Of a stretch of DNA of 64,000 nt, positions 1 through 64,000 are shown one piece after another. The translations under genes and the position numbers were made by a program. Each line of letters opens with the position of its first letter. The first letter of the stretch is position 1. Origin of the DNA: Carettochelys insculpta (Eukaryota > Chordata > Testudines > Carettochelyidae); contig NC_134138.1 in the NCBI RefSeq assembly GCF_033958435.1, positions 31,216,598-31,280,597 of the forward strand, read 5' to 3'. A model generated the notes under the pieces. The model made no database searches. It was not told where the DNA came from and saw only the letters and a list, made by a program, of their open reading frames with translations.

Positions 1-127
1 GATCTGGTGACTGGAAGATGATGGTAGCTGCTGAGTCAACCTCACAGTTTTGGAGTGGGCCTCCGAAAGCAATTGGCGTCTTCCTTTCCCCTATATTAAC
101 CCATTCCTAGGCACCAGAATTGTGTTG
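1..127. other. Unassigned sequence at window edge
   Basis: No repeat, ORF or signal that I recognise. It simply precedes a SINE remnant. Confidence 0.4.
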
Positions 128-305
128 TGTTACACATATATACATCTCATACAACTGAAAGGGATCTCAGGAGGCCTTTGAGACCAGTCCACTGCTCTCT
201 TGGCAGGACCAAGCACCACCCTTTTTTTAAAATCTATTTGCCCAAGATCCCTATATGGCCCCTTCCAGGCTTGCACTCACAGCCCTGGGTTTAGGAGGCC
301 AACGG
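128..305 (-). repeat. tRNA-derived SINE with CR1-like tail (Cry-SINE type), minus strand
   Basis: Read on the minus strand, it starts with a tRNA-like part (CCTAAACCCAGGGCTGTGAG, resembling a B-box region). It ends in the CR1-like tail seen here as GGGATCTCAGGAGGCC near 162-177. The tortoise Pol III SINE family is known to share its 3' end with CR1, so it can be mobilised by CR1 machinery. This copy is diverged and old. The boundaries are approximate. Confidence 0.7.
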
Positions 306-451
306 ATTTTGTGGAAGGTGGGCAGAATGATTTTTGAGCACCCCCAAGTATAGCAGACTCATTCATATAACAGGTAGAGGTCACCAGCAGCTGCTTTTTC
401 CAGCCATTTGAAAAACAGTGCATATGACAGCTGCATAGGTGAGTAGGGTGT

Positions 452-1351
452 ATGAACATAAGAACATAAGAACATAAGAATGGCCATACTGGGTCAGACC
501 AAAGGTCCATCAAGCCCAGCATCCCATCTGCCGACGGTGGCCAATGCCAGGTGCCCCAGAGAAGGAGAACAGAAGACAAGTGATTTATCTCCTGCCATCC
601 ATCTCCTGCCCTTGTTATGAAGGCTAGGGCACCATACTTTATCCCTGGCTAATAGCCATTTATGGACCTGACCTGCAAAAATTTATCAAGCTCTTTTTTA
701 AACCCTAATAGAGTCCTGGCCTTCACAGCTTCCTCGGGCAAGGAGTTCCACAGGTTGACTGTGCGCTGTGTGAAGAAAAATTTCCTTTTATTAGTTTTGA
801 ACCTACTACCCATCAATTTCATTTGGTGTCCCCTAGTTCTTGTATTATGGGAAAAGGTAAATAATTTTTCTATATTCACTTTCTCCACACCATTCATGAT
901 TTTATATACCTCTATCATATCGCCCCTCAATCGCCTCTTTTCCAAACTGAAAAGTCCCAGTCTCTCTAGCCTCTCCCCATATGGGACCCTTTCCAAGCCC
1001 CTAATCATCTTAGTCGCCCTTTTCTGAACCTTTTCTAATGCCAATATATCTTTTTTGAGGTGAGGAGACCACATCTGCACGCAGTACTCGAGATGTGGGC
1101 GTACCATAGTTTTATATAGGGGAAGTATGATATCTTTTGTCTTATTATCGATCCCTTTTTTAATAATTCCTAACATCCTATTTGCCTTACTAACTGCCGC
1201 TGCACACTGCGTGGATGTCTTCAGAGAACTATCCACTATAACTCCAAGATCCCTTTCCTGATCTGTCATAGCTAAATTTGACCCCATCATGTAGTACGTG
1301 TAATTTGGGTTATTTTTTCCAACATGCATTACTTTACACTTACCCACATTA
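452..1351 (-). mobile_element. CR1 LINE, young 5'-truncated copy
   Basis: The 3' end carries an ACATAAGA octamer array (about 454-479), the CR1 hallmark in place of poly(A). The sequence matches the 3' part of the nearly full-length CR1 at 18829-23475 with only about five substitutions over roughly 900 bases, by hand alignment. Homology stops at about 1351 inside the RT C-terminal region, as expected from 5' truncation during target-primed reverse transcription. I found no clear target-site duplication. Confidence 0.93.
649..1351 (-). pseudogene. C-terminal fragment of CR1 ORF2 reverse transcriptase
   Basis: The frame is open for about 234 codons and matches the end of the intact ORF2 at 19020-21917 almost residue for residue, including [13 protein letters not shown] and [14 protein letters not shown]. 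The first few residues of the open frame upstream of 1351 come from flanking DNA, not CR1. The endonuclease and the catalytic RT motifs are missing, so this cannot retrotranspose. Two of the few amino-acid differences are A/T in NLA(M/T)TDQ and E/D in RGL(E/D)RVPYG. Confidence 0.9.
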
Positions 1352-2950
1352 TGCATCCATTTTTTCATGGGTCAGCCTTGTATTCAAGTTCTCTTCATGT
1401 CATTTTTTTTACATGGGTAAATTGTTCCATATTTTTTGCACCCCCACTAGTCAATCAGCAGGGAATGAAGCCTCTGGTGCTGGGAGCTGCAAGGCTGAAT
1501 GCTCAAGCCCTGGGGACCCCAAGAGGCTGAAGACAGAAGCCACAGGGTGGAAGCCCCAGTCCATGGTGCTCCTCTCCCTCCACCTTAGGCTGAAGCCCCA
1601 ATCCTTGGCACCCATTTCATATGGGGATGAAGCCCTGATTCCTGATGGTCCCCCTTCCTCCCACCAGAAAAGACAGGAGCGGTGGGGCTGAATGCTCAAG
1701 CCCTGGCAACTGCTGTGGGGCTGAAAGCAGGATCCAAGGGTTTAAAGCCTTCCCCCCTCCACCCAGACAGACAGAATCCCAGAGCAGCAGGGCCAAATTG
1801 TGGATCCCTGGTGCTGCCCATGCAGCAGACAGCCTCATGCTAATGGGCAGAGCTGGGGGGCATTGGGGATGTTGTCCCCACAAAAAACTTAAGCGGAAGT
1901 GCAAGGCAGTGCCAGGAACAGATCAAAACCTCTTTTCTCTCCACCCTCTGGACAGTTTGGAGACAGCAAGCCAGAGACAGGCAGTGTGAGGCACCTGCTT
2001 CTCCAGCTGGTGCCATGGCTCAAACTGCTGTCGTGTTCCCTCCTCTCCTTCTGCTGCAGGGGGTTGAAGCTGCCCCTCAGCTTCCAGGCTCCTTTTCTTT
2101 CAAAGCCAGTAAGAGCCATAGGGGATGGGGATCTGGCTCCCTTGGGGAACAAAGACAGCAGGGGAGCCATCCTGGCACAACACACCTAGGTACCTCCTCC
2201 CTATACACTGAGGTACCCCCTTCCTGAATACAGCCCTAGCTACCCATTGCCTGCGCCCTGAGCTACCCCCTGCTTTCACACAGCACTAAGGTACCCCCTC
2301 CTTTGTCCCTGGGCTACCCCTGGGCACAAGCTGCCCCTGGGTTCCCCCTGCCTGGTTCCTGAGCTAGGCCCTGCTCACACATAACCCTAAGCTACCCCCT
2401 CCCTGGTCCCTCAGTTACCCCCTGCCCCCAACACAGCCCCCAGTTATTCCTTCCCTGCACCCTGTGCTATCTCCCTGCCCCCCCACAGCCCCTAGCTATT
2501 TTTCTTCCTACACCGTAGTTATCCTTCTACCCGTGCCCAACCCCTAGTGATCCTTGGTTCCAAAACCCTGATCTATCCCCTCCCTGCACCCTGAGCTGCT
2601 TTCAAACATTTTGAGCTGAGCTCCTCTCCTTTGAATTCTATTTTTAGTTGCACCTCCCACTTCCTCTAAACCCCCACCACAAACAAGCCAGGCTAGGTGG
2701 CCTGCTGGGGTAAATCGGGATGGAGGTTGTACTCGCTTCCCAGTCCTGCCACACAGAGCTGGCTTGAGCCTGCTGGCCTCTGCCACCAAAACAGAAGTCA
2801 GACTCCACCAATATTTGAAAGCCTCCCTTCAGCCCATACTGCCCCTCCCCCCCAGCTACATTCTGGAAATTTTATAGCGTTTGGGATGACGGCAACCACA
2901 TAGTTCTGAGTGACTGACATTGAACTCACCTGAGTCCAAGCAATTTTACC
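1352..2950 (+). repeat. GC-rich degenerate interspersed repeat with internal tandem units
   Basis: The stretch has a coherent repeat character. GGCTGAATGCTCAAGCCCTGG recurs in slightly varying form near 1491 and 1685, about 194 bases apart. Part 2190-2600 is a decayed tandem array of AGCTACCCC units. The end, near 2788-2890, shares a motif series (AAAACAGAAGTCA, then ATTTTATAGC) with 4003-4075, so a second copy of the same element follows. The composition is typical of non-autonomous hAT-like elements in turtles, but I cannot name the family. Open frames here are shadows. Confidence 0.45.
2190..2600 (+). repeat. Degenerate minisatellite-like array (AGCTACCCC units)
   Basis: Units of about 20-40 bases alternate AGCTACCCC/GGTACCCCC with CCTGCNC and ACACAGCCC pieces, repeated more than ten times with heavy divergence. 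It lies inside the larger GC-rich repeat. Confidence 0.55.
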
Positions 2951-3517
2951 AAGTGTCCTGTATTCACCGTAGGGAAATATAGTCACCCTAAATATCTGGA
3001 CGCTGGACGTATGAACAGACACTGGAAAGTTTTGTGTGAATTCTGGTCAATTTTAGATCTTACACACTTCTTTGCAGATTTGTTACAATAGCCCTGTCAA
3101 ATGGCAGTATCTCCTCACACATAAGAAAACAAGGGGAGAGGACTAGGTTGTGGCTCTCTGACAGCATAATTAAGTTCCCATCCTAGGTCCCTAAACCGAC
3201 AAGACACCCAGAAGCTGAAAAGTGCTGGTAGAACTGACTAGGACCAGGATGTGGATAAGGCATCTGAGAGGTAAGCTGATTTAGCTCATACCCAGGCAGC
3301 TTTCACTGTTGGACTGTGTGGGAGGGTTGCAGCAGAAATCGTGCCAGACCTTTCCCCAGCCAGTTATCCTGCAGTAAATGGAGCACGTCACCTCTGTTCT
3401 CCCACACCAGTAGGAGTGGTTTGAGTAGCTTCAGTGGATTCAGTATCAGAGCCAAGATTGAAATGCAGAATTCTCTTTGGCCTTGTTCTTAGTCAACTAG
3501 CTCGTAACACCTCTGGA
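2951..3517. other. Unassigned, no gene seen
   Basis: No ORF, repeat signature or RNA gene recognised. It lies between two copies of a GC-rich repeat. Confidence 0.4.
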
Positions 3518-4085
3518 GCAGGGTGGGGAACCCACGGCCCCCGGTCCGGATCCAGACCTCCAGGCTTGGCACTCCCCTCTATAGCATCCAATTGGTGGTG
3601 GGGTGGAGGGTGCGGAGTCCCGAGCCTCTCAGGCTGATCAGGAAACCAGCAGTCTGGATCCAGACTACAGGCTGTGCTGGGGGGAGCGGGGGAGCAGGAA
3701 GCAGCTCCAGGCTCTGGACATCACTGCTGCTCGTTGCTGTTCCCCCAGCCAAAGAAAGGGAGGGAGAGAAGCAGAGGCCTGGACAGCCTGCCTGGAGGCT
3801 TCCTATCACTGCTCTGATAGGCCAGAATTCCAGCTGATCAGAGCAGTGGACAGCAGGGCTTGGAGCAGTGGGGGCAGGGGCACAGAAGCATGTGCACTAC
3901 GGGGTACTGCAAAGGTAAGTGCACCCCCTTTGCCTAGGCCCTGCACCCCAAGACAGCTCCTGTGCCCACTCCCATCCAGACCCTACTCCCAGCCCTTTCC
4001 CCAAAACAGAAGTCATACTACACCTATACCTGAGGGCCTCTCCATGGTGGGCCCTGGAGATTTTATAGCATGCTGCGGTGGGGAT
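3518..4085 (+). mobile_element. Probable non-autonomous hAT-type DNA transposon relic
   Basis: It begins with CAGGGTGGGGAACCCACGGC, which resembles the hAT terminal pattern CAGGGGTGGGGAACC. Its interior is GC-rich. Near 4003-4075 it shares the motif series AAAACAGAAGTCA ... GAGGGCCTC ... ATTTTATAGC with the repeat ending near 2890. The right terminus and target duplication are not clear, so the end coordinate is approximate. Confidence 0.5.
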
Positions 4086-4956
4086 CCCTCTCTGATCCTC
4101 ATCCCTTCCAGTTCTTTTGTCTCCATGGTAATTGTTTTGAACGAGAACAGCTCAGTTTCACATTTTTGCCACTGACCCCTCACCAAAAGCCTCTTTTGTG
4201 GCTTAGCCCGTGCATGTGGGTTGGGGATGGTGAACATCAGCATCAAGGTGGATGGAGATGAGTGGAGAACTAACTCGGGAGCAGTATTCCCTTTAATTTT
4301 TTCCATCCCTAGTAGAATAAATTTAGTTATGTACAACAAGGCACATCTGGATGTGCCCCGCCACTACAAACACATGCTGTCCACTGTGGGTGGCTATGAT
4401 CACTCTGTTAATCTGCGGGGTGGCACCTGAATCTCTCCTGGGTGGCCAAGCAGTCAGTTTGCAGAGAACACTGTGGACCAGGCCTAGGGAGGAAATATAT
4501 GAGGTGGAAGTAGAGACCAGTACTATGCTTGAGGCAGGTAAATGAGAATACTGATGTAAAGCTCTTGGTTTTTTTTCTTCCACTTATGTGTTTCTATGTA
4601 CCAGAGGTTCTCAAGATGTGGTCTGTGGAGAACTGGCTGATGCTTCTCATTTCTGAACTGCATTAAAGACAGCTAAAAATTCATTTTTTACTTTTCCTTG
4701 GAAGTAATTGCTGTAGTCACTTCAGGGATGTTATGTGATTTCAGATGGGAGGTGCTCCACACACACACACACGAACTAGAAGGAGAGAAAGTCTTAAGAA
4801 AGTCTTTTTCTTAAGATGTGCTTCACAATATGATGCAGTATAAGAAACTCTGCTGTATGTCAGGATTGTTCCTAAATGCTCTTGTAGTGAATATGTTTTT
4901 GTTTAATTTATAACTTTCTCTGTTCAAAAAGTTTGCAAGTATCAGAGAAGCAAAGG
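4086..4956. other. Unassigned; short CA repeat
   Basis: No gene is seen. A short (CA)n tract lies at about 4758-4772. Otherwise this looks like unique or highly decayed sequence. Confidence 0.4.
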
Positions 4957-5241
4957 CTAAGGGTATGTCTACACTTACAGGAACATTGACTCCTTCAGGG
5001 TTTATCTCTGGGCTTTGATTCAGCATGCCTAGTGTGAACATGCTAAATTGAATCATCAGGGCTCTATAGCTGGCACTGGTACACCTTACTGTTGTGAGGA
5101 GTAAGGGAGGTTGATGGGAGAATTTGTGTGGATGGCCAGAAAAATCGATCTAGGATATGTCTTTTTCAGCTACACAACTGTCATAGCTGGAATTGCATAT
5201 CTTGATTGACTGTTCAGTCTAGTGTAGACTTCGCTTTAGCC
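4957..5241 (+). mobile_element. MITE with GTGTAGAC-type ends, copy 1
   Basis: The ends are inverted: GGTATGTCTACACTTA at the left, and GTCTAGTGTAGAC followed by GCTTTAGCC at the right. The interior contains GATCTAGGATATGTC and CTACACAACTGTCATAGCTGGAATTG, also found inverted in the copy at 7319-7612. Size about 285 bases. This is a non-autonomous DNA transposon of a family abundant in turtles; I cannot assign the superfamily. Confidence 0.7.
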
Positions 5242-7318
5242 TAGCAGGAGAAAATGCATTGATTAAGTTATGAGTAAACTGCTTTTTTCTAAAAAAGAAA
5301 AAGAGGTGTGAGAATTGTTCCCAGAGGGAGTCTTTTTCTAACTCCATTGTTTTATTTAACATTGTCTCACATGCCCCAGTAATTAACTGTCTTTATTATC
5401 TCTATTGTTTGTAATGAGTTCCAGTCATGGCTTTTGGTTTAGTTTTAAGCTGCTTTAAAGCAACATATGCTCTCTTTCTTTCACATGTGAAAAGCTGGTT
5501 AAAAACATGCAAGTTGTTTAAAATGGATCAGTTTATCTTTATTACATTAAAACAATTGAGCACATTATTAACAAAGTGGAATAAAAGCATAGAAATAAAT
5601 CAGCCATGATATAAATATTTAGATTATATCTAATGTACTAATATTTATAGTTAACTAAAAATGCAGTCTATTTTTGATGCCCTGGTCTCTGCTCCCACCC
5701 TCTGTTAGAATACACAAACATCCATGGCCTTCTCAGAACCCATTGTTGCTTTGAGATAGATGACCATGATTACACAAAGGCCCTGATAACTATACTCCCT
5801 CTAAGGGTAAGAAAAGGCAGAATACCCTCCATTCTCATTGACTTCTATGGAAGCTGACAATCGTAATGTGAAAGAAAAGAAGCTTCCCTCTGCATTTGGT
5901 TAGAAACTGTTAGAGACTCTTTATTAGCATATACAAGCAGCTGCAGGGGAGAGCACCAACTGACAGTGTTTCCCCTAGCCAGTTATATGTGTCTCTTCCT
6001 ATACAGATTTGGGCAGGTATATATATACACCTTTAAAAGAAAAGAAAAGGAAACAATAGTCTCATGACTTAATAACAGATAAGTTTCAAAGCTTACTATC
6101 CTAATTAATGGGAGCTGATACTGCCTGGGTCTGGCTTATCTCAAAGCTGCTTGACGTTATCAGTATGCTAGAAGCATCTGCGTCTCATCTTCATCCCTGC
6201 ATATCTTCAGTGTAATAACCATCATTCCTTTCAGGCGAGGCTACAGCTTGACCAAACTTTTGCTAGGCCTCTGGTCTTGTGCTTCCACAGTATGCAATCT
6301 GCAGATTTTGGTAATTATTGAAGAGGGCTTAGGAAGCCACTGCTCTTCTTGGAGAGCAATAACAGATTAGAAACATGCCCTTAGGTAACACAAGTCACAG
6401 AGGTTCCCTTCAGCTGAATGCAGGTCCAAATTTGAACTATTTTAGCTGTATTTGACTGCTGCAGTGGAAATGGGAGAGAACCAGAATAAGGACAGCTTGT
6501 GAGTGTGTATGGCCCACAGTTTACAACTTGGGTGGCACATTTCTGTATGTAATGGTGCTTTGCCAGCATACACTGTGTGGGTGGATAAGAGCTGTTGTGC
6601 CAGAAGTATCTCTTTGGATCCATGGTTTAGGCTTTTATATCACCTGCATTTGATCTTGTGTGGTGTAGCTGTACTGCCAACACTGGCAGTTTGCATGGGA
6701 AGGTGGGGCAAGTAGCCAAAACCAATGTAAGAGAGATGATTGGTTTGCAAAGCATCACATATAAGGGGAAATAAGCTTCCCTTGAATGGTCCCTCCCATA
6801 CCAGCTCTGACATACTCATACCTTTCAGTTCAGCCGGCAGCTAAGTGCTAGGTAGCAGTCTACAGAATGAGAGTATGCAAAATCTGGCTTACTTTCCCTT
6901 CCTTGTGTAGATTTTCCAGTGTGTGCCTGTCTTATGAAAATGTACAGGATTTGGAGTTACATCATTAACAGCTGAATTATGCAACTCCTGAGCCTGATCT
7001 TAACTCTCATTGACTTGAAAAGGAGTTAAAAGTGCTCAGGAGCCTGTCAGAGGTGTCTGAAGCTCAGCGTTTTGTAGGATCAGCCCCCAATAACCTAAAG
7101 ATGTTGTTTGTGTTAAAACAGTATAGCATTAGTATGTGACTTCACATTTGTCTTGGCATCACATGAAAGGCTATTAATAAGTTGGTAATGTAGTGGTTAA
7201 AGCCCATCCCAGTAATGCTTGGTTAAAGCCCAAGTAGCAATAATAAGTAAAAAGTGACTAATGCATACCGAACACAGGCAGCTACACAGGGTAGGCCTAA
7301 AAAAGAACAAACATTAAG
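5242..7318. other. Mostly unique sequence, no gene
   Basis: Open frames are short and without domain motifs. Around 6985-7090 (GCCTGATCTTAACTCTCATT) there is a fragment resembling the ATTGACTTCAATGGGAG-type repeat common in turtle and crocodile DNA. Nothing else was recognised. Confidence 0.4.
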
Positions 7319-7612
7319 ACTAAGGCCAGGTTTACACTAGGCTGAAAAGTTGATCTAAGATACAAAATTCCAGCTACAACAATTGTGTAGCTGAAATTGA
7401 CATATCCTAGATCAATCTTTATGGCCATCCACCCAGAGGGAGGTTGACAAGAGAAACTCTTCCATCAACCTTCTACTCCTCACAACGAGTACCTAGGCCA
7501 ACTGTAGAGACCTGATGGTTTGATTTAGTGTATACCCACTAGGTGCGCTAAATCAAACCCGGGAAGATCAACCCTGAAGGAGTCCATCTTCTGGTAAGTG
7601 TAGACATACCCT
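7319..7612 (-). mobile_element. MITE with GTGTAGAC-type ends, copy 2
   Basis: This is the same family as 4957-5241 in opposite orientation. It starts CTAAGGCCAGGTTTACACTA and ends GTAAGTGTAGACATACCC. The interior CTACAACAATTGTGTAGCTG is a local palindrome typical of the family. Confidence 0.72.
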
Positions 7613-8115
7613 GATTATCTTTCACCACTAGAAAGGAAAGCCTGTATAACTGAGGCCATTGTTCCGTGGAGTGGGTTAGGCTACAGAAACTATTGCAGTG
7701 TGAAGCCTGAGATTATGGTCAATTCTGTTAATGTCAAGAACTTCCACACGGGTGGAAGGTTTTCTTCACATTTAAACACCACAACCCAAAGAAAAGAATC
7801 CAGAGGAAACCTCTAATGATTAAAACCAAATGTAAAACATCTCTGCAAAAATTAATGAGAAATTATTCTTGTCCACTTCCTTGTTTATTTGTATTTCTTT
7901 TTAATGTAAGAAGATACTTTTATTTAAAAAAAAAAAGAAAAAGTCATGTTTGCCTCTATTATCCGGCAAATTTTTGTGTTTTTATATTAGGCAATGCTGA
8001 ATCTCAGCTAGGGTTTGAGATCTGGATAAATATTCAAACATTTGGATGCTTTTCTAATGTATATTCAAACTAATATATATATGCCAAATTACTGGGCTAA
8101 ATTCCGTGTTGTTAC
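7613..8115. other. Unassigned, AT-rich
   Basis: Includes an A run near 7926-7937. No gene, RNA or repeat recognised. Confidence 0.35.
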
Positions 8116-8520
8116 ACTTTGTGCAACTCAAGCCTGCTGACAGGGGGTGCAAAAAGACCAGTTGCCCCAGGAGCCAGTGTTTCAAAGGGGCCCAGAGGTC
8201 CAGGTTCTGCTGCTACTACTTCAATAGCTGTGGTGGCCAGAACTTTGAGCTCCTTTGAAATGTTACAGCAATGCTGCTCCACTGCTCTGCAATGTTCTGA
8301 AGGGGAGGGGCAGTGCACAGTTCAGGTGGCAGTAAGGGCTGATTGCCCTAAGTCCTGCCTCTTCTGTCTTTGGCCCCACCCCTTATGGTGGTGTGGAGCT
8401 GGGCCCCCCTCACACCTTGCCCCCGTGCCCATTCTGGCTGTTGGCCTCACTGATGCAATTCTACTGAAGTCAAAAGGGGCACTGTGTCTTCTTGACTCAG
8501 CAATGGTGGGGCCAGAAATC
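8116..8520 (+). repeat. Unclassified GC-rich interspersed repeat (family B), plus copy
   Basis: Reading GCCTGCTGACAGGGGGTGC, CAGTTGCCCCAGGAGCC, CCTTTGAAATG and CCACTGCTCTGCAATGTTC, this matches in the same order the reverse complement of 25215-25540. The shared order of blocks shows one family in inverted orientation about 17 kb apart. The open frames inside are CpG-decayed repeat, not genes. Confidence 0.65.
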
Positions 8521-8548
8521 CTATAACAAACAGGGGAGGGATACATCA

Positions 8549-8728
8549 ATGTCAGGAGTGTTAGGCTACTAAACCCCCAGTTGTGAGTTCAATGCTTTGG
8601 GGTGGGGGTTCAGGCCACATAGATTAAAAAACTCTCAGGGACGGTGCTTGCTTTTGCTGTGAGTGCAGGGGACCGGACTCAATGATCTGATAAGGTCCCT
8701 TGCAGCTCTATGAGGTAGATAGATACGT
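8549..8728 (+). repeat. tRNA-derived SINE with CR1-like tail (Cry-SINE type), plus strand
   Basis: A tRNA-like segment (GGCTACTAAACCCCCAGTTG, then GTGAGTTCAATGC resembling a B box) is followed by GCAGGGGACCGGACTCAATG and AAGGTCCCTTGCAGCTCTATG. The latter is the CR1-type 3' tail. It ends in a GATA-like microsatellite near 8717. Confidence 0.8.
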
Positions 8729-9334
8729 CTCTTTCTTCCTCCAGTAAAATAGGAAGAATTTACCACTTCCAGTCTGAATCCAGGTACACAGGTAGTCACA
8801 TGTACTTTCCCTAAGTAATTTTTAAGGCTTGTTTTGGTGCTGAGTGACTTTCATGTCTGTTCATACTTTATCCCACTCATTTAGCCCATCTCTAGCTAAT
8901 ATGATGTTTTTTAAAAAGAGAGAGTGGGACTGCAAATCATATCATTTTATATCCTTCTGTGGCAGAACGGTGCTTCCTTTAATTTTACAACTGATCGAAA
9001 AAATGAATGATGCAACAACATAATTTAGAACTCTGTTTTTCTGCAAAAATTGCATTTTTTCAACAGGAAAATGGTCTCTATGCATTTATTAAGCTGTCTT
9101 TTAGGTAACTGTATTATAGTTTTGTGGTAGCAATTCTATTGTTAGGGGAGAGGTGGCATTTTTATTAAGGCCTATGCTGGGTCACATTAATTTCTGCTGA
9201 ACTGTCCTTTTGGGCTGAAAATCTCTCATACTTGATCTTAGTCCAAATGTAATGTAGCAGAAAGCTTCATGAAAACTATTGGGTTTTGTGGTCATTACAG
9301 GATAACGTGTGGTTTTACTACCCTTTGTCTCTAC
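8729..9334. other. Unassigned, no gene
   Basis: AT-rich, with no recognisable feature. It borders an old CR1 relic. Confidence 0.35.
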
Positions 9335-9809
9335 AGGAACAGCATTTAATTTCAGAAAGGGGAACTACACAAAAATAAGGGAGGCTAATTAACAGAAATT
9401 AAAAGATACAGTGCCACAAGTGAAATCCCTGTAAACTGCATGGAAACTTTTAAAAGACACCATAGAGGAGGCTCATCTTCACTGTATACACCGTATTAAA
9501 AACAAGTAAGAGAACAAAAAAGTGTCACAGTGGCTTAAAACCCAAGTTAAAAAAAAGCATTGAGAGAAAAAAGGCAGTTTAAAAAGTGAGAGTTAAAGCC
9601 TAGTGAGGAACATAGGAGCACAAACTATGTCGAAATATAAAAATATAATTAAGAAGGCCAAGAAAATTTGAAGAATAGCTAGCCAAAAAGTAATAGCAAA
9701 CTTTTTTTTAAGTGCCTCAGAAGCAGGAAGTCTTCTAAACAACCTGTGGGGTCACAAACCTGAGCCATTCTTTTTAGGTGACAAATCTGAGGAACTGTCC
9801 CAGATTGAG

Positions 9810-10392
9810 GTGTCATTAGAAATGGTTTTGGAACACACTGATAAAATAAACAGTACTAAGGCACCTCATTCAAATGGCATTCACCCAAGGGTTCTGAAAG
9901 AACTCAAATGTAAAACTGCAGAATTAGTAACTATAGTTTGTAACCTATCTTTTAAATTATCTTCTGTACCAAATTATTGGAGGATGGATAAGGTGACACA
10001 AATTTTTAAATGGGTTCTGGCAATTCACAGACTAGTCAGTCTAACTGCAGTAACAGGCAAATTGGACAAAACTATACTAAATAACAGAATTGTTAGACAC
10101 ATAGATACACATCATTTGTTGGGGGAAAAGTCAATGTGATTCCTGTAAAGGGAAATCATGCCTCACCAGTCTACTAGAATTCTTTGAGGGGGTCAACAGT
10201 CATGTGGACAAGGGAGATCCAGTGAATATAGTGTACTTGCATTTCCAGAAAGCCTTTGACAAGGTTCCTGTCCAAAGGCTCTTAAGCAAAGTAAGTTTTC
10301 ATGGGATAAGAGGAAATATCCTTTCATTGACTGATAACATGTTAAAAGATAGCAAACAAAGGGTAGGAATAAGTGGCCAGTTTTCAGAATGA
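9810..10392 (+). pseudogene. Decayed CR1 reverse transcriptase, central part
   Basis: Two open pieces (9810-10139 and 10204-10392) correspond to RT residues around [20 protein letters not shown] and [19 protein letters not shown] of the intact element. The SPGPDG motif is changed to APHSNG. Stops and frameshifts separate the pieces, so it is non-functional. Confidence 0.88.
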
Positions 10393-10587
10393 AGAGAAGT
10401 AACTAGTGGTGATCCCCAGGGGTTCCCTGGGACCAATCCTATTCAGTGTATTCATAAACGATCTGGAGAAAGGTGGCAACATTTTCAGATCAGACAAAAC
10501 TGCTCAAGATAGTTAAGTCCAAACCAGACTGTGAAGAGTTTCAGAAGGATTTCACAAAACTTAGGTGCCTAGATAAGAAAATGGCAC

Positions 10588-11115
10588 ATGAATTTTTATG
10601 TTGATAAATGCAAAGTAATGCATATTGGAAAATATAATCCCAACTATATTTACAAAAGTATGGGGACTAGACCACTCAAGACAGAGATCTTGGAATCATT
10701 GTGGAGAGTTCTCTGGAAATATCCACTCAGTGTGCAGCAGCAGTCAAAAAAGCAGAGTATTAGGAATCATTAAAAAAGGGATAGAGAGTAAGACAAACTA
10801 TATCTTATTGCCTCTGTATAAATCCATGGTACACCCACATCTTGAATATGTGTATAGATGTGGTTGCCTCATCTCAAGAAAAAAAATAGCATTGGAAAAA
10901 GTTCAGAAAATGGTAGCATAAATCATTAGCTTATGGAATGGCGGCCATATGAGGCAAGATTAATAAGACCGGGACTTTTCAGCTTGGAAAAGAAATGGCT
11001 AAGGGAGAGAAATATGCTGGAGGTCTACAAAATCTTGACTGGGGTGGAAAAAGTGAATAAAAAAGAGTTGTTTACGCACACAACACAGAATGAAATTAAT
11101 AGGGAGCAGGTTTAA
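10588..11115 (+). pseudogene. Decayed CR1 reverse transcriptase, C-terminal part
   Basis: Overlapping frames encode [43 protein letters not shown] and RPGLFSLEKKWLRE. These match the C-terminal third of CR1 ORF2 in order but shift frame several times. Confidence 0.85.
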
Positions 11116-11284
11116 AACAAACAAAACACAGAGTCAACCTGTGGAATTCCTTGCCAGAGGAAGTTGTGAAGGCTGAGACTATAAGAGGGTTCAAAAAAGG
11201 GCTATTATCCAGGATTGGCATGCATGGTGTCCCTAGCCTCTGTTTGCCAGAAGCTGGGAATGTGCAATAGGGGGTGGATCACTT

Positions 11285-11628
11285 GGGCTAGGTCTACACT
11301 TGTCCCCAACTTTGAAGAGGGCATGGTAATCAGGGTGATGGGAGATTACTAATGAAGTGTGGTGGTGAATATGCAGCACTTCATTAGGCTAATTCTCCCC
11401 CGCAGCAACTTTGAAGTGTCAAACTTCAAAGTGCCAGCATGCGTGTAGCTGCAGGCACTTTGAGTGCCTGTGCTACTTTGAAGTGCCTTTACTCCCCAAA
11501 ATTTTGCCCTGGGGGAAAATTAGCCTAACGAAGTGCTGCATACTCACTGCAGCCCTTCATTAGTAGTCTCCCATCACTCTGATTACCATGCCCCTTTCGA
11601 AGTTGGGGACAAGTGCAAACAAGCCTTT
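11285..11628. mobile_element. Inverted-repeat MITE inserted in the CR1 relic
   Basis: The left end GGTCTACACTTGTCCCCAAC and right end AAGTTGGGGACAAGTG are inverted. The inversion continues inward (GGTAATCAGGGTGATGGGAG against CTCCCATCACTCTGATTACC). It interrupts the 3' part of the CR1 relic, so it is younger than that relic. Target duplication is at most a few T-rich bases and is not certain. Confidence 0.8.
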
Positions 11629-11750
11629 GATGTTTACCTGCTCTGTTCTTTCCCTTCGGAGCACCTGGCATTAGCCACTGCTGAAAAACAGAATACGGGG
11701 CTAGATGGACCTTTATTCTGACCCAGTGTGACAGTTCTCATTTTATGCTT

Positions 11751-12316
11751 TTACCTTCTTACTGTACCTGCCCTAGTGCTTGTTCATTGCAAGACCATAG
11801 TTTTGGGCTGTGGCCACACTTGGCTAAAACTTCGAAAGGGACATGCAAATGGGCAAATTGAAGCATACTAATGAGGTGCTGAATTGAATATTCAGTGCCT
11901 CATTAGCATTAGGATGCTTCCAGCTGTGGTGCTTCGAAAATACCACCTTCGAAAGCATTCAGCTTGGCACAGCTACATGGGGGTCCTTTTCAAAAGAACC
12001 CTGCACATTTTGAAATCCCCTTATTCCCCTCAGCTGAGAGGAATAAGGGGATTTCAAAATGTGCAGAGTCCTTTTGAAACGGACCCCTGTGTAGCTGCGC
12101 TGAGCCGTGCACGTTCGAAAGCGGTGCTTTCAAAGCACCGCGTCTGGAAACGTCCTAATGCCAATGAGGCGCTGAATATTCAGTTCAGCACCTCATTAGT
12201 AATCTTCAAAATGGCCATTTGCATGTCCCTTTCAAAGTTTTAGCCAAGTGTGGCCACAGCCCAAAACTGTGATCTTGCAATGAACAAGCACTAGGGCAGG
12301 TACAGTAAGAAGGTAA
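11751..12316. repeat. Long nested palindrome (fold-back DNA transposon with inverted flanks)
   Basis: The inner element, 11805-12262, begins GGGCTGTGGCCACACTTGGC and ends with its reverse complement. It is nearly palindromic to its centre, where AATCCCCTTATTCC meets GGAATAAGGGGATT near 12030. The outer 54 bases on each side (11751-11804 and 12263-12316) are also inverted copies of each other, with about two mismatches. The inner part is a MITE-like DNA transposon. The outer arms are either part of its terminal repeat or a flank duplicated in inversion. Confidence 0.85.
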
Positions 12317-12325
12317 GAACATAAT

Positions 12326-12363
12326 ATGGCCATTTTGAAGTTTTGGCCAAGTGTGGCCACAGC
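12326..12363 (+). repeat. Isolated terminal fragment of the palindromic element
   Basis: ATGGCCATTTTGAAGTTTTG followed by GCCAAGTGTGGCCACAGC repeats the right terminus of the element at 11805-12262, with an internal deletion. It lies ten bases outside the palindrome. Confidence 0.7.
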
Positions 12364-12640
12364 GTTGGAGGGGGTGCTAAAAACCTTGAGGAGGATGAGG
12401 TTTGGTCTTATCTGGGCTATTCTTCTCCCTAGACAACCACTGGTTAAAGAGAAAGAGAAAGACAACAAATGTCACTTTCTTAAAGATCATAGAAGTGGCC
12501 ACTGGTGTTTGCTGCCTCGACTACAGTATTCCTGAAAATTGCGATAACTACAGTGTTCCTGAAAATTATGTTTCTCTTCCGCACCCCCATTCCTCAGCTA
12601 CAGGTTGAATCATAGAAACCACAAACAGCAATTTAAAAAC
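12364..12640. other. Unassigned spacer
   Basis: No gene recognised. TATTCCTGAAAATT and TGTTCCTGAAAATT form a short tandem near 12526-12569. Confidence 0.35.
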
Positions 12641-15045
12641 ATAGAATGCACACTGAAAAATTGGTAATCTGATATCAATTAGTGCAAGCCAATATTTAAG
12701 AAATACGGGCAATTGATAGGGGAAGCTAAATGGTATTAGAGAAAAATCTATGGCCATTGGGGTTAAGGAGTCTAAAAAGGAATTCTTTAACTTTGTCAGG
12801 AAGAAATGAGATCCTAGAAATGTCAAGGGTTCAATAAAGTTCAAAAATGGTGTAATTATTAATCAAGTATTTGAAGGAAGCAGGATAATGCAGTTATATT
12901 TTGCCATGTTAATGTGATATTGTATAGATTTTTAGAGAGAGGGAGATCTCAAGAATTAAGAAAGAAGCTAAAAAAACAACTATTAAAGTTAAATATTTTT
13001 ATATTTGCAGGGCTGGAAAAAGCCAATATTGTGCCAGTACTTAAAAAAGTGTAAACAGGATGACTCAGGAAACTATAAGCCAGTTAGCTTGACATCAATC
13101 CCAGGGAAATTCATGGAAAGGCTAGTACAAGATGCAATCAGTAAAGAATTAAATTAACACTAATCAACATGGCTTATGGAAAATAGGCCTAGTCAAATAA
13201 TCTTGATTTTTTATGAGATCAGAAATTTGGCTGATAACGACATCTGTGTTTACACAATATTGTTAGACATTTGTAAGGCATTTGACTTGGTTCTGCATGG
13301 CAGTCTGATATAAAAAAATCAGTTCACATAGTCAGTGTAGCCTATATGAAATGAATTGAAAGCAATGAAACAACAGATAATTGGCAAAATCTAAAAGCTA
13401 ATTGTTAGCAGGGAAGCATCATCTAAAGAGGGGCTTCTAGTGAGGTCTGGCAAATATCTATTCTCAGCCTAATGCTATTCAATAGCTTTATTAATGACCC
13501 GGAAGAAAATACACAATAATTTCAGTTAAAATTTGCAAATGATAGAAAAATTGGTATTGTAATAAATAATGCTGAGGACAAGTCAGTTATTGAAACTGAT
13601 CAGGACTGCATGGTAATGTGAGCTCACTTTAACTGTATCCTTTTAAACACAACCAATCACAGGTCATACATACTAAAACAAAGATTTATATCACCCTTAT
13701 GAGATAGGGGATTGTATCTTGGAAAATAGTGACTCTTAAAAAGATTTAAGAGTCATGGTGAATAACCAACTGACCATGAGCTCCAAGAGCAATACCGTAG
13801 CTTAGAAGGCAAATGTGGTATATGGATGTATAAACAACAGAATATGAAGAAGAAATAGGGAAGAGGTATTGTCTCTGTATACTTTAAGGGGACCAACCAG
13901 TTCTGGTGCTCACACTTCAAAAGGAATATTGGCAAATTGGAAACACTTCAGAGAAGAGTAATAAGAATGATTCAAGCTCTGGAAAATATGTCTCATGTCT
14001 GTTTACTTTTCCAAGAGAAGGATAGGAGGTTACTTGATCATTGTCTACAAGTACCTACATGGGAGAAAGATGTATGATCACAAATGACTCTTTAATCTAG
14101 CAGAAAGAGGTTTAATGAGATTCAGTGGTTGGAAACTGAAGCTAGAAACATTCAGACAAGAAATTACTCAGATTTTTAACAATGACAGTAATTAACCAAT
14201 GCAAGAACTTACAGAGGCTTGTGGTAGATCCTCCATCACATGAAGTCTTTAAATCAAGACTGACAAGCTTTCTAAGACACTACAACTCAAACTACAGTTA
14301 AAGGCTTGATGTGGAAATTACTGGGTGAGATTCTCCTGCCTATGTTACATAGGAGCTGCATCTACACGTGCACGCTACTTCGAAGTAGCGGCACCAACTT
14401 CGACGTTAGGCGGCGAGACGTCGAAGTCGCTAACCTCATGAGGAGATAGGAATAGCGCCCTACTTTGACGTTCAACGTCGAAGTAGGGACCGTGTAGACG
14501 ATCCGCGTCCCGCGACGTCAAAATTGCTGGGTCCTCCATGGCGGCCATCAGCTGGGGGGTTGAGAGATGCTCTCTCTCCAGCCCCTGCGGGGCTCTATGG
14601 TCACCGTGGGCAGCAGCCCTTAGCCCAGGGCTTCTGGCTGCTTCTGCGGCAGCTGGGGATCTATGCTGCAGGCACAGGGTCTGCAACCAGTTGTCAGCTC
14701 TGTGTATCTTGTGTTGTTTAGTGCAACTGTGTCTGGGAGGGGCCCTTTAAGGGAGCGGCTGGCTGTTGAGTCCGCCCTGTGACCCTGTCTGCAGCTGTGC
14801 CTGGCATCCCTATTTCGATGTGTGCTACTTTGACGTGTAGACGTTCCCTCGCTGCGCCTATTTCGATGTTGGGCTGAGCAACGTCGAAGTTGAACATCGA
14901 CGTTGCCGGCCCTGGAGGACGTGTAGACGTTATTCATCGAAATAGACTATTTCGATGTCGCAACATCGAAATAAGCTATTTCGATGTTGGCTGCACGTGT
15001 AGACGTAGCCAGGAGGTCAGAATGATCATAATGTCCCTTCTGGTG
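12641..15045 (+). mobile_element. Very old CR1-family LINE relic, plus strand, interrupted
   Basis: Degenerate RT text follows the CR1 order: AATATTGTGCCAGTACTTAA, CAGTTAGCTTGACATCAATC (YRPISLTSI), TTTGTAAGGCATTTGACTTG (CKAFDLV) and GGTCTGGCAAATATC. The 3' end is split. ACTGGGTGAGATTCTCCTGC precedes the DNA transposon at 14351-15008, and AGGAGGTCAGAATGATCATA with TGTCCCTTCTGGTG follows it, matching the 3' end of another CR1 subfamily. It is more diverged than the relic at 9335. Confidence 0.82.
14351..15008. mobile_element. TCGA-rich DNA transposon inserted in the CR1 relic
   Basis: The left terminus CTGCATCTACACGTG and right terminus CACGTGTAGACGTAGCC are inverted. The sequence is unusually rich in TTCGAAGT, ACGTCGAAGT and ATTTCGAT motifs, with CpGs retained, which suggests a fairly recent insertion. 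AGGAG occurs immediately on both sides (about 14346 and 15009) and may be the target duplication. The GC-rich middle (14520-14800) has only shadow frames and no recognisable transposase. Confidence 0.8.
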
Positions 15046-16924
15046 CACATGAATGTGTGTGTGTAAAATACAATTTTTCCACTCTTTACCGCATTCCTTC
15101 TCCATGAGCATAGTTGGATCCTGGAGCCTCCTGCTCATTGTGGAGCACAACTCCATGTGCACTCTCTATGCATGCTGTAATGGCCAGAGGGAAGAAGATT
15201 AAGAAGGAAGGGAGCTGATGGAACCTCAGTAGCTTTCATTTCCACTCCTATAAATAAACCATGGGTAGACAGGGAATAAATAACAGAATCCCACTAGTGT
15301 TAGCACTGGATCAGCAGAGAGCAGTAGCATGCATGAGACAAGAGTCCACTGGCTTCTAGTGTCTACCATGGTGATAAAAAGAAGTCTAATTGCAGGAGCT
15401 TTGACTATGCCAGAGCTACTCACAGTCTGATTAAATGCTTATGTAAAAGCATCTTTAATCTGGACATGGTCTGAGATGTAGTGTGAGTATGTAGAATCTG
15501 GCTGGCTGGGAGGAGGAGTCCATACAGAGAACCCTTCCACCGAACAAGTGCATTCAGGCATTTTCAGGAGAGGGGTTATGGCCTTATGTATGGTATTGTA
15601 TTTGGTAAGACAACATATTAGTTAGAAAACAATCCATTTTATTGGGAAGGAAATGTTTTTTTTTCGCCAAAAAAACTGTTTCTCCAATAAGTCTTTATTA
15701 ATCAGCTGAGTGGCGGCTATTTAAATTTTGGCTGCACCCATTTTGTATAAGTCTAGTGTATAAGTGGATTACCACATATTCAAATATTCTAATTTTTTCT
15801 TTCATATAGAATGAAGAGAAAAGATAAACACTGATTTCAAGTAATGTCTCTTAGGTATTTTGGTCCCATTTAATTAAAGATGTTTATTCTTTAATTAAAT
15901 TGAGCAGAGAGACGTTGATAGGTGAACCTTAACTCTGAATTTCCTAAATTCAGTGTCATGAAAATCTTAACTCTGCTGCAGTATAGTTTTCCATATAAAA
16001 TCCTCAAGTCTGTTCTCACTGGGTAGAGTGCCGTGAGCCAAAAAGCCCAGTTAGCTTGCCTGCACTCTGGGCCAATCTGTACTTGGAAAACCTGGCTTCC
16101 TCTGTACAGAGGTTAAGTGCAAAGGTGACTGGGAAACGGGAGCAAAAACATATGAATATGCTTTTCCCAAGTAGACATTTGAGCGTGTCTGATGAATTTT
16201 TTCTCCCCCGGCTGGGGCTGTGTGTCTGGGAATGACTTAGGGTTCCTGTAACACTGGCACAGTTCCAGTAATGGGGCAGGTGGGCAGCAGGGCATGAGGG
16301 CTGCACAGAGAACACGGCCATCCTCAGTAAATAAAAAATTATCCATTTTATGTTATGAGTGATCGCTGGATGAGGTTTGTCAAAAGGGGAGGACTTCCTA
16401 ATCTAAGGCACCCCTTCTCCCTCATGGTCTCTTTTAGCTGTCTGGCAGCACCAGGAAAATGTCACTGTCACATCTCTGTATTCCCCATTCCTAGGTCTCT
16501 GCTTTCTTCTACTCCACTCCCTAAGATGGGAACATCTTTTTCATCCCAATTCACCAAGCCACTGCCATCTCCATGGTCACTTCTCATTCACTGCCTGCAG
16601 ACTGAGTTCTTCTACAGGGCCCACAAAACCAAACTAAATACATTAAAATACAGAATTTCAAATTATTCTTTCAGGTGGACTTTGCAATCTTCTCTTTGTC
16701 TCGTCTGTACATTGTAATGTCCTCAGCGTGGAAGCTGTCTTCATATTGTGCAGTACAGGAACAAGCACCTCATTCTTGGTTAACAAATAATTCCTTCTTC
16801 AGTGGTACATCAGGGAAGGCATTGGATTCTTGTATCCCCTGCTTGACTGGGCTCAGTCTCTAACTCCTCTCCTGGCAAGGAGAAGTTGGACCGCAGTGTA
16901 AGTTAACCCACACAATTAATGGGT
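15046..16924. other. Mostly unique sequence, no gene
   Basis: Contains short (TG)n near 15052-15063. Several short open frames (16016-16321, 16355-16717) show no family motif or splice context. Nothing recognised. Confidence 0.4.
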
Positions 16925-17335
16925 GTGGCTCACTGTCCCATGTAATGGCACTTAGACCACGTACGGAAAATAAGAATAAGTTCCCCCAACAGCCTTAGCT
17001 GAGAACCAGCTGGACTTTAGTCAAGCGATAGAAGTTCCTACTCTAATCATCAGAGGTCCCCAGTTCCAGTCCCCCTGTTGGTGATTATAAGTGTGGGTTC
17101 ATCTGAGATTTCAACTAGGTCTCTGAAAATAGGGGTGTGCTTTCTCAGCTCAGGGAAGGATGAAACCCACAATGCTACTGATTGTGGTTCAGTGGCCCAT
17201 GTAATGGCACCTAGACTACTTATAGAACACAAGAATGAGTTACCTCTATAGCATTAGCTGAGAGCTAGCTGGCTTTTTGCTCATGGACTAAGCTCCACAG
17301 GTCTCATATTTGAGTCTGCCTGGCTGTTGTTACAT
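16925..17335 (+). repeat. Dimeric tRNA-derived SINE
   Basis: Two related units lie in tandem. CCCATGTAATGGCAC occurs at 16937 and again at 17196, and each is followed by a TTAGCTGAGA(A/G)CNAGCTGG block. In the first unit, CCAGTTCCAGTCCCC near 17060 resembles a Pol III B box. The same tRNA-like family appears inverted at 63340-63485. Confidence 0.6.
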
Positions 17336-18064
17336 AACCACTCTCATTAGCTGCTTTATTACGCACATATACAAATATGCTGTTTTGCAAAAATAAAGGC
17401 ATTGACAGCATGGGTTTATTTCTGATCATTGAAATATTTTAGATGGCATTTAGCACATCATTTTAATACAGTTCTCTGACTCTAAACCAGCTAATGATCT
17501 TTAGTTCAGAGTGTTAATGAGAAACAATATAAGCGGTTAGTATGTTTTTTAAAGCCTTGTTTGCATAAATTCTCATTGGAAAAAATGGATAATATATACG
17601 ACAGATGGTCAGAATAATCCTGCTCATTTATTGGACTATGAAGGGCATTTCAGGTTATTGTTAAATAAGGAGTCTAACATCTAAATATTTTGGTATGTCA
17701 TAAGGTAACTGTAGGCCAATTGCTCTTCTCTGTTTCTGTGTGTAGTACAGATGCTAAAAATTGTGGCAGGGAGGATTGTTTCTGGGCATGGGAAGTGCCT
17801 TTGTCCACCCCTCTGCGGGATTCAGGGAACCAGACGAGGCAAAGTACCCAGCTGTTATTTGTGGCATGATCAGCCCCATCACCCCCCTTGAGCTTCCAGG
17901 TTCAAGTAAACACTGATCTGTCAGAATTAACTTTGGCTCATTTCCCCACTGCTCTCAACAAAACCCTTTGTGTAGGAGTGGGGATGGGTTCTAGGACAGT
18001 TAGAGCGGGGAACACTTGCAGGAGGAATTAGCAGGAAAAGCAGAAGCATAGACAGAGGATTTCT
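17336..18064. other. Unassigned, no gene
   Basis: No ORF, repeat signature or RNA gene recognised. Confidence 0.35.
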
Positions 18065-18828
18065 GCCTACTTTATAGAGGACAGGTGAGCAAGGAACAGC
18101 CTGTGGGATGGATCCAGCCCACCAAGCTGCCATATTAGGCCTGTGGACCACCCCAACAGGCCCTTCAGGCACAGAACAGCCCCATGCTGCTTTAAGTGGA
18201 TTCCTGCTCTATGTAGGTCTCTGCTCTGTACCGTGGGGTTGTGGGGACGAAGAGGCTTTGGACAATGTCCCTGTCAAATCTCTTAGCTCCCACCGACCAG
18301 TTTACAGCCAATAGGATGGACAGATTTTGCTGGTGAGGGGCAGGGGTGGCACATGAACCCCCCTCTCCTTCCAGTGTCTGGAACAGAGAGGCATATGGGG
18401 CAGGCACCAGTTTTGAGCTATTCGGGGCTGCATCAGGTAGGGAGCCTGCCTCAGGGTCCTGCAGAGGTGCTGGCTGTAAGCTGCCTATGTAAGCATCTCC
18501 CCAGCCAGAGCCAGCCTCTGACACCCCAGCCCTTTCCTCCCCACAACTCCCTGCCCCAGGTCACCACCCAGACCCTTTGTGTTCCGCCTCCCCCAGGTCA
18601 CAATTCCCACCCAGACCCGACACCTCCTCCAATACCCCTCCCCCAGGCCAGAGTTCCCTCCTGCATGCACACCTCCTCCTAGGCGCTGCAATCCACTGCC
18701 CCACATCACAACCCCATTCTTCACCCAAACTCCTTCTCAGACCCCCACCCCCAATCCTGCACTGCAGCCCCCTACCCTAAGATCCCTTCTGCACCCAACC
18801 TCCGTCCCAGGCCCCGTACCTCCTTTAC

Positions 18829-19019
18829 ATAAGAACATAAGAACATAAGAATGGCCATACTGGGTCAGACCAAAGGTCCATCAAGCCCAGCATCCCATCT
18901 GCCGACGGTGGCCAATGCCAGGTGCCCCAGAGAAGGAGAACAGAAGACAAGTGATTTATCTCCTGCCATCCATCTCCTGCCCTTGTTATGAAGGCTAGGG
19001 CACCATACTTTATCCCTGG
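18829..19019 (-). other. CR1 3' UTR and octamer tail
   Basis: Read on minus, the ORF2 stop is followed by about 190 bases ending in repeats of TTCTTATG. CR1 reverse transcriptase is known to recognise its 3' end, and the same octamer type ends the copy at 452. Confidence 0.85.
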
Positions 19020-21917
19020 CTAATAGCCATTTATGGACCTGACCTGCAAAAATTTATCAAGCTCTTTTTTAAACCCTAATAGAGTCCTGGCCTTCACAGC
19101 CTCCTCGGGCAAGGAGTTCCACAGGTTGACTGTGCGCTGTGTGAAGAAAAATTTCCTTTTATTAGTTTTGAACCTACTACCCATCAATTTCATTTGGTGT
19201 CCCCTAGTTCTTGTATTATGGGAAAAGGTAAATAATTTTTCTATATTCACTTTCTCCACACCATTCATGATTTTATATACCTCTATCATATCGCCCCTCA
19301 ATCGCCTCTTTTCCAAACTGAAAAGTCCCAGTCTCTCTAGCCTCTCCCCATATGGGACCCGGTCCAAGCCCCTAATCATCTTAGTCGCCCTTTTCTGAAC
19401 CTTTTCTAATGCCAATATATCTTTTTTGAGGTGAGGAGACCACATCTGCACGCAGTACTCGAGATGTGGGCGTACCATAGTTTTATATAGGGGAAGTATG
19501 ATATCTTTTGTCTTATTATCGATCCCTTTTTTAATAATTCCTAACATCCTATTTGCCTTACTAACTGCCGCTGCACACTGCGTGGATGTCTTCAGAGAAC
19601 TATCCACTATAACTCCAAGATCCCTTTCCTGATCTGTCGTAGCTAAATTTGACCCCATCATGTAGTACGTGTAATTTGGGTTATTTTTTCCAACATGCAT
19701 TACCTTACACTTACCCACATTAAATTTCATTTGCCATTTTGCTGCCCAATCACTCAGTTTGCTGAGATCTCCTTGTAGTTCTTCACAATCCCTTTTGCTT
19801 TTGACTGTCCTGAACAACTTGGTGTCATCTGCAAACTTTGCCACCTCACTGCTTACCTCATTTTCTAGATCATTGATGAACAAGTTGAACAGGATCGGTC
19901 CCAGGACTGAGCCCTGGGGAACACCACTAGTTACCCCCCTCCATTGTGAAAATTTACCATTTATTCCAACCCTTTGTTTTCTGTCTTTTAACCAATTTCC
20001 GATCCATGAAAGGACCTTTCCTCCTATCCCATGACCACCTAATTTACATAAAAGCCTTTGGTGTGGGACCGTGTCAAAGGCTTTCTGGAAATCTAGGTAT
20101 ATTATGTCCACTGGGTGCCCCTTGTCCGCATGTTTATTAACCCCTTCAAAGAATTCTAATAGATTAGACAGACACGACTTCCCTCTGCAGAAACCATGCT
20201 GACTTTTGCCCAACAATTCGTGCTCTTCTATGTGCCTTGCAATTTTACTCTTTACTAGTGTTTCTACTAATTTACCTGGTACTGATGTTAAACTTATCGG
20301 TCTATAATTGCCAGGATCTCCTCTAGAGCCTTTTTTAAATATTGGTGTTATATTGGCCGTCTTCCAGTCATTTGGTACCAAAGTGGATTTAAAGGATAGG
20401 TTACAAACCACTGTTAATAACTCCGCAATTTCACATTTGAGTTCTTTCAGAACCCTTGGGTGAATGCCATCTGGTCCTGGAGACTTGTTACTATTCAGCT
20501 TATCAATTAATTCCAAAACCTCCTCTAATGTCACTTCAATCTGAGTGAGTTCCTCAGATTTGTCGCCTAAAAAGGCTGGCTCAGATTTAGGAACCTCTGT
20601 AACATCTTCAGCCGTGAAGACTGAAGCAAAGAAATCATTTAATCGCTCCGCAATGGCACTGTCTTCCTTGATCGCTCCTTTTATATCTTTATCATCCAAG
20701 GGCCCCACTGCTTTTTTAGCAGGCTTCCTGCTTCTAATGTATTTAAAAAACATTTTACTATTGTTTTTTGAATTTTTGGCTAGCTGTTCCTCAAACTCTT
20801 TTTTGGCTTTTCTTACTACATTATGACAGTTAATTTGGGAGTGTTTATGTTCCTTTCTATTTTCCTCACTAGGATTTGACTTCCACTTTTTAAAAGCTGC
20901 CCTTTTCTCTCTCACTGCCTTTTTAACATGGCTGTTTAGCCATGGTGGTTCTTTGTTAGGTCTCTTACTGTGTTTTTTTATTTGGGGTATACATTTAAGT
21001 TGGGCCTCTAGTATGGTGTCTTTAAACAGTTTCCATGCAGCTTCCAGGGATTTTAGTTTAATTACTCTACCTTTTAGTTTCTGTTTAACTAGCTTCCTCA
21101 TTTTAGTGTAATTCCCCTTTTTGAAATTAAATGCCAGAGTGTTTGACCGCTGCGGTGTTCTTCCCAACACAGGAATATTAAAAGTTATTATATTGTGGTC
21201 ACTATTTCCAAGCGGTCCAGTAACAGTTACCTCTTGGACCAGATCCTGCGTTCCAGTTAAGACTAGATCGAGAACCGACTCTCCCCTTGTGGGTTCCTGT
21301 ACTAGCTGCTCCAAGAAGCAGTCATTTAAGGCATCAAGAAATTTAATCTCTGAATCCCGTCCTGAGGTGACATGCACCCAATCAATATGGGGATAATTGA
21401 AATCTCCTATTATTACTGTGTTTTTTATTTTGATAGCCTCTCTAATCTCCCTCAACATTTCAGCATCACTATCACTGTCCTGGTTAGGTGGTCGGTAATA
21501 TATTCCTAATGCCATATTCATATTAGAGAAATGAATTGTTATCCATAATGATTCTATGGAACATTTTGATTCCTTTAGGATTTTTACTTCATTTGATTCT
21601 ATATTATCCTTCACATATAGTACCACTCCGCCACCCGCACGACCTGTTCTGTCTTTCCGATATAATTTATATCCCGGTATGATAGTGTCCCACTGATTGT
21701 CCTCATTCCACCATGTTTCTGAGATGCCTATTATGTCAACTTCCTCCTTTGATATGAGGTACTCCAGTTCACCCATCTTATTAGACAGACTCCTAGCATT
21801 AGTGTAAAAGCATGTTAGAAAACTACCACTATTTATATGTCCGCCTTTCACAGACACGGTGGATTTTTTTATGCATGATTGTTTTACATCTGATCTTGCC
21901 CATATATTATTTCCCAC
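19020..21917 (-). CDS. CR1 ORF2 protein: AP-like endonuclease plus reverse transcriptase
   Basis: This enzyme nicks target DNA and copies CR1 RNA into the genome. Numbering the 965 residues from the GTG at 21917, the endonuclease occupies about 1-245, with TNARSLSNK (39-47), ISETWW (65-70), [10 protein letters not shown] (171-180) and SDH (239-241). The reverse transcriptase occupies about 470-800, with SPGPDG (479-484), NYRPISLT (537-544), [12 protein letters not shown] (604-615), [10 protein letters not shown] (665-674) and the catalytic FADD box (695-698). There is no stop or frameshift. The start is odd: the first ATG is at residue 48, inside the endonuclease, and 21917 is GTG. The frame stays open upstream to 22055, overlapping the end of ORF1 in the -1 frame. 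Translation by -1 frameshifting from ORF1 fits better than independent initiation. Length is normal for CR1. Confidence 0.95.
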
Positions 21918-22031
21918 GTTCCCTATCTGACTAACTTCTAGGGAATCCCTGTCTATGGAGCCTCGTGTAAGAGAAGTCTCCGTCCGATCCAGGTGCTCCC
22001 CCGCACCAATCGGCTTTCCCCCACCTCTTAG
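21918..22031 (-). other. Open -1-frame linker joining ORF1 to ORF2
   Basis: After the slippery site, the ORF2 frame runs CTA AGA GGT GGG GGA and so on for 38 sense codons to the GTG at 21917, with no stop and no ATG. A frameshifted product would have 307 ORF1 residues plus about 1003 more, around 1310 in total. The nearest upstream stop in this frame is at 22056-22058. Confidence 0.85.
21984..22013 (-). promoter_or_regulatory. Predicted two-stem RNA hairpin downstream of the slippery site
   Basis: In the CR1 RNA, CCGAU (22013-22009) pairs with AUCGG (21988-21984), and GGUGC (22007-22003) pairs with GCACC (21996-21992) around a GGGGGA loop. The spacer from the heptamer is 17 bases, longer than the usual 5-9. 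An alternative stem, AGGUG (22026-22022) with CACCU (21995-21991), starts after a 4-base spacer. Runs of GG and GGGGG also allow a G-quadruplex. Any of these could stall the ribosome. Confidence 0.6.
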
Positions 22032-22951
22032 TTTAAAAACTGCTCTATGTCCTTTTTAATGTTTAATGCCAGCAGTCTGGATCCACCTTGATTTAGGTGG
22101 AGCCCATCCTTCCTGTATAGGCTCCCCCTACCCCAAAAGTGTCCCCAGTTCCTAATAAATCTAAACCCCTCTTCCCTACACCATCGTCTCATCCACGCAT
22201 TGAGACTCTGAAGTTCTGCCTGTCTATCTGGCCCTGCGCGTGGAACTGGAAGCATTTCAGAGAATGCCACCAAAGATGTTCTGGATTTCAGTCTCTTTCC
22301 TAGTAACCTAAATTTGGCCTCCAGAACATCTCTTCTACCCTTCCCTATGTCATTGGTACCAACATGTACCACGACGACCGGCTCCTCCCCAGCACTGCCC
22401 ATAAGTCTGTCTAGATGCCTCGAGAGATCCGCAACCTTCGCACCAGGCAGGCAAGTCACCATACGGTTCTCCCGGTCATCACAAACCCAACTATCTATAT
22501 TTCTAATGATCGAATCCCCCACTACTAAAACCTGCTTCTTCCTAACAGCTGGCGCTCCCTCCCCCGGAGAAGTATCCTCGGCACGAGAGGATACAACATC
22601 ACCCTCTGGAAGGAGGGTCCCAACTACGGGATGGTTTCCCTCTGCTCCCCTTGACTGCTCTCCTTCCCTGAGCCTTTCATCCTCCGTAACAGCCTCAGGA
22701 CTGTCAGATTGGAGGTGGGACAGCCCTACTATGTCCCGGAAAGTCTCATCCACAAACACCTCTGCCTTCCTTAGCTCCTCCAGTTCAGCCACCCTGGCCT
22801 CCAAAGCACGCACTCGGTCTCTGAGGGCCAGGAGCTCCTTGCATCGAGCGCACACATACGCCACCCGCCCACAGGGTAGGTAGTCATACATACTGCACTC
22901 GACACAATAAACAGGATAGCCCCCACTCTGCTGCTGGGCTTCTGCCTCCAT
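22028..22951 (-). CDS. CR1 ORF1 protein: Cys-rich N-terminus, coiled coil and SGNH esterase
   Basis: A 307-residue intact ORF1. The N-terminus has paired cysteines (C16-x2-C19, C27, C34-x2-C37), which could bind zinc. A heptad-like stretch at about 40-62 ([20 protein letters not shown]) predicts a coiled coil for oligomerisation. The C-terminal half is an SGNH/GDSL-type esterase, as known for CR1-like ORF1 proteins. It shows GDS with nucleophile S147, GTND (198-201) and DGLH with D282 and H285. ORF1 proteins are thought to package the RNA; the esterase role is unsettled. The ATG at 22949-22951 lies in a good context (A at -3, G at +4). It ends EQFLN with the stop directly after a frameshift heptamer. 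Confidence 0.95.
22031..22037 (-). promoter_or_regulatory. Predicted -1 ribosomal frameshift site (UUUAAAC)
   Basis: The last ORF1 codons are CAG TTT TTA AAC followed by the stop TAA (22028-22030). This places U UUA AAC in the zero frame, an exact X XXY YYZ slippery heptamer. Slipping back one base enters the open ORF2 frame. The adjacent stop codon and downstream structure are typical companions of such sites. Confidence 0.75.
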
Positions 22952-23475
22952 TTCCTACTCTAGTTATATATGAGGGTTAATTAAATGTTTCAGATAGAGG
23001 TTGTTATAAAGGATTTAGTTTAAGGGCAACAGAAGTCACTGGCTCCCTCCAAGCTCCCCCTCTAAACGCCCCTCTCCAAACTCCCTCCTGTTAGCACACA
23101 CCCTGTTTGCCAGCACCCGGTCGCAAAGCTCCCTGGTCGCTTACTAGCAGGGTTTAAGTGCTCGGCCTCCCTGATAGCTCCTCCCTCTGCCTACAGCTCA
23201 GCCAATCAGCACACGGTGTTTCAATTCAAACCTAATCAGCTTCCAACTGCCTGCCTGCCTGCCTGAGCACACGGCCTTTCAAACAAACAAACACACACAC
23301 TCAGCTCAGCACTCCAAACAAACAAACTCCAAACAAACACACAAGCCCAAAACCTCCAAATATAAGCAGCCACTTACCCCAAGGTGCTTTAGTTTGCTCC
23401 TTCCTTCTCCTCCTCCAGGAGAGCCTCTCCAAACTCCCTCCTGTTAGCACACACCCGGTTTGCCAGCACCCGGTC
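22952..23475 (-). promoter_or_regulatory. CR1 5' UTR and internal promoter with tandem units
   Basis: A 52-base block (CCTCTCCAAACTCCCTCCTG ... CAGCACCCGGTC on plus) occurs at 23071-23122 and again at 23424-23475, exactly 353 bases apart with one or two changes. The 5' region is thus built of at least one full 353-base unit and one truncated unit. An inverted CCAAT box lies at 23202-23206 and a TATA-like ATATAAG at about 23360. Short CCTG and AAAC repeats lie near 23240-23340. Confidence 0.75.
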
Positions 23476-23561
23476 CTTTACTAGAAAGTATGGAACTTGA
23501 CCACCTACCAAAATCCTGGAGTGGACCCCGCATCAAAAATTATTGCCCACCCCTACTTTAG

Positions 23562-24005
23562 GGCAATCTGAACCCTGCAACAGGAATAATCGGGAGGTAA
23601 TTGAGTCCCAATTCAGGAGCATTCTACAATGAGGAGAACTTGGCTCTATATTGATAACATACAAATATGTATGTTTTGAATGTATTTGTCAAAAAGCCTC
23701 AGTATTAATATCATGACACAAATTCATACAATAAAGCTGATTGCCAAAATTCTACTAGTGCAAACTTCTGGCTTTGGGGCCTGAATTCATTCCTGGGCTG
23801 GAGCTGAGCCCAGGATGAGGGTAGGAGGCAGCTTCTACCTTTTTGGTTATGAGCCTACTGAGGCTCAGAGCTGGCACATTAGAGAAGTTCTATGGCCCAT
23901 TGCATAGCGCATAGTCACAGTCACAGGGGTATACCCTAAGACCCCTCCAACACCCCACCCAACTTTATCTTTGCACTGGGAAATTCACTGTGGAATAGGT
24001 ATCGG
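23562..24005. other. Unassigned, no gene
   Basis: A fragment CAATTCAGGAGCATTCTAC at about 23612 also occurs inverted near 42345, suggesting an old dispersed repeat. Nothing else recognised. Confidence 0.35.
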
Positions 24006-24146
24006 GGGTAACCATGTTAGTCTGTATCTCCAAAAACAACAAGGAGTCCTATGGCACCTTATAGACTAACAGATATTTTACTGTATTTTTACAATATTTT
24101 AAAATATCTGTTAGTCTATAAGGTGCCACAGGACTTCTTGTTGTTA
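24006..24146. repeat. Fold-back insertion with ~45-base inverted arms
   Basis: The left arm, 24036-24081, and right arm, 24100-24145, are reverse complements (AACAACAAGGAGTCCTATGG against CCACAGGACTTCTTGTTGTT), separated by about 19 AT-rich bases. The left arm has an extra outward segment, GGTAACCATGTTAGTCTGTATC. This is the end (GATACAGACTAACATGGTTACC) of a common reptile retroelement 3' sequence. The architecture equals that of the larger fold-back at 40686-41216. Confidence 0.75.
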
Positions 24147-25214
24147 CCATGGAACAAATGCAGTTTCTGTGCCCCAGCATAACTGATAGAAATTGAGATC
24201 TGTGGCAGCCATGAATTGGCCAAAAATGCCTCTTGGTAACTATTTGCAGGATCAGACACTTTCCCTTATAAAAACAACAGCACACTTTAAAAGTGCAGTT
24301 ATGGTGGATTTCTGCAGGGTTGTTGGGTTTTTTTGTTTGTTTGGCTGGGTGGTTTGTTTGTTTGTTTGTTTGTTTTTGAGGTTGTTAAAGCACTTCTAAG
24401 AACAGAGGTGCACTGCTTGCAAAAAAATGCCCATTTTCTATTTTTAATTATTGTGCATACAGTAGATGCCACTGAAAAATGAACATTTATAGCATTGCTG
24501 CATTTGCCCTTATTGAGTGACTTGCATTAATTCTTATATATGTTAATACATGTGTGCATATGTGCAGTTTCTAATGGTGCACAGTGTCCCCTATGTTATA
24601 TAATATAGGTAGACAGAAAACACTGTTATTGAAGTGGAGGATGTACTCATTGCAAGGTGATATACATATATTTGAAAAAATTTTCTTTTTTCTAAACTTA
24701 AACTGAGATCTCACATCATAAGCTTTGTAAATAAATCTTTTCTGTAATAAAAATGTGCTGCTTAGAGTCTGCCACGTTACTTTTCACATTAAAATAAAGT
24801 AAGATTTGGATGGGGTGAGCAGTTTTAGATGGAAAATCTATTTACAAGAAATAAAGGAAAAAAGTGTACAATAGCTTGGAAAAATGATGTATTTATGGCT
24901 CCATGGGAGCCAAACGATTTGATTGTATGGAGTGGTGACTTTATAGTTGGAACAAATGTAGTGGGATTTCACATAGCAACATTGTAACTTTGTATCAGTG
25001 AACATAAATAAGGAAAGTGAGAAACAGGTGTATACAGGACTCAACTACAGCTCACTTAAGTCAACAGGAGTCTTTCCAATGACTTAAATGGACTTTGGTC
25101 TGACTCCATTTTAATTAGTTGGATATACAGCAATGCACATATATTGGAACGGGCACTAGAAGGAAGAGGGCCAATTGGAGATCCGATTTGTACCTAGTTT
25201 CTATCTAGCAGGAA
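24147..25214. other. Unassigned, with TTTG microsatellite
   Basis: (TTTG)n tracts lie at about 24330-24376. Near 25045-25115 is a GACTTAAATGGACTTTG fragment of the ATTGACTTCAATGGG repeat type. No gene. Confidence 0.4.
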
Positions 25215-25545
25215 ATGAGGGCAGGCAGTGGGGCTGACAACCACTGTGGGTCTGGGGACAAGGGGGGAGAGTGCTCTGGCTCCCCACCCCAGAAGATGTG
25301 AGGCAAAGGATGGGAGGAGCAGGTCTTAGGGCAGTTAATCCTGGGTCCCCCTCACATTCCCTGACAGCCACGAACAGAGCAGTGGTGCAGCGCTGTTGCA
25401 GCATTTCAAAGGGCTTGGAGATCCAGCTCCTGCTACCACTGCTATATCAGCAGCAGCTGGAGCTCTGGGGGCCTGTTTGAAATGCCAGGTCCCAGAGCAA
25501 CTGCCTCCTTGGCCCACCCTCTGTCAGTAGGCCTGAGGCAGGAGA
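25215..25545 (-). repeat. Unclassified GC-rich interspersed repeat (family B), minus copy
   Basis: The reverse complement matches 8116-8520 block by block (AGGCCTACTGACAGAGGGTG, CAGTTGCTCTGGGACC, CCCTTTGAAATGCTGC, CACCACTGCTCTGTTCG). Divergence between the two is high, so both insertions are old. Confidence 0.65.
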
Positions 25546-28500
25546 GGGAGGCTTCAGCTGTCTGGAGCTGCCAATCAATAAATAGTTGAGTGTATGATAG
25601 AATTATAGGAAGGAAAAGTACTGGTGTTTTTAATTGATATGTGCTTGTAAATTATTCTATATGTGTCACGGGCTTGCAGAGCCTTAGACGAGTTCTCTCC
25701 TGCCGTGGAGTTTTTAAAATCAAAACCTATATAATAACGAGTGTTATTGTATTTATATGATTTAGAGGAATTTGAGGTTTCTTGTTTTAAATTTTCTGCA
25801 TATTTCACAATACTGGAAGGTGATGAATAACTTTAGGAGTACCTGTCTCTCTATCTCTCTACCTACCTACCTACCTAGAAGCCTGGCTAGCAGTGGTACT
25901 CCATATTGCTCAGACAATGTCACTCATCTTTGATTTGGAGGAACCAGTTGAAGGGATTATAGGATAGTTGGGTCTTCATGCCTTATACAGTAATCCACAG
26001 TATTGTATCTCCATTGAGACTGCTAACAAGAGAGATGATGTAGTCAGGTTGTGACTGCACCACTTGTGATGGTGGACATTTTTATATTGCACAATGGACA
26101 AGGCTACCAAACATCTACCAGATGTTAATGGTTTCTCATCACTACTGAGCTGGCCTGTATTAAAATGGTGACATACAAGTGAAAGGCTCCATTTCCACAT
26201 ATCCGGTCCCTTTAGAAAACATTTGTTGAATCTGGGATCATGCCATTTTATTCTCACAGTTCCGTTGCAGGATGTTTCATTAGCTGTCCCTAGTGCTCTC
26301 CCATCTATCATTGTGCACAACTATTTTCAGAAGCATTTCAGCCACATAATTATGGTCCCCAAGCCTGCTCCTTTTGAAATCAGTGACAGTTGTACCTTTG
26401 CTTTAATGAACCACTGGAAGTTTAGAAAGTGGACTCCTTACCTATGTTAAAAAAGACAGAAGTTTCCTGATGAGATGGTAGGATTCCACGTGACAAAAGT
26501 TGTGCAAAGAAATGAAGTAGGTCTGCAGAAATTCTGTAAGTCATGGTGTTTATATTCCCAAGAAACTCTTGCTGAAATTTCCCAGACTCCCAAGTTAATG
26601 CTTCTCAAAATGTTCATTATTGAAGACAGTAAAAGTGAATGGTCTTTAGAATCCATGTGATATACTACTAACTGGAGGGAGAATAATACAGAAATACTTT
26701 CTTGATGATGTGTGCTAAAGCAGCAGGCATTAAAGAGCAAAGTCAATCTCTGAGGTTTTTGTAAAGAATTGCAATTTATGACGTGTTAGGGTAAACAGTT
26801 GGATTATATTTCTAAATTGCATGTTCCATCAGGTAGAATCATTGTGATTATAGGCTCTACTATTTTAAGTAAGTTATGCACTAAAAGTCTGAAATTGTAA
26901 AACAAGTATGGTTGTGTTTAACTGAAAATCTCTTGTAGTTACACCGAGCAAACTACAAGAAAAGAAAAACTGCATTGACTGCATTAAAGGAAAAATGGCA
27001 TGTTATTTTATCTTCGTTTATAATGTCTTTTATATCATTTTCCTTCAAGAAGCTACTGTGACTGGCTTTTCCATTTTCCCTCAGTGGAGAATGTGCCTGA
27101 GTGTAAAAAATGGAGGATTATTTGGAAATTACTTTGTTCATGCTTCTTATGTGACAACAGCGCGTTCTCTAAATTTTCTTGCTTTGCTTCTTTTACCTTC
27201 ATTTCTGCTTCAGTTCTTGTATTCCACAGAAAGCTAGGCTTTTTATTTCAACACTACCTACTGTCACATAGAATGCAGGTTTCAAATAGCACAAATAGCA
27301 CAAAATAAAAGTTGCTTTAAGTGGTTTTGCACATGCTTGACATCAGAAGATATTAAATGAAAATAAATCTTTAGTTTTTCTCCAAATGCAATTTGTGCCA
27401 TATCAATGTTGAAGGACTATAACATCAAATCAACAAATATTTGAAGGAAAACAATATCCATAACTTATTTTTTATATTAAAAACAACTGTCAAACCATTA
27501 CTGTATGACCTCATGAATTAGTTGGTTGTTTTGAAATATTCCTCCTAGAATACAAAAAATGGTATACAGGCCTTTGAGCCTGAACATATTGTGTCAATCA
27601 TGAGCATATGTGACATATCTGAAGCATGAGGTAAATTTTTTCTTTTTATATTATTTTATATATAGATAATTTGACTCCAAAAGTTTATGAACATATTTTT
27701 GCTTTTTCTTAAGTTATCTATAGATCTTGGTTAATATAAACAGGAAGATATTGACATCTTATTGATCTGCTTCATTTTAACTTGAAAGGCAGAATATATA
27801 ATGCAAGCATTATTTCGAAATATACCACAGTACTTTTCTCGGCAATACAGTGTTTCATTAGAGCTTTGTATTTTAAGTAATGAAAAAGTAATTTGTTATT
27901 CTAGCAGTTTATGACTTGTGCTTTTACTATTTCATTCTATAGATTAGTATATATGCCATTCTGTAACTTTTTATGTGATTTAAATTCGAGCATCTTTATT
28001 TTTCTAGTCACGTTTTCTAAGGTGAAAAAGGCTGTGTATATAATCTTAATAGTTTGCACTTGTTGGAACTTGTACTTTCATTGTTACAAAACTTTAAATG
28101 TTTTATCTATTGTAGTTTAAAATCAGGTAAATTGCATTAACCTATTTTCTGAGCAGGGAGAGAATTCAAGGTGTGTGTGTGTTAGCATATCTCTTTCAAA
28201 AATACAAGCCATTAATTGAATAAATTTCAATATAACAGAGAAGCAAAATGGAAATAACCCCTGTTTAAATATTTTTCTTTTAAGGTAATCTTGTAGGATA
28301 TTAAGCAAATTATAAGCCATGTATCTCCTTGTTTTAACCTTTTATATCAGAAGTTTTTTTATCTACTGGACCAATAGTTCAGATCACAGAGACCACTCAG
28401 TTTAGTTAAAAATATACATCATGTATACTTAGAGCAGATCTGGGTTAGAGTCAACGGATTATTTCTCAGTATGGTTCATAATGAGTAAAAAGTTTTTGAA

Positions 28501-29720
28501 AATAAGTTTAAGCCTTGCCACTTTGATTAAAGTTCAGCAACTACACTTACAGATTTTTTTTAAAAGGGTAAAAATCAGCCACCTCAGAAAGCACTTTGTG
28601 CACATTTGCAATATTCTACAGTAAGTTGCTCTGACACTAAATTATATGGATCATCATTAGTAACAGACTTTAAATTTTACTGAAGATTCTGGAATTATTA
28701 TTCTTTGAGTTCTGAATGAAAACATCATAACTGTTCCAAAATTAATTTCTGCTGATGGGGATATGGTATGTACCACACATAATATGTCAGCTTCCTTCTC
28801 TTACTTCCAGGGAGGTACAGGATGCTTCAGCGTGAAAATATATTTTACTTATTCTATTCAGCCTGTCAAGTTGACCTCTTGTAAATGAATTATTATTTTT
28901 CTATTCATAAAGTGCTTTATCAGACAACGGTACAAAATAAATCAAAGGAGAAACGTGTTACTATGTGATTTACATGAGCAATTACAAGTTTGCCAGAATA
29001 TTATACTAAATATAAATGAATGTGAAAGTCTATAAAAGTGGATGAAAATGGCATATACTTTGCAGTAGGATTTTCACTTTAACTCAATTTGTATCTTTGA
29101 AATTCTTTTTGTTTTATACTTAATTTTTTTCTGAAAATAAAATTGTAAGGCAAATAGTATGCCATATGAAACACATTTTGTGGGAAATAACTTAATCTCT
29201 AACTAATATTTTAATGACATAACTCTCTTTTTTCAGCTTTTCACTTGGATTATATGTACTGCTATATGCAAAAATCCAGAATGAGTCTATTTTAGTATGA
29301 AATTAGTTGGAAACGACTTGTATGGAAGGAAAAATATAGCACATAAAGTCACCCAATTGTAGAAAATCATGTCCAAATTCCCAACAAATGTTTACATAGT
29401 TTTTAACACCTACTCTACTTGGGATTTAAAATCCTTTCCCAGGAACCATTTATGCATTGCTTCTCCATAAACATTTTTTTTAAACATTCATATGCAGACT
29501 TCTGACAATTTGTGGCATGGGAGAAATCTGACTATTTAATGCAGAAGACTCTGTGTAGACAAAGAAAAGTCTGAAGAACTTTCTGAAAAGAGGGTTGAAG
29601 TTATCCTCTGTCTGGTAGCACAAAGAATCAACAATAGGTTGCATTAATTTGAAAGGTGAAAAATAATCATAGTGTAATAATAATAAACCAGTTTAGACTT
29701 CTCAGCAAGTCTCATCTAGT
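25546..29720. other. AT-rich, repeat-poor, no gene recognised
   Basis: Contains a short ACCT/CTAT microsatellite (about 25845-25880) and a (GT)n tract near 28172-28180. Open frames are short with no domain motif. Mobile elements are far fewer than in 0-25 kb. Confidence 0.45.
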
Positions 29721-29724
29721 TGGA

Positions 29725-29815
29725 GCTTGTGTTACTTAGATTGTATGATTTTGGGGGCATGGACTATGCATTTTGTGACTTGGCCACTGTGGTACTGTCA
29801 ATTCTTTGCAAATAA
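29725..29815 (+). repeat. Ancient dispersed repeat (GGGGCATGGACT ... AATAAAGTAATAAT type)
   Basis: GGGGGCATGGACTATGCATT followed by CAAATAAAGTAATAATA resembles the turtle and bird repeat with CTTTGGGGCAGGGACTGT and AATAAATAATAA. Related pieces occur at 32595-32680 (plus) and 61355-61470 (minus). Confidence 0.55.
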
Positions 29816-30259
29816 AGTAATAATACTTAATATTAAGATTGTTGTTAGACATTGATCCCACTGTATGAGCTGCCCTTTGCACAGATCATGGCACTCCACT
29901 CTCATTCCTCCTACTATTTTACCTGCCCCCCCACCTAAAAAAAGGTTCCAGTTGTTTTTCCTCTCTCTTTGTACTGGATCAAAATGCAAGGAATATGTTG
30001 AGTGCTGCAGATGCTTTTCCAGGCTCATTCAGGCACAAATCTTGTGCAGTTTTAGAAAAGCTGAGAAAAGACCAGCAACGTAAGCAAATAACTATTAACA
30101 AATAACAGCTATTCAAAACCAGGACGCCCAGAGTCTCTTCCCCTCTCACACTTTCTCAAGGATGTGATGATCTGTCCAGCTGAGTCCATTGCTCAGGGAA
30201 ACTTCCCACACTTCAGCATCCCGCATAAAGGTTAATTTAATTTACTTAAAAAAAAAAGT
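29816..30259. other. Unassigned flank of the CpG-rich region
   Basis: No gene recognised. The AT-rich to GC-rich transition follows. Confidence 0.35.
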
Positions 30260-31560
30260 TGTGAATGACTCGGTCTGTTCCAAAGCCGCCTATTCCCCGG
30301 TGGTTGCTGCTGCCTGGCCGGAGGAGGAGGAGGCTGAACAGAGCAGCACTATGGGGACGCCTGTACTGTCTCTTTAAGGGCTCTCAGTCTGGGGTGGCGC
30401 TTTTCTCTGCTAAGGCTCCTTTGATATTAATAGTGTTGGTGTCTTGAAACTGACGTAATGCTCGGAGACTGAGGTCCTGACAAGCGATAACATTTCTGAT
30501 AAAGAGCTGATCTCCCTGCAATCGAAAGCCGCCTCCTCTGCTCCTTTGGGGGCTTGTTGTTCCAGCAGACCCAGGCTCTCTCCTCTCTCTCTCTCTCTCT
30601 CCTCTTTCATAAACACACCAGGCACATCCAGGTCCCTGCTCCCTTCCCCTTTCTCTCTCTCTCTCCCTATCAAGAGGGGGGAGAGGGGGAAAGGCAGGAG
30701 AACCTTTTCCCCCCTCTTTCTTTCTCTCCCCCCCCCACTGCCCCCAAATAATCCCAGATCAACTCTGCAAACAACAGAAGACGGTTCATGGCTCAAACCA
30801 CAGCTCCACCATCTTTCAGGCTGCTGAGATTATTATTGTCGATTAATCAACAGGTAAGGGGGGGGGATCGGGGGTGGGGGGGAGGAGAGACCGGGGGCTG
30901 GGGGGGGGGATCAGCAACAAAAGTGTCTAGGGTGGGGGTGGGGGCTCTTCCTGCTCCGGCTGTTGATATTGCGTATGTAGTAAGTGTGTTGCTCTGGGCG
31001 AAGTGCTGGTGTGTGCAGTGGGAAGGGGGGGTGGGGATTTAAAAGTGACTTTCCTTGCACACGCACACACATCTACAAAGCGGGGGGGGGTTAAAATGAG
31101 GGGTGAGCGGGGGCGTCTCGGATTTCACCGGCTGTTGCGGGGGGGGGAGGTTGGGGTGCAGTTTTTTTTTCCTTCCTTTGGTGGGTCAAAGCCATGTATG
31201 ATCGCTGGAAAGTGGCGACTTCCAAACGGCGGTAGCCCCTCTGGAGTCAGGAGGAGGGTCAAGTTCAGCCACCGAAGCGGGCAGGGCAGACAAGCCTTCG
31301 CTGTAGCTTAGGTGGGGGAGCGGTTCCAGGGCTGGTGTCTCCCTTCGGCCCCTCCCGGAGCTCCAGCTTCTTCTTATCGCTCTGGTTGTTCCTTCCCCAC
31401 CATCGGGGCGCTGGGGGGCGGGCGCGGAGGGTGGGGGGCGCTGTGGAAGTAGAAGCACAGTAAAGAGATTTTGCATCCGATGAGCCGCAGTCGCACAGGG
31501 CTGGCTGCTGCTGCTGCTGGAAGTTGTAATGGGAATCATGACAAGCGTGGCACAGAGAGA
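30260..31560 (+). promoter_or_regulatory. CpG-rich promoter-like region
   Basis: This is the only stretch that is GC-rich with many CpGs yet lacks mobile-element signatures. It carries ACTGACGTAATGC (30449-30461, CRE-like), long CT runs (about 30577-30604 and 30645-30667) and many G runs just after the predicted donor (30857-30910). Such features mark the 5' end of a housekeeping or developmental gene. Direction is inferred as plus from the splice donor. I cannot identify the gene. Confidence 0.6.
30540..30853 (+). other. Putative first exon (probably 5' UTR) ending in a splice donor
   Basis: The sequence ends AATCAACAG followed by GTAAGG at 30854, a good 5' splice site. The start is not determinable and 30540 is nominal, just before the pyrimidine-rich tracts. 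One ATG (30788, ATGGCTCAAACC) opens a frame of 22 codons up to the donor. It could be a start codon or an upstream ORF. No downstream exon was recognised in this window. Confidence 0.45.
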
Positions 31561-31575
31561 CCATCATGAAGAGTA

Positions 31576-31581
31576 GTAAGT
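31576..31581 (+). other. Second candidate splice donor
   Basis: GTAAGT, a perfect donor consensus, follows GAAGAGTA at the end of the CpG-rich region. It could end an alternative first exon. No acceptor partner is known. Confidence 0.3.
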
Positions 31582-34500
31582 TTGGGGCAAACGTTTTTTT
31601 TTTTAATTTGTTTTGGGGGTCCACTAGGGGAGGCTAAGGTGAAGCGTGAGCCGGGGGGGGGGGCGGCTATGCAGTGTGTGTGTGTGTGTGTTTAAAGGAA
31701 ATCAAAGAGTACAGAGAGGCGTAAAACTTTTTCCTCTTAAAGGCAAAGTTGTGCTCTCAGGGCTGAGTCCCCACGCTGAGCTCTGCCAGGGTTGCCAGAA
31801 CTTTGTCTAGTGTCTCACTTTTTTTTACCGTCTCCCTTGCTTTCTCCACTTGGGATCCGTGTGTCATTTTGTTGCTGTTGTTGAAAGGTCTGCCGGGTTG
31901 GAGATTTGGGGGAGACTTCCCAATAGTTTGGGGTGGGGAGGGGGGAAGTGCGGTGGTGGTGTTGATGTGTGTATGTGTGTTTGTGTGTGTAATTTGTGGC
32001 TTGTTTCAAAGCTCCAGAGTGTGGGCAGGTGGCCTAATGGGTGTTTGGTGGGCTGTGCAAACAAACTCCCTCTCTTTGCCTGATTCCTGTCTGTGATTGC
32101 TGGGTATGGGAAGTGGACATAGGGAAAGGCCGTGACCATCAAAATTGATTCTCCAGAAAGACCCACAAACTTGTGGGATGCCAGGATAACTCTGGGCTAT
32201 TTTTCAGCATAGAGGTGTTTTGTGACTGGAACAGCTCATTAAATAGCGCTTAGATTTGACATTTGGGTATGTTTTGTCTATTTTTATTGATTGGAAATAA
32301 AGTGAATTTTAATGTTCCAGGATTCCTGAATGCTATTTTTGAAGGACTAGAGTGGCCCATTAACTTACAAGGAATCAGACAGTCTCCATCCACAAATGTC
32401 AAATCTCTGAAATGCATTGAAGGCATGGTGCTCTGAAAAAATGTGGGCAGAAGCTACGAGTTAAAGTGAAGACATCTCTTAATTCCATCCTCTTTTCCCT
32501 TCCCTAGTGCAAATTTATATCTGGTAGTAGAATGAAATAATAAATGCAAAGGGGAAAACAGAGACACTGTGGGAGGAAATTTTTTTTAATATAAAGACTG
32601 TATGCTCTTTGGGGCATGGACTGTACGCCACTTTTGCAATTTGTATGCCACAGCTCTTTGTAGCTGCTACTCGAAACAAAATTGTTACTAACAACATGGT
32701 TTTCATGTAATCGGATTTAGTAAAAGCATAAAGAGCAATGGAACTCTTTGCCATTTTAGCTGTCTTCTTCAGCAGCGCTGAAACCTATGAATCTTGGTGG
32801 CATCATGTTACTTTGCTGTTGGTTTTAGGAAAAGTTGATTAGTTAGAAGAGACTGCCAGAGTTAAAAATGCAAGGGGCAGCAAAGGAAAGTTAGTGGTAA
32901 GAGCCAGTTCCTGACGTGGACAAAATGAGAATAAAAGTTGCAGTAGTCTTTCTGAGATGTTCACCAATATGCGCATTAGGTTAGAGAGCGGGCTCAGATA
33001 TTCCACCAGAGTGACATTAAAAAGAAAACAAAACAACAAACACACTACAGAAGAGTGAGGATTTTTAAAAAGTACTGTAGCTCTATGAGGGCTTGTTTAA
33101 GAACATCATTATTTCCTGAAAATAGTGATGCTGCAAGACAGTCTGGAAATGGTATCAACACTTTGAAACAGTTTTTTAAACTACTGAGTGAAAGACTATT
33201 AATAATACAATTAATCCAAGCAAGAGGATGTCTTTCTTTTTAAAAAGGCAGGAAAAAAACCAAAACAAAAACAAAAGAAGGACTTTTCTATTTTTGAAAT
33301 ATAAATATATATATACATAGTTTTTGATAAGCTATAGACCATTCAGTAAGCCACATATAATCATAGATGTTGTACTGCACTTGAGTACTAGTAATTTTAC
33401 AACTAATCCCTGAGACATATGACATCAAGATTTTGCTTTAATTTGCAAGATAGAGGAAATTAAGATACAGGGTATATTCAGATATAGGGTAAATATAGAA
33501 CTTTTGGTTCATAATCTATCCAGACTCTGAATACATGAGTTTATATAATACAGAATAATTGCACTCTGTTTGAAACTGCTTGTGTATAGAGGCACAACCA
33601 AAGTGTGCTCAGGACAATGTTTCATCAGCTTTGTTGTTATTAGTATTTTTTTGCCTAGTTTGCTTTCAGTCAGACTTTGCATATTATCTGGAGATTTTTT
33701 TTTTGTGCCCGTATGTGGTTTATTGTTTACTTTATTGTAAAGTTATTAAAGGAAAATTTAAAGCGTCATTGACAAGCTCTGAGGTCTAAGGTTTCTTGGT
33801 AATGCATATACAATAATCCAATATTTCCTTTTTTTTCCTATAATGTATTCATGGTCTAAACTGCACGATGGCTTTTTCAAGACCCTCTTGGGCTAACTTA
33901 CGTGTTTACCATTAAAAGAGAACATTCTAAATTATTTATATGGATCGCGATAGATAGTATTTTTGTGTATCATTCTTAATAACTTTCATAGCATGCTCTC
34001 CTACTGTGTGTTCTATGAAAGTGTGTGAGGAATAATATGTTTATGTAGTATGATTCTATACTAATCAACGCACAGTAAAAAATCTCTGTAGTTTCTGCAT
34101 ATTTGCATTGATTGTTAAATCTCGCCATTTCAACCATATTATATTTTTACTACTGCTTCTCCTCAGTGTTTTTTATTTTCAAAGCATTGTTCAAGCAATG
34201 AATAGTAACTTTTTGTTAATATGAATTAACTCTAACAGAAATTTACTGAGCAATTATTTTGAAAGAACAAAGAAAACATTTGGAAGTTACAGGTGTCTGA
34301 AAAAGGTTTTAAATACAAATCACACTTTTAAAAAAATCTAATTTTAATTGCAAGCATAGGTTGAGGGTTTTTTTAAAAATTACTATTTGACGACTTTTCT
34401 TCTGAGTTTGATAGTGTGCACTGAACGTTTGTCTCTTTTACAAACTCCTGATAAAATTTCAATATAATTATTTGAACAGGAATATCAGATCGTAACTGTA

Positions 34501-36339
34501 GCCACAATGGCAATATCTCTCTAATAAAGGTTACCGAGTAGCACCAAAAGTAACATTGAGAGAAAGTTTATGGTTAAATATTTTTGAACAAGACAGCAAT
34601 CCTTTTGTTAGCGGAAAGTAAAATGGAAACTGATTATATTTTAAAAACTGTTTCAGTTAAAACAAACTACTGCCTTGTCATAAAATATTGGCCCTAAACA
34701 GAAATATATTCTGATGAAGATATTCTACTGGTGTGTAAAATGAAGCCATTCATTCAGTAAACTGACAACTTTCCAGTTGGTGTTTGCCCTTGCTTAATTT
34801 AGTTTCCTCAACACAAACTAGTGAGGTAGTCTGGGTCTGTTTTTGGCAGTCTAGGTAACTGCAAATTCAGGGATTTCTATCAGAAGTACTATACTTTGCC
34901 AGTCAAAATACAACTGATAAAACCAGACAGGTATAACAGATGTAAAGTAAAAGAGAGAACATTTCTCAGGCATGTCTTTTAGTTTTTGTGACATTGTACA
35001 GTTGTCAGGTAACAAGGGAATACTGATGATTAATGTTAAAACCTGCATCTTCCGCACTGCTTTGTTGTATAAATACTACTGTCTGTTGACCTTTAGAGAT
35101 GTTAATTACTACATATTTAGTCCATGTCCTCCTATATTTTTCTGTCTGTAATGTACATAAAAGTGCCTTTCCTGTCCTCCCATGGAGGAAGGAGAGTGAC
35201 CATTTCGTTAATGGTACCATATATTGGGACAGTAAGGTTTGACTTTTCATAGGTAAACCTGCACCCAAAGAGAAGATCTGATTACTGTAAGTATTAGATT
35301 AGTGTATGAAGGCAAATACATGCAACAGAAGACCTTTATAAGCACCGCTTTTTTACATTGTGGTTTTTTTCCTAATTAAAAAACATGAGTGATATCAGGT
35401 GACATAGAGGTACAATTACACAATAATTTGATAAATGTTTACAAAAGTAGCACATGTAACTCCCCATTTCAGATTGTGGTTAGCATTAATTTGTTGATGT
35501 TGCTTTGCACCTAATCAATAGAGGGTCCACCAAGACGGAATCTTATCCAGTTGTATTATAGCCCAGAACATTAAAAAAAATTAGAAACACAAATAAATAT
35601 GTTGGTTTCAACTCATTCCCTGCTGGACATTTTCTCACCTCCTAGAACCCCTGCACAAGTGAACACCATTCCACATGATGTGTAGGCCATAGTTAGAGGA
35701 GGCCCTGGCTTGGCATCAAAAGGGTAAGATGATTGTTGTTTCGGAGAACTGGCCATATTTGTTTTTTCTTTATACATTTTTTGTGCTACTGACCTGTCCA
35801 TTTCCGTAGCACTAAAAGTTCTTTTTAAAATGTAATAACATCACTGATGGGAAAACATATTAAATTGAATAAAGAATGTTAATCTTTCCATCATTTTTAT
35901 CGTTATCCTTTAGAGTTTAATAGAGAATTATAACCCCAGTGTAGAACTCTATTGGATGATTAAGAAACCCATAGAAAAATAATCTTTTAAAATTCTTTAA
36001 GCTTGGAAAAATAACATGGATAGGTCATTTCCATCGATCTCACTGGGCGCCATCCCATTTACTTCTGTACAACTTTCTCATGCTGAGTTTGGAACAGTAG
36101 AAAAATTAAATTGAAATGATCTGTGCCCAAATTTTGAATTATCAAGCTTAATCTTACTAAAAGTCATTTTCTGATTCTTAAGCTGGCGTTGATGTAAACA
36201 TGATTTGTTGTAAATAGATTTTTTTCAAAGCTCAGATCAACTGTTTTTCTCCTAAAGTTATTTAATAAAAAATATTTATTTTTGAAATGTTACTAGCCCC
36301 TTAAAAACCTGCAATAAATGGTTTACAAGTGGCTAGACA
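31582..36339. other. Probable intron, mostly unique
   Basis: Contains a (GT)n tract at about 31674-31691 and, at 32595-32680, a fragment of the CTCTTTGGGGCATGGACTG dispersed repeat. It is otherwise AT-rich without recognisable exons or elements. Assignment to an intron rests on the inferred promoter at 30.3-31.5 kb. Confidence 0.4.
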
Positions 36340-36560
36340 CCTTCCCTGGTGGTTTAATTTATACAAGCAGGAAACTTTCTCTCCTTTTTCTCTCTCTTTC
36401 TTTCTTGTTTTCTTTAAACCAACTGACGTAATGCCAAACTTTGCTTTAAAAGAACAGACAGAAGTAATTGGTAGCTTTTAACTTTTAATAATGTTCTGGA
36501 TTGGTTTTAGTGGCCAAACTGACGTTTTTTTTTTCTTTCTAATTCAAGTAAAAACGGGCT
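36340..36560 (+). promoter_or_regulatory. Candidate cis-regulatory cluster with CRE-like sites
   Basis: ACTGACGTAATGC at 36422-36434 exactly repeats the 13-mer found in the promoter at 30449-30461. A further CTGACGT lies at about 36519-36525. A CT-rich tract (36379-36412) precedes them. No promoter or exon is proven. Confidence 0.3.
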
Positions 36561-37249
36561 TGTGGCCTGAGGAAGAAAGGCCCTGTTGATGCAGTTACTT
36601 TTATTCTTGTTTTTCAATCTGTTATTAAAAATCTTTCCTGCTGAGCTCTGCTGGATTTCTCCAATTGCTCTTTGTGATGGCTGGTGCATTTCAGGTTACA
36701 GAAACTTAAACAGTTTTCTGTCTTTTTTTCTTTTTTTCTCCTTGTCCCATGTGCATTTTGAGATGCATTATCCTCTTTTTTCCCTTTTGGAGAAGCAATT
36801 TGTTTTGGTTTAGACGGGATTAACAAGCTAAATGCATCTGTGGTGACAGATCAGGGAATATTTATTTTAATAATGTAAAGCAACATTTTACACCTGCTAG
36901 TGAAGGTCAGATTGGCATGATAACAGTTGCCCTTGCAGAAGGGAATAGGGTGTAGTATCTCATTCATCATTTCTCCCTACCCCATTTTAAAACCAACCCA
37001 CAGTTTTTTTAAAGATGCTTTTGTAATCGTCTCTGCTGACCAGTAGCTATTTATTTAAAGCTTCTTGCCGTACAAATATAAAAGATAATAAGAGGAAAAA
37101 TGGTTTTTCTAGCTATGTGTCTCTTTTTTAATAGCCTGTAATAGATTAAGGATATTTTGCAGTTTTTTGACATTTCCTTTATTACCTTCCCACTTCTTGC
37201 TGGGCTTTTGCATACAAGCAGAACTTTCTACGGTAAAGGGCTGTGTTAG
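36561..37249. other. Unassigned, AT-rich
   Basis: No gene or mobile element recognised. Confidence 0.35.
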
Positions 37250-37470
37250 GCAACAGACTCCTTGGCGAAGTTGACGTCAGTACGACTTCATAAGTTGGCA
37301 AGTAGGTGCATCTTTCAAAGACCAAGTCAGTTTGTGCCAGTTTTTCCTTCCTTTAGGGGAGACACTCCACCCAGCAGCACCATACCCCACCCAGCGTGGC
37401 GAGCTATAATTCAGTGGCAACACTATAAATGACTATCTTCCCTGGGGTTTAAACCCTGAACTTGCTTTTT
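37250..37470 (+). promoter_or_regulatory. Candidate enhancer or alternative promoter
   Basis: A perfect palindromic CRE TGACGTCA (37272-37279), two CCACCCAGC boxes (37369-37396), a TATA/MEF2-like CTATAAATGA (37423-37432) and the palindrome GGGTTTAAACCC (37445-37456) lie within about 190 bases of otherwise AT-rich DNA. CpG dinucleotides are locally more frequent. Function is inferred from clustering only. Confidence 0.35.
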
Positions 37471-39714
37471 TCAAAGATAATATTTAATGTAAAATTCAGT
37501 TTGTTGTAGTAGGTTTACATCTTCCTAAGTACTTTTTAGGTCTCATACTGCAGTTCTCAGTCATGGAAAAACGCACATTGGTATCCATGGGACTTTTGCC
37601 TCAGTCAGGGCTACAAGATTGGCTGTTTCATGTGGTGGGCGACTGATTGCTACACGTTTTATGGAATTTGAGATGAAATCAGATAATTTTGCATTCTTTT
37701 TCAAAAATAGAAATCTTATAAATTCAAGAAGTCCTAGCATTATATAATAGATTCTATCCAGTAAGTGAAATTTACTTTTGGAACGTATTCGATTTGCAGA
37801 TAGTATTTAGTCAAGTTAAAATCTGAATTTCAAACTTATCTTTAGATAAGAGTTTGCTACTTTCTTCTAATTGCTCATTGCTGTTCTTTATGCTCGTGGT
37901 AAATGAAAAACACTCCTGTCTGTATCATTGTGTTTACGTTATTTAGATGAGAAAGAAAACTACCAAGGAAAATTTTAGTTCAGTGACATTTGTTTCTCAG
38001 CTTTAGAAAGGAGTTTTAGCATGTCTTGATATATTTTGAATTTTCAGATATCACTACAAGTTCATAGGATTTTTTTGTTTTTGTTTTCGTATTTGTTTTG
38101 TTTTGTTTTTTGGTCAGCCTTACGTTTACTGAAGCTACAATTTGTTAGTTTCAAAGTAGGGGAAATGAAATTATTGTAAAAGTATTGTATGTTTGAAAAA
38201 AGGATTGTACTATGATGAGTTTTTATCTCTTTGTTGTTTAATTACTGGTATTTTTGGTTTACTAGGGTAGCTGAGGAAAAAAAAAACTGTGGAAGATGAT
38301 GCAAAAACTCATCAGTTGTGCTTATATTCTTCTACAAGATTTACTTGACAAATATGCTTCAGTTTTGCCTCAAACCATTTTAAGCTACCTCTGGTCCAAG
38401 AATCTACCAGTCCTGGGTTCCTTGGGGATTAAGTATGACAGTTTCTATTATATAATGAACAGCAGTATTGTTTGAACAGAGGTAACATATTTTTGATTTG
38501 TGTACTTTTTTTGGTGGTTGGCACTAGCAGAGCTCTAAAATGAGAGCTGATCTAACAGTGTAAATATCTGAATATGCTTGAAACATACAGTATAGACCTA
38601 ATGTATGCATTTAAATAATTGGCTCTATCCATTTATATTATATATACTGTATCTGCGTGTTTATATACAAAGCCCAAAATAGTTTGCTCTGCTATCTGTA
38701 GCTTTCAAATGTGTATCCTTTGGGTATTCCCGACCTACTTTACAAAGTCTGAAACGCATATTTAAACTGAGAACAGAAGAGTAAATGCACTGCTTGGCTT
38801 CTACAAAATAACTAAATAAAGCTGTGAGCACTTAATTTAAATTAAAAAGTGTACCTCTCACCTTGCAAACTGGTCTTTGAAGTGTCAATATCTTTGACAG
38901 TATTATTTTTAAAATAATGCTTTTAACGATTATGTGAAGAAACATTGAATTATTTGTTGATGTTTAAATAACTGTTTTAAAATGCTGTACAAAAACGCTA
39001 CCCGTATTTTACATTTTTGAAGCTATATTAGTAAGAATTAAGTCAGTTTTCCACAGATAGAGTATTCCCAATATCACCAAACTATGATGCTGTGTAAAAT
39101 GCTTATACTAATAATATTAAAGCATATATCACAGAGCATAATTTGGGAAATGCCGAAATGCATAAGGCAGAAATAAATTGTAGAAAATCATCCAAAAGCT
39201 TAAATGAAAAGTTGCTTCATTAATTTATTTAATAAAATATATATATTTCCTTTACAATGTTTAATCTGTATCTTCTGAAATAGTTTGATTTTTTTTTCTA
39301 TTTCTCTTCTCATTTTGAGATTGAATTGAATATACAGTTGGACTTTATCTGGCTGCAGCAACACAATTTAGAAATAAAATGAATAATATAACAAAATGCT
39401 CCCTCCTCCCACCAAATACACAAAACACACCAAATATTGCCTGACCCAACCTCCTCAGGCAAAAGCTTGTGAAAATAGACTAGCTTTCCCTTTGAAGGTT
39501 CAGCTGTCTCTGACTTGAAAATGAGCTAGCTCTTTGTATGGCTGTCAACCTTCCAGGATGGGCCTGGAGTCTCCCAGAATCAGCATCAATCTCTTGGTGA
39601 CTATTGAAAGCAATCTTGGAGATTTTAATAGGTTAATTTAAGAAAATGACATTAGGTTATGTTAGCAGGAAAAAAATCTCCTGGAATAGCTTCAGTCAGA
39701 GATGGCATCCTTAG
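37471..39714. other. Probable intron, AT-rich, no gene
   Basis: A TTTTG-rich tract lies near 38070-38110. No exon, RNA gene or mobile element recognised. Confidence 0.4.
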
Positions 39715-39840
39715 CTCTTTGTAAGATCAAAAATTTGTCTTTCTTGCCCGTGGAAGCTGGTCCAATAAAAGATGCTATCTCACTGACCTTGTCTCTTACT
39801 CTCCAGGGACCAACATGGCTACAATAATACTGCATAGTCT
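39715..39840 (+). repeat. Retroelement 3'-end fragment (GGACCAACATGGCTACA type)
   Basis: AAGCTGGTCCAATAAAAGATGC, split here as CCAATAAAAGATGCTATCTC and GGGACCAACATGGCTACAAT, is a common reptile repeat end. Its last part resembles the ends of the fold-backs at 24006 and 40686 (GACTAACATGGTTAC, GACTAGCACGGCTTAC). A related origin, perhaps Penelope-like, is my inference. Confidence 0.55.
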
Positions 39841-40672
39841 GTGACTCTGTTAGATAAATGGGAGAAGTGAATTCCAGAGATGAAGGCCCTCCATTCTGTA
39901 CATCTTGCCATCAGACTCTAGAAGTTCATATCTTTGGGTTGTTAGTTGAACCACCACACAAAAGTTCAGTTGTCACAGTGGTGCATAAGGAAAGAAACAT
40001 TCTCTTAGGTTGTCAAGATCTAGTGTACCTTATGTACATAGTTTTCTTGTGGAGGCCTACAGAGAGCCGAAAAGCATGTCATTTAATAAGTTACTATTCA
40101 TTTTTTTACTGATACAGAATTTATACCATTTGTATAAGTGTTCAGTCTGTAGTTTGTATATTGTATGGGTCCTGAAGCAGTTCAATATAAACAGTTAATT
40201 TAATCCTATAGATGGTGGTTGAGCATACTGGAAACCTAAGCAATTCTATAACATTTCCTGCCATGAGGGAAAATGTTAGATGAAAGGTATCAGCAATATA
40301 TGTCTGAGTCATGCTATGTACTGAACCTTGTTACAAGCAAACACCCAACTCCCACACGGACAAAAATTCAATGCAGGCACCTGTGTCTTTTCGTGTGTGC
40401 AAGTAGCTATAAATAAGTGTATATAATCTATGATATATAAAATTAAATCAACCTTTTCCTCCAAATTAAGCTAAATGAATAGCAGCCAAACTATATGGAG
40501 AACAAAAAGTTCTAGTATCTGTTGAGAGTGCTGAGCGTCGTTGCTCTTTGTTCTTGAGCAAAGAACAATTCAGAAATATCTTAGAAAAATAACATGTAAG
40601 GTAAGGCTCAGTGATGGTCCGGTATGCAATGCAGTGTGCTTTGTTTATGTCCAGTCAGAAATGATCAAGCAC
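39841..40672. other. Unassigned, no gene
   Basis: Short open frames only. No mobile-element signature. Confidence 0.35.
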
Positions 40673-40685
40673 TATCAACTTTTAA

Positions 40686-41216
40686 TAGTAAAAGAGAGTA
40701 AGCCGTGCTAGTCTATACACTATCAAAACAAAAAGCAGTCAAGTAGCACTTTAAAGACTAGCAAAATAGTTTATTAGGTGAGCTTTCGTGGGACAGACCC
40801 ACTTCTTCAGACCATAGCCAGACCAGAACAGACTCAATATTTAAGACACAGGGAACCAAAAACAGTAAGCAAGGAGGACAAATCAGAAAAAGATAATGAA
40901 GGTGAGCAAATCAGAGAGTGGAGGGGTGGGGGGGAAGGTCAAGAATTAGACTGAGCCAAGTATGCAGATGAGCCTCTATAGTGACTCAGAAAGTTCCTCT
41001 AATTCTTGACCTTCCCCCCCCACCCCTCCACTCTGATTTGCTCACCTTTATTATCTTTTTCTGATTTGTCCTCCTTGCTTACTGTTTTTGGTTCTCTGTG
41101 TCTTAAATATTGAGTCTGTTCTGGTCTGGCTATGGTCTGAAGAAGTGGGTCTGTCCCACGAAAGCTCACCTAATAAACTATTTTGCTAGTCTTTAAAGTG
41201 CTACTTGACTGCTTTT
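40686..41216. mobile_element. Large fold-back retroelement insertion, 220-base inverted arms, 13-base TSD
   Basis: The left arm (40730-40950) and right arm (40998-41217) are nearly perfect reverse complements around a 47-base spacer. TATCAACTTTTAA occurs at 40673-40685 and 41217-41229 as a 13-base target duplication. The left arm alone carries an outward extension ending AGTAAGCCGTGCTAGTCTAT. Each arm contains the repeat GAAGAAGTGGGTCTGTCCCACGAAAGC, common in reptile genomes. One insertion event with an inverted, truncated second copy explains the structure. A Penelope-like origin is possible but unproven. Confidence 0.85.
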
Positions 41217-41229
41217 TATCAACTTTTAA

Positions 41230-44200
41230 GTAGGAGGTTTATCGCTCTGTCATATGTGAGGTATGTTCTCCCCTTCCCCCGCCCCACCCCTTGTCTCTGT
41301 TACCATGCCTCTCCATTTCCATCTCTGTGTCCTGTCTATATAAACACACAACACATGCATTCTAAAAGTATGTGTAAATTAAAATCAGTCCATGTTTCAT
41401 AATCTGTGCAAAACACACCAGTGGTTTTATTGTTCTTTCCGAGCCGCCAATGAGTTTACAGTTTTGAGTGTGGCTTAATGAGGGTTCTGACTCGGGTTCT
41501 GACTCTGATTCTGACACATAGCCTAATGAGAAAAAAGTAGAACACGTTGAAAACTAACTTTTGTTTGTGGTTGGGTTTGTGATGTCATCAAATGCCGGGT
41601 ATTATAAGCTCTGGAAAAATTTAGAAATCTAGGCAGGAGTCCATTTTGCATCAGTGCTATTAAGTTGTTTACAGCACTAACTCTGCTAATGAGAAAGCAA
41701 AAGGGGTAATGATTTTGGTGTTTGTTTTGGTTTGACATTTTCAATGTAAATGAATGTTTTCATAAGTGTGAATTTAACCTGTTTTGGTTAGAAGACAGCA
41801 GGGGTTTAATTGGTGAAAAGGAGAAGAAAAGCCTTCTCCCACAGAAGATAGTGGGAAAACTTACATCGATTTCAGGGAGGACTGAATCTGCCCTCTGAGC
41901 AAGGCATTACCTTAATTAAATTAGAGTTTGTGAACACCAGCATTTAGGGCTCAATCTTGCACATGCTTGCTGTTCCTTATAAAGATTACTATTGTAAGTA
42001 GTCTTATTGATATCAGTAAATGCTACGTTTCAATGCCCCATCCTGTGTTTTGACTTGACTACACACAGCAGTCCTTCAGTAGATCATGATTAAGGATTGG
42101 TCCTTACTGTTGGCAGAATTGGGCCTGTTGTTTTTAGAGAGATTAATGTTGAAACCAAGTTAAAACAATTTTTAACTACACCTGCTACTGAGCCTTCCTG
42201 CTAATTTCTGTGGTCTCTAAGCCACATTATATTTTATTGCATCTCTCCCGCTGCTGTCTGAAAAGTTCATACAAGCAACAGCGGAAAGTGACTAAAACGT
42301 CGACCCTGAAATTGGATCCATGTGAGTGGACCCTAATTCCCTCGTAGAATGCTCCTGAATTCTGCTTGCATCCAATTTGTATGATGGGTCAAAGAAATGG
42401 TGCTGGACTGTATACAAAGTATGCGTTTGCTATTAATATAACACAGCTGAAAACATTTCAGAACAATCTAGGTTTCCCCCAATCTCAGAAATTTTGTAGT
42501 GATTGTCAGTATTTGTAACAACAGAAGAAAAAAAAATCAGACCAAAGTGTAATTTTTTTTTTAAATTGATATTGCTTCTTTTGAAGTACACATGTATTAT
42601 TATTGTTGTACAAAATATCCTGGAAATATGTGAGCTTTTTGCTTTGTTTGTTTATTGGAACAGACTACCATTTTTCAGGTTCTTTACAATAGCACTAAAT
42701 AGTGCTAATAAATAAACTTTTTTTTTTGGTTATGTTTTTGTTTTTACAGTCTCTCTTAGTGTTTTGGAGACATCCAACAAAGAGCAAGTTGAGAGTGGAA
42801 TTTTTTTTCTTTTTTGGATTACATAAAAAGAGTTTTTACAACCCATAGAACATGAGTACATTCTGGAAAATATTTCTCACAAATGGCAGGTCCCAGGCGG
42901 TAGAAGTTAGATAGTCTACTTATGACATATAGAATCTGAACTCTGAATACTGTTTTCTATGATTTTAAAAGCAATGGAAAGTAAGATTTATTAGACGTTA
43001 AGTGTCCCGGTGCTACAGATTCATTTTGTGTTCATGGCAGTGTCATATGAACTTTCATAAGAGATTCATTGTAATACTGCATTAGCTAAGGGCAGTTAAA
43101 ATGAATTGTTCAGTACTTTAAATTTCCTGTTTAGTTTTCTACCTCTCTTTAGTAATTTCTCAGAGTTTTGTCTGAAAACAATAGTAACTTGTGTATGTGA
43201 ATATCTTGATTAACCAAAACAACCTGTTGGCTGTCCTGAAAGATATAGTACTTGGAAATTTACCTCTATTTGTAATTTAAACTATTGGCATTTAAAATAA
43301 AAGTTTCAGAAATCTAGTATAACAGTAGTTGCTTGTCAGTGGGAAAGAATGTAAAAAACTAAAGTTAAAAGAATAAGAAGGTGGCAGCTGTGGAATATAT
43401 TTGAGCGGGTGAAAGGGGACTCATGGTTAAACAAGCTTTGCCTTCTTGGATTTTTAGAATTTGTTGTCCAGAAGACGTACATCTGAATAGAAGGGGGGCT
43501 AGGATAGAATGAAATCCATTGTGACAGAACAAATTGTTATTGCACATGTTTTTATTTATTTATTTTTGCTGTCCTGCAAACTGTGTCTTCCTTTGTTATG
43601 TCATAAGGAATTTCAGAAGAAACCTTACCGGAGTAGAACTGCCATAAAAATTGCACTCGTCAGCTCTAGCTCAGTGCAGCACACTACAGTACATAATAGT
43701 TTTCAGTATGCTACTGTGCTGCTTCCATTCAGGAGTAGAACTGGAGTGACTTTACTTGTGTGTTAAAATGACTGGTTTTCCTTTGAAAACCCTCCACCCT
43801 AGAGAAAAAAGAGGAGAAAATATCTGATATACAAGATGAGATTATGGATGTTATAATGCCATTTATTAGAGAATACTGGGGAAAAAATTATATTAGGACC
43901 AAAGTTCCTGTGGATTACTACGCAATGCTTATTACTATTTTCCTGAGTTTTACCTAGTTAGGATCTGATCCTTCAATGTCTGGAGCAGTTTGGAGTTAAG
44001 AATACGTGCATTCAGGGAGAGGAAACCCCTGCCAACTACAGGGTTTCACTATCGATTTTCTTCTTCTTCTTCTTTTTCCCCTAATATTTCACAGATTGTG
44101 GGGCATTCTTTATTTTCCCCTTGGCAGGGAGAGGTGGAAAGAGGAGACAGTGGGGGCACATATCAGTACTGTAGGTAATATTTCCTGACTATTGTTTGCT

Positions 44201-47200
44201 GTCGAGAAGATTACCTTTGTTTCTGTGAAGAAACTCCTAAGTAGTGAATGGAATGAAATAAAGTTGTGTGTAATTCTTAGCAGACTGTAAGCTTTTGCCG
44301 TGACACACTCCTGGCAAAAAGTTAACCCATTTTTAGTTACCTGCTGCTCTAAGCAAACTCTATAATGTGAGTTTAATAGTGATGCATTTAACCATGAATA
44401 GTGCTTGAAATTCTTATTGTTACTTTATTCCAACGGAAAACATGTTTAAATATGCTTCTGATGGTTCCAAAGCTTGTCCCGAAATGGGGAAAGGGTACAA
44501 TTGGGTAAACTGTTAATCCTTTGAATTTGTAGCTTTAAAAAAAAAACATTAACCTGCAAAATTTCCATCCATTTTGATGCGCTGCATAAAACTGCACTTT
44601 CTGCAATGATAGTGAATTCCAAATCTGCATTTTTTTAAATTGGGTGAAACTCCCATTTGCCTCACTGGGAGTTTTGCCAGAGCAAAGATAGCTGAATTTT
44701 CTCCATGTGGGCAGTAAATTTTTTCAGTCTTATTGCTCTCATTGATGACAGAGTTTATTGAATTCTTTGTTTTTTGGGAAGATAGAATATAATTTGCAGT
44801 AATAATAATAGTAATAATTTTGTCATTTGTAGGTTTTTGTGATTACTATGAAACGTCATGTTAGAATGGGAAGTCAAATAAAGAGAGGTACTTCTTTAAC
44901 ATCAAATTAAAAAATTAGGAAAAATTAGGTACGAAAAGGCCTCAACATGGTTTCCTTAGTAAATGTTTAGTTATCATTTTTGCAGGATAGAATACACATG
45001 CAGAAAAAAACACAGAAGTTAATGTTTATTTTTGGGATGCTTTATCGTCAGGCAAAGAGAAGTGACAGTTTCATGGTTAAGTGCCTAAAGTTGTTTTTGG
45101 CTTTGTAGTTGTTGAATTAGTCACTGCAAAGTTAACTAATGTGCATACCTTTTAAGATTTTTTTTCTTTGTAAAGAAATGAAGATATTTCATTACACCTT
45201 GCTGAGTAGCCTAGTTCTTGCATTAATTGTTAGCATTCTCTTCAGCTTTTCTTATCTTGAGTTATCCCAGGCATTATTTTTTAATTGTGGTATGATTGAT
45301 TGATTTGGCAGATACATTCTAAAATGCTGTTTTGTTCGGTTTGTTTGTTTTTTGTTTCTTTTAATTGACATAGAAAACTTGGGGTTTTTAAATACGTGTT
45401 CCTGAACTATACTAGTTTAGTTATTTCTATTTCAGACACATTGTCAGTGTGGCTTCTTCAAATGGGATTAAATTAGAATTCAGCGTGTCCAGTATTTTTT
45501 GTTTGGTTTGTTTTTTCACTAAATGTTAGAGATGTCCAAAACAACACTGAATGTGTGCAAAAGGTTCTTTTGCAGCACACTGTGCAATCTGATAAGAAAG
45601 AATTACAGTCCACTCAATTCTTCCTTTTGAAAATAAACAAAAACAAACAAACAAACAAAGAAGGCAACAGAAAGGGCTCAACTTTTTCTTCTGCTATGCT
45701 TTTGTGGGACTTTGCTATGGAACACACAAAACCAAATCCTCCAAGGGAAGGACTGTACATTTTTTTAAACAATTATTCGTATCATTTCATAAAGCTTTTT
45801 AAAACAACAAATGATCTAGTGGCTATTAGGATGATAGTTTAACAAATTTAATGTAAAAAATATTTTTTATAAAATGCTGCTACTTTTTAAAAAGCATTGA
45901 AATCAATAATCACACCCTCATTCAATTGTAATGTGAAGGAGAGTAACATTTTTATATTATACTTTATATTATGAGGCATTTTGTCTCCGGGTTTAGATTA
46001 GTTTTCATGAGAATATTGAGGCTATTTTACATTTCTAAAATCTGTGCTTTTTAGATCAGTTTTTTATTTTCTTTTTGTGCCAGATGGCTCCTTTCAACTC
46101 TTAAGTGCAGTTCGTAATTTGGGCACATTTTATAATAAAGAAAAAAATGCTAAACGCCATCTGAGATACAGTATATATGGCAAAAGGTACAATTCTTTGA
46201 TTGTATGGAAGAATCACTAGGGAAGTAATTTATCTTTGAGTGCATTTACATTGCATATGGAAGTCATGATTGCTCTATAATGAATGATGTATGCTGTTCA
46301 CTATCTTTAAACACTTTGAGTGCTATATAAAAATATTGAAAAATACACTATTGAGAAATATTTTTGTTCACATATCAATGTACTAGTTTCCTCCATGTTC
46401 TCCTAAGCAAATCCATTTGTCTATATTCCATAATTTACTCAACATACTACACTTATTGTTTCACTGTAATTTGTATTCATAAGCGTGCATATTGCAAACC
46501 TAAATTTCATGGTCATATTTACTTAGAATTCAGCAATATATCATCACACAGTCGTTTACAAATGTGGACGATCCTTTAAATTCTCTTTCCCTGGATGAGC
46601 AAGGGGAGCTGGGTGTCATCTTCAAATGTCCCATTGGACAGACAGAGAAGGTGGAATTTAAAACAGCTGGGGGCTTCCTCCTTTTCCTAAAGAGGAGTGT
46701 AGTGGCACCTCTAGCCAGCTTTGGAACATAGTAACTCATCATTTCCATGAGAGGTCCCACAGCGTCAAAGTTACAGTAACAGGTTCTTTAATTCTCACCC
46801 CCCTGACCTGCCTGCAGTAACAACACTGCCAGACCTGAGCTCAAGTATGCTACATGGGCAGGCATCGCCACATGTGCTGTGTAATCATCTCTTGTATTTG
46901 CACACATGCCCATTCGTGGTAACACTTTTCTAAATATGGGTTGCTGAATGCCCACTTTAGCTGAGGTTCAGTTTCTGGTTCTGGAACCTGGAGCACTTTC
47001 AAATGTGTGGTCTAAATCCACTACTGCTGCTAGAGACATCTCCAGCAAAAAGCGGCTTATGTGGCTGCTGACCCACAGAAACCTTGTGAGTTTCCTTGGC
47101 TACATAATTATGGAGGCAGCTCCCAATTTGAAGAGATACAAGTCCCTCAGCAGTGGCTCTGTCATGTTGATTTAGGTATTATGCCTCCCATGCACCCCAG

Positions 47201-47476
47201 GAGAAATTATGGGATCTGTCAATCCCAGCTACCATCTCTGTAGAAGTTTCTGCCAGTAGCTGGACTTTGGGGTGGTGGGGTAGACGTCCTGTAGGAAAAC
47301 ACAAGGATCTGGTCTTCTTCTCGAGGGTAGCAGCAGCTTATGGAGGTGAAGAGCTCCTCCATGTCTAGAGCTGTAGGAAGTCCTGCAGGCCTTGCAGGTT
47401 CATTGGAGAGCAGGGTGAAATCTTGACCTGGAACAGGGAATGACAGTGTGAACCCTTGGAGAGTTAGGGAGGTCCT
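41230..47476. other. Probable intron, AT-rich, few repeats
   Basis: Fragments of the ATTGACTTCAGTGGG-type repeat are suspected near 41865-42110, 42240-42350 and 44640-44705. TTTG/TTTTG tracts lie at 45330-45360. Part 46560-47420 is GC-richer with no recognised origin. No exons were recognised. Confidence 0.4.
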
Positions 47477-47758
47477 CTAAGGCTCTGTATAGACTAGATA
47501 TGGAAGTGGACAACTGATACGCACTTTTAGCTACGCCATTTGCATAGCTAAAGTCAATTTACTCGTGCTCAACTTCTGTGTCTGTCTACACGGCAAAAGG
47601 TTGACCTTCCCTCGACCTTCCATATTCCTCACCTCTTGTGAAGAATACAGGGGTCAGTGTTGACCCCAGGGATCATCATTTCATGCATTCACTAAATGAG
47701 ACCCCTGAAAATCGACCCTGAGTGGGTTGATCTTTCACTGTAATGTGGCTCTAGCCGT
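47477..47758 (+). mobile_element. MITE with GTGTAGAC-type ends, copy 3
   Basis: The start CTAAGGCTCTGTATAGACTAG and an interior TAGCTACGCCATTTGCATAG (local palindrome) followed by GTTGACC-rich segments match the family at 4957 and 7319. The ends are decayed. Confidence 0.55.
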
Positions 47759-48454
47759 AGAAAACGTTCTTTTTCCTCCTGCTCCCCCCAAACAGACTTC
47801 AAGAAGCTCCACAATTCCCAGATACAGGAAGCATTTTTTTTTTAATGTTTAAATCCTTCTGAACTAGTGAAATTTGCACACGGTTATGCCAGTACCTATG
47901 CTCTCCTAGGACTTACTTGAGCTAGAAAGCTGAAGAGATTTTCCACTGGATAAAGGTCTTAATGAGCAAGAAAGGTTTTGGCATGCTTGTTTTTCTTTTC
48001 TTTTTATTCTAAGCGATTTAAACACGTAATAACTATATTTACATGTGCTACTCAGATTTAGTATGACCATATTAGAAAACTTCTGGTCATTGGTTTAGAG
48101 GTCTTCTTTATTTATAGTGCATTTGTATTTATAATTATATTCATTTGTTTTGAACATAAATGTAGCTGGGTTTTATTTAAATAAAAATATCAACACGAAT
48201 AATTTGCATTACATGCACTGCTGAAGTTGACTTGGTTTGGTTCTCGTTCTGAAATACGGATGTTTCTTTCTGTCAACCTTTCCCCTCCTCAATAATGAGC
48301 ACAGAATTATTTCATATAAATATTCTACAAGAAAACACCTCTAAATATGAACAGTTTGGGCAGGTATCTGTGTTTTTGTCAGGTCATTCCTACCAGGTAT
48401 GTTTTACTTTTCACTAACGGACAGCACTTTCTCTTCACCCCTTCTCATCTGCTA

Positions 48455-48477
48455 ATAATAATAATAATAATAATAAC
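48455..48477 (+). repeat. (TAA)n microsatellite
   Basis: CTAATAATAATAATAATAAT continues to AATAACAAG. Confidence 0.9.
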
Positions 48478-48569
48478 AAGAATTGCTGTCTTATGATTCT
48501 GTTCTGCCTTTTATTCAAGGATCTCAGGGTACTTGACAAACATGAATTGTATCTCACAAAGTCCAGGTC

Positions 48570-48840
48570 CACAATAATGGGGAAGATTGAATTAAGATAC
48601 GCACCTCCAGCTACATTAATTACGTAACTGGTGTTGATGTGCCTTAGTGTGTGATTCTGCATGGTCTCCACTGTAGGAGGTCAAAGGGAGTGATCGTTCC
48701 CATTAACTTCCCATATTCCTTGTGAGGAGCTGGAAGATCAGTGGTAATGGAGGTGCCCTCTGAGTTCAGTTGAGCATGTTCCTGCCACATGTGCTAAGTG
48801 AAACACTTGAAGATGGACTGTGGCGGTGTGGAACTGCTCA
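48570..48840 (+). mobile_element. MITE fragment of the GTGTAGAC family, copy 4
   Basis: AATTAAGATACGCACCTCCA, GCTACATTAATTACGTAAC and CCATATTCCTTGTGAGGAGC correspond in order to interior blocks of the family. The termini are not recognisable. Confidence 0.5.
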
Positions 48841-48869
48841 AAGCAAGGTGGAGGTATGATTATACCCCT

Positions 48870-48975
48870 TGCATAAAGATGTAAACTGTGGCAGAGAGAG
48901 GCTAAGTGATTTGTTTAGGGTAGTCACACAGTGAGCCAGTGGAAAAGTTGGGACTAAAGTTTGGACTCCTGACTG
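48870..48975 (-). repeat. MIR SINE fragment
   Basis: AGAGAGGCTAAGTGATTTGT and GTCACACAGTGAGCCAGTGG are the inverted MIR core (CTCACTGTGTGAC ... CAAGTCACTTAGCCTCTCT). MIR is an ancient tRNA-derived SINE shared across amniotes. Confidence 0.75.
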
Positions 48976-49903
48976 TCAGTTCCCTACTGTAGCAAGCAAA
49001 CAAATTTCCACCAGTGCTGGGTGTTTCAGTTTCTTCACACTTGGTTTAAACTTTTCTTCTTTTTCTGCAGCACTGCCTGTTAAGCACTCAGTGGAGGTTT
49101 ATGGGCTGTTCTTCCTGTTGGACTAGAAGTGGGTTTTAGTAGTATTCCTTTGGATACTGAGGTCAGGGGTTTGGAGCTGTCTCAGCACCACTGCCCACAT
49201 ACTCCCCTCCTCCCCTGCCTCATCACCACATTCACAGATCCTAGTGGCTCCTCTCAGAGTATGGCTGTTCTAGCAGATGTGCTCTCACTTTCACAAATCA
49301 GCCTTCTCTCATTGTGGCCCCGAGATCAAAATTCACTCTGCTCCCTGGTGCTGCTCCGTGTCTGCCATAAGGTGCAGTACTGGCAACCCTGCTTGAGCTT
49401 GTTCACTCTATATAGAAGTCAAAGCTTTACAGTGCTCCTGAGTTGTTAAGGCCTCAGCCGTGAGAGATTTCATGTGGCCTTTAAAACTTAGTTCGTACCC
49501 AGTCTCTTGGGACTTAACTAGGCCACAGGATGAACCCTAAAATGGTTCACTTTGTGGCTGTTAAAGTGATATATTGCCACTTTTGGGTGATAGGAAGGAC
49601 CACTTTTGGCATTGTGCTGCCCAACAGTGCACCCACTGAATAATTTCGCAGCATGGTACATGTTCTGTCTTGTGTTTAATTATCTTTTAATTATCAAAGC
49701 AGTAATGAAGTTAGTAAGCATAAGAATAGTGTATAGATCAGTAAGATCCACTGGAAAAAATTCAGAGAAGGGGACCAAGCCAAACACCACAATTTGTGCA
49801 TCTGAGTATCATTGTCTATTTGTAGGTCTGAAAAGTTTATTTAAAATAAACATTTAAGAAATTTCACTTGAAAAAAGTTATCTTTGGTTTCTATTGTATG
49901 TTA
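48976..49903. other. Unassigned, no gene
   Basis: An open frame at 49129-49449 has no recognisable motif or splice context. Nothing else is seen. Confidence 0.35.
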
Positions 49904-50218
49904 CAGACTGAACCTGTCTAATCTGGAACTCTCTTGTCCAGCAGCATCCATAATACATCATGATTTTAATTAGTTGGGTGACTGCTTATCTGGGGTGTGG
50001 CCAAGTTTTCAGTGGTCCCATAAAGATTTTTTACTGCAACCAGTCCTGCTTCTCAGTGTTCTGTGCTGTTATTTAGCTATAATTTACCCCTGAGTGTCTT
50101 GTAAGAACCCTGTAAGCAGAGATTGTTGGTATTGTGCTGGAAAATATTGACCTCCTTTGGTGTGGCAAATTCTCTAGTCTGGCACCAGTCAGGTCCCAAA
50201 CGAGAGAGGTTCAACCTG
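49904..50218. mobile_element. Tc1/mariner-like non-autonomous element
   Basis: The left end CAGACTGAACCTGTCTAATC and right end GAGAGAGGTTCAACCTG are inverted (CAGGTTGAACCTCTCTC). TCTGGCACC and CCAGCAGCATCC are the next paired blocks. A TA precedes the left end; the right TA is decayed. The CAGGTTGAACCTCTCT terminus is common in turtle DNA. Confidence 0.65.
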
Positions 50219-50539
50219 TGGTAGTAAATAATTAACCCCATTCATCAGTGATTTGCGAAGTGCTGTGTAAGCATCAATGTATTATTTGCAATAGTGTAGC
50301 TGCAGCAACTCCAATCTGGAAGGGGCCATTACGCCAAGGAAATGAGAATCCCTTCCCCAAAAAGCTAACAAGCAAAGGCCATAGCAATTCATTCAAGTCT
50401 GCAAGAGCATAGAGCAGAGCCCTACAGTAGGAGGGGTGATCACAATGGGAGCTGTCTGTACTAAGCACCTTTGACAATTAGGCTATCTGTTTAGATGTCT
50501 AAATATGGATTTAAAGGGCTAAGGTTTTCCTCAGGCCTG
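50219..50539. other. Unassigned spacer
   Basis: No gene recognised. Confidence 0.3.
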
Positions 50540-50757
50540 GTTGCTTAGCCGTACTTGACATGCCTACAGTGGTGTCTTCCATGCAGTAAGGTTAACAGGG
50601 GCCACTCTTCTGTCGATACTGGCTCCTCTTCTCATTTTGCATTGATGGGAGCATGTGTAGAGATTGATTTATTGCATCATTAATAAAGTGATACATCGAT
50701 GCCTGGTGGACTGATCCCTGATGGTTCGATCCCTGGTGTAATGATGACATACCCTCA
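50540..50757 (+). mobile_element. Possible MITE fragment of the GTGTAGAC family, copy 5
   Basis: It ends GATGACATACCCTCAGTA, like the GTGTAGACATACCC terminus. Interior TGATGGGAGCATGTGTAGAG resembles family blocks. Strongly decayed. Confidence 0.35.
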
Positions 50758-53357
50758 GTAATCAGCTGAAGTGTTCACATTGAATCAGAAGGGTTGAGAG
50801 AGTAGAACACACGCTTCCTGACTTACAGGCTACAATTGTAACTGCTGCTGATGTGGTCACATGTGGCACAGCAAGAGCAGAAGTTTAATTCTGCTCTCAG
50901 TTGAAGGCTATGCTCAGTTTTTCTCTCCAATTTTTGCAAAATATCTTCTGAAATCATTACCTTTGTGTAAATTGCCTGCTTTGCAAACAGTACCATCAAG
51001 ATATGCAAAAGCAACACGTCCCTAGCTTTCACTTGCTGGACAATTAGAGCCTGAATTTACTTCAGGAATAGTGAAGCTGTATCAATATGTGATGATGCAA
51101 ATTTGTCTGTTGTCAAAACTTTAAACATGGAAGGTGTCTCCTTGTGGGTGTTATTTTGGTCTTACAGCATAAATATGCCAATGCTGATTCTTATAACTGA
51201 GTTCTGAAGTGCAGTGAAAGTGGGGAAGGTGGATGAAATGGGAAGGTTCAAGGCTAACAGGAGAAATGGGAAGAAGTTGCTTCTGTTTGTCTTCCAGCTG
51301 TGCACATCACAAGGCACTCCTCTACATAGCTGTAATAGGATTTTGTAACTTCTTACAGTTGATAAGAATTAGGCACACACATTTAGCAAAGACTAGATTC
51401 ATAAGGACAGCATGTTAAGCTCCCCTCTTCTGTTTTAGCCATCTTATTTCCCTGGAGGAAATACGTACGATTCTACTTTTTATAACTTCTAAGTAACACT
51501 CCCTACTTCTTTATTTCAGTCCTCCGAAATGCCTGTATTTCAGTAGTGGGTGGAACTGGAAGTTATACATAGTCTTGCAAAGTACTATGCTATCCTTGTG
51601 GACAAAGTGTGCTATATGAATGTATAATGTAATGTCTTATGATATTGAGAGTTTGTGTTTTACAGTACATAATATGTGTGCTCTTGAAGATGAATAATGT
51701 CCCTGTATTTTAGAAAGCTCATTAATGAGTTCAGTTTTGCTGCTCTGAGTCATGTTTTTAATATCTGCTTTATACAAATTATGAGTCCCTGTAAAGACAA
51801 TCAAAGCCCTTTTTATTTGATAGCATGTAAAGCATGTACAGCATGCAAAGCTTCCCTGTTTTATAAATACATTTAGACCTTCTACGCAGAAATTCTTTAC
51901 CACAAATATGTAAGGACACATACTTTTGGTAAAAAGTGAGTGAGGAGATATATAGCACTGAAACTCAATAGTATTGGTAGCTACAAAAAGCTTGCAGTAT
52001 ATCCTTTCTCTGCTCAGAGCCACTGTTCCCGAGCAATAGTTGCTTAACAATAGTCTTAAAATACCGTAGACTGAAAATTTAGGCTCGAAGAAAAATATAC
52101 ATGATTGAAGGCCTGTAGAAGTGGTGGATATTGCTAAGGAGGCCATCACTAGCTATTTGGTCTGTGTATACTGTTGAAACATTAGTTCTGCTGGTTGCTA
52201 CATATCTGTCCTCCAGTGATGGGAAGAAAACATACCCAACACTCCTCATGTGGAAACCCGACTGAAAGAGCAGGGGTGGTCAGGTTTGGGGCTATGCTAG
52301 CAATCTGCTAGGAGTCTGAGGGCTTCAGGTAATTTGCATCAAAGTTTTGAAAACTGCTGCTATCTTGATCTTTAGTGTAGAGTCATCTGGCCACCTCTCT
52401 GAGTTCCAGAGTTACTTGCTCTACTTGGATCCAGGTGGCTTTGATTTAGATGCAACATGTCCTACTGGATCATAAAATTACCAAGGGGCTGCGTCTTTTT
52501 GATAAAAGCAATATCTCAGTATTGTATACAGGATTGCTCACCATCAGAATGATGAGTTTGCCCACAAAATGATAAGGTTTTTTTTAATTTATATTTTTGG
52601 ATCCGTGTTTTAATACTTTTTGGAGCCTACTCTGCCCACACGTGTGAGTGACAGTGTTTCCTACTCTTCCAGAAGTAGAGAATGAGGTGACTTTTAGGTC
52701 CACATTTTCTCCACTCCCTCTTCCTCCAAATCAAGCCTGTACTCCCCCACCTCATTTCTGCATCCATGTCAGTTTTATCCTCAGTTTCAATTTAGCTCCT
52801 CCTGCAGTTGCCAGGGCTCTTCATCCCTCTTTTACAGGCCTGTGGGGAGGAGGAAGAGGCACAGGGTAGATTTCCCTTTTTCCTCCTTCTAGGCTAGAGG
52901 GGACAGCTCCATGGACTCTTTGTGTCCCTTTTCCCCTTCTCAGACCTGCTGTTGCAGGGAGGTTGGGGGGAGGGCGAGAAAGGGAAGGAGGAACAGAAGA
53001 GGTTCCTTTTGCAAACAGAATTGTCCTGAGCTGCTGGGCTTTTTGTGCTCTCTTCCCTTGTGTGGAGAGGAAACCTTTGCATCTGCTGTTCCTCAGGAGT
53101 CTAGGAAGTGGGGAAGGCTGCCAGTCAGAAGTGTCTTGCTCCCCTCTAGCAGGGTTGAAACGGCTAGAGCTTTTTGTGTCATTTTGAGACTTATTCCTGC
53201 CCCAAGAAACCCCTTGAACTGTAAAAAACGTCACAGGATGGCAACCCTGAGATGTATAGGCCTGAAAAGGAGGGATGCCAATAGTAGGGATTTTTCTGTG
53301 GAAGCCAGATATTACCCTTTACATTCCACATCTGTCCAGGATGTTTCAGCTTATCTG
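50758..53357. other. Unassigned; AT-rich, then a GC-richer block
   Basis: A 170-codon open frame on the minus strand at 51637-52149 has no recognisable motif. Part 52650-53240 is GC-richer, with CCTCTTCCTCC and GGGAGGAGG tracts, and may be an old repeat. No exon can be supported. Confidence 0.35.
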
Positions 53358-53652
53358 AGGCTAAGTCTATACTATGGAAATAAGACAATTTCAGATACGT
53401 AGTTGTTGCTACGGCATTTGTGTAGCTAGAATCGCTGCATCGGAATCAATTTATTTCCCCAGTGAAGACCTAGCCTCTATACTCTTGTGTAAGCCTAGCG
53501 TACTCCATGTGAGGTCAACTGCCGACCTCAGGGTGATCGATTTTTGCCACATCTTAACCAGACGTGCAAAATCAAATTCCGGAACATCAACCCTGACCAG
53601 CTCAATCTTCCGCTTAATAACAACAAGCTCTAAGTGTGAATGGCTTTTAGCC
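53358..53652 (+). mobile_element. MITE with GTGTAGAC-type ends, copy 6
   Basis: The start GGCTAAGTCTATACTATGG and end CTCTAAGTGTGAATGGCTTTT are decayed inverted ends. The interior CATTTGTGTAGCTAGAATCG and GATCGATTTTTGCC match the family. Confidence 0.6.
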
Positions 53653-56600
53653 TGATACCTTCTCAATAATTACAGACATTTAAAGGCTAGATGTGCTGTT
53701 TCACATTTATGCTGTTCCAGGTCTGAGTTAAACATTCCTCAGTGCTTTTCAGTGGGGCAAAGAGACTTTCTCTTTTCCTCTGTTTATTGCTCTGTAGAGG
53801 CTTGGATGAATCAGTGCCTTGCACAGAAACCCTTTTGTATTTTTTTAACCAGTTTAGTAATGAAAAAAACAACTTGTGCCTTTTCAATAGCCATAACTGT
53901 TATCTCTTGTAAAAGTCTACATAAGTGTAAGTAATTGCTTGCACTTGGCTCTTTGAGAGTGGAAAACCTGTAATCAGCAATGTCAATTGTACTGTGCATG
54001 TAAAGGGAAGTTATTGGATGATATGAGGACGTTAGAGTTAATTCTTGTAGGTCTTTCTTTCCTATATTATTTATGCTACTTTGAAAATCTTTTGTAACTA
54101 AATGGTGTCTTGGGAGGGGAGGGAAATATTACGTTGATATGTACGTTTGAAAGACATTGAGCAAAGAAAGTTTTGTTTGGATTGGATTTAAGAAAAACAG
54201 ATGTACTAGCTGTGTATCAATCAGGCTTCCTTTGTTCAGCATTTATGTTCTGAATCTGTTTCATGAATGAACATAAAAAGATAATCTAAGGCTGAGTTTG
54301 TTTAATGGGTTGGGTCAATATAAACTAAAGCAAAAAGTAAATACCTTTTTTGTAATCTCCCCCAAATCCATTAGAGAAATATGAATCATTCTTCTGGTAA
54401 TTAATTCGGGATAGCTAGGGCCAAAGTGAACTGTGCCTTTAATAGAAGTTTGAGGAAAGTTATTGTCCTCCCTTCTCCCATCTCTATTTGGCCCATGGCT
54501 GAAAAGAATGATCTGTGTGTACGTGTACAGAGATGAGAGTCACATTTGCATTCACATGAACCTTGAAGCTTGCTGCAGCTCTGATGTGTGCACTGTTACA
54601 GAGCTGTCGGTCTTATCACAGGAAGTGTTGCGGAAAACAGTTGTTCTGTCTTTCTCTCTGCCCAGTTCCCAGAATGTGGTGATTAACGATTCTTCTTTCC
54701 CCGCACTGATCATTCAGATTGGTCTCTGATTGAAAAGGAACTACCAGTATTTGCCACTTGATTTGTAGTCTCAGCACATTTTCCCCACTTCTATTTAAAA
54801 AACAAAACAAAAATTTTAAAAACAAATCACCCACAATGTAGGTTTTGCCTTTTGAAGCTGTATGGTAGGTTTTTTTTTTTAAAGATCTGTCTACAGCAAA
54901 ATTTTGCTCTCCATACTCACAGGAAAAGCCCCATGATGTAAGAAGTCTTTTTTTTTCTATAATGGGCCAGATTATAATTCCTGAGACACTGCTGAAGATG
55001 TGGTATAATTTTTATTGACATCACATGATTTATTATGGATTTGCAGCAGTGCAGCGGTGGGAGTCTGCTCATTGTTTGTGGACAGATTGAATATGAGATA
55101 TGAAGTGTAGCTCTTCATGATATACAATAATAAGCTGGCCCACATACCAGTTTGGTTGAACAGCAAGTGTATATATCTCTATAATAACAATATGAAACAG
55201 TAATTGACAAGAGGAGACATGAGTTGGATGTCTCAAACCGAAATTTAAGCAATTGTGTGTTTACACTTTAAAACCTCCTTTTCTGAGTTTTAGAGATATT
55301 AAGACTATTTCAGAGCTGGTGAAAGTGAGACTTTGCTAGTCTCACCAGTTATAGGGAAAGTACCATGTGTGTTATGCTTCATGTAGCTCTGTGACTGACA
55401 TGCACTTCAGGGTTTGCATCAGTACTCTAGAGTCACATTTTCTGTCTCTCTTTCTGAACACTCTTGCTCCAACTTTTTAATGCCACGAAAAGTAACCCAA
55501 TGACCCAACTGAAGTGACTTGCAAATGATTTCTTAAAATCTCTGCGTGGTGGTGTTATGTGTTGACTGGACCATATTGCAAGAGGGACATACATTCATTT
55601 AAATATACCTTTGTTGGTTTAAGTTCGCTGAGGCTGCTGCCTGTCAGATTCCGTTCCACTGTGATGGTCCATACATCACAATATTGTGAAACCTTGCTGA
55701 AGCATAGAGCCAATTGGGAGTGTTAAGTATATGGTATGATTTTAGTATATGACATAAAAGTGAAATACGTTAAATCTCAAAGTTTTTTATGTAATTTGTT
55801 TAAAGAATTCCACTACTTTGCAGAAACGTGAGATACATTAAAACACTCACACGACTCTAGCATCTCACACAAATGATCACAATAAACACTGACTAAGTGA
55901 GTTTAAAATGGGCTGTGCACCAGCCTCCCCTTCATTGTTTGGGGCATTCAGCACAAATTCCTAACTTCATTTAAAAAAAGTGAACATTTTGTAAAGTTTG
56001 TTAAGTTCATTTGATGAAAAGTGCTACAGAAATGCAAAGTACTATTATTTTCAGGTCATGCGAGTCGTGTACTTTTAAATCTTCTGTACTTCTCCCAATT
56101 TGGATTATGGTATTGAGACTCTTTGATTGTATCCCCTTCTCGCCCCTTTCTAAATATTGAGCAGAATCCTGATCCTGAACTGCCAACTTTAAGAACTGTA
56201 TAGTTCAAATCTAGAGGTCCTGTTGGTGTTAGCGAGAGCTTTGCCTGAATAATGTCCTCAGGATTAAATCCCAGGATAATGTTTCTCCAGTGACTGTGGC
56301 AAAGGGACTGTAAACCATGATCATTTTAAAATAGTAAGGTGTTATGTCTAGTTTTGCAGAGCCTTAAATATCAATCTGAGATGCAGGTTCATAGAGAGAG
56401 GAGAATAAGTAACCAGCTGAGAACTACTCTTTTTTAAAAAGAAGTTGACACTGATACATCCTTTTAAAGTAAAGACCAAGAAAATTTTTTTTAAGTTGAC
56501 AGGAGACACTTGCTGACATTATCCAGAGGAAAAGAGATAAGCAAATAATAATAGTATTCTATTTCTGTGTGATCGCTTGCATATAGACCAAACATTAAAA

Positions 56601-57268
56601 TGTACAAAGCCAGTTCCTGTGACAGTGGAGCTGATAAATCAGATGAAAATCTGACCATGGTAATTTTGGTGGGTTCCGGTGCTTGGATCTTATTATCTCT
56701 TATGTAAATTGGATAAGAATAGCCAGAACTAAATATTATTCTGAGATAACTTATTGAACTTCCTGGTAAAGTGGTATATGCTAGCTGATTGTTAGAGATG
56801 TATGTAATTGTTAATAATGTGGTTCTTTGCAGCCAATAACTATACGTGGGGCGTCTGAAAATAATCGCTGATTTGTCTTAGTGCACTCAAGTGAGACTTT
56901 ATTGTGGAGCAAAATAGCCCAAAATAGCATGGTCTCCAAATTAGGCTACTAGAGATGGTGAGGGCGGCGGGGGGAGGGGAAGGGGAGCAGTTTTCTCAGT
57001 AGCTATGAGGCCAGTTTAGTGCCCTATACATCTGGCTTCTATACTGGCTTTAGTTACACTTTTCATAGGCTTTAAGTTGAGAATCGACCTTTCTTACCCC
57101 TGTAGACTATCATCCTGCTTAATACAGGCCACAGAATTTCTCTTTTGCTGCTGAATACAGCAGATGGTGAGTTTACTAGTAAGTCATATAGAAACAGATT
57201 CATTCTAGCATTTTAATGTAAAAAAAGAGACATCCTTTCCATTTTTCCTTTTAGTTTTATTTATTATA
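53653..57268. other. Unassigned, AT-rich, no gene
   Basis: Short open frames only. No RNA gene or element recognised with confidence. Confidence 0.4.
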
Positions 57269-57502
57269 CAGCAAACTCTTTCATATCCAGCAGCCCTGGG
57301 ACTGGGAGGTTGCCAGATGTTCAACTATTCTGGATAATAGAGAGGTGTACCTACAACGCATAACGCTAAAGAAAAACAAGATGTGTATTTACTTTCACTA
57401 TACTATACTTCTGGAAAATGTAACTAAAATTTACTTAATGTTAAAATGTCAGTTGTTTGAGAGTTCTGGATTGTAGAATGCCAGATATGAAAGTGTTTAC
57501 TG
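57269..57502. mobile_element. Tc1/mariner-type (pogo/Tigger-like) non-autonomous element
   Basis: The left end CAGCAAACTCTTTCATATCC and right end GGATATGAAAGTGTTTACTG type (here CCAGATATGAAAGTGTTTAC then TG) are inverted. TA lies directly outside both ends (57267-57268 and 57503-57504), the mariner target duplication. At 234 bases it is too short to encode a transposase. Confidence 0.82.
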
Positions 57503-57834
57503 TAGCTTGCTTACAACAATGCACATGAATTTTTTTTTTTTTTTGAGGTAGTACTTGCAGTTTGCGAGTGGTAGAGATGCTGTTCTAGTCAAATCTATTT
57601 TGTCTATTTATTAAGGCTTTTCATACAGTCTCACATGACATTCTTAGTAACAAACTAGGGAAATACAACTGAGACGGAGTTACTATAAGGTGGGTATACA
57701 AACAGCTGGATACCTATTCCAAGACTGTATTAATGAATGATTCGTAGTTACGCTGAAAGGACATAATGAGTGGAATTCTGCAGGGATCAGTTCTGAATCC
57801 AGTTTTCTTCAATATCTTTATTAATTATTTAGAT

Positions 57835-58064
57835 CAGGGTTTCCCAAACTTTACATAGTTGGGACCTGTTTTTTTTGCAATATGTTTTTTGTGGCCCCAA
57901 AATATAAACACATATAAAAAATGAAAAATGAATAAATTTTCACTGTTTATTATTTATTCACAATAATAATAGTACATAGCGATAATTTGTAAATTTTCTA
58001 AGGACCAGTATTTTTTTTTCCAAGGACCAGTACTGGGCCACAGACTATACTTTGGGAAATCCTG
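57835..58064. mobile_element. Non-autonomous hAT element inserted in CR1 relic
   Basis: The left terminus CAGGGTTTCCCAAACTTTAC and right terminus CTTTGGGAAATCCTG are inverted. ATTTAGAT (57827-57834) and ATTGAGGT (58065-58072) are an 8-base target duplication matching at six positions. Removing the insert and one duplication restores continuous CR1 text across the junction. Length 230 bases. Confidence 0.88.
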
Positions 58065-58123
58065 ATTGAGGTAATGGCACGGAGAGTACACTTATAAAGT
58101 TTGCAGATGATACCAAACTGGGA

Positions 58124-58321
58124 GTGTTTGCAAGTGCTTTGGTGGGTGGGGTTACAATTCAAAATGACCTAGACAAATTGAAGAAAAAGCCTGAAGTCAA
58201 CAGGAGCAATTCAGTAGGGAAAAAATGCAAAGTACTCCACTTAGGAAGGAACAATCAGTGGAATACATATAAAATGACTGTCTGGGAAGGAGTACTGTGG
58301 AAAGGGATCCAAGCATTATAA
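58124..58321 (+). pseudogene. Decayed CR1 RT C-terminal fragment
   Basis: The frame reads KKCKVLHLGRNNQWNTYKM, matching [19 protein letters not shown] of the intact element. Stops follow, so it is non-functional. Confidence 0.75.
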
Positions 58322-58968
58322 TGATCACAAACTAAATATGAGTCAACAATATAACATTATTGCAAAAATAGCAAACATCATTCTGGGATGTATTAATAGG
58401 AATGTTGCAAGCAAGACATGGATTAACTCTCCTGCTGCATGATGCACTGATTAGGACTCTACTGGAGTAGTGTGTCCAGTTCTGGATACTACATATCAGG
58501 AAAGATGTGGACAAATTAGAAGTACTGAGAAGAGCAACAAAATGATTAAAAGTCTAGAAAACATGACCTGTGAGGGAAGGGTGAAAGAACTATGTTTAGT
58601 CTGGAAAACAGAAGACTGAGAAGGGATGTGATAATGGGTTTCAAGCATCTAACAGGTTTTCACAAGAAAACAGGAGAAAAATTATTCTCCATAACCTCAG
58701 TTGATAGGACAAGGAGCAATGGGCTTAAATTATAGCAAAGGAAGTTTAGGTTACAAATTAGGAAAAAACTGCCTGTCAGTATGGTTAAGCACTGGAATAA
58801 AGTACCTAGGGAGGCTGTGAAATCTCCATCCCTGGAGATTTTTAAGAGCAGGTTAGATAAATGCACTTTGGCAATGTTCTTAATTGGTGCTTGGTCTTGT
58901 CATGAGTGCAGGGGACTGGATTTGATGACCTCCTGAGGTCCCTTACAGTCCTTTGATTATATAGTTCT

Positions 58969-60309
58969 TTTGTTCCCCTTTTTTTCTTGTGTGATGACCT
59001 CACTTTCTTCTGTCGTCTGACCTCCTCCTCCTCCTTCATTCTGTATCTTTTAACTCCACCCCCTTTTACTTCTCTTTATCCTCTCATGCTCTTATTTCTC
59101 AGTTCTCTTTCCCACTGCCTCCTATCATTCCCTTCCATCAGCCTATTCCACCCATTCGTGGTCATAAGAAACTGAGGCGTTGGCTGGGAGCAGAGGCACG
59201 TGCAATGTACGGATTGCAGCATCTAGAATGGATGCCATATTCTATCATGCTGCTAGAAAGGTTCTGTTGCTAGCTGAATGACTTCCACGTGATGGGCTGC
59301 ACAGTGTTTTTATGAGGTGAACAGTAGATTATGATTAGGCGTGGTTCAGCAATACATTTTTTCAAGGTAGTGGGACTCTTTAATGATCTGCTTAGAACTA
59401 GTAATAAGCAGCCTTCCTGAATGAACCCTGATATAATTTCAGCTCTTACTGAGTCTAGTTTAACCTTTTTCGAGACTGACAGTGATTTATGCTGAACAAT
59501 GCTTCCTGATAGGTGTACAGAACTTTGCTACCACAAGGTTCAAATCTAATGTTGTATTTTATTGAGGATAAATTATTGCCACATGATGACTGTTGGACAG
59601 TTGTGAGTCCATTGCTAGCAGATGTGTCAACAGTGCAAAAACCATGCTTTAGCTGGCTCCTAGAGATGGCTTGGTTAGCCACCTCAGCAGAGAGGCAAAG
59701 GACTGTCAATAAGCTGTCATTCAACCTTCAGAGTGATCCCTTGTGATCTGTGCTCTACATATTCTGCATGCTGAGGTCTTGACTGTAAGTATGCTTCATA
59801 AGTGCTAAAAAACAAACAGACAAGAAAAACCCAGTCATCCCATATATTAAAAAGCTCTCCCTACAGTGAAATGTGAGTCCAAAAAAGTCCTGCCAAATTT
59901 TGCGTATCTGAAACTAAAAGCATTGGTTACTAAGCAAAATATATCACAAATGGACATTTTTAATGGCTGTCAGTGGCACAGAAAAAAAGACAGCAATAGC
60001 TGTATATCTCAGTTGTTTTGAAGGAAAAAAGCTAATGACAAGTGACCCCAGTATTTAAGACTGTAAGCTTAAAAAAAAGGCAAAAAAAAAAAAAGAAAGT
60101 TGACCCATTCAAAGTGAAATGTATTATACACATTTCAACAACTACCAATATTTAATTTGTCCACTTGTAGCAAGACTCCTCTTCTGAGCCACCAGCTGTC
60201 ATCCTTGTTGTCCCTCCTCTTTGTCAGCTGACTAAATTCTGCTAACAAGCAATGTGCTGCAAAAGCCCAGTGAAACTTGATAGTTGAGGAGTTTTGTTTT
60301 GAGATACAG
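58969..60309. other. Unassigned, no gene
   Basis: Pyrimidine-rich near 58970-59150. Short open frames at 59455-59746 overlap on both strands with no motif. Confidence 0.35.
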
Positions 60310-60470
60310 GTAGAACCTGGGCTCCACTGAAATCAGTGCGGAATCTCCATTGACTTTAGTGAGCCTGGGATTTCACAATTTTTCATCACTAAAGGCCTAT
60401 ACCAAAGCCCACTGAAATCAACAGTAATTCTTCCATTGACTTCACTAGACTTTGAATCAGACCCTTGTTT
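60310..60470. repeat. Dispersed repeat with repeated CATTGACTT(C/T)A(G/C)T motif
   Basis: TCCATTGACTTTAGTGAGCC and TCCATTGACTTCACTAGAC, each preceded by CACTGAAATCA, repeat at about 80-base spacing. This motif recurs in weaker form near 25060 and 6990 and is common in sauropsid genomes. Confidence 0.5.
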
Positions 60471-61354
60471 CTGGCTGAAAACCAGCTTCGTTTGCTGGTG
60501 ACCAGAAGTCATTTGGTATCTGTTTAGTGGCTAGGAAGACGAACTTACTGTCTCTAAACATGGTCTGTCCAGGTCCTTACTGAGGCCACAGCCTATCAGA
60601 TGATGTCAGCTAGTTAATTTATTCAGATATTTTCATGTTTAAAAAATCATCATGTATTTTTCCCATTGTTGGACAAGCTCTAGTGGAAGCACATTCACAG
60701 GGCACCGAGAAGAAGTTTGCTGTGCTGAAATACGTGCTATGTATATTCTGTGCTTAAATAGAAAACTAAAGAACAGCAGCAGTCCAGTACTAACTTGCCT
60801 TTATAAAAATAGAACTTTGGAAGAACTGTGCTAAATGTGTCATATACCTATACACAGATGATGCAACTTGCTCTGAGTGTGAGCAAAGCTGGCAAGTGTA
60901 AATTTACTGATCTTGTGCTTAACACAAGCTTTCAATATGCTACCTGTAAAGTTACATTTTAAAAACAAAAACAATTATACACAATTATATTTCTTTCAGC
61001 CTAGTGGAAAAACTTGTCTCTAGCAGCTATTTGCTTGACCAAAGATGCAAAAAGTAACTCAGGAAAAAGAAAGCAAAACTTATTGCAGCTTATTCTTAAG
61101 AGAAAAAAAAATCGTGTATGTGTTACTATAATGGAATGGCAGGGTTATACACACTGAAGGAAAGTATAAGTGTATGCGGTGTGTAATTCTGCTCAAACTC
61201 ATTCATGTATTTTGTAAGATGCTCCATAAGCAGCTGTATCAAATTAATACTCTAGTACACGATGCGACTCTCAGTAAAGCTTTTGTTTGGGCATGGTGGT
61301 GGGGAAGAAGATGTAAGATATAGATGACAAACAGTTCCAATATGGTTTGTATTA
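60471..61354. other. Unassigned, no gene
   Basis: Nothing recognised. Confidence 0.35.
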
Positions 61355-61475
61355 ACTACTATTATTATTTATTGGACATCAAAACATAATTAGTACTTTG
61401 CAAAACACAGAGGAAGACATGGCCTCTAACCTCAAGAGCTTACAGTGAAACAGAGAGGCAGCACAATTCGACAAA
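61355..61475 (-). repeat. Ancient dispersed repeat, minus copy
   Basis: ATTATTATTTATTGGACATC ... CTTTGCAAAACACAGAGG ... CTCAAGAGCTTACAGTG matches, inverted, the repeat at 29725 and 32595. Confidence 0.6.
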
Positions 61476-61519
61476 AAAAAACTGGCTGTGTATTACAATA
61501 TAGGTTTGTTTTGTTTTGT

Positions 61520-61735
61520 CAATGAATGGCAGTGGGGTTTAGAGATAGGAGCATGGGGCTATTTTACATCTCGACTGGTAATGCTGAGTAAATTATTTAA
61601 TCATCTGCCTCGATTTCCCCATTTGTAAAATGGGGATAATAACATGCAGCTAGCCTTCAGGAGAGTTGTGAGAGTTAGTTAGTTAATGCCTATGCAATAG
61701 TCTGAGTGCACATAGTGCTATACAATGTTAAATAT
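61520..61735 (+). repeat. MIR SINE, plus strand
   Basis: The MIR core and tail are clear: GATTTCCCCATTTGTAAAAT, GGGGATAATAACATGCAGC, GAGAGTTGTGAGAGTTAG and AGTTAATGCCTATGCAATAG. This is a diverged ancient copy. Confidence 0.85.
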
Positions 61736-62277
61736 GATCATTTTTGAGGTGAGAAGGATTGGTATATGCAGCATAGCTTTGTTACTGAGTGCAGCCATTC
61801 AGAAATTCATGAAATTTATCTTAATAATCATAAGACTGTACAAATATTTTTTGGAATTGTCTTTATTTGCTCTCTGGGTTGTGAATCTTCAGTGTTTGTT
61901 TTCAGGCTTTACTGTGCGACATGAAATGTTAGAGACTTTTTTTTTTAAATGAAAATTGTCACTCTTGTATAATCATTTGACTTCAGGAGTTGGTGCATTA
62001 ATAAAACCACACAATATTTTGAGAATTGGTAAAATTTGCATAGGAACGTTTCATTATGTGATAGATTAATGTTGATTGTCCTCACAGAAGTAGAAATGTG
62101 CATAAAGGGAGAGTTGATCCTTTGTTTACTGTGTACCGTAGTAGATATGGCACAAAACACATATTCCAAGAGTGGGAGCTCTTTTTTGACACAGCTTCCT
62201 ATATTAGGTGCTCGTATCACCCCCATTAATGTACTGTCTGAGCCCAATCACAGTCTTTAATGCATTCAAACGTGAGT
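61736..62277. other. Unassigned, no gene
   Basis: Short frames on both strands only. Confidence 0.35.
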
Positions 62278-62405
62278 GTAGATTCTGTGAGGTAGGGCAG
62301 TGCTATTATCCCCATTTTGCAGATGGAAAACTGAGGCAGAGCCTGGGTTAGCAACTACCTCAAAGTCAGCCAGTAATTCTGCGCTGTCACATGGTCTGCA
62401 GCGAA
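62278..62405 (-). repeat. MIR SINE fragment, minus strand
   Basis: TGTGAGGTAGGGCAGTGCTA, TTATCCCCATTTTGCAGATG and GGAAAACTGAGGCAGAGCC are the inverted MIR core. Confidence 0.82.
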
Positions 62406-62990
62406 ATGTAGGTTTTTCAAAGTCTTCAACTAGTGCCCTCACTAATGGACCATCCTTTTTGCAATTAAATTATATTTCATGAAAGCATTAACATGAAATA
62501 GAAAAAAAAGAAAAAAAAAAGCAACTCCCCATCAAATGGGGGAGAAATGTGCCCTGCATTTCAGGAAAGCTCAGAATGCTCTAAGGAAGTGAAGGCCAGA
62601 CAGAAACCATGCGTTGCATCCAGCACTGGAGCATTTGTACAGATTGGAAACTGATTGAAATGTCAGTGGTATTCTTCTTTGGTGGATTGTGACTTCAGAG
62701 CTGTGCCCAGAGCAAATGCTGAAGCCCTGTACAGGATTGATTAATCTCTTAAAACTGGTTGGCTTTCTGAGCTCATTCATTACTTTCCTGCTTTGTTAAC
62801 CCTTGAATATGTATAGTTACAGGAAGCAGTGCAGCGAAGGTGAAAGGAAACCCCGGTCTAATGCTTTCTTGTGGGTTCTGCTCATCCAGACTTCATGGTT
62901 ATTCAGTGCAGTTTTCCTGTATGAGCTGTCACAGTATGTTGACCTTTTGGCTAATCCTGATTTCTAAATTATTGAGAGCTTGTATTCCAA
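62406..62990. other. Unassigned, no gene
   Basis: Contains an A-rich stretch near 62500-62520. Nothing else recognised. Confidence 0.35.
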
Positions 62991-63335
62991 CAGGGGTGGC
63001 CAAACTTACTGACCCCTGCCCCAGCCACAACCAACCATCTGTAGAAGTTCCAGAGTCATGGTGCACCTGCCAATGCTCATAGCTTCAGCAGCAGTGAGGC
63101 ATCTGCCACAACTTCAGCTATGGAACCCCTGAGCTCTGGCTTGCAAGACTGAAAAGCCCTAATGACTTCCACCTCCTGCACTGCTGGGCAGAAGCCCATA
63201 ATGTACTACGAGGTAGAGGTCCTCCTTTCCTGTACATCTCCCACCCTGAAGTCTGGGAAATGGAGAACTGGGGCAGAAGGCAGTACTGTGAACCACACTT
63301 CAACTGTAAACCTGCCCCATGTGGCTCATGAGCCC
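62991..63335 (+). mobile_element. hAT-type element relic
   Basis: It begins CAGGGGTGGCCAAACTTACT, a typical hAT terminus. The right end is decayed (CATGTGGCTCATGAGCC near 63319). The interior is GC-rich, with no transposase. Confidence 0.6.
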
Positions 63336-63339
63336 CACG

Positions 63340-63485
63340 ACAGCTTGGCTATCCCAGTGATGCCAACAGCCCCAGGTCAGCAGCAGAAGGGATTGACCCT
63401 GCAACCTTAGGAGCTAAAGTGCTGTGTCCTACCACATGAGTTAAAGGCCAGCTGGCTTTCAGCCAAGGCTGTAGAGCAGTGACTT
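63340..63485 (-). repeat. tRNA-derived SINE, minus strand
   Basis: On minus it reads CTACAGCCTTGGCTGAAAGC, then ACTCATGTGGTAGGACACAG (A-box region) and AAGGTTGCAGGGTCAATCCC (B-box GGTCAATCC). The block CAGCCTT(G/A)GCTGA is shared with the dimer at 16925-17335. Confidence 0.72.
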
Positions 63486-64000
63486 CACTCTTCCTACTAT
63501 GTGGTCTCAGTGCCTCTGGGGTTACACCTGTATTGTAGCATTCACTCTCCAGGCCCTGCAAGAGGAAGAGACACGCTTTCACTTTGGCCAGTTCATGGTC
63601 TGCTGTGAGAATGCAAATAACACTGTTAAAAAAAAAAACACAACAGACTGGGAATATGGCCCTGGGAAGATTTACAGAGGCTGATTAACAGCTGTTTGCT
63701 TGTAAAGAGGATCACACATGTTAGCTGTCTGTGAAGGCCTACAAATGCGATTAAATACATGTACTTGAAACACAAATAAAAATTCTAGACCTCACTCACA
63801 CCCTTGCCCTGACAAGTCCAGGGGTAAAATGAAGGGGGGCTGTCTTTTGTTATCCTCTCCTGTGCTCTGCATAATGTGCAGAATCAAAATGTGCAGTTTT
63901 TCTTTTAAATATATGTACTTTTGGCAAGGGTGTAAAGTCCAAACAGGGCAAGTGCTGAGAATTATGAAATTTTGGGCAAGTGTACCACTTATATTGGGCT
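63486..64000. other. Unassigned window end
   Basis: No gene or repeat recognised. Confidence 0.3.

Follow-up and report, generated by a model that had tools for sequence, protein, structure and literature searches.

Several described systems bear on how a retroelement can express a reverse transcriptase (RT) encoded behind another reading frame. In the -1 ribosomal frameshifting of viruses and LTR retroelements, the polymerase lies in the -1 frame, the upstream protein is the default product, and the shift can occur on an in-phase U UUA AAC, a heptamer that a passage of PMC5009743 lists with the sites on which mammalian ribosomes shift most readily. Among non-LTR elements, SART1 handles its ORF1/ORF2 junction at the ORF1 stop, through UAAUG termination-reinitiation (in a section of PMC5972666). 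Mammalian L1 is a LINE with unconventional ORF2 translation (in passages of PMC5009743 and PMC5972666), and HeT-A, another non-LTR element, is said to need a frameshift (in a passage of PMC5009743).

The CR1-type LINE described here lies in the window, that is, the whole stretch of 64,000 nucleotides of Carettochelys insculpta DNA that was analyzed. It shares with the viral and LTR systems the in-phase heptamer, the -1 frame of the polymerase, and an upstream protein that would be the default product. Unlike them, it is a LINE, a stop codon abuts the heptamer in nearly all ORF1s examined, and no conserved downstream stem-loop was found. Whereas SART1 uses UAAUG, the window junction reads UAAG without AUG, and the part that CR1 has kept lies upstream of the stop. 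In L1 a spacer separates the ORFs and ORF2 has an AUG of its own, whereas in this CR1 the frames join and two (sub)families lack that AUG. The HeT-A frameshift concerns Gag alone, in an element without its own reverse transcriptase.

A CR1 class with a type IV (esterase) ORF1 is described in part of PMC4120745. Among the matches listed in the open-licence PMC literature, by their titles and the beginnings of their abstracts, no description of frameshifting in CR1 was found, and an earlier account may stand in the founding CR1 papers or in Repbase. The excerpts available from PMC4120745, PMC3905857, PMC3880073, PMC4316615, PMC2734521, PMC1925062, PMC8665684, PMC4255032, and PMC6609765 name frameshifts, if at all, as mutations.

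A CR1-type element with joined reading frames

The element occupies the minus strand (Table 1), and its CR1 label derives from an earlier note on this DNA and from homology rather than from an RT phylogeny. Its domain order is that of the type IV class, with an SGNH esterase in ORF1 and the endonuclease and RT in ORF2. Octamer repeats at the 3' end, a CR1 trait, are present as three TTCTTATG; the bird octamer TTCTGTGA, in two copies, was not found at the 3' end of the element.

Table 1. Coordinates of the CR1-type element and of its ORF1/ORF2 junction in the window
Feature	Position	Strand	Remark
ORF1, 307 aa, SGNH/GDSL esterase PF13472 (E 1.2e-12)	22028..22951	-	ATG at 22951
Candidate slippery heptamer T TTA AAC in zero-frame phase, in the final two sense codons of ORF1	22031..22037	-	
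ORF1 stop TAA, abutting the heptamer; mostly TAG in two other turtle families	22028..22030	-	
Final upstream stop (TAA) of the -1 frame; 18-nt open -1 stretch before the heptamer	22056..22058	-	
ORF2 in the -1 frame, predicted post-slip entry at CTA (22031..22029), 1003 codons plus TAG (19022..19020)	19020..22031	-	
Linker from heptamer to first endonuclease motif (NARS), 79 codons, without in-frame AUG	21801..22037	-	
Predicted hairpin, 17 nt past the heptamer; not found in 8 folded copies of the second family	21984..22013	-	
In-frame GTG, possible near-cognate ORF2 start in a rival model; ATG in 1/38 copies	21915..21917	-	
First in-frame ATG of ORF2, 87 codons past the heptamer, beyond the NARSLSNK endonuclease motif	21774..21776	-	
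Endonuclease domain PF03372	21195..21803	-	
Reverse transcriptase PF00078	19671..20336	-	
Element 3' end, three octamers TTCTTATG	18828..18851	-	read directly

ORF1 ends CAG TTT TTA AAC TAA, and a heptamer of the X XXY YYZ form thus stands in zero-frame phase immediately before the stop, exactly as the earlier note had read it. The last upstream stop of the -1 frame starts 21 nt before the heptamer, and this long open frame, which encodes the downstream protein, would be entered within the overlap. The note's count of about 1003 open -1 codons through ORF2 proved exact, and its fusion of about 1310 residues matches the length predicted from the frames (307 + 1003).

How far the window copy departs from chance can be stated in several ways. 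TTTTTAAACTAA is present once in the window, against 0.07 expected. With the residues ...EQFLN fixed and the codon usage of ORF1 itself, 5.2% of synonymous recodings produce T TTA AAC, and 9.4% produce some X XXW WWH heptamer within the final 8 codons; TTA accounts for 4 of the 32 Leu codons of ORF1. The single window copy is weak evidence, being only mildly improbable, and it is the conservation across families that surpasses chance. One further in-phase X XXY YYZ occurs in ORF1 (GGGAAAC, codon 105), separated from ORF2 by a stop in the -1 frame. Two other routes to ORF2 were rejected: a 2A-type junction, as NPGP occurs neither in ORF1 nor in the -1 frame (read directly), and stop readthrough, which would remain in the zero frame, where the linker has stops.

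The junction in turtle and ray DNA

The DNA comparison covered CR1 copies of three families within the window's own genome (2.18 Gb); copies inside one family share descent, and their counts are not independent. The window family is a young, prolific CR1 family. At least 117 loci were scored, most of those listed having an ORF1 frame of 307-308 codons with no inner stop, and at least 40 places in the genome are 100% identical over 381 nt.

This family was sampled through 8 copies chosen by identity, which differ from the window by 0.1-0.8% over 1 kb, and through 30 of the 117 scored loci, chosen by their ORF1 protein. Identity over a stretch including the heptamer was the ground for choosing the 8 copies, which therefore provide no evidence for it. 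TTTAAAC is in phase in 38/38 copies and the next codon is TAA in 37/38, with TAAG at the junction in the window and in copies L003-L010. In 25 of the 38, the -1 frame runs open through the whole sequence retrieved, and in the rest it stops at codon 24, 34, 81, or 228 and beyond.

The second family (P0247-like; 30 of 120 scored loci) consists of decayed copies with the junction GCT TTA AAC TAG. The heptamer is in phase in 27/30, the exceptions being L027 and L032, in which a one-base deletion displaces an intact heptamer, and L020, which has TCTAAAC. In the third family (P0278-like; 20 of 147 scored loci), TTTAAAC is found in 19/20 copies (TTGAAAC in L072) and TAG in 19/20, and the -1 frame is open over all 102 fetched codons in 9 of the 20. 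Across the three families, the heptamer is mostly preceded by TTT or GCT and followed by TAA or TAG.

A ray, Hypanus sabinus, offers a view of the junction in two frames. Its protein P0227 ends ARGGGGLN-stop, and P0245, by eye a close copy of P0227 with fewer glycines just before the junction, runs ARGG-FKLDVQ into the endonuclease. The P0245 gene model thus presents ORF1 and ORF2 as one frame, in which FKL is the -1 reading at the junction. Assuming that the P0227 and P0245 copies share these bases, the sole DNA that fits both readings is GGTTTAAA(C/T)TAGA(C/T), and the deduced ray junction is TTTAAA(C/T)TAG. Searches for relatives with DNA elsewhere yielded none of use in viral contigs or plasmids (no match in the latter); genome contigs gave no match in one search and two MAG loci with 23-25% identity in another, and phages gave four weak matches, to the RT part.

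Leu-Asn at the end of ORF1 in other species

The protein comparison comprised 212 distinct ORF1s, drawn from the best 120 of 223 and the best 120 of 190 matches (partly overlapping), all of which were examined; 179 contain the C-terminal block, as recognized by a pattern. Among these matches, Leu-Asn (LN) directly precedes the stop in 161 of the 179, and in 162 of the 212 overall. Since 89 of the 179 belong to one family, the proteins were clustered at 70% identity, and the representative ends in LN in 30 of 35 clusters; the other five end in SA (P0029), NY (P0231, LN plus Y), LI (P0253), IF (P0266), and LM (P0292). The 18 ORF1s without an LN end are cut or altered gene models together with real exceptions. 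Their ends include LLK (P0006), SLK (P0111), ALI (P0253), TIF (P0266), ILM (P0292), and TIN (P0296), of which LLK and SLK are also compatible with UUUAAAA or UUUAAAG, and in five of the 18 (P0079, P0084, P0231, P0255, and P0306) LN is present and followed by extra residues. LN-ending ORF1s come from sources that include turtles, lizards, a bird (Hirundo), a frog (Hyla), coelacanth, a mormyrid, eel, sturgeon, a shark (Scyliorhinus), rays, and Callorhinchus.

On a tree of 63 ORF1s of equal tail length (60 LN, 1 LK, 1 LI, and 1 IF), changes numbered 23 at position -3, one at L, and three at N, with 15-20 at each position from -9 to -4 and 0-5 at the DGLHL positions. Measured from the DGLHL block onward, the tail has 26 residues in most ORF1s and 27-39 in others, with LN staying beside the stop; this includes the P0031 and P0074 families, whose tails are longer by 13 and 6 residues. 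In 161 of the 162 LN-ending proteins, the position before LN holds S, A, Y, G, C, F, T, H, L, D, I, V, or N, residues that all have a T-ending codon; the exception is E in P0254. None of the 30 LN-ending cluster representatives has K, E, Q, M, or W before LN, versus 47% one and two places upstream.

In these proteins, LN-stop is nearly invariant across jawed vertebrates while the neighboring positions turn over. The check proposed in the earlier note, conservation of T TTA AAC and of the -1 phase beyond that of adjoining bases, came out in its favor in the DNA of three turtle families, in the LN-stop of jawed-vertebrate proteins, and in the ray deduction, and the comparison supports frameshifting in CR1 as the probable reading. 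U UUA AAC with its adjoining stop would be an old feature common to esterase-type CR1 elements and, supposing mainly vertical descent, would date to early jawed vertebrates.

The linker and the possible starts of ORF2

In four (sub)families the linkers measure 79, 54, 46, and 59 codons and contain together 0 stops in the -1 frame, 16 in frame 0, and 9 in the +1 frame (0, 8, and 4, respectively, in the window). Under a first-order Markov null, the chance of such openness is 0.0135, 0.061, 0.198, and 0.097, and their product, 1.6e-5, is too strong a figure, since three of the four linkers are related. No purifying selection on the linker peptide was found: the third family shows 9 synonymous and 28 non-synonymous shared variants there, in contrast to 11 and 3 in its endonuclease, and the linkers of subfamilies A and B of the second family show no third-position excess of differences. 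The corresponding A/B comparison of the endonuclease is spoiled, since the commonest letters of B lose frame there. Being unconstrained, the linker peptide would act as a spacer that needs only to stay open. The -1 reading of the junction was absent from 95 ORF2-type proteins of other species, read upstream through the junction.

The first in-frame ATG lies at codon 87, past the first endonuclease motif, in 35 of the 38 window-family copies, and at codons 15, 40, and 18 in one copy each. The GTG site reads CGTG in 34/38 copies, which rejects a mutation private to the window copy, CATG in one, and TGTG in one; it was not located in two. In the second family, the commonest letters of subfamily B lack an in-frame AUG until codon 86 (among its 16 in-phase decayed copies, two, L019 and L029, carry one ahead of codon 46), and in subfamily A such AUGs occur at codons 24 and 28. 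The third family has them at codons 27 and 31, and the ray fusion model P0245 has a Met before the endonuclease. Two observations go beyond the earlier note: conservation extends to the placement of the stop directly after the heptamer, and the ORF2 AUG is missing in most copies of the window family and in the commonest letters of subfamily B.

The stimulatory stem-loop or pseudoknot of -1 frameshift signals lies 5-9 nt downstream. The z score of the more distant window hairpin ranges from -1.4 to -2.9 depending on length, and 8 of the 30 second-family copies, when folded, gave z from -1.3 to +1.6, no stabler than shuffles. A conserved downstream hairpin was not found between the window family and these 8 copies, and Rfam gave no match. 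A stop adjoins the heptamer in nearly all ORF1s examined. A frameshift site does not require an adjacent stop, and slow termination at this one may contribute to slippage.

Explanations for the conserved junction

These results are best explained by programmed -1 ribosomal frameshifting as the means by which this CR1-type LINE expresses ORF2, a reading that we consider quite likely from sequence comparison. The ribosome at the end of ORF1 would decode UUA and AAC, both tRNAs would shift back by one base on U UUA AAC, immediately ahead of the stop, and translation would resume at CUA in the -1 frame. The expected products are a fusion of ORF1 and ORF2, about 1310 residues long, and a larger amount of free ORF1 protein. 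The adjacent stop may aid slippage by pausing the ribosome, and the fusion would be the active enzyme, its formation presumably setting the ORF1:ORF2 ratio; the slippage itself and its frequency are what we infer. Points against frameshifting are that no conserved downstream structure was found, that the linker peptide is unconstrained, that some families have ORF2 AUGs, that 18 of 179 ORF1s end without LN, and that P0254 has E before LN.

Termination-reinitiation or internal initiation, in which ORF1 ends at its stop and ORF2 starts at a downstream AUG or near-cognate codon (GUG 21917 in the window family), is an unlikely alternative, although it accounts for several observations. In-frame AUGs precede the endonuclease in subfamily A, the third family, and the ray model, and by alignment SMGNN of the third family may match NVGNN of the window; however, no such AUG occurs until codon 87 in most window-family copies, or 86 in the commonest letters of B. 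A heptamer and stop that remain constant with an ORF2 AUG that varies are the opposite of what reinitiation predicts. The CATG found at the GTG site in one window-family copy would provide a start, but it is also the expected result of CpG decay from CGTG. A gene model of the hawksbill turtle (P0121) starts, by eye, at seemingly the same position. SART1 and L1 are reported, in a section of PMC5972666, to use coupling or reinitiation, yet an AUG at codon 3, the UAAUG position, is found in 0/38 copies, and no start codon of the ORF2 frame overlaps the ORF1 stop in them as in SART1-type coupling. Furthermore, the linker is open in the ORF2 frame from the heptamer onward, and reinitiation leaves the retention of Leu-Asn-stop unexplained.

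Retention of the C-terminal Leu-Asn for the protein, as part of its fold or as a C-terminal signal, with the heptamer following by codon choice, is considerably less probable still. The evidence from other species consists of protein letters only, and given FLN, codon choice yields T TTA AAC in about 5% of recodings; against this, TTA with AAC is used in three families though TTA is so seldom used for Leu in ORF1. The variable tail length, with LN staying at the stop, also argues against a constraint on the protein, as does the residue before LN, which is chemically free and yet almost always T-codable. The recoding figure for a single copy is not small, and family copies share the heptamer by descent, which would suit a heptamer inherited by chance and without function; this is the least probable of the explanations, since the same tree has 23 changes next door versus 1 at L and 3 at N.

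A broader proposal, to which we give slightly less than an even chance, is that a single ancient recoding module, U UUA AAC abutting a stop, is common to esterase-type CR1s, with pausing supplied by the stop codon itself rather than by an RNA pseudoknot (a termination-coupled -1 frameshift). This would be the main route to the RT, and the sole route in families without an ORF2 AUG, the RT being made as an ORF1-ORF2 fusion like retroviral gag-pol. That related elements in many vertebrates seem to keep the heptamer suggests that their RT is made by frameshifting. A true signal would give a concrete, testable answer on CR1 ORF2 expression. It would imply that the enzyme comes joined to its esterase partner, and it would provide for study a frameshift site that is poor in structure and adjacent to a stop. 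The young window family, with its many near-identical copies, is a ready test object.

Other observations

NPGP, the end of 2A-like stop-go motifs, occurs near the N terminus of other LINE ORF2 proteins (P0154, P0160, P0168, P0175, P0177, P0181, P0182, P0186, and P0188), where it is perhaps another solution to ORF2 expression. Two CR1 ORF1 proteins, P0228 and P0027, are filed under Pseudomonas aeruginosa and Tanacetum, labels that probably reflect contamination. An esterase ORF1 in a tubeworm record (P0301, Lamellibrachia satsuma) matches, by eye, the P0074 family; the family ends YLN, an end that the P0301 gene model lacks. Esterase ORF1s were confined to vertebrate groups in a 2014 survey, according to part of PMC4120745, and cnidarians and sponges are named for them in a passage of PMC3905857.

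Upstream of ORF1, the window contains two 69-nt direct repeats with 88% similarity (23054-23122 and 23407-23475, spaced by 353 nt), which may be a repeated block of the 5' UTR or promoter. A 53-nt inverted repeat (24035-24087 and 24093-24145), 91% complementary with 5 nt between its arms, lies beyond the CR1 5' part. Other CR1 pieces occur in the window at 456-1351 and 9342-11744, comprising a 99.4% identical 3' fragment and an older copy (71-74%).
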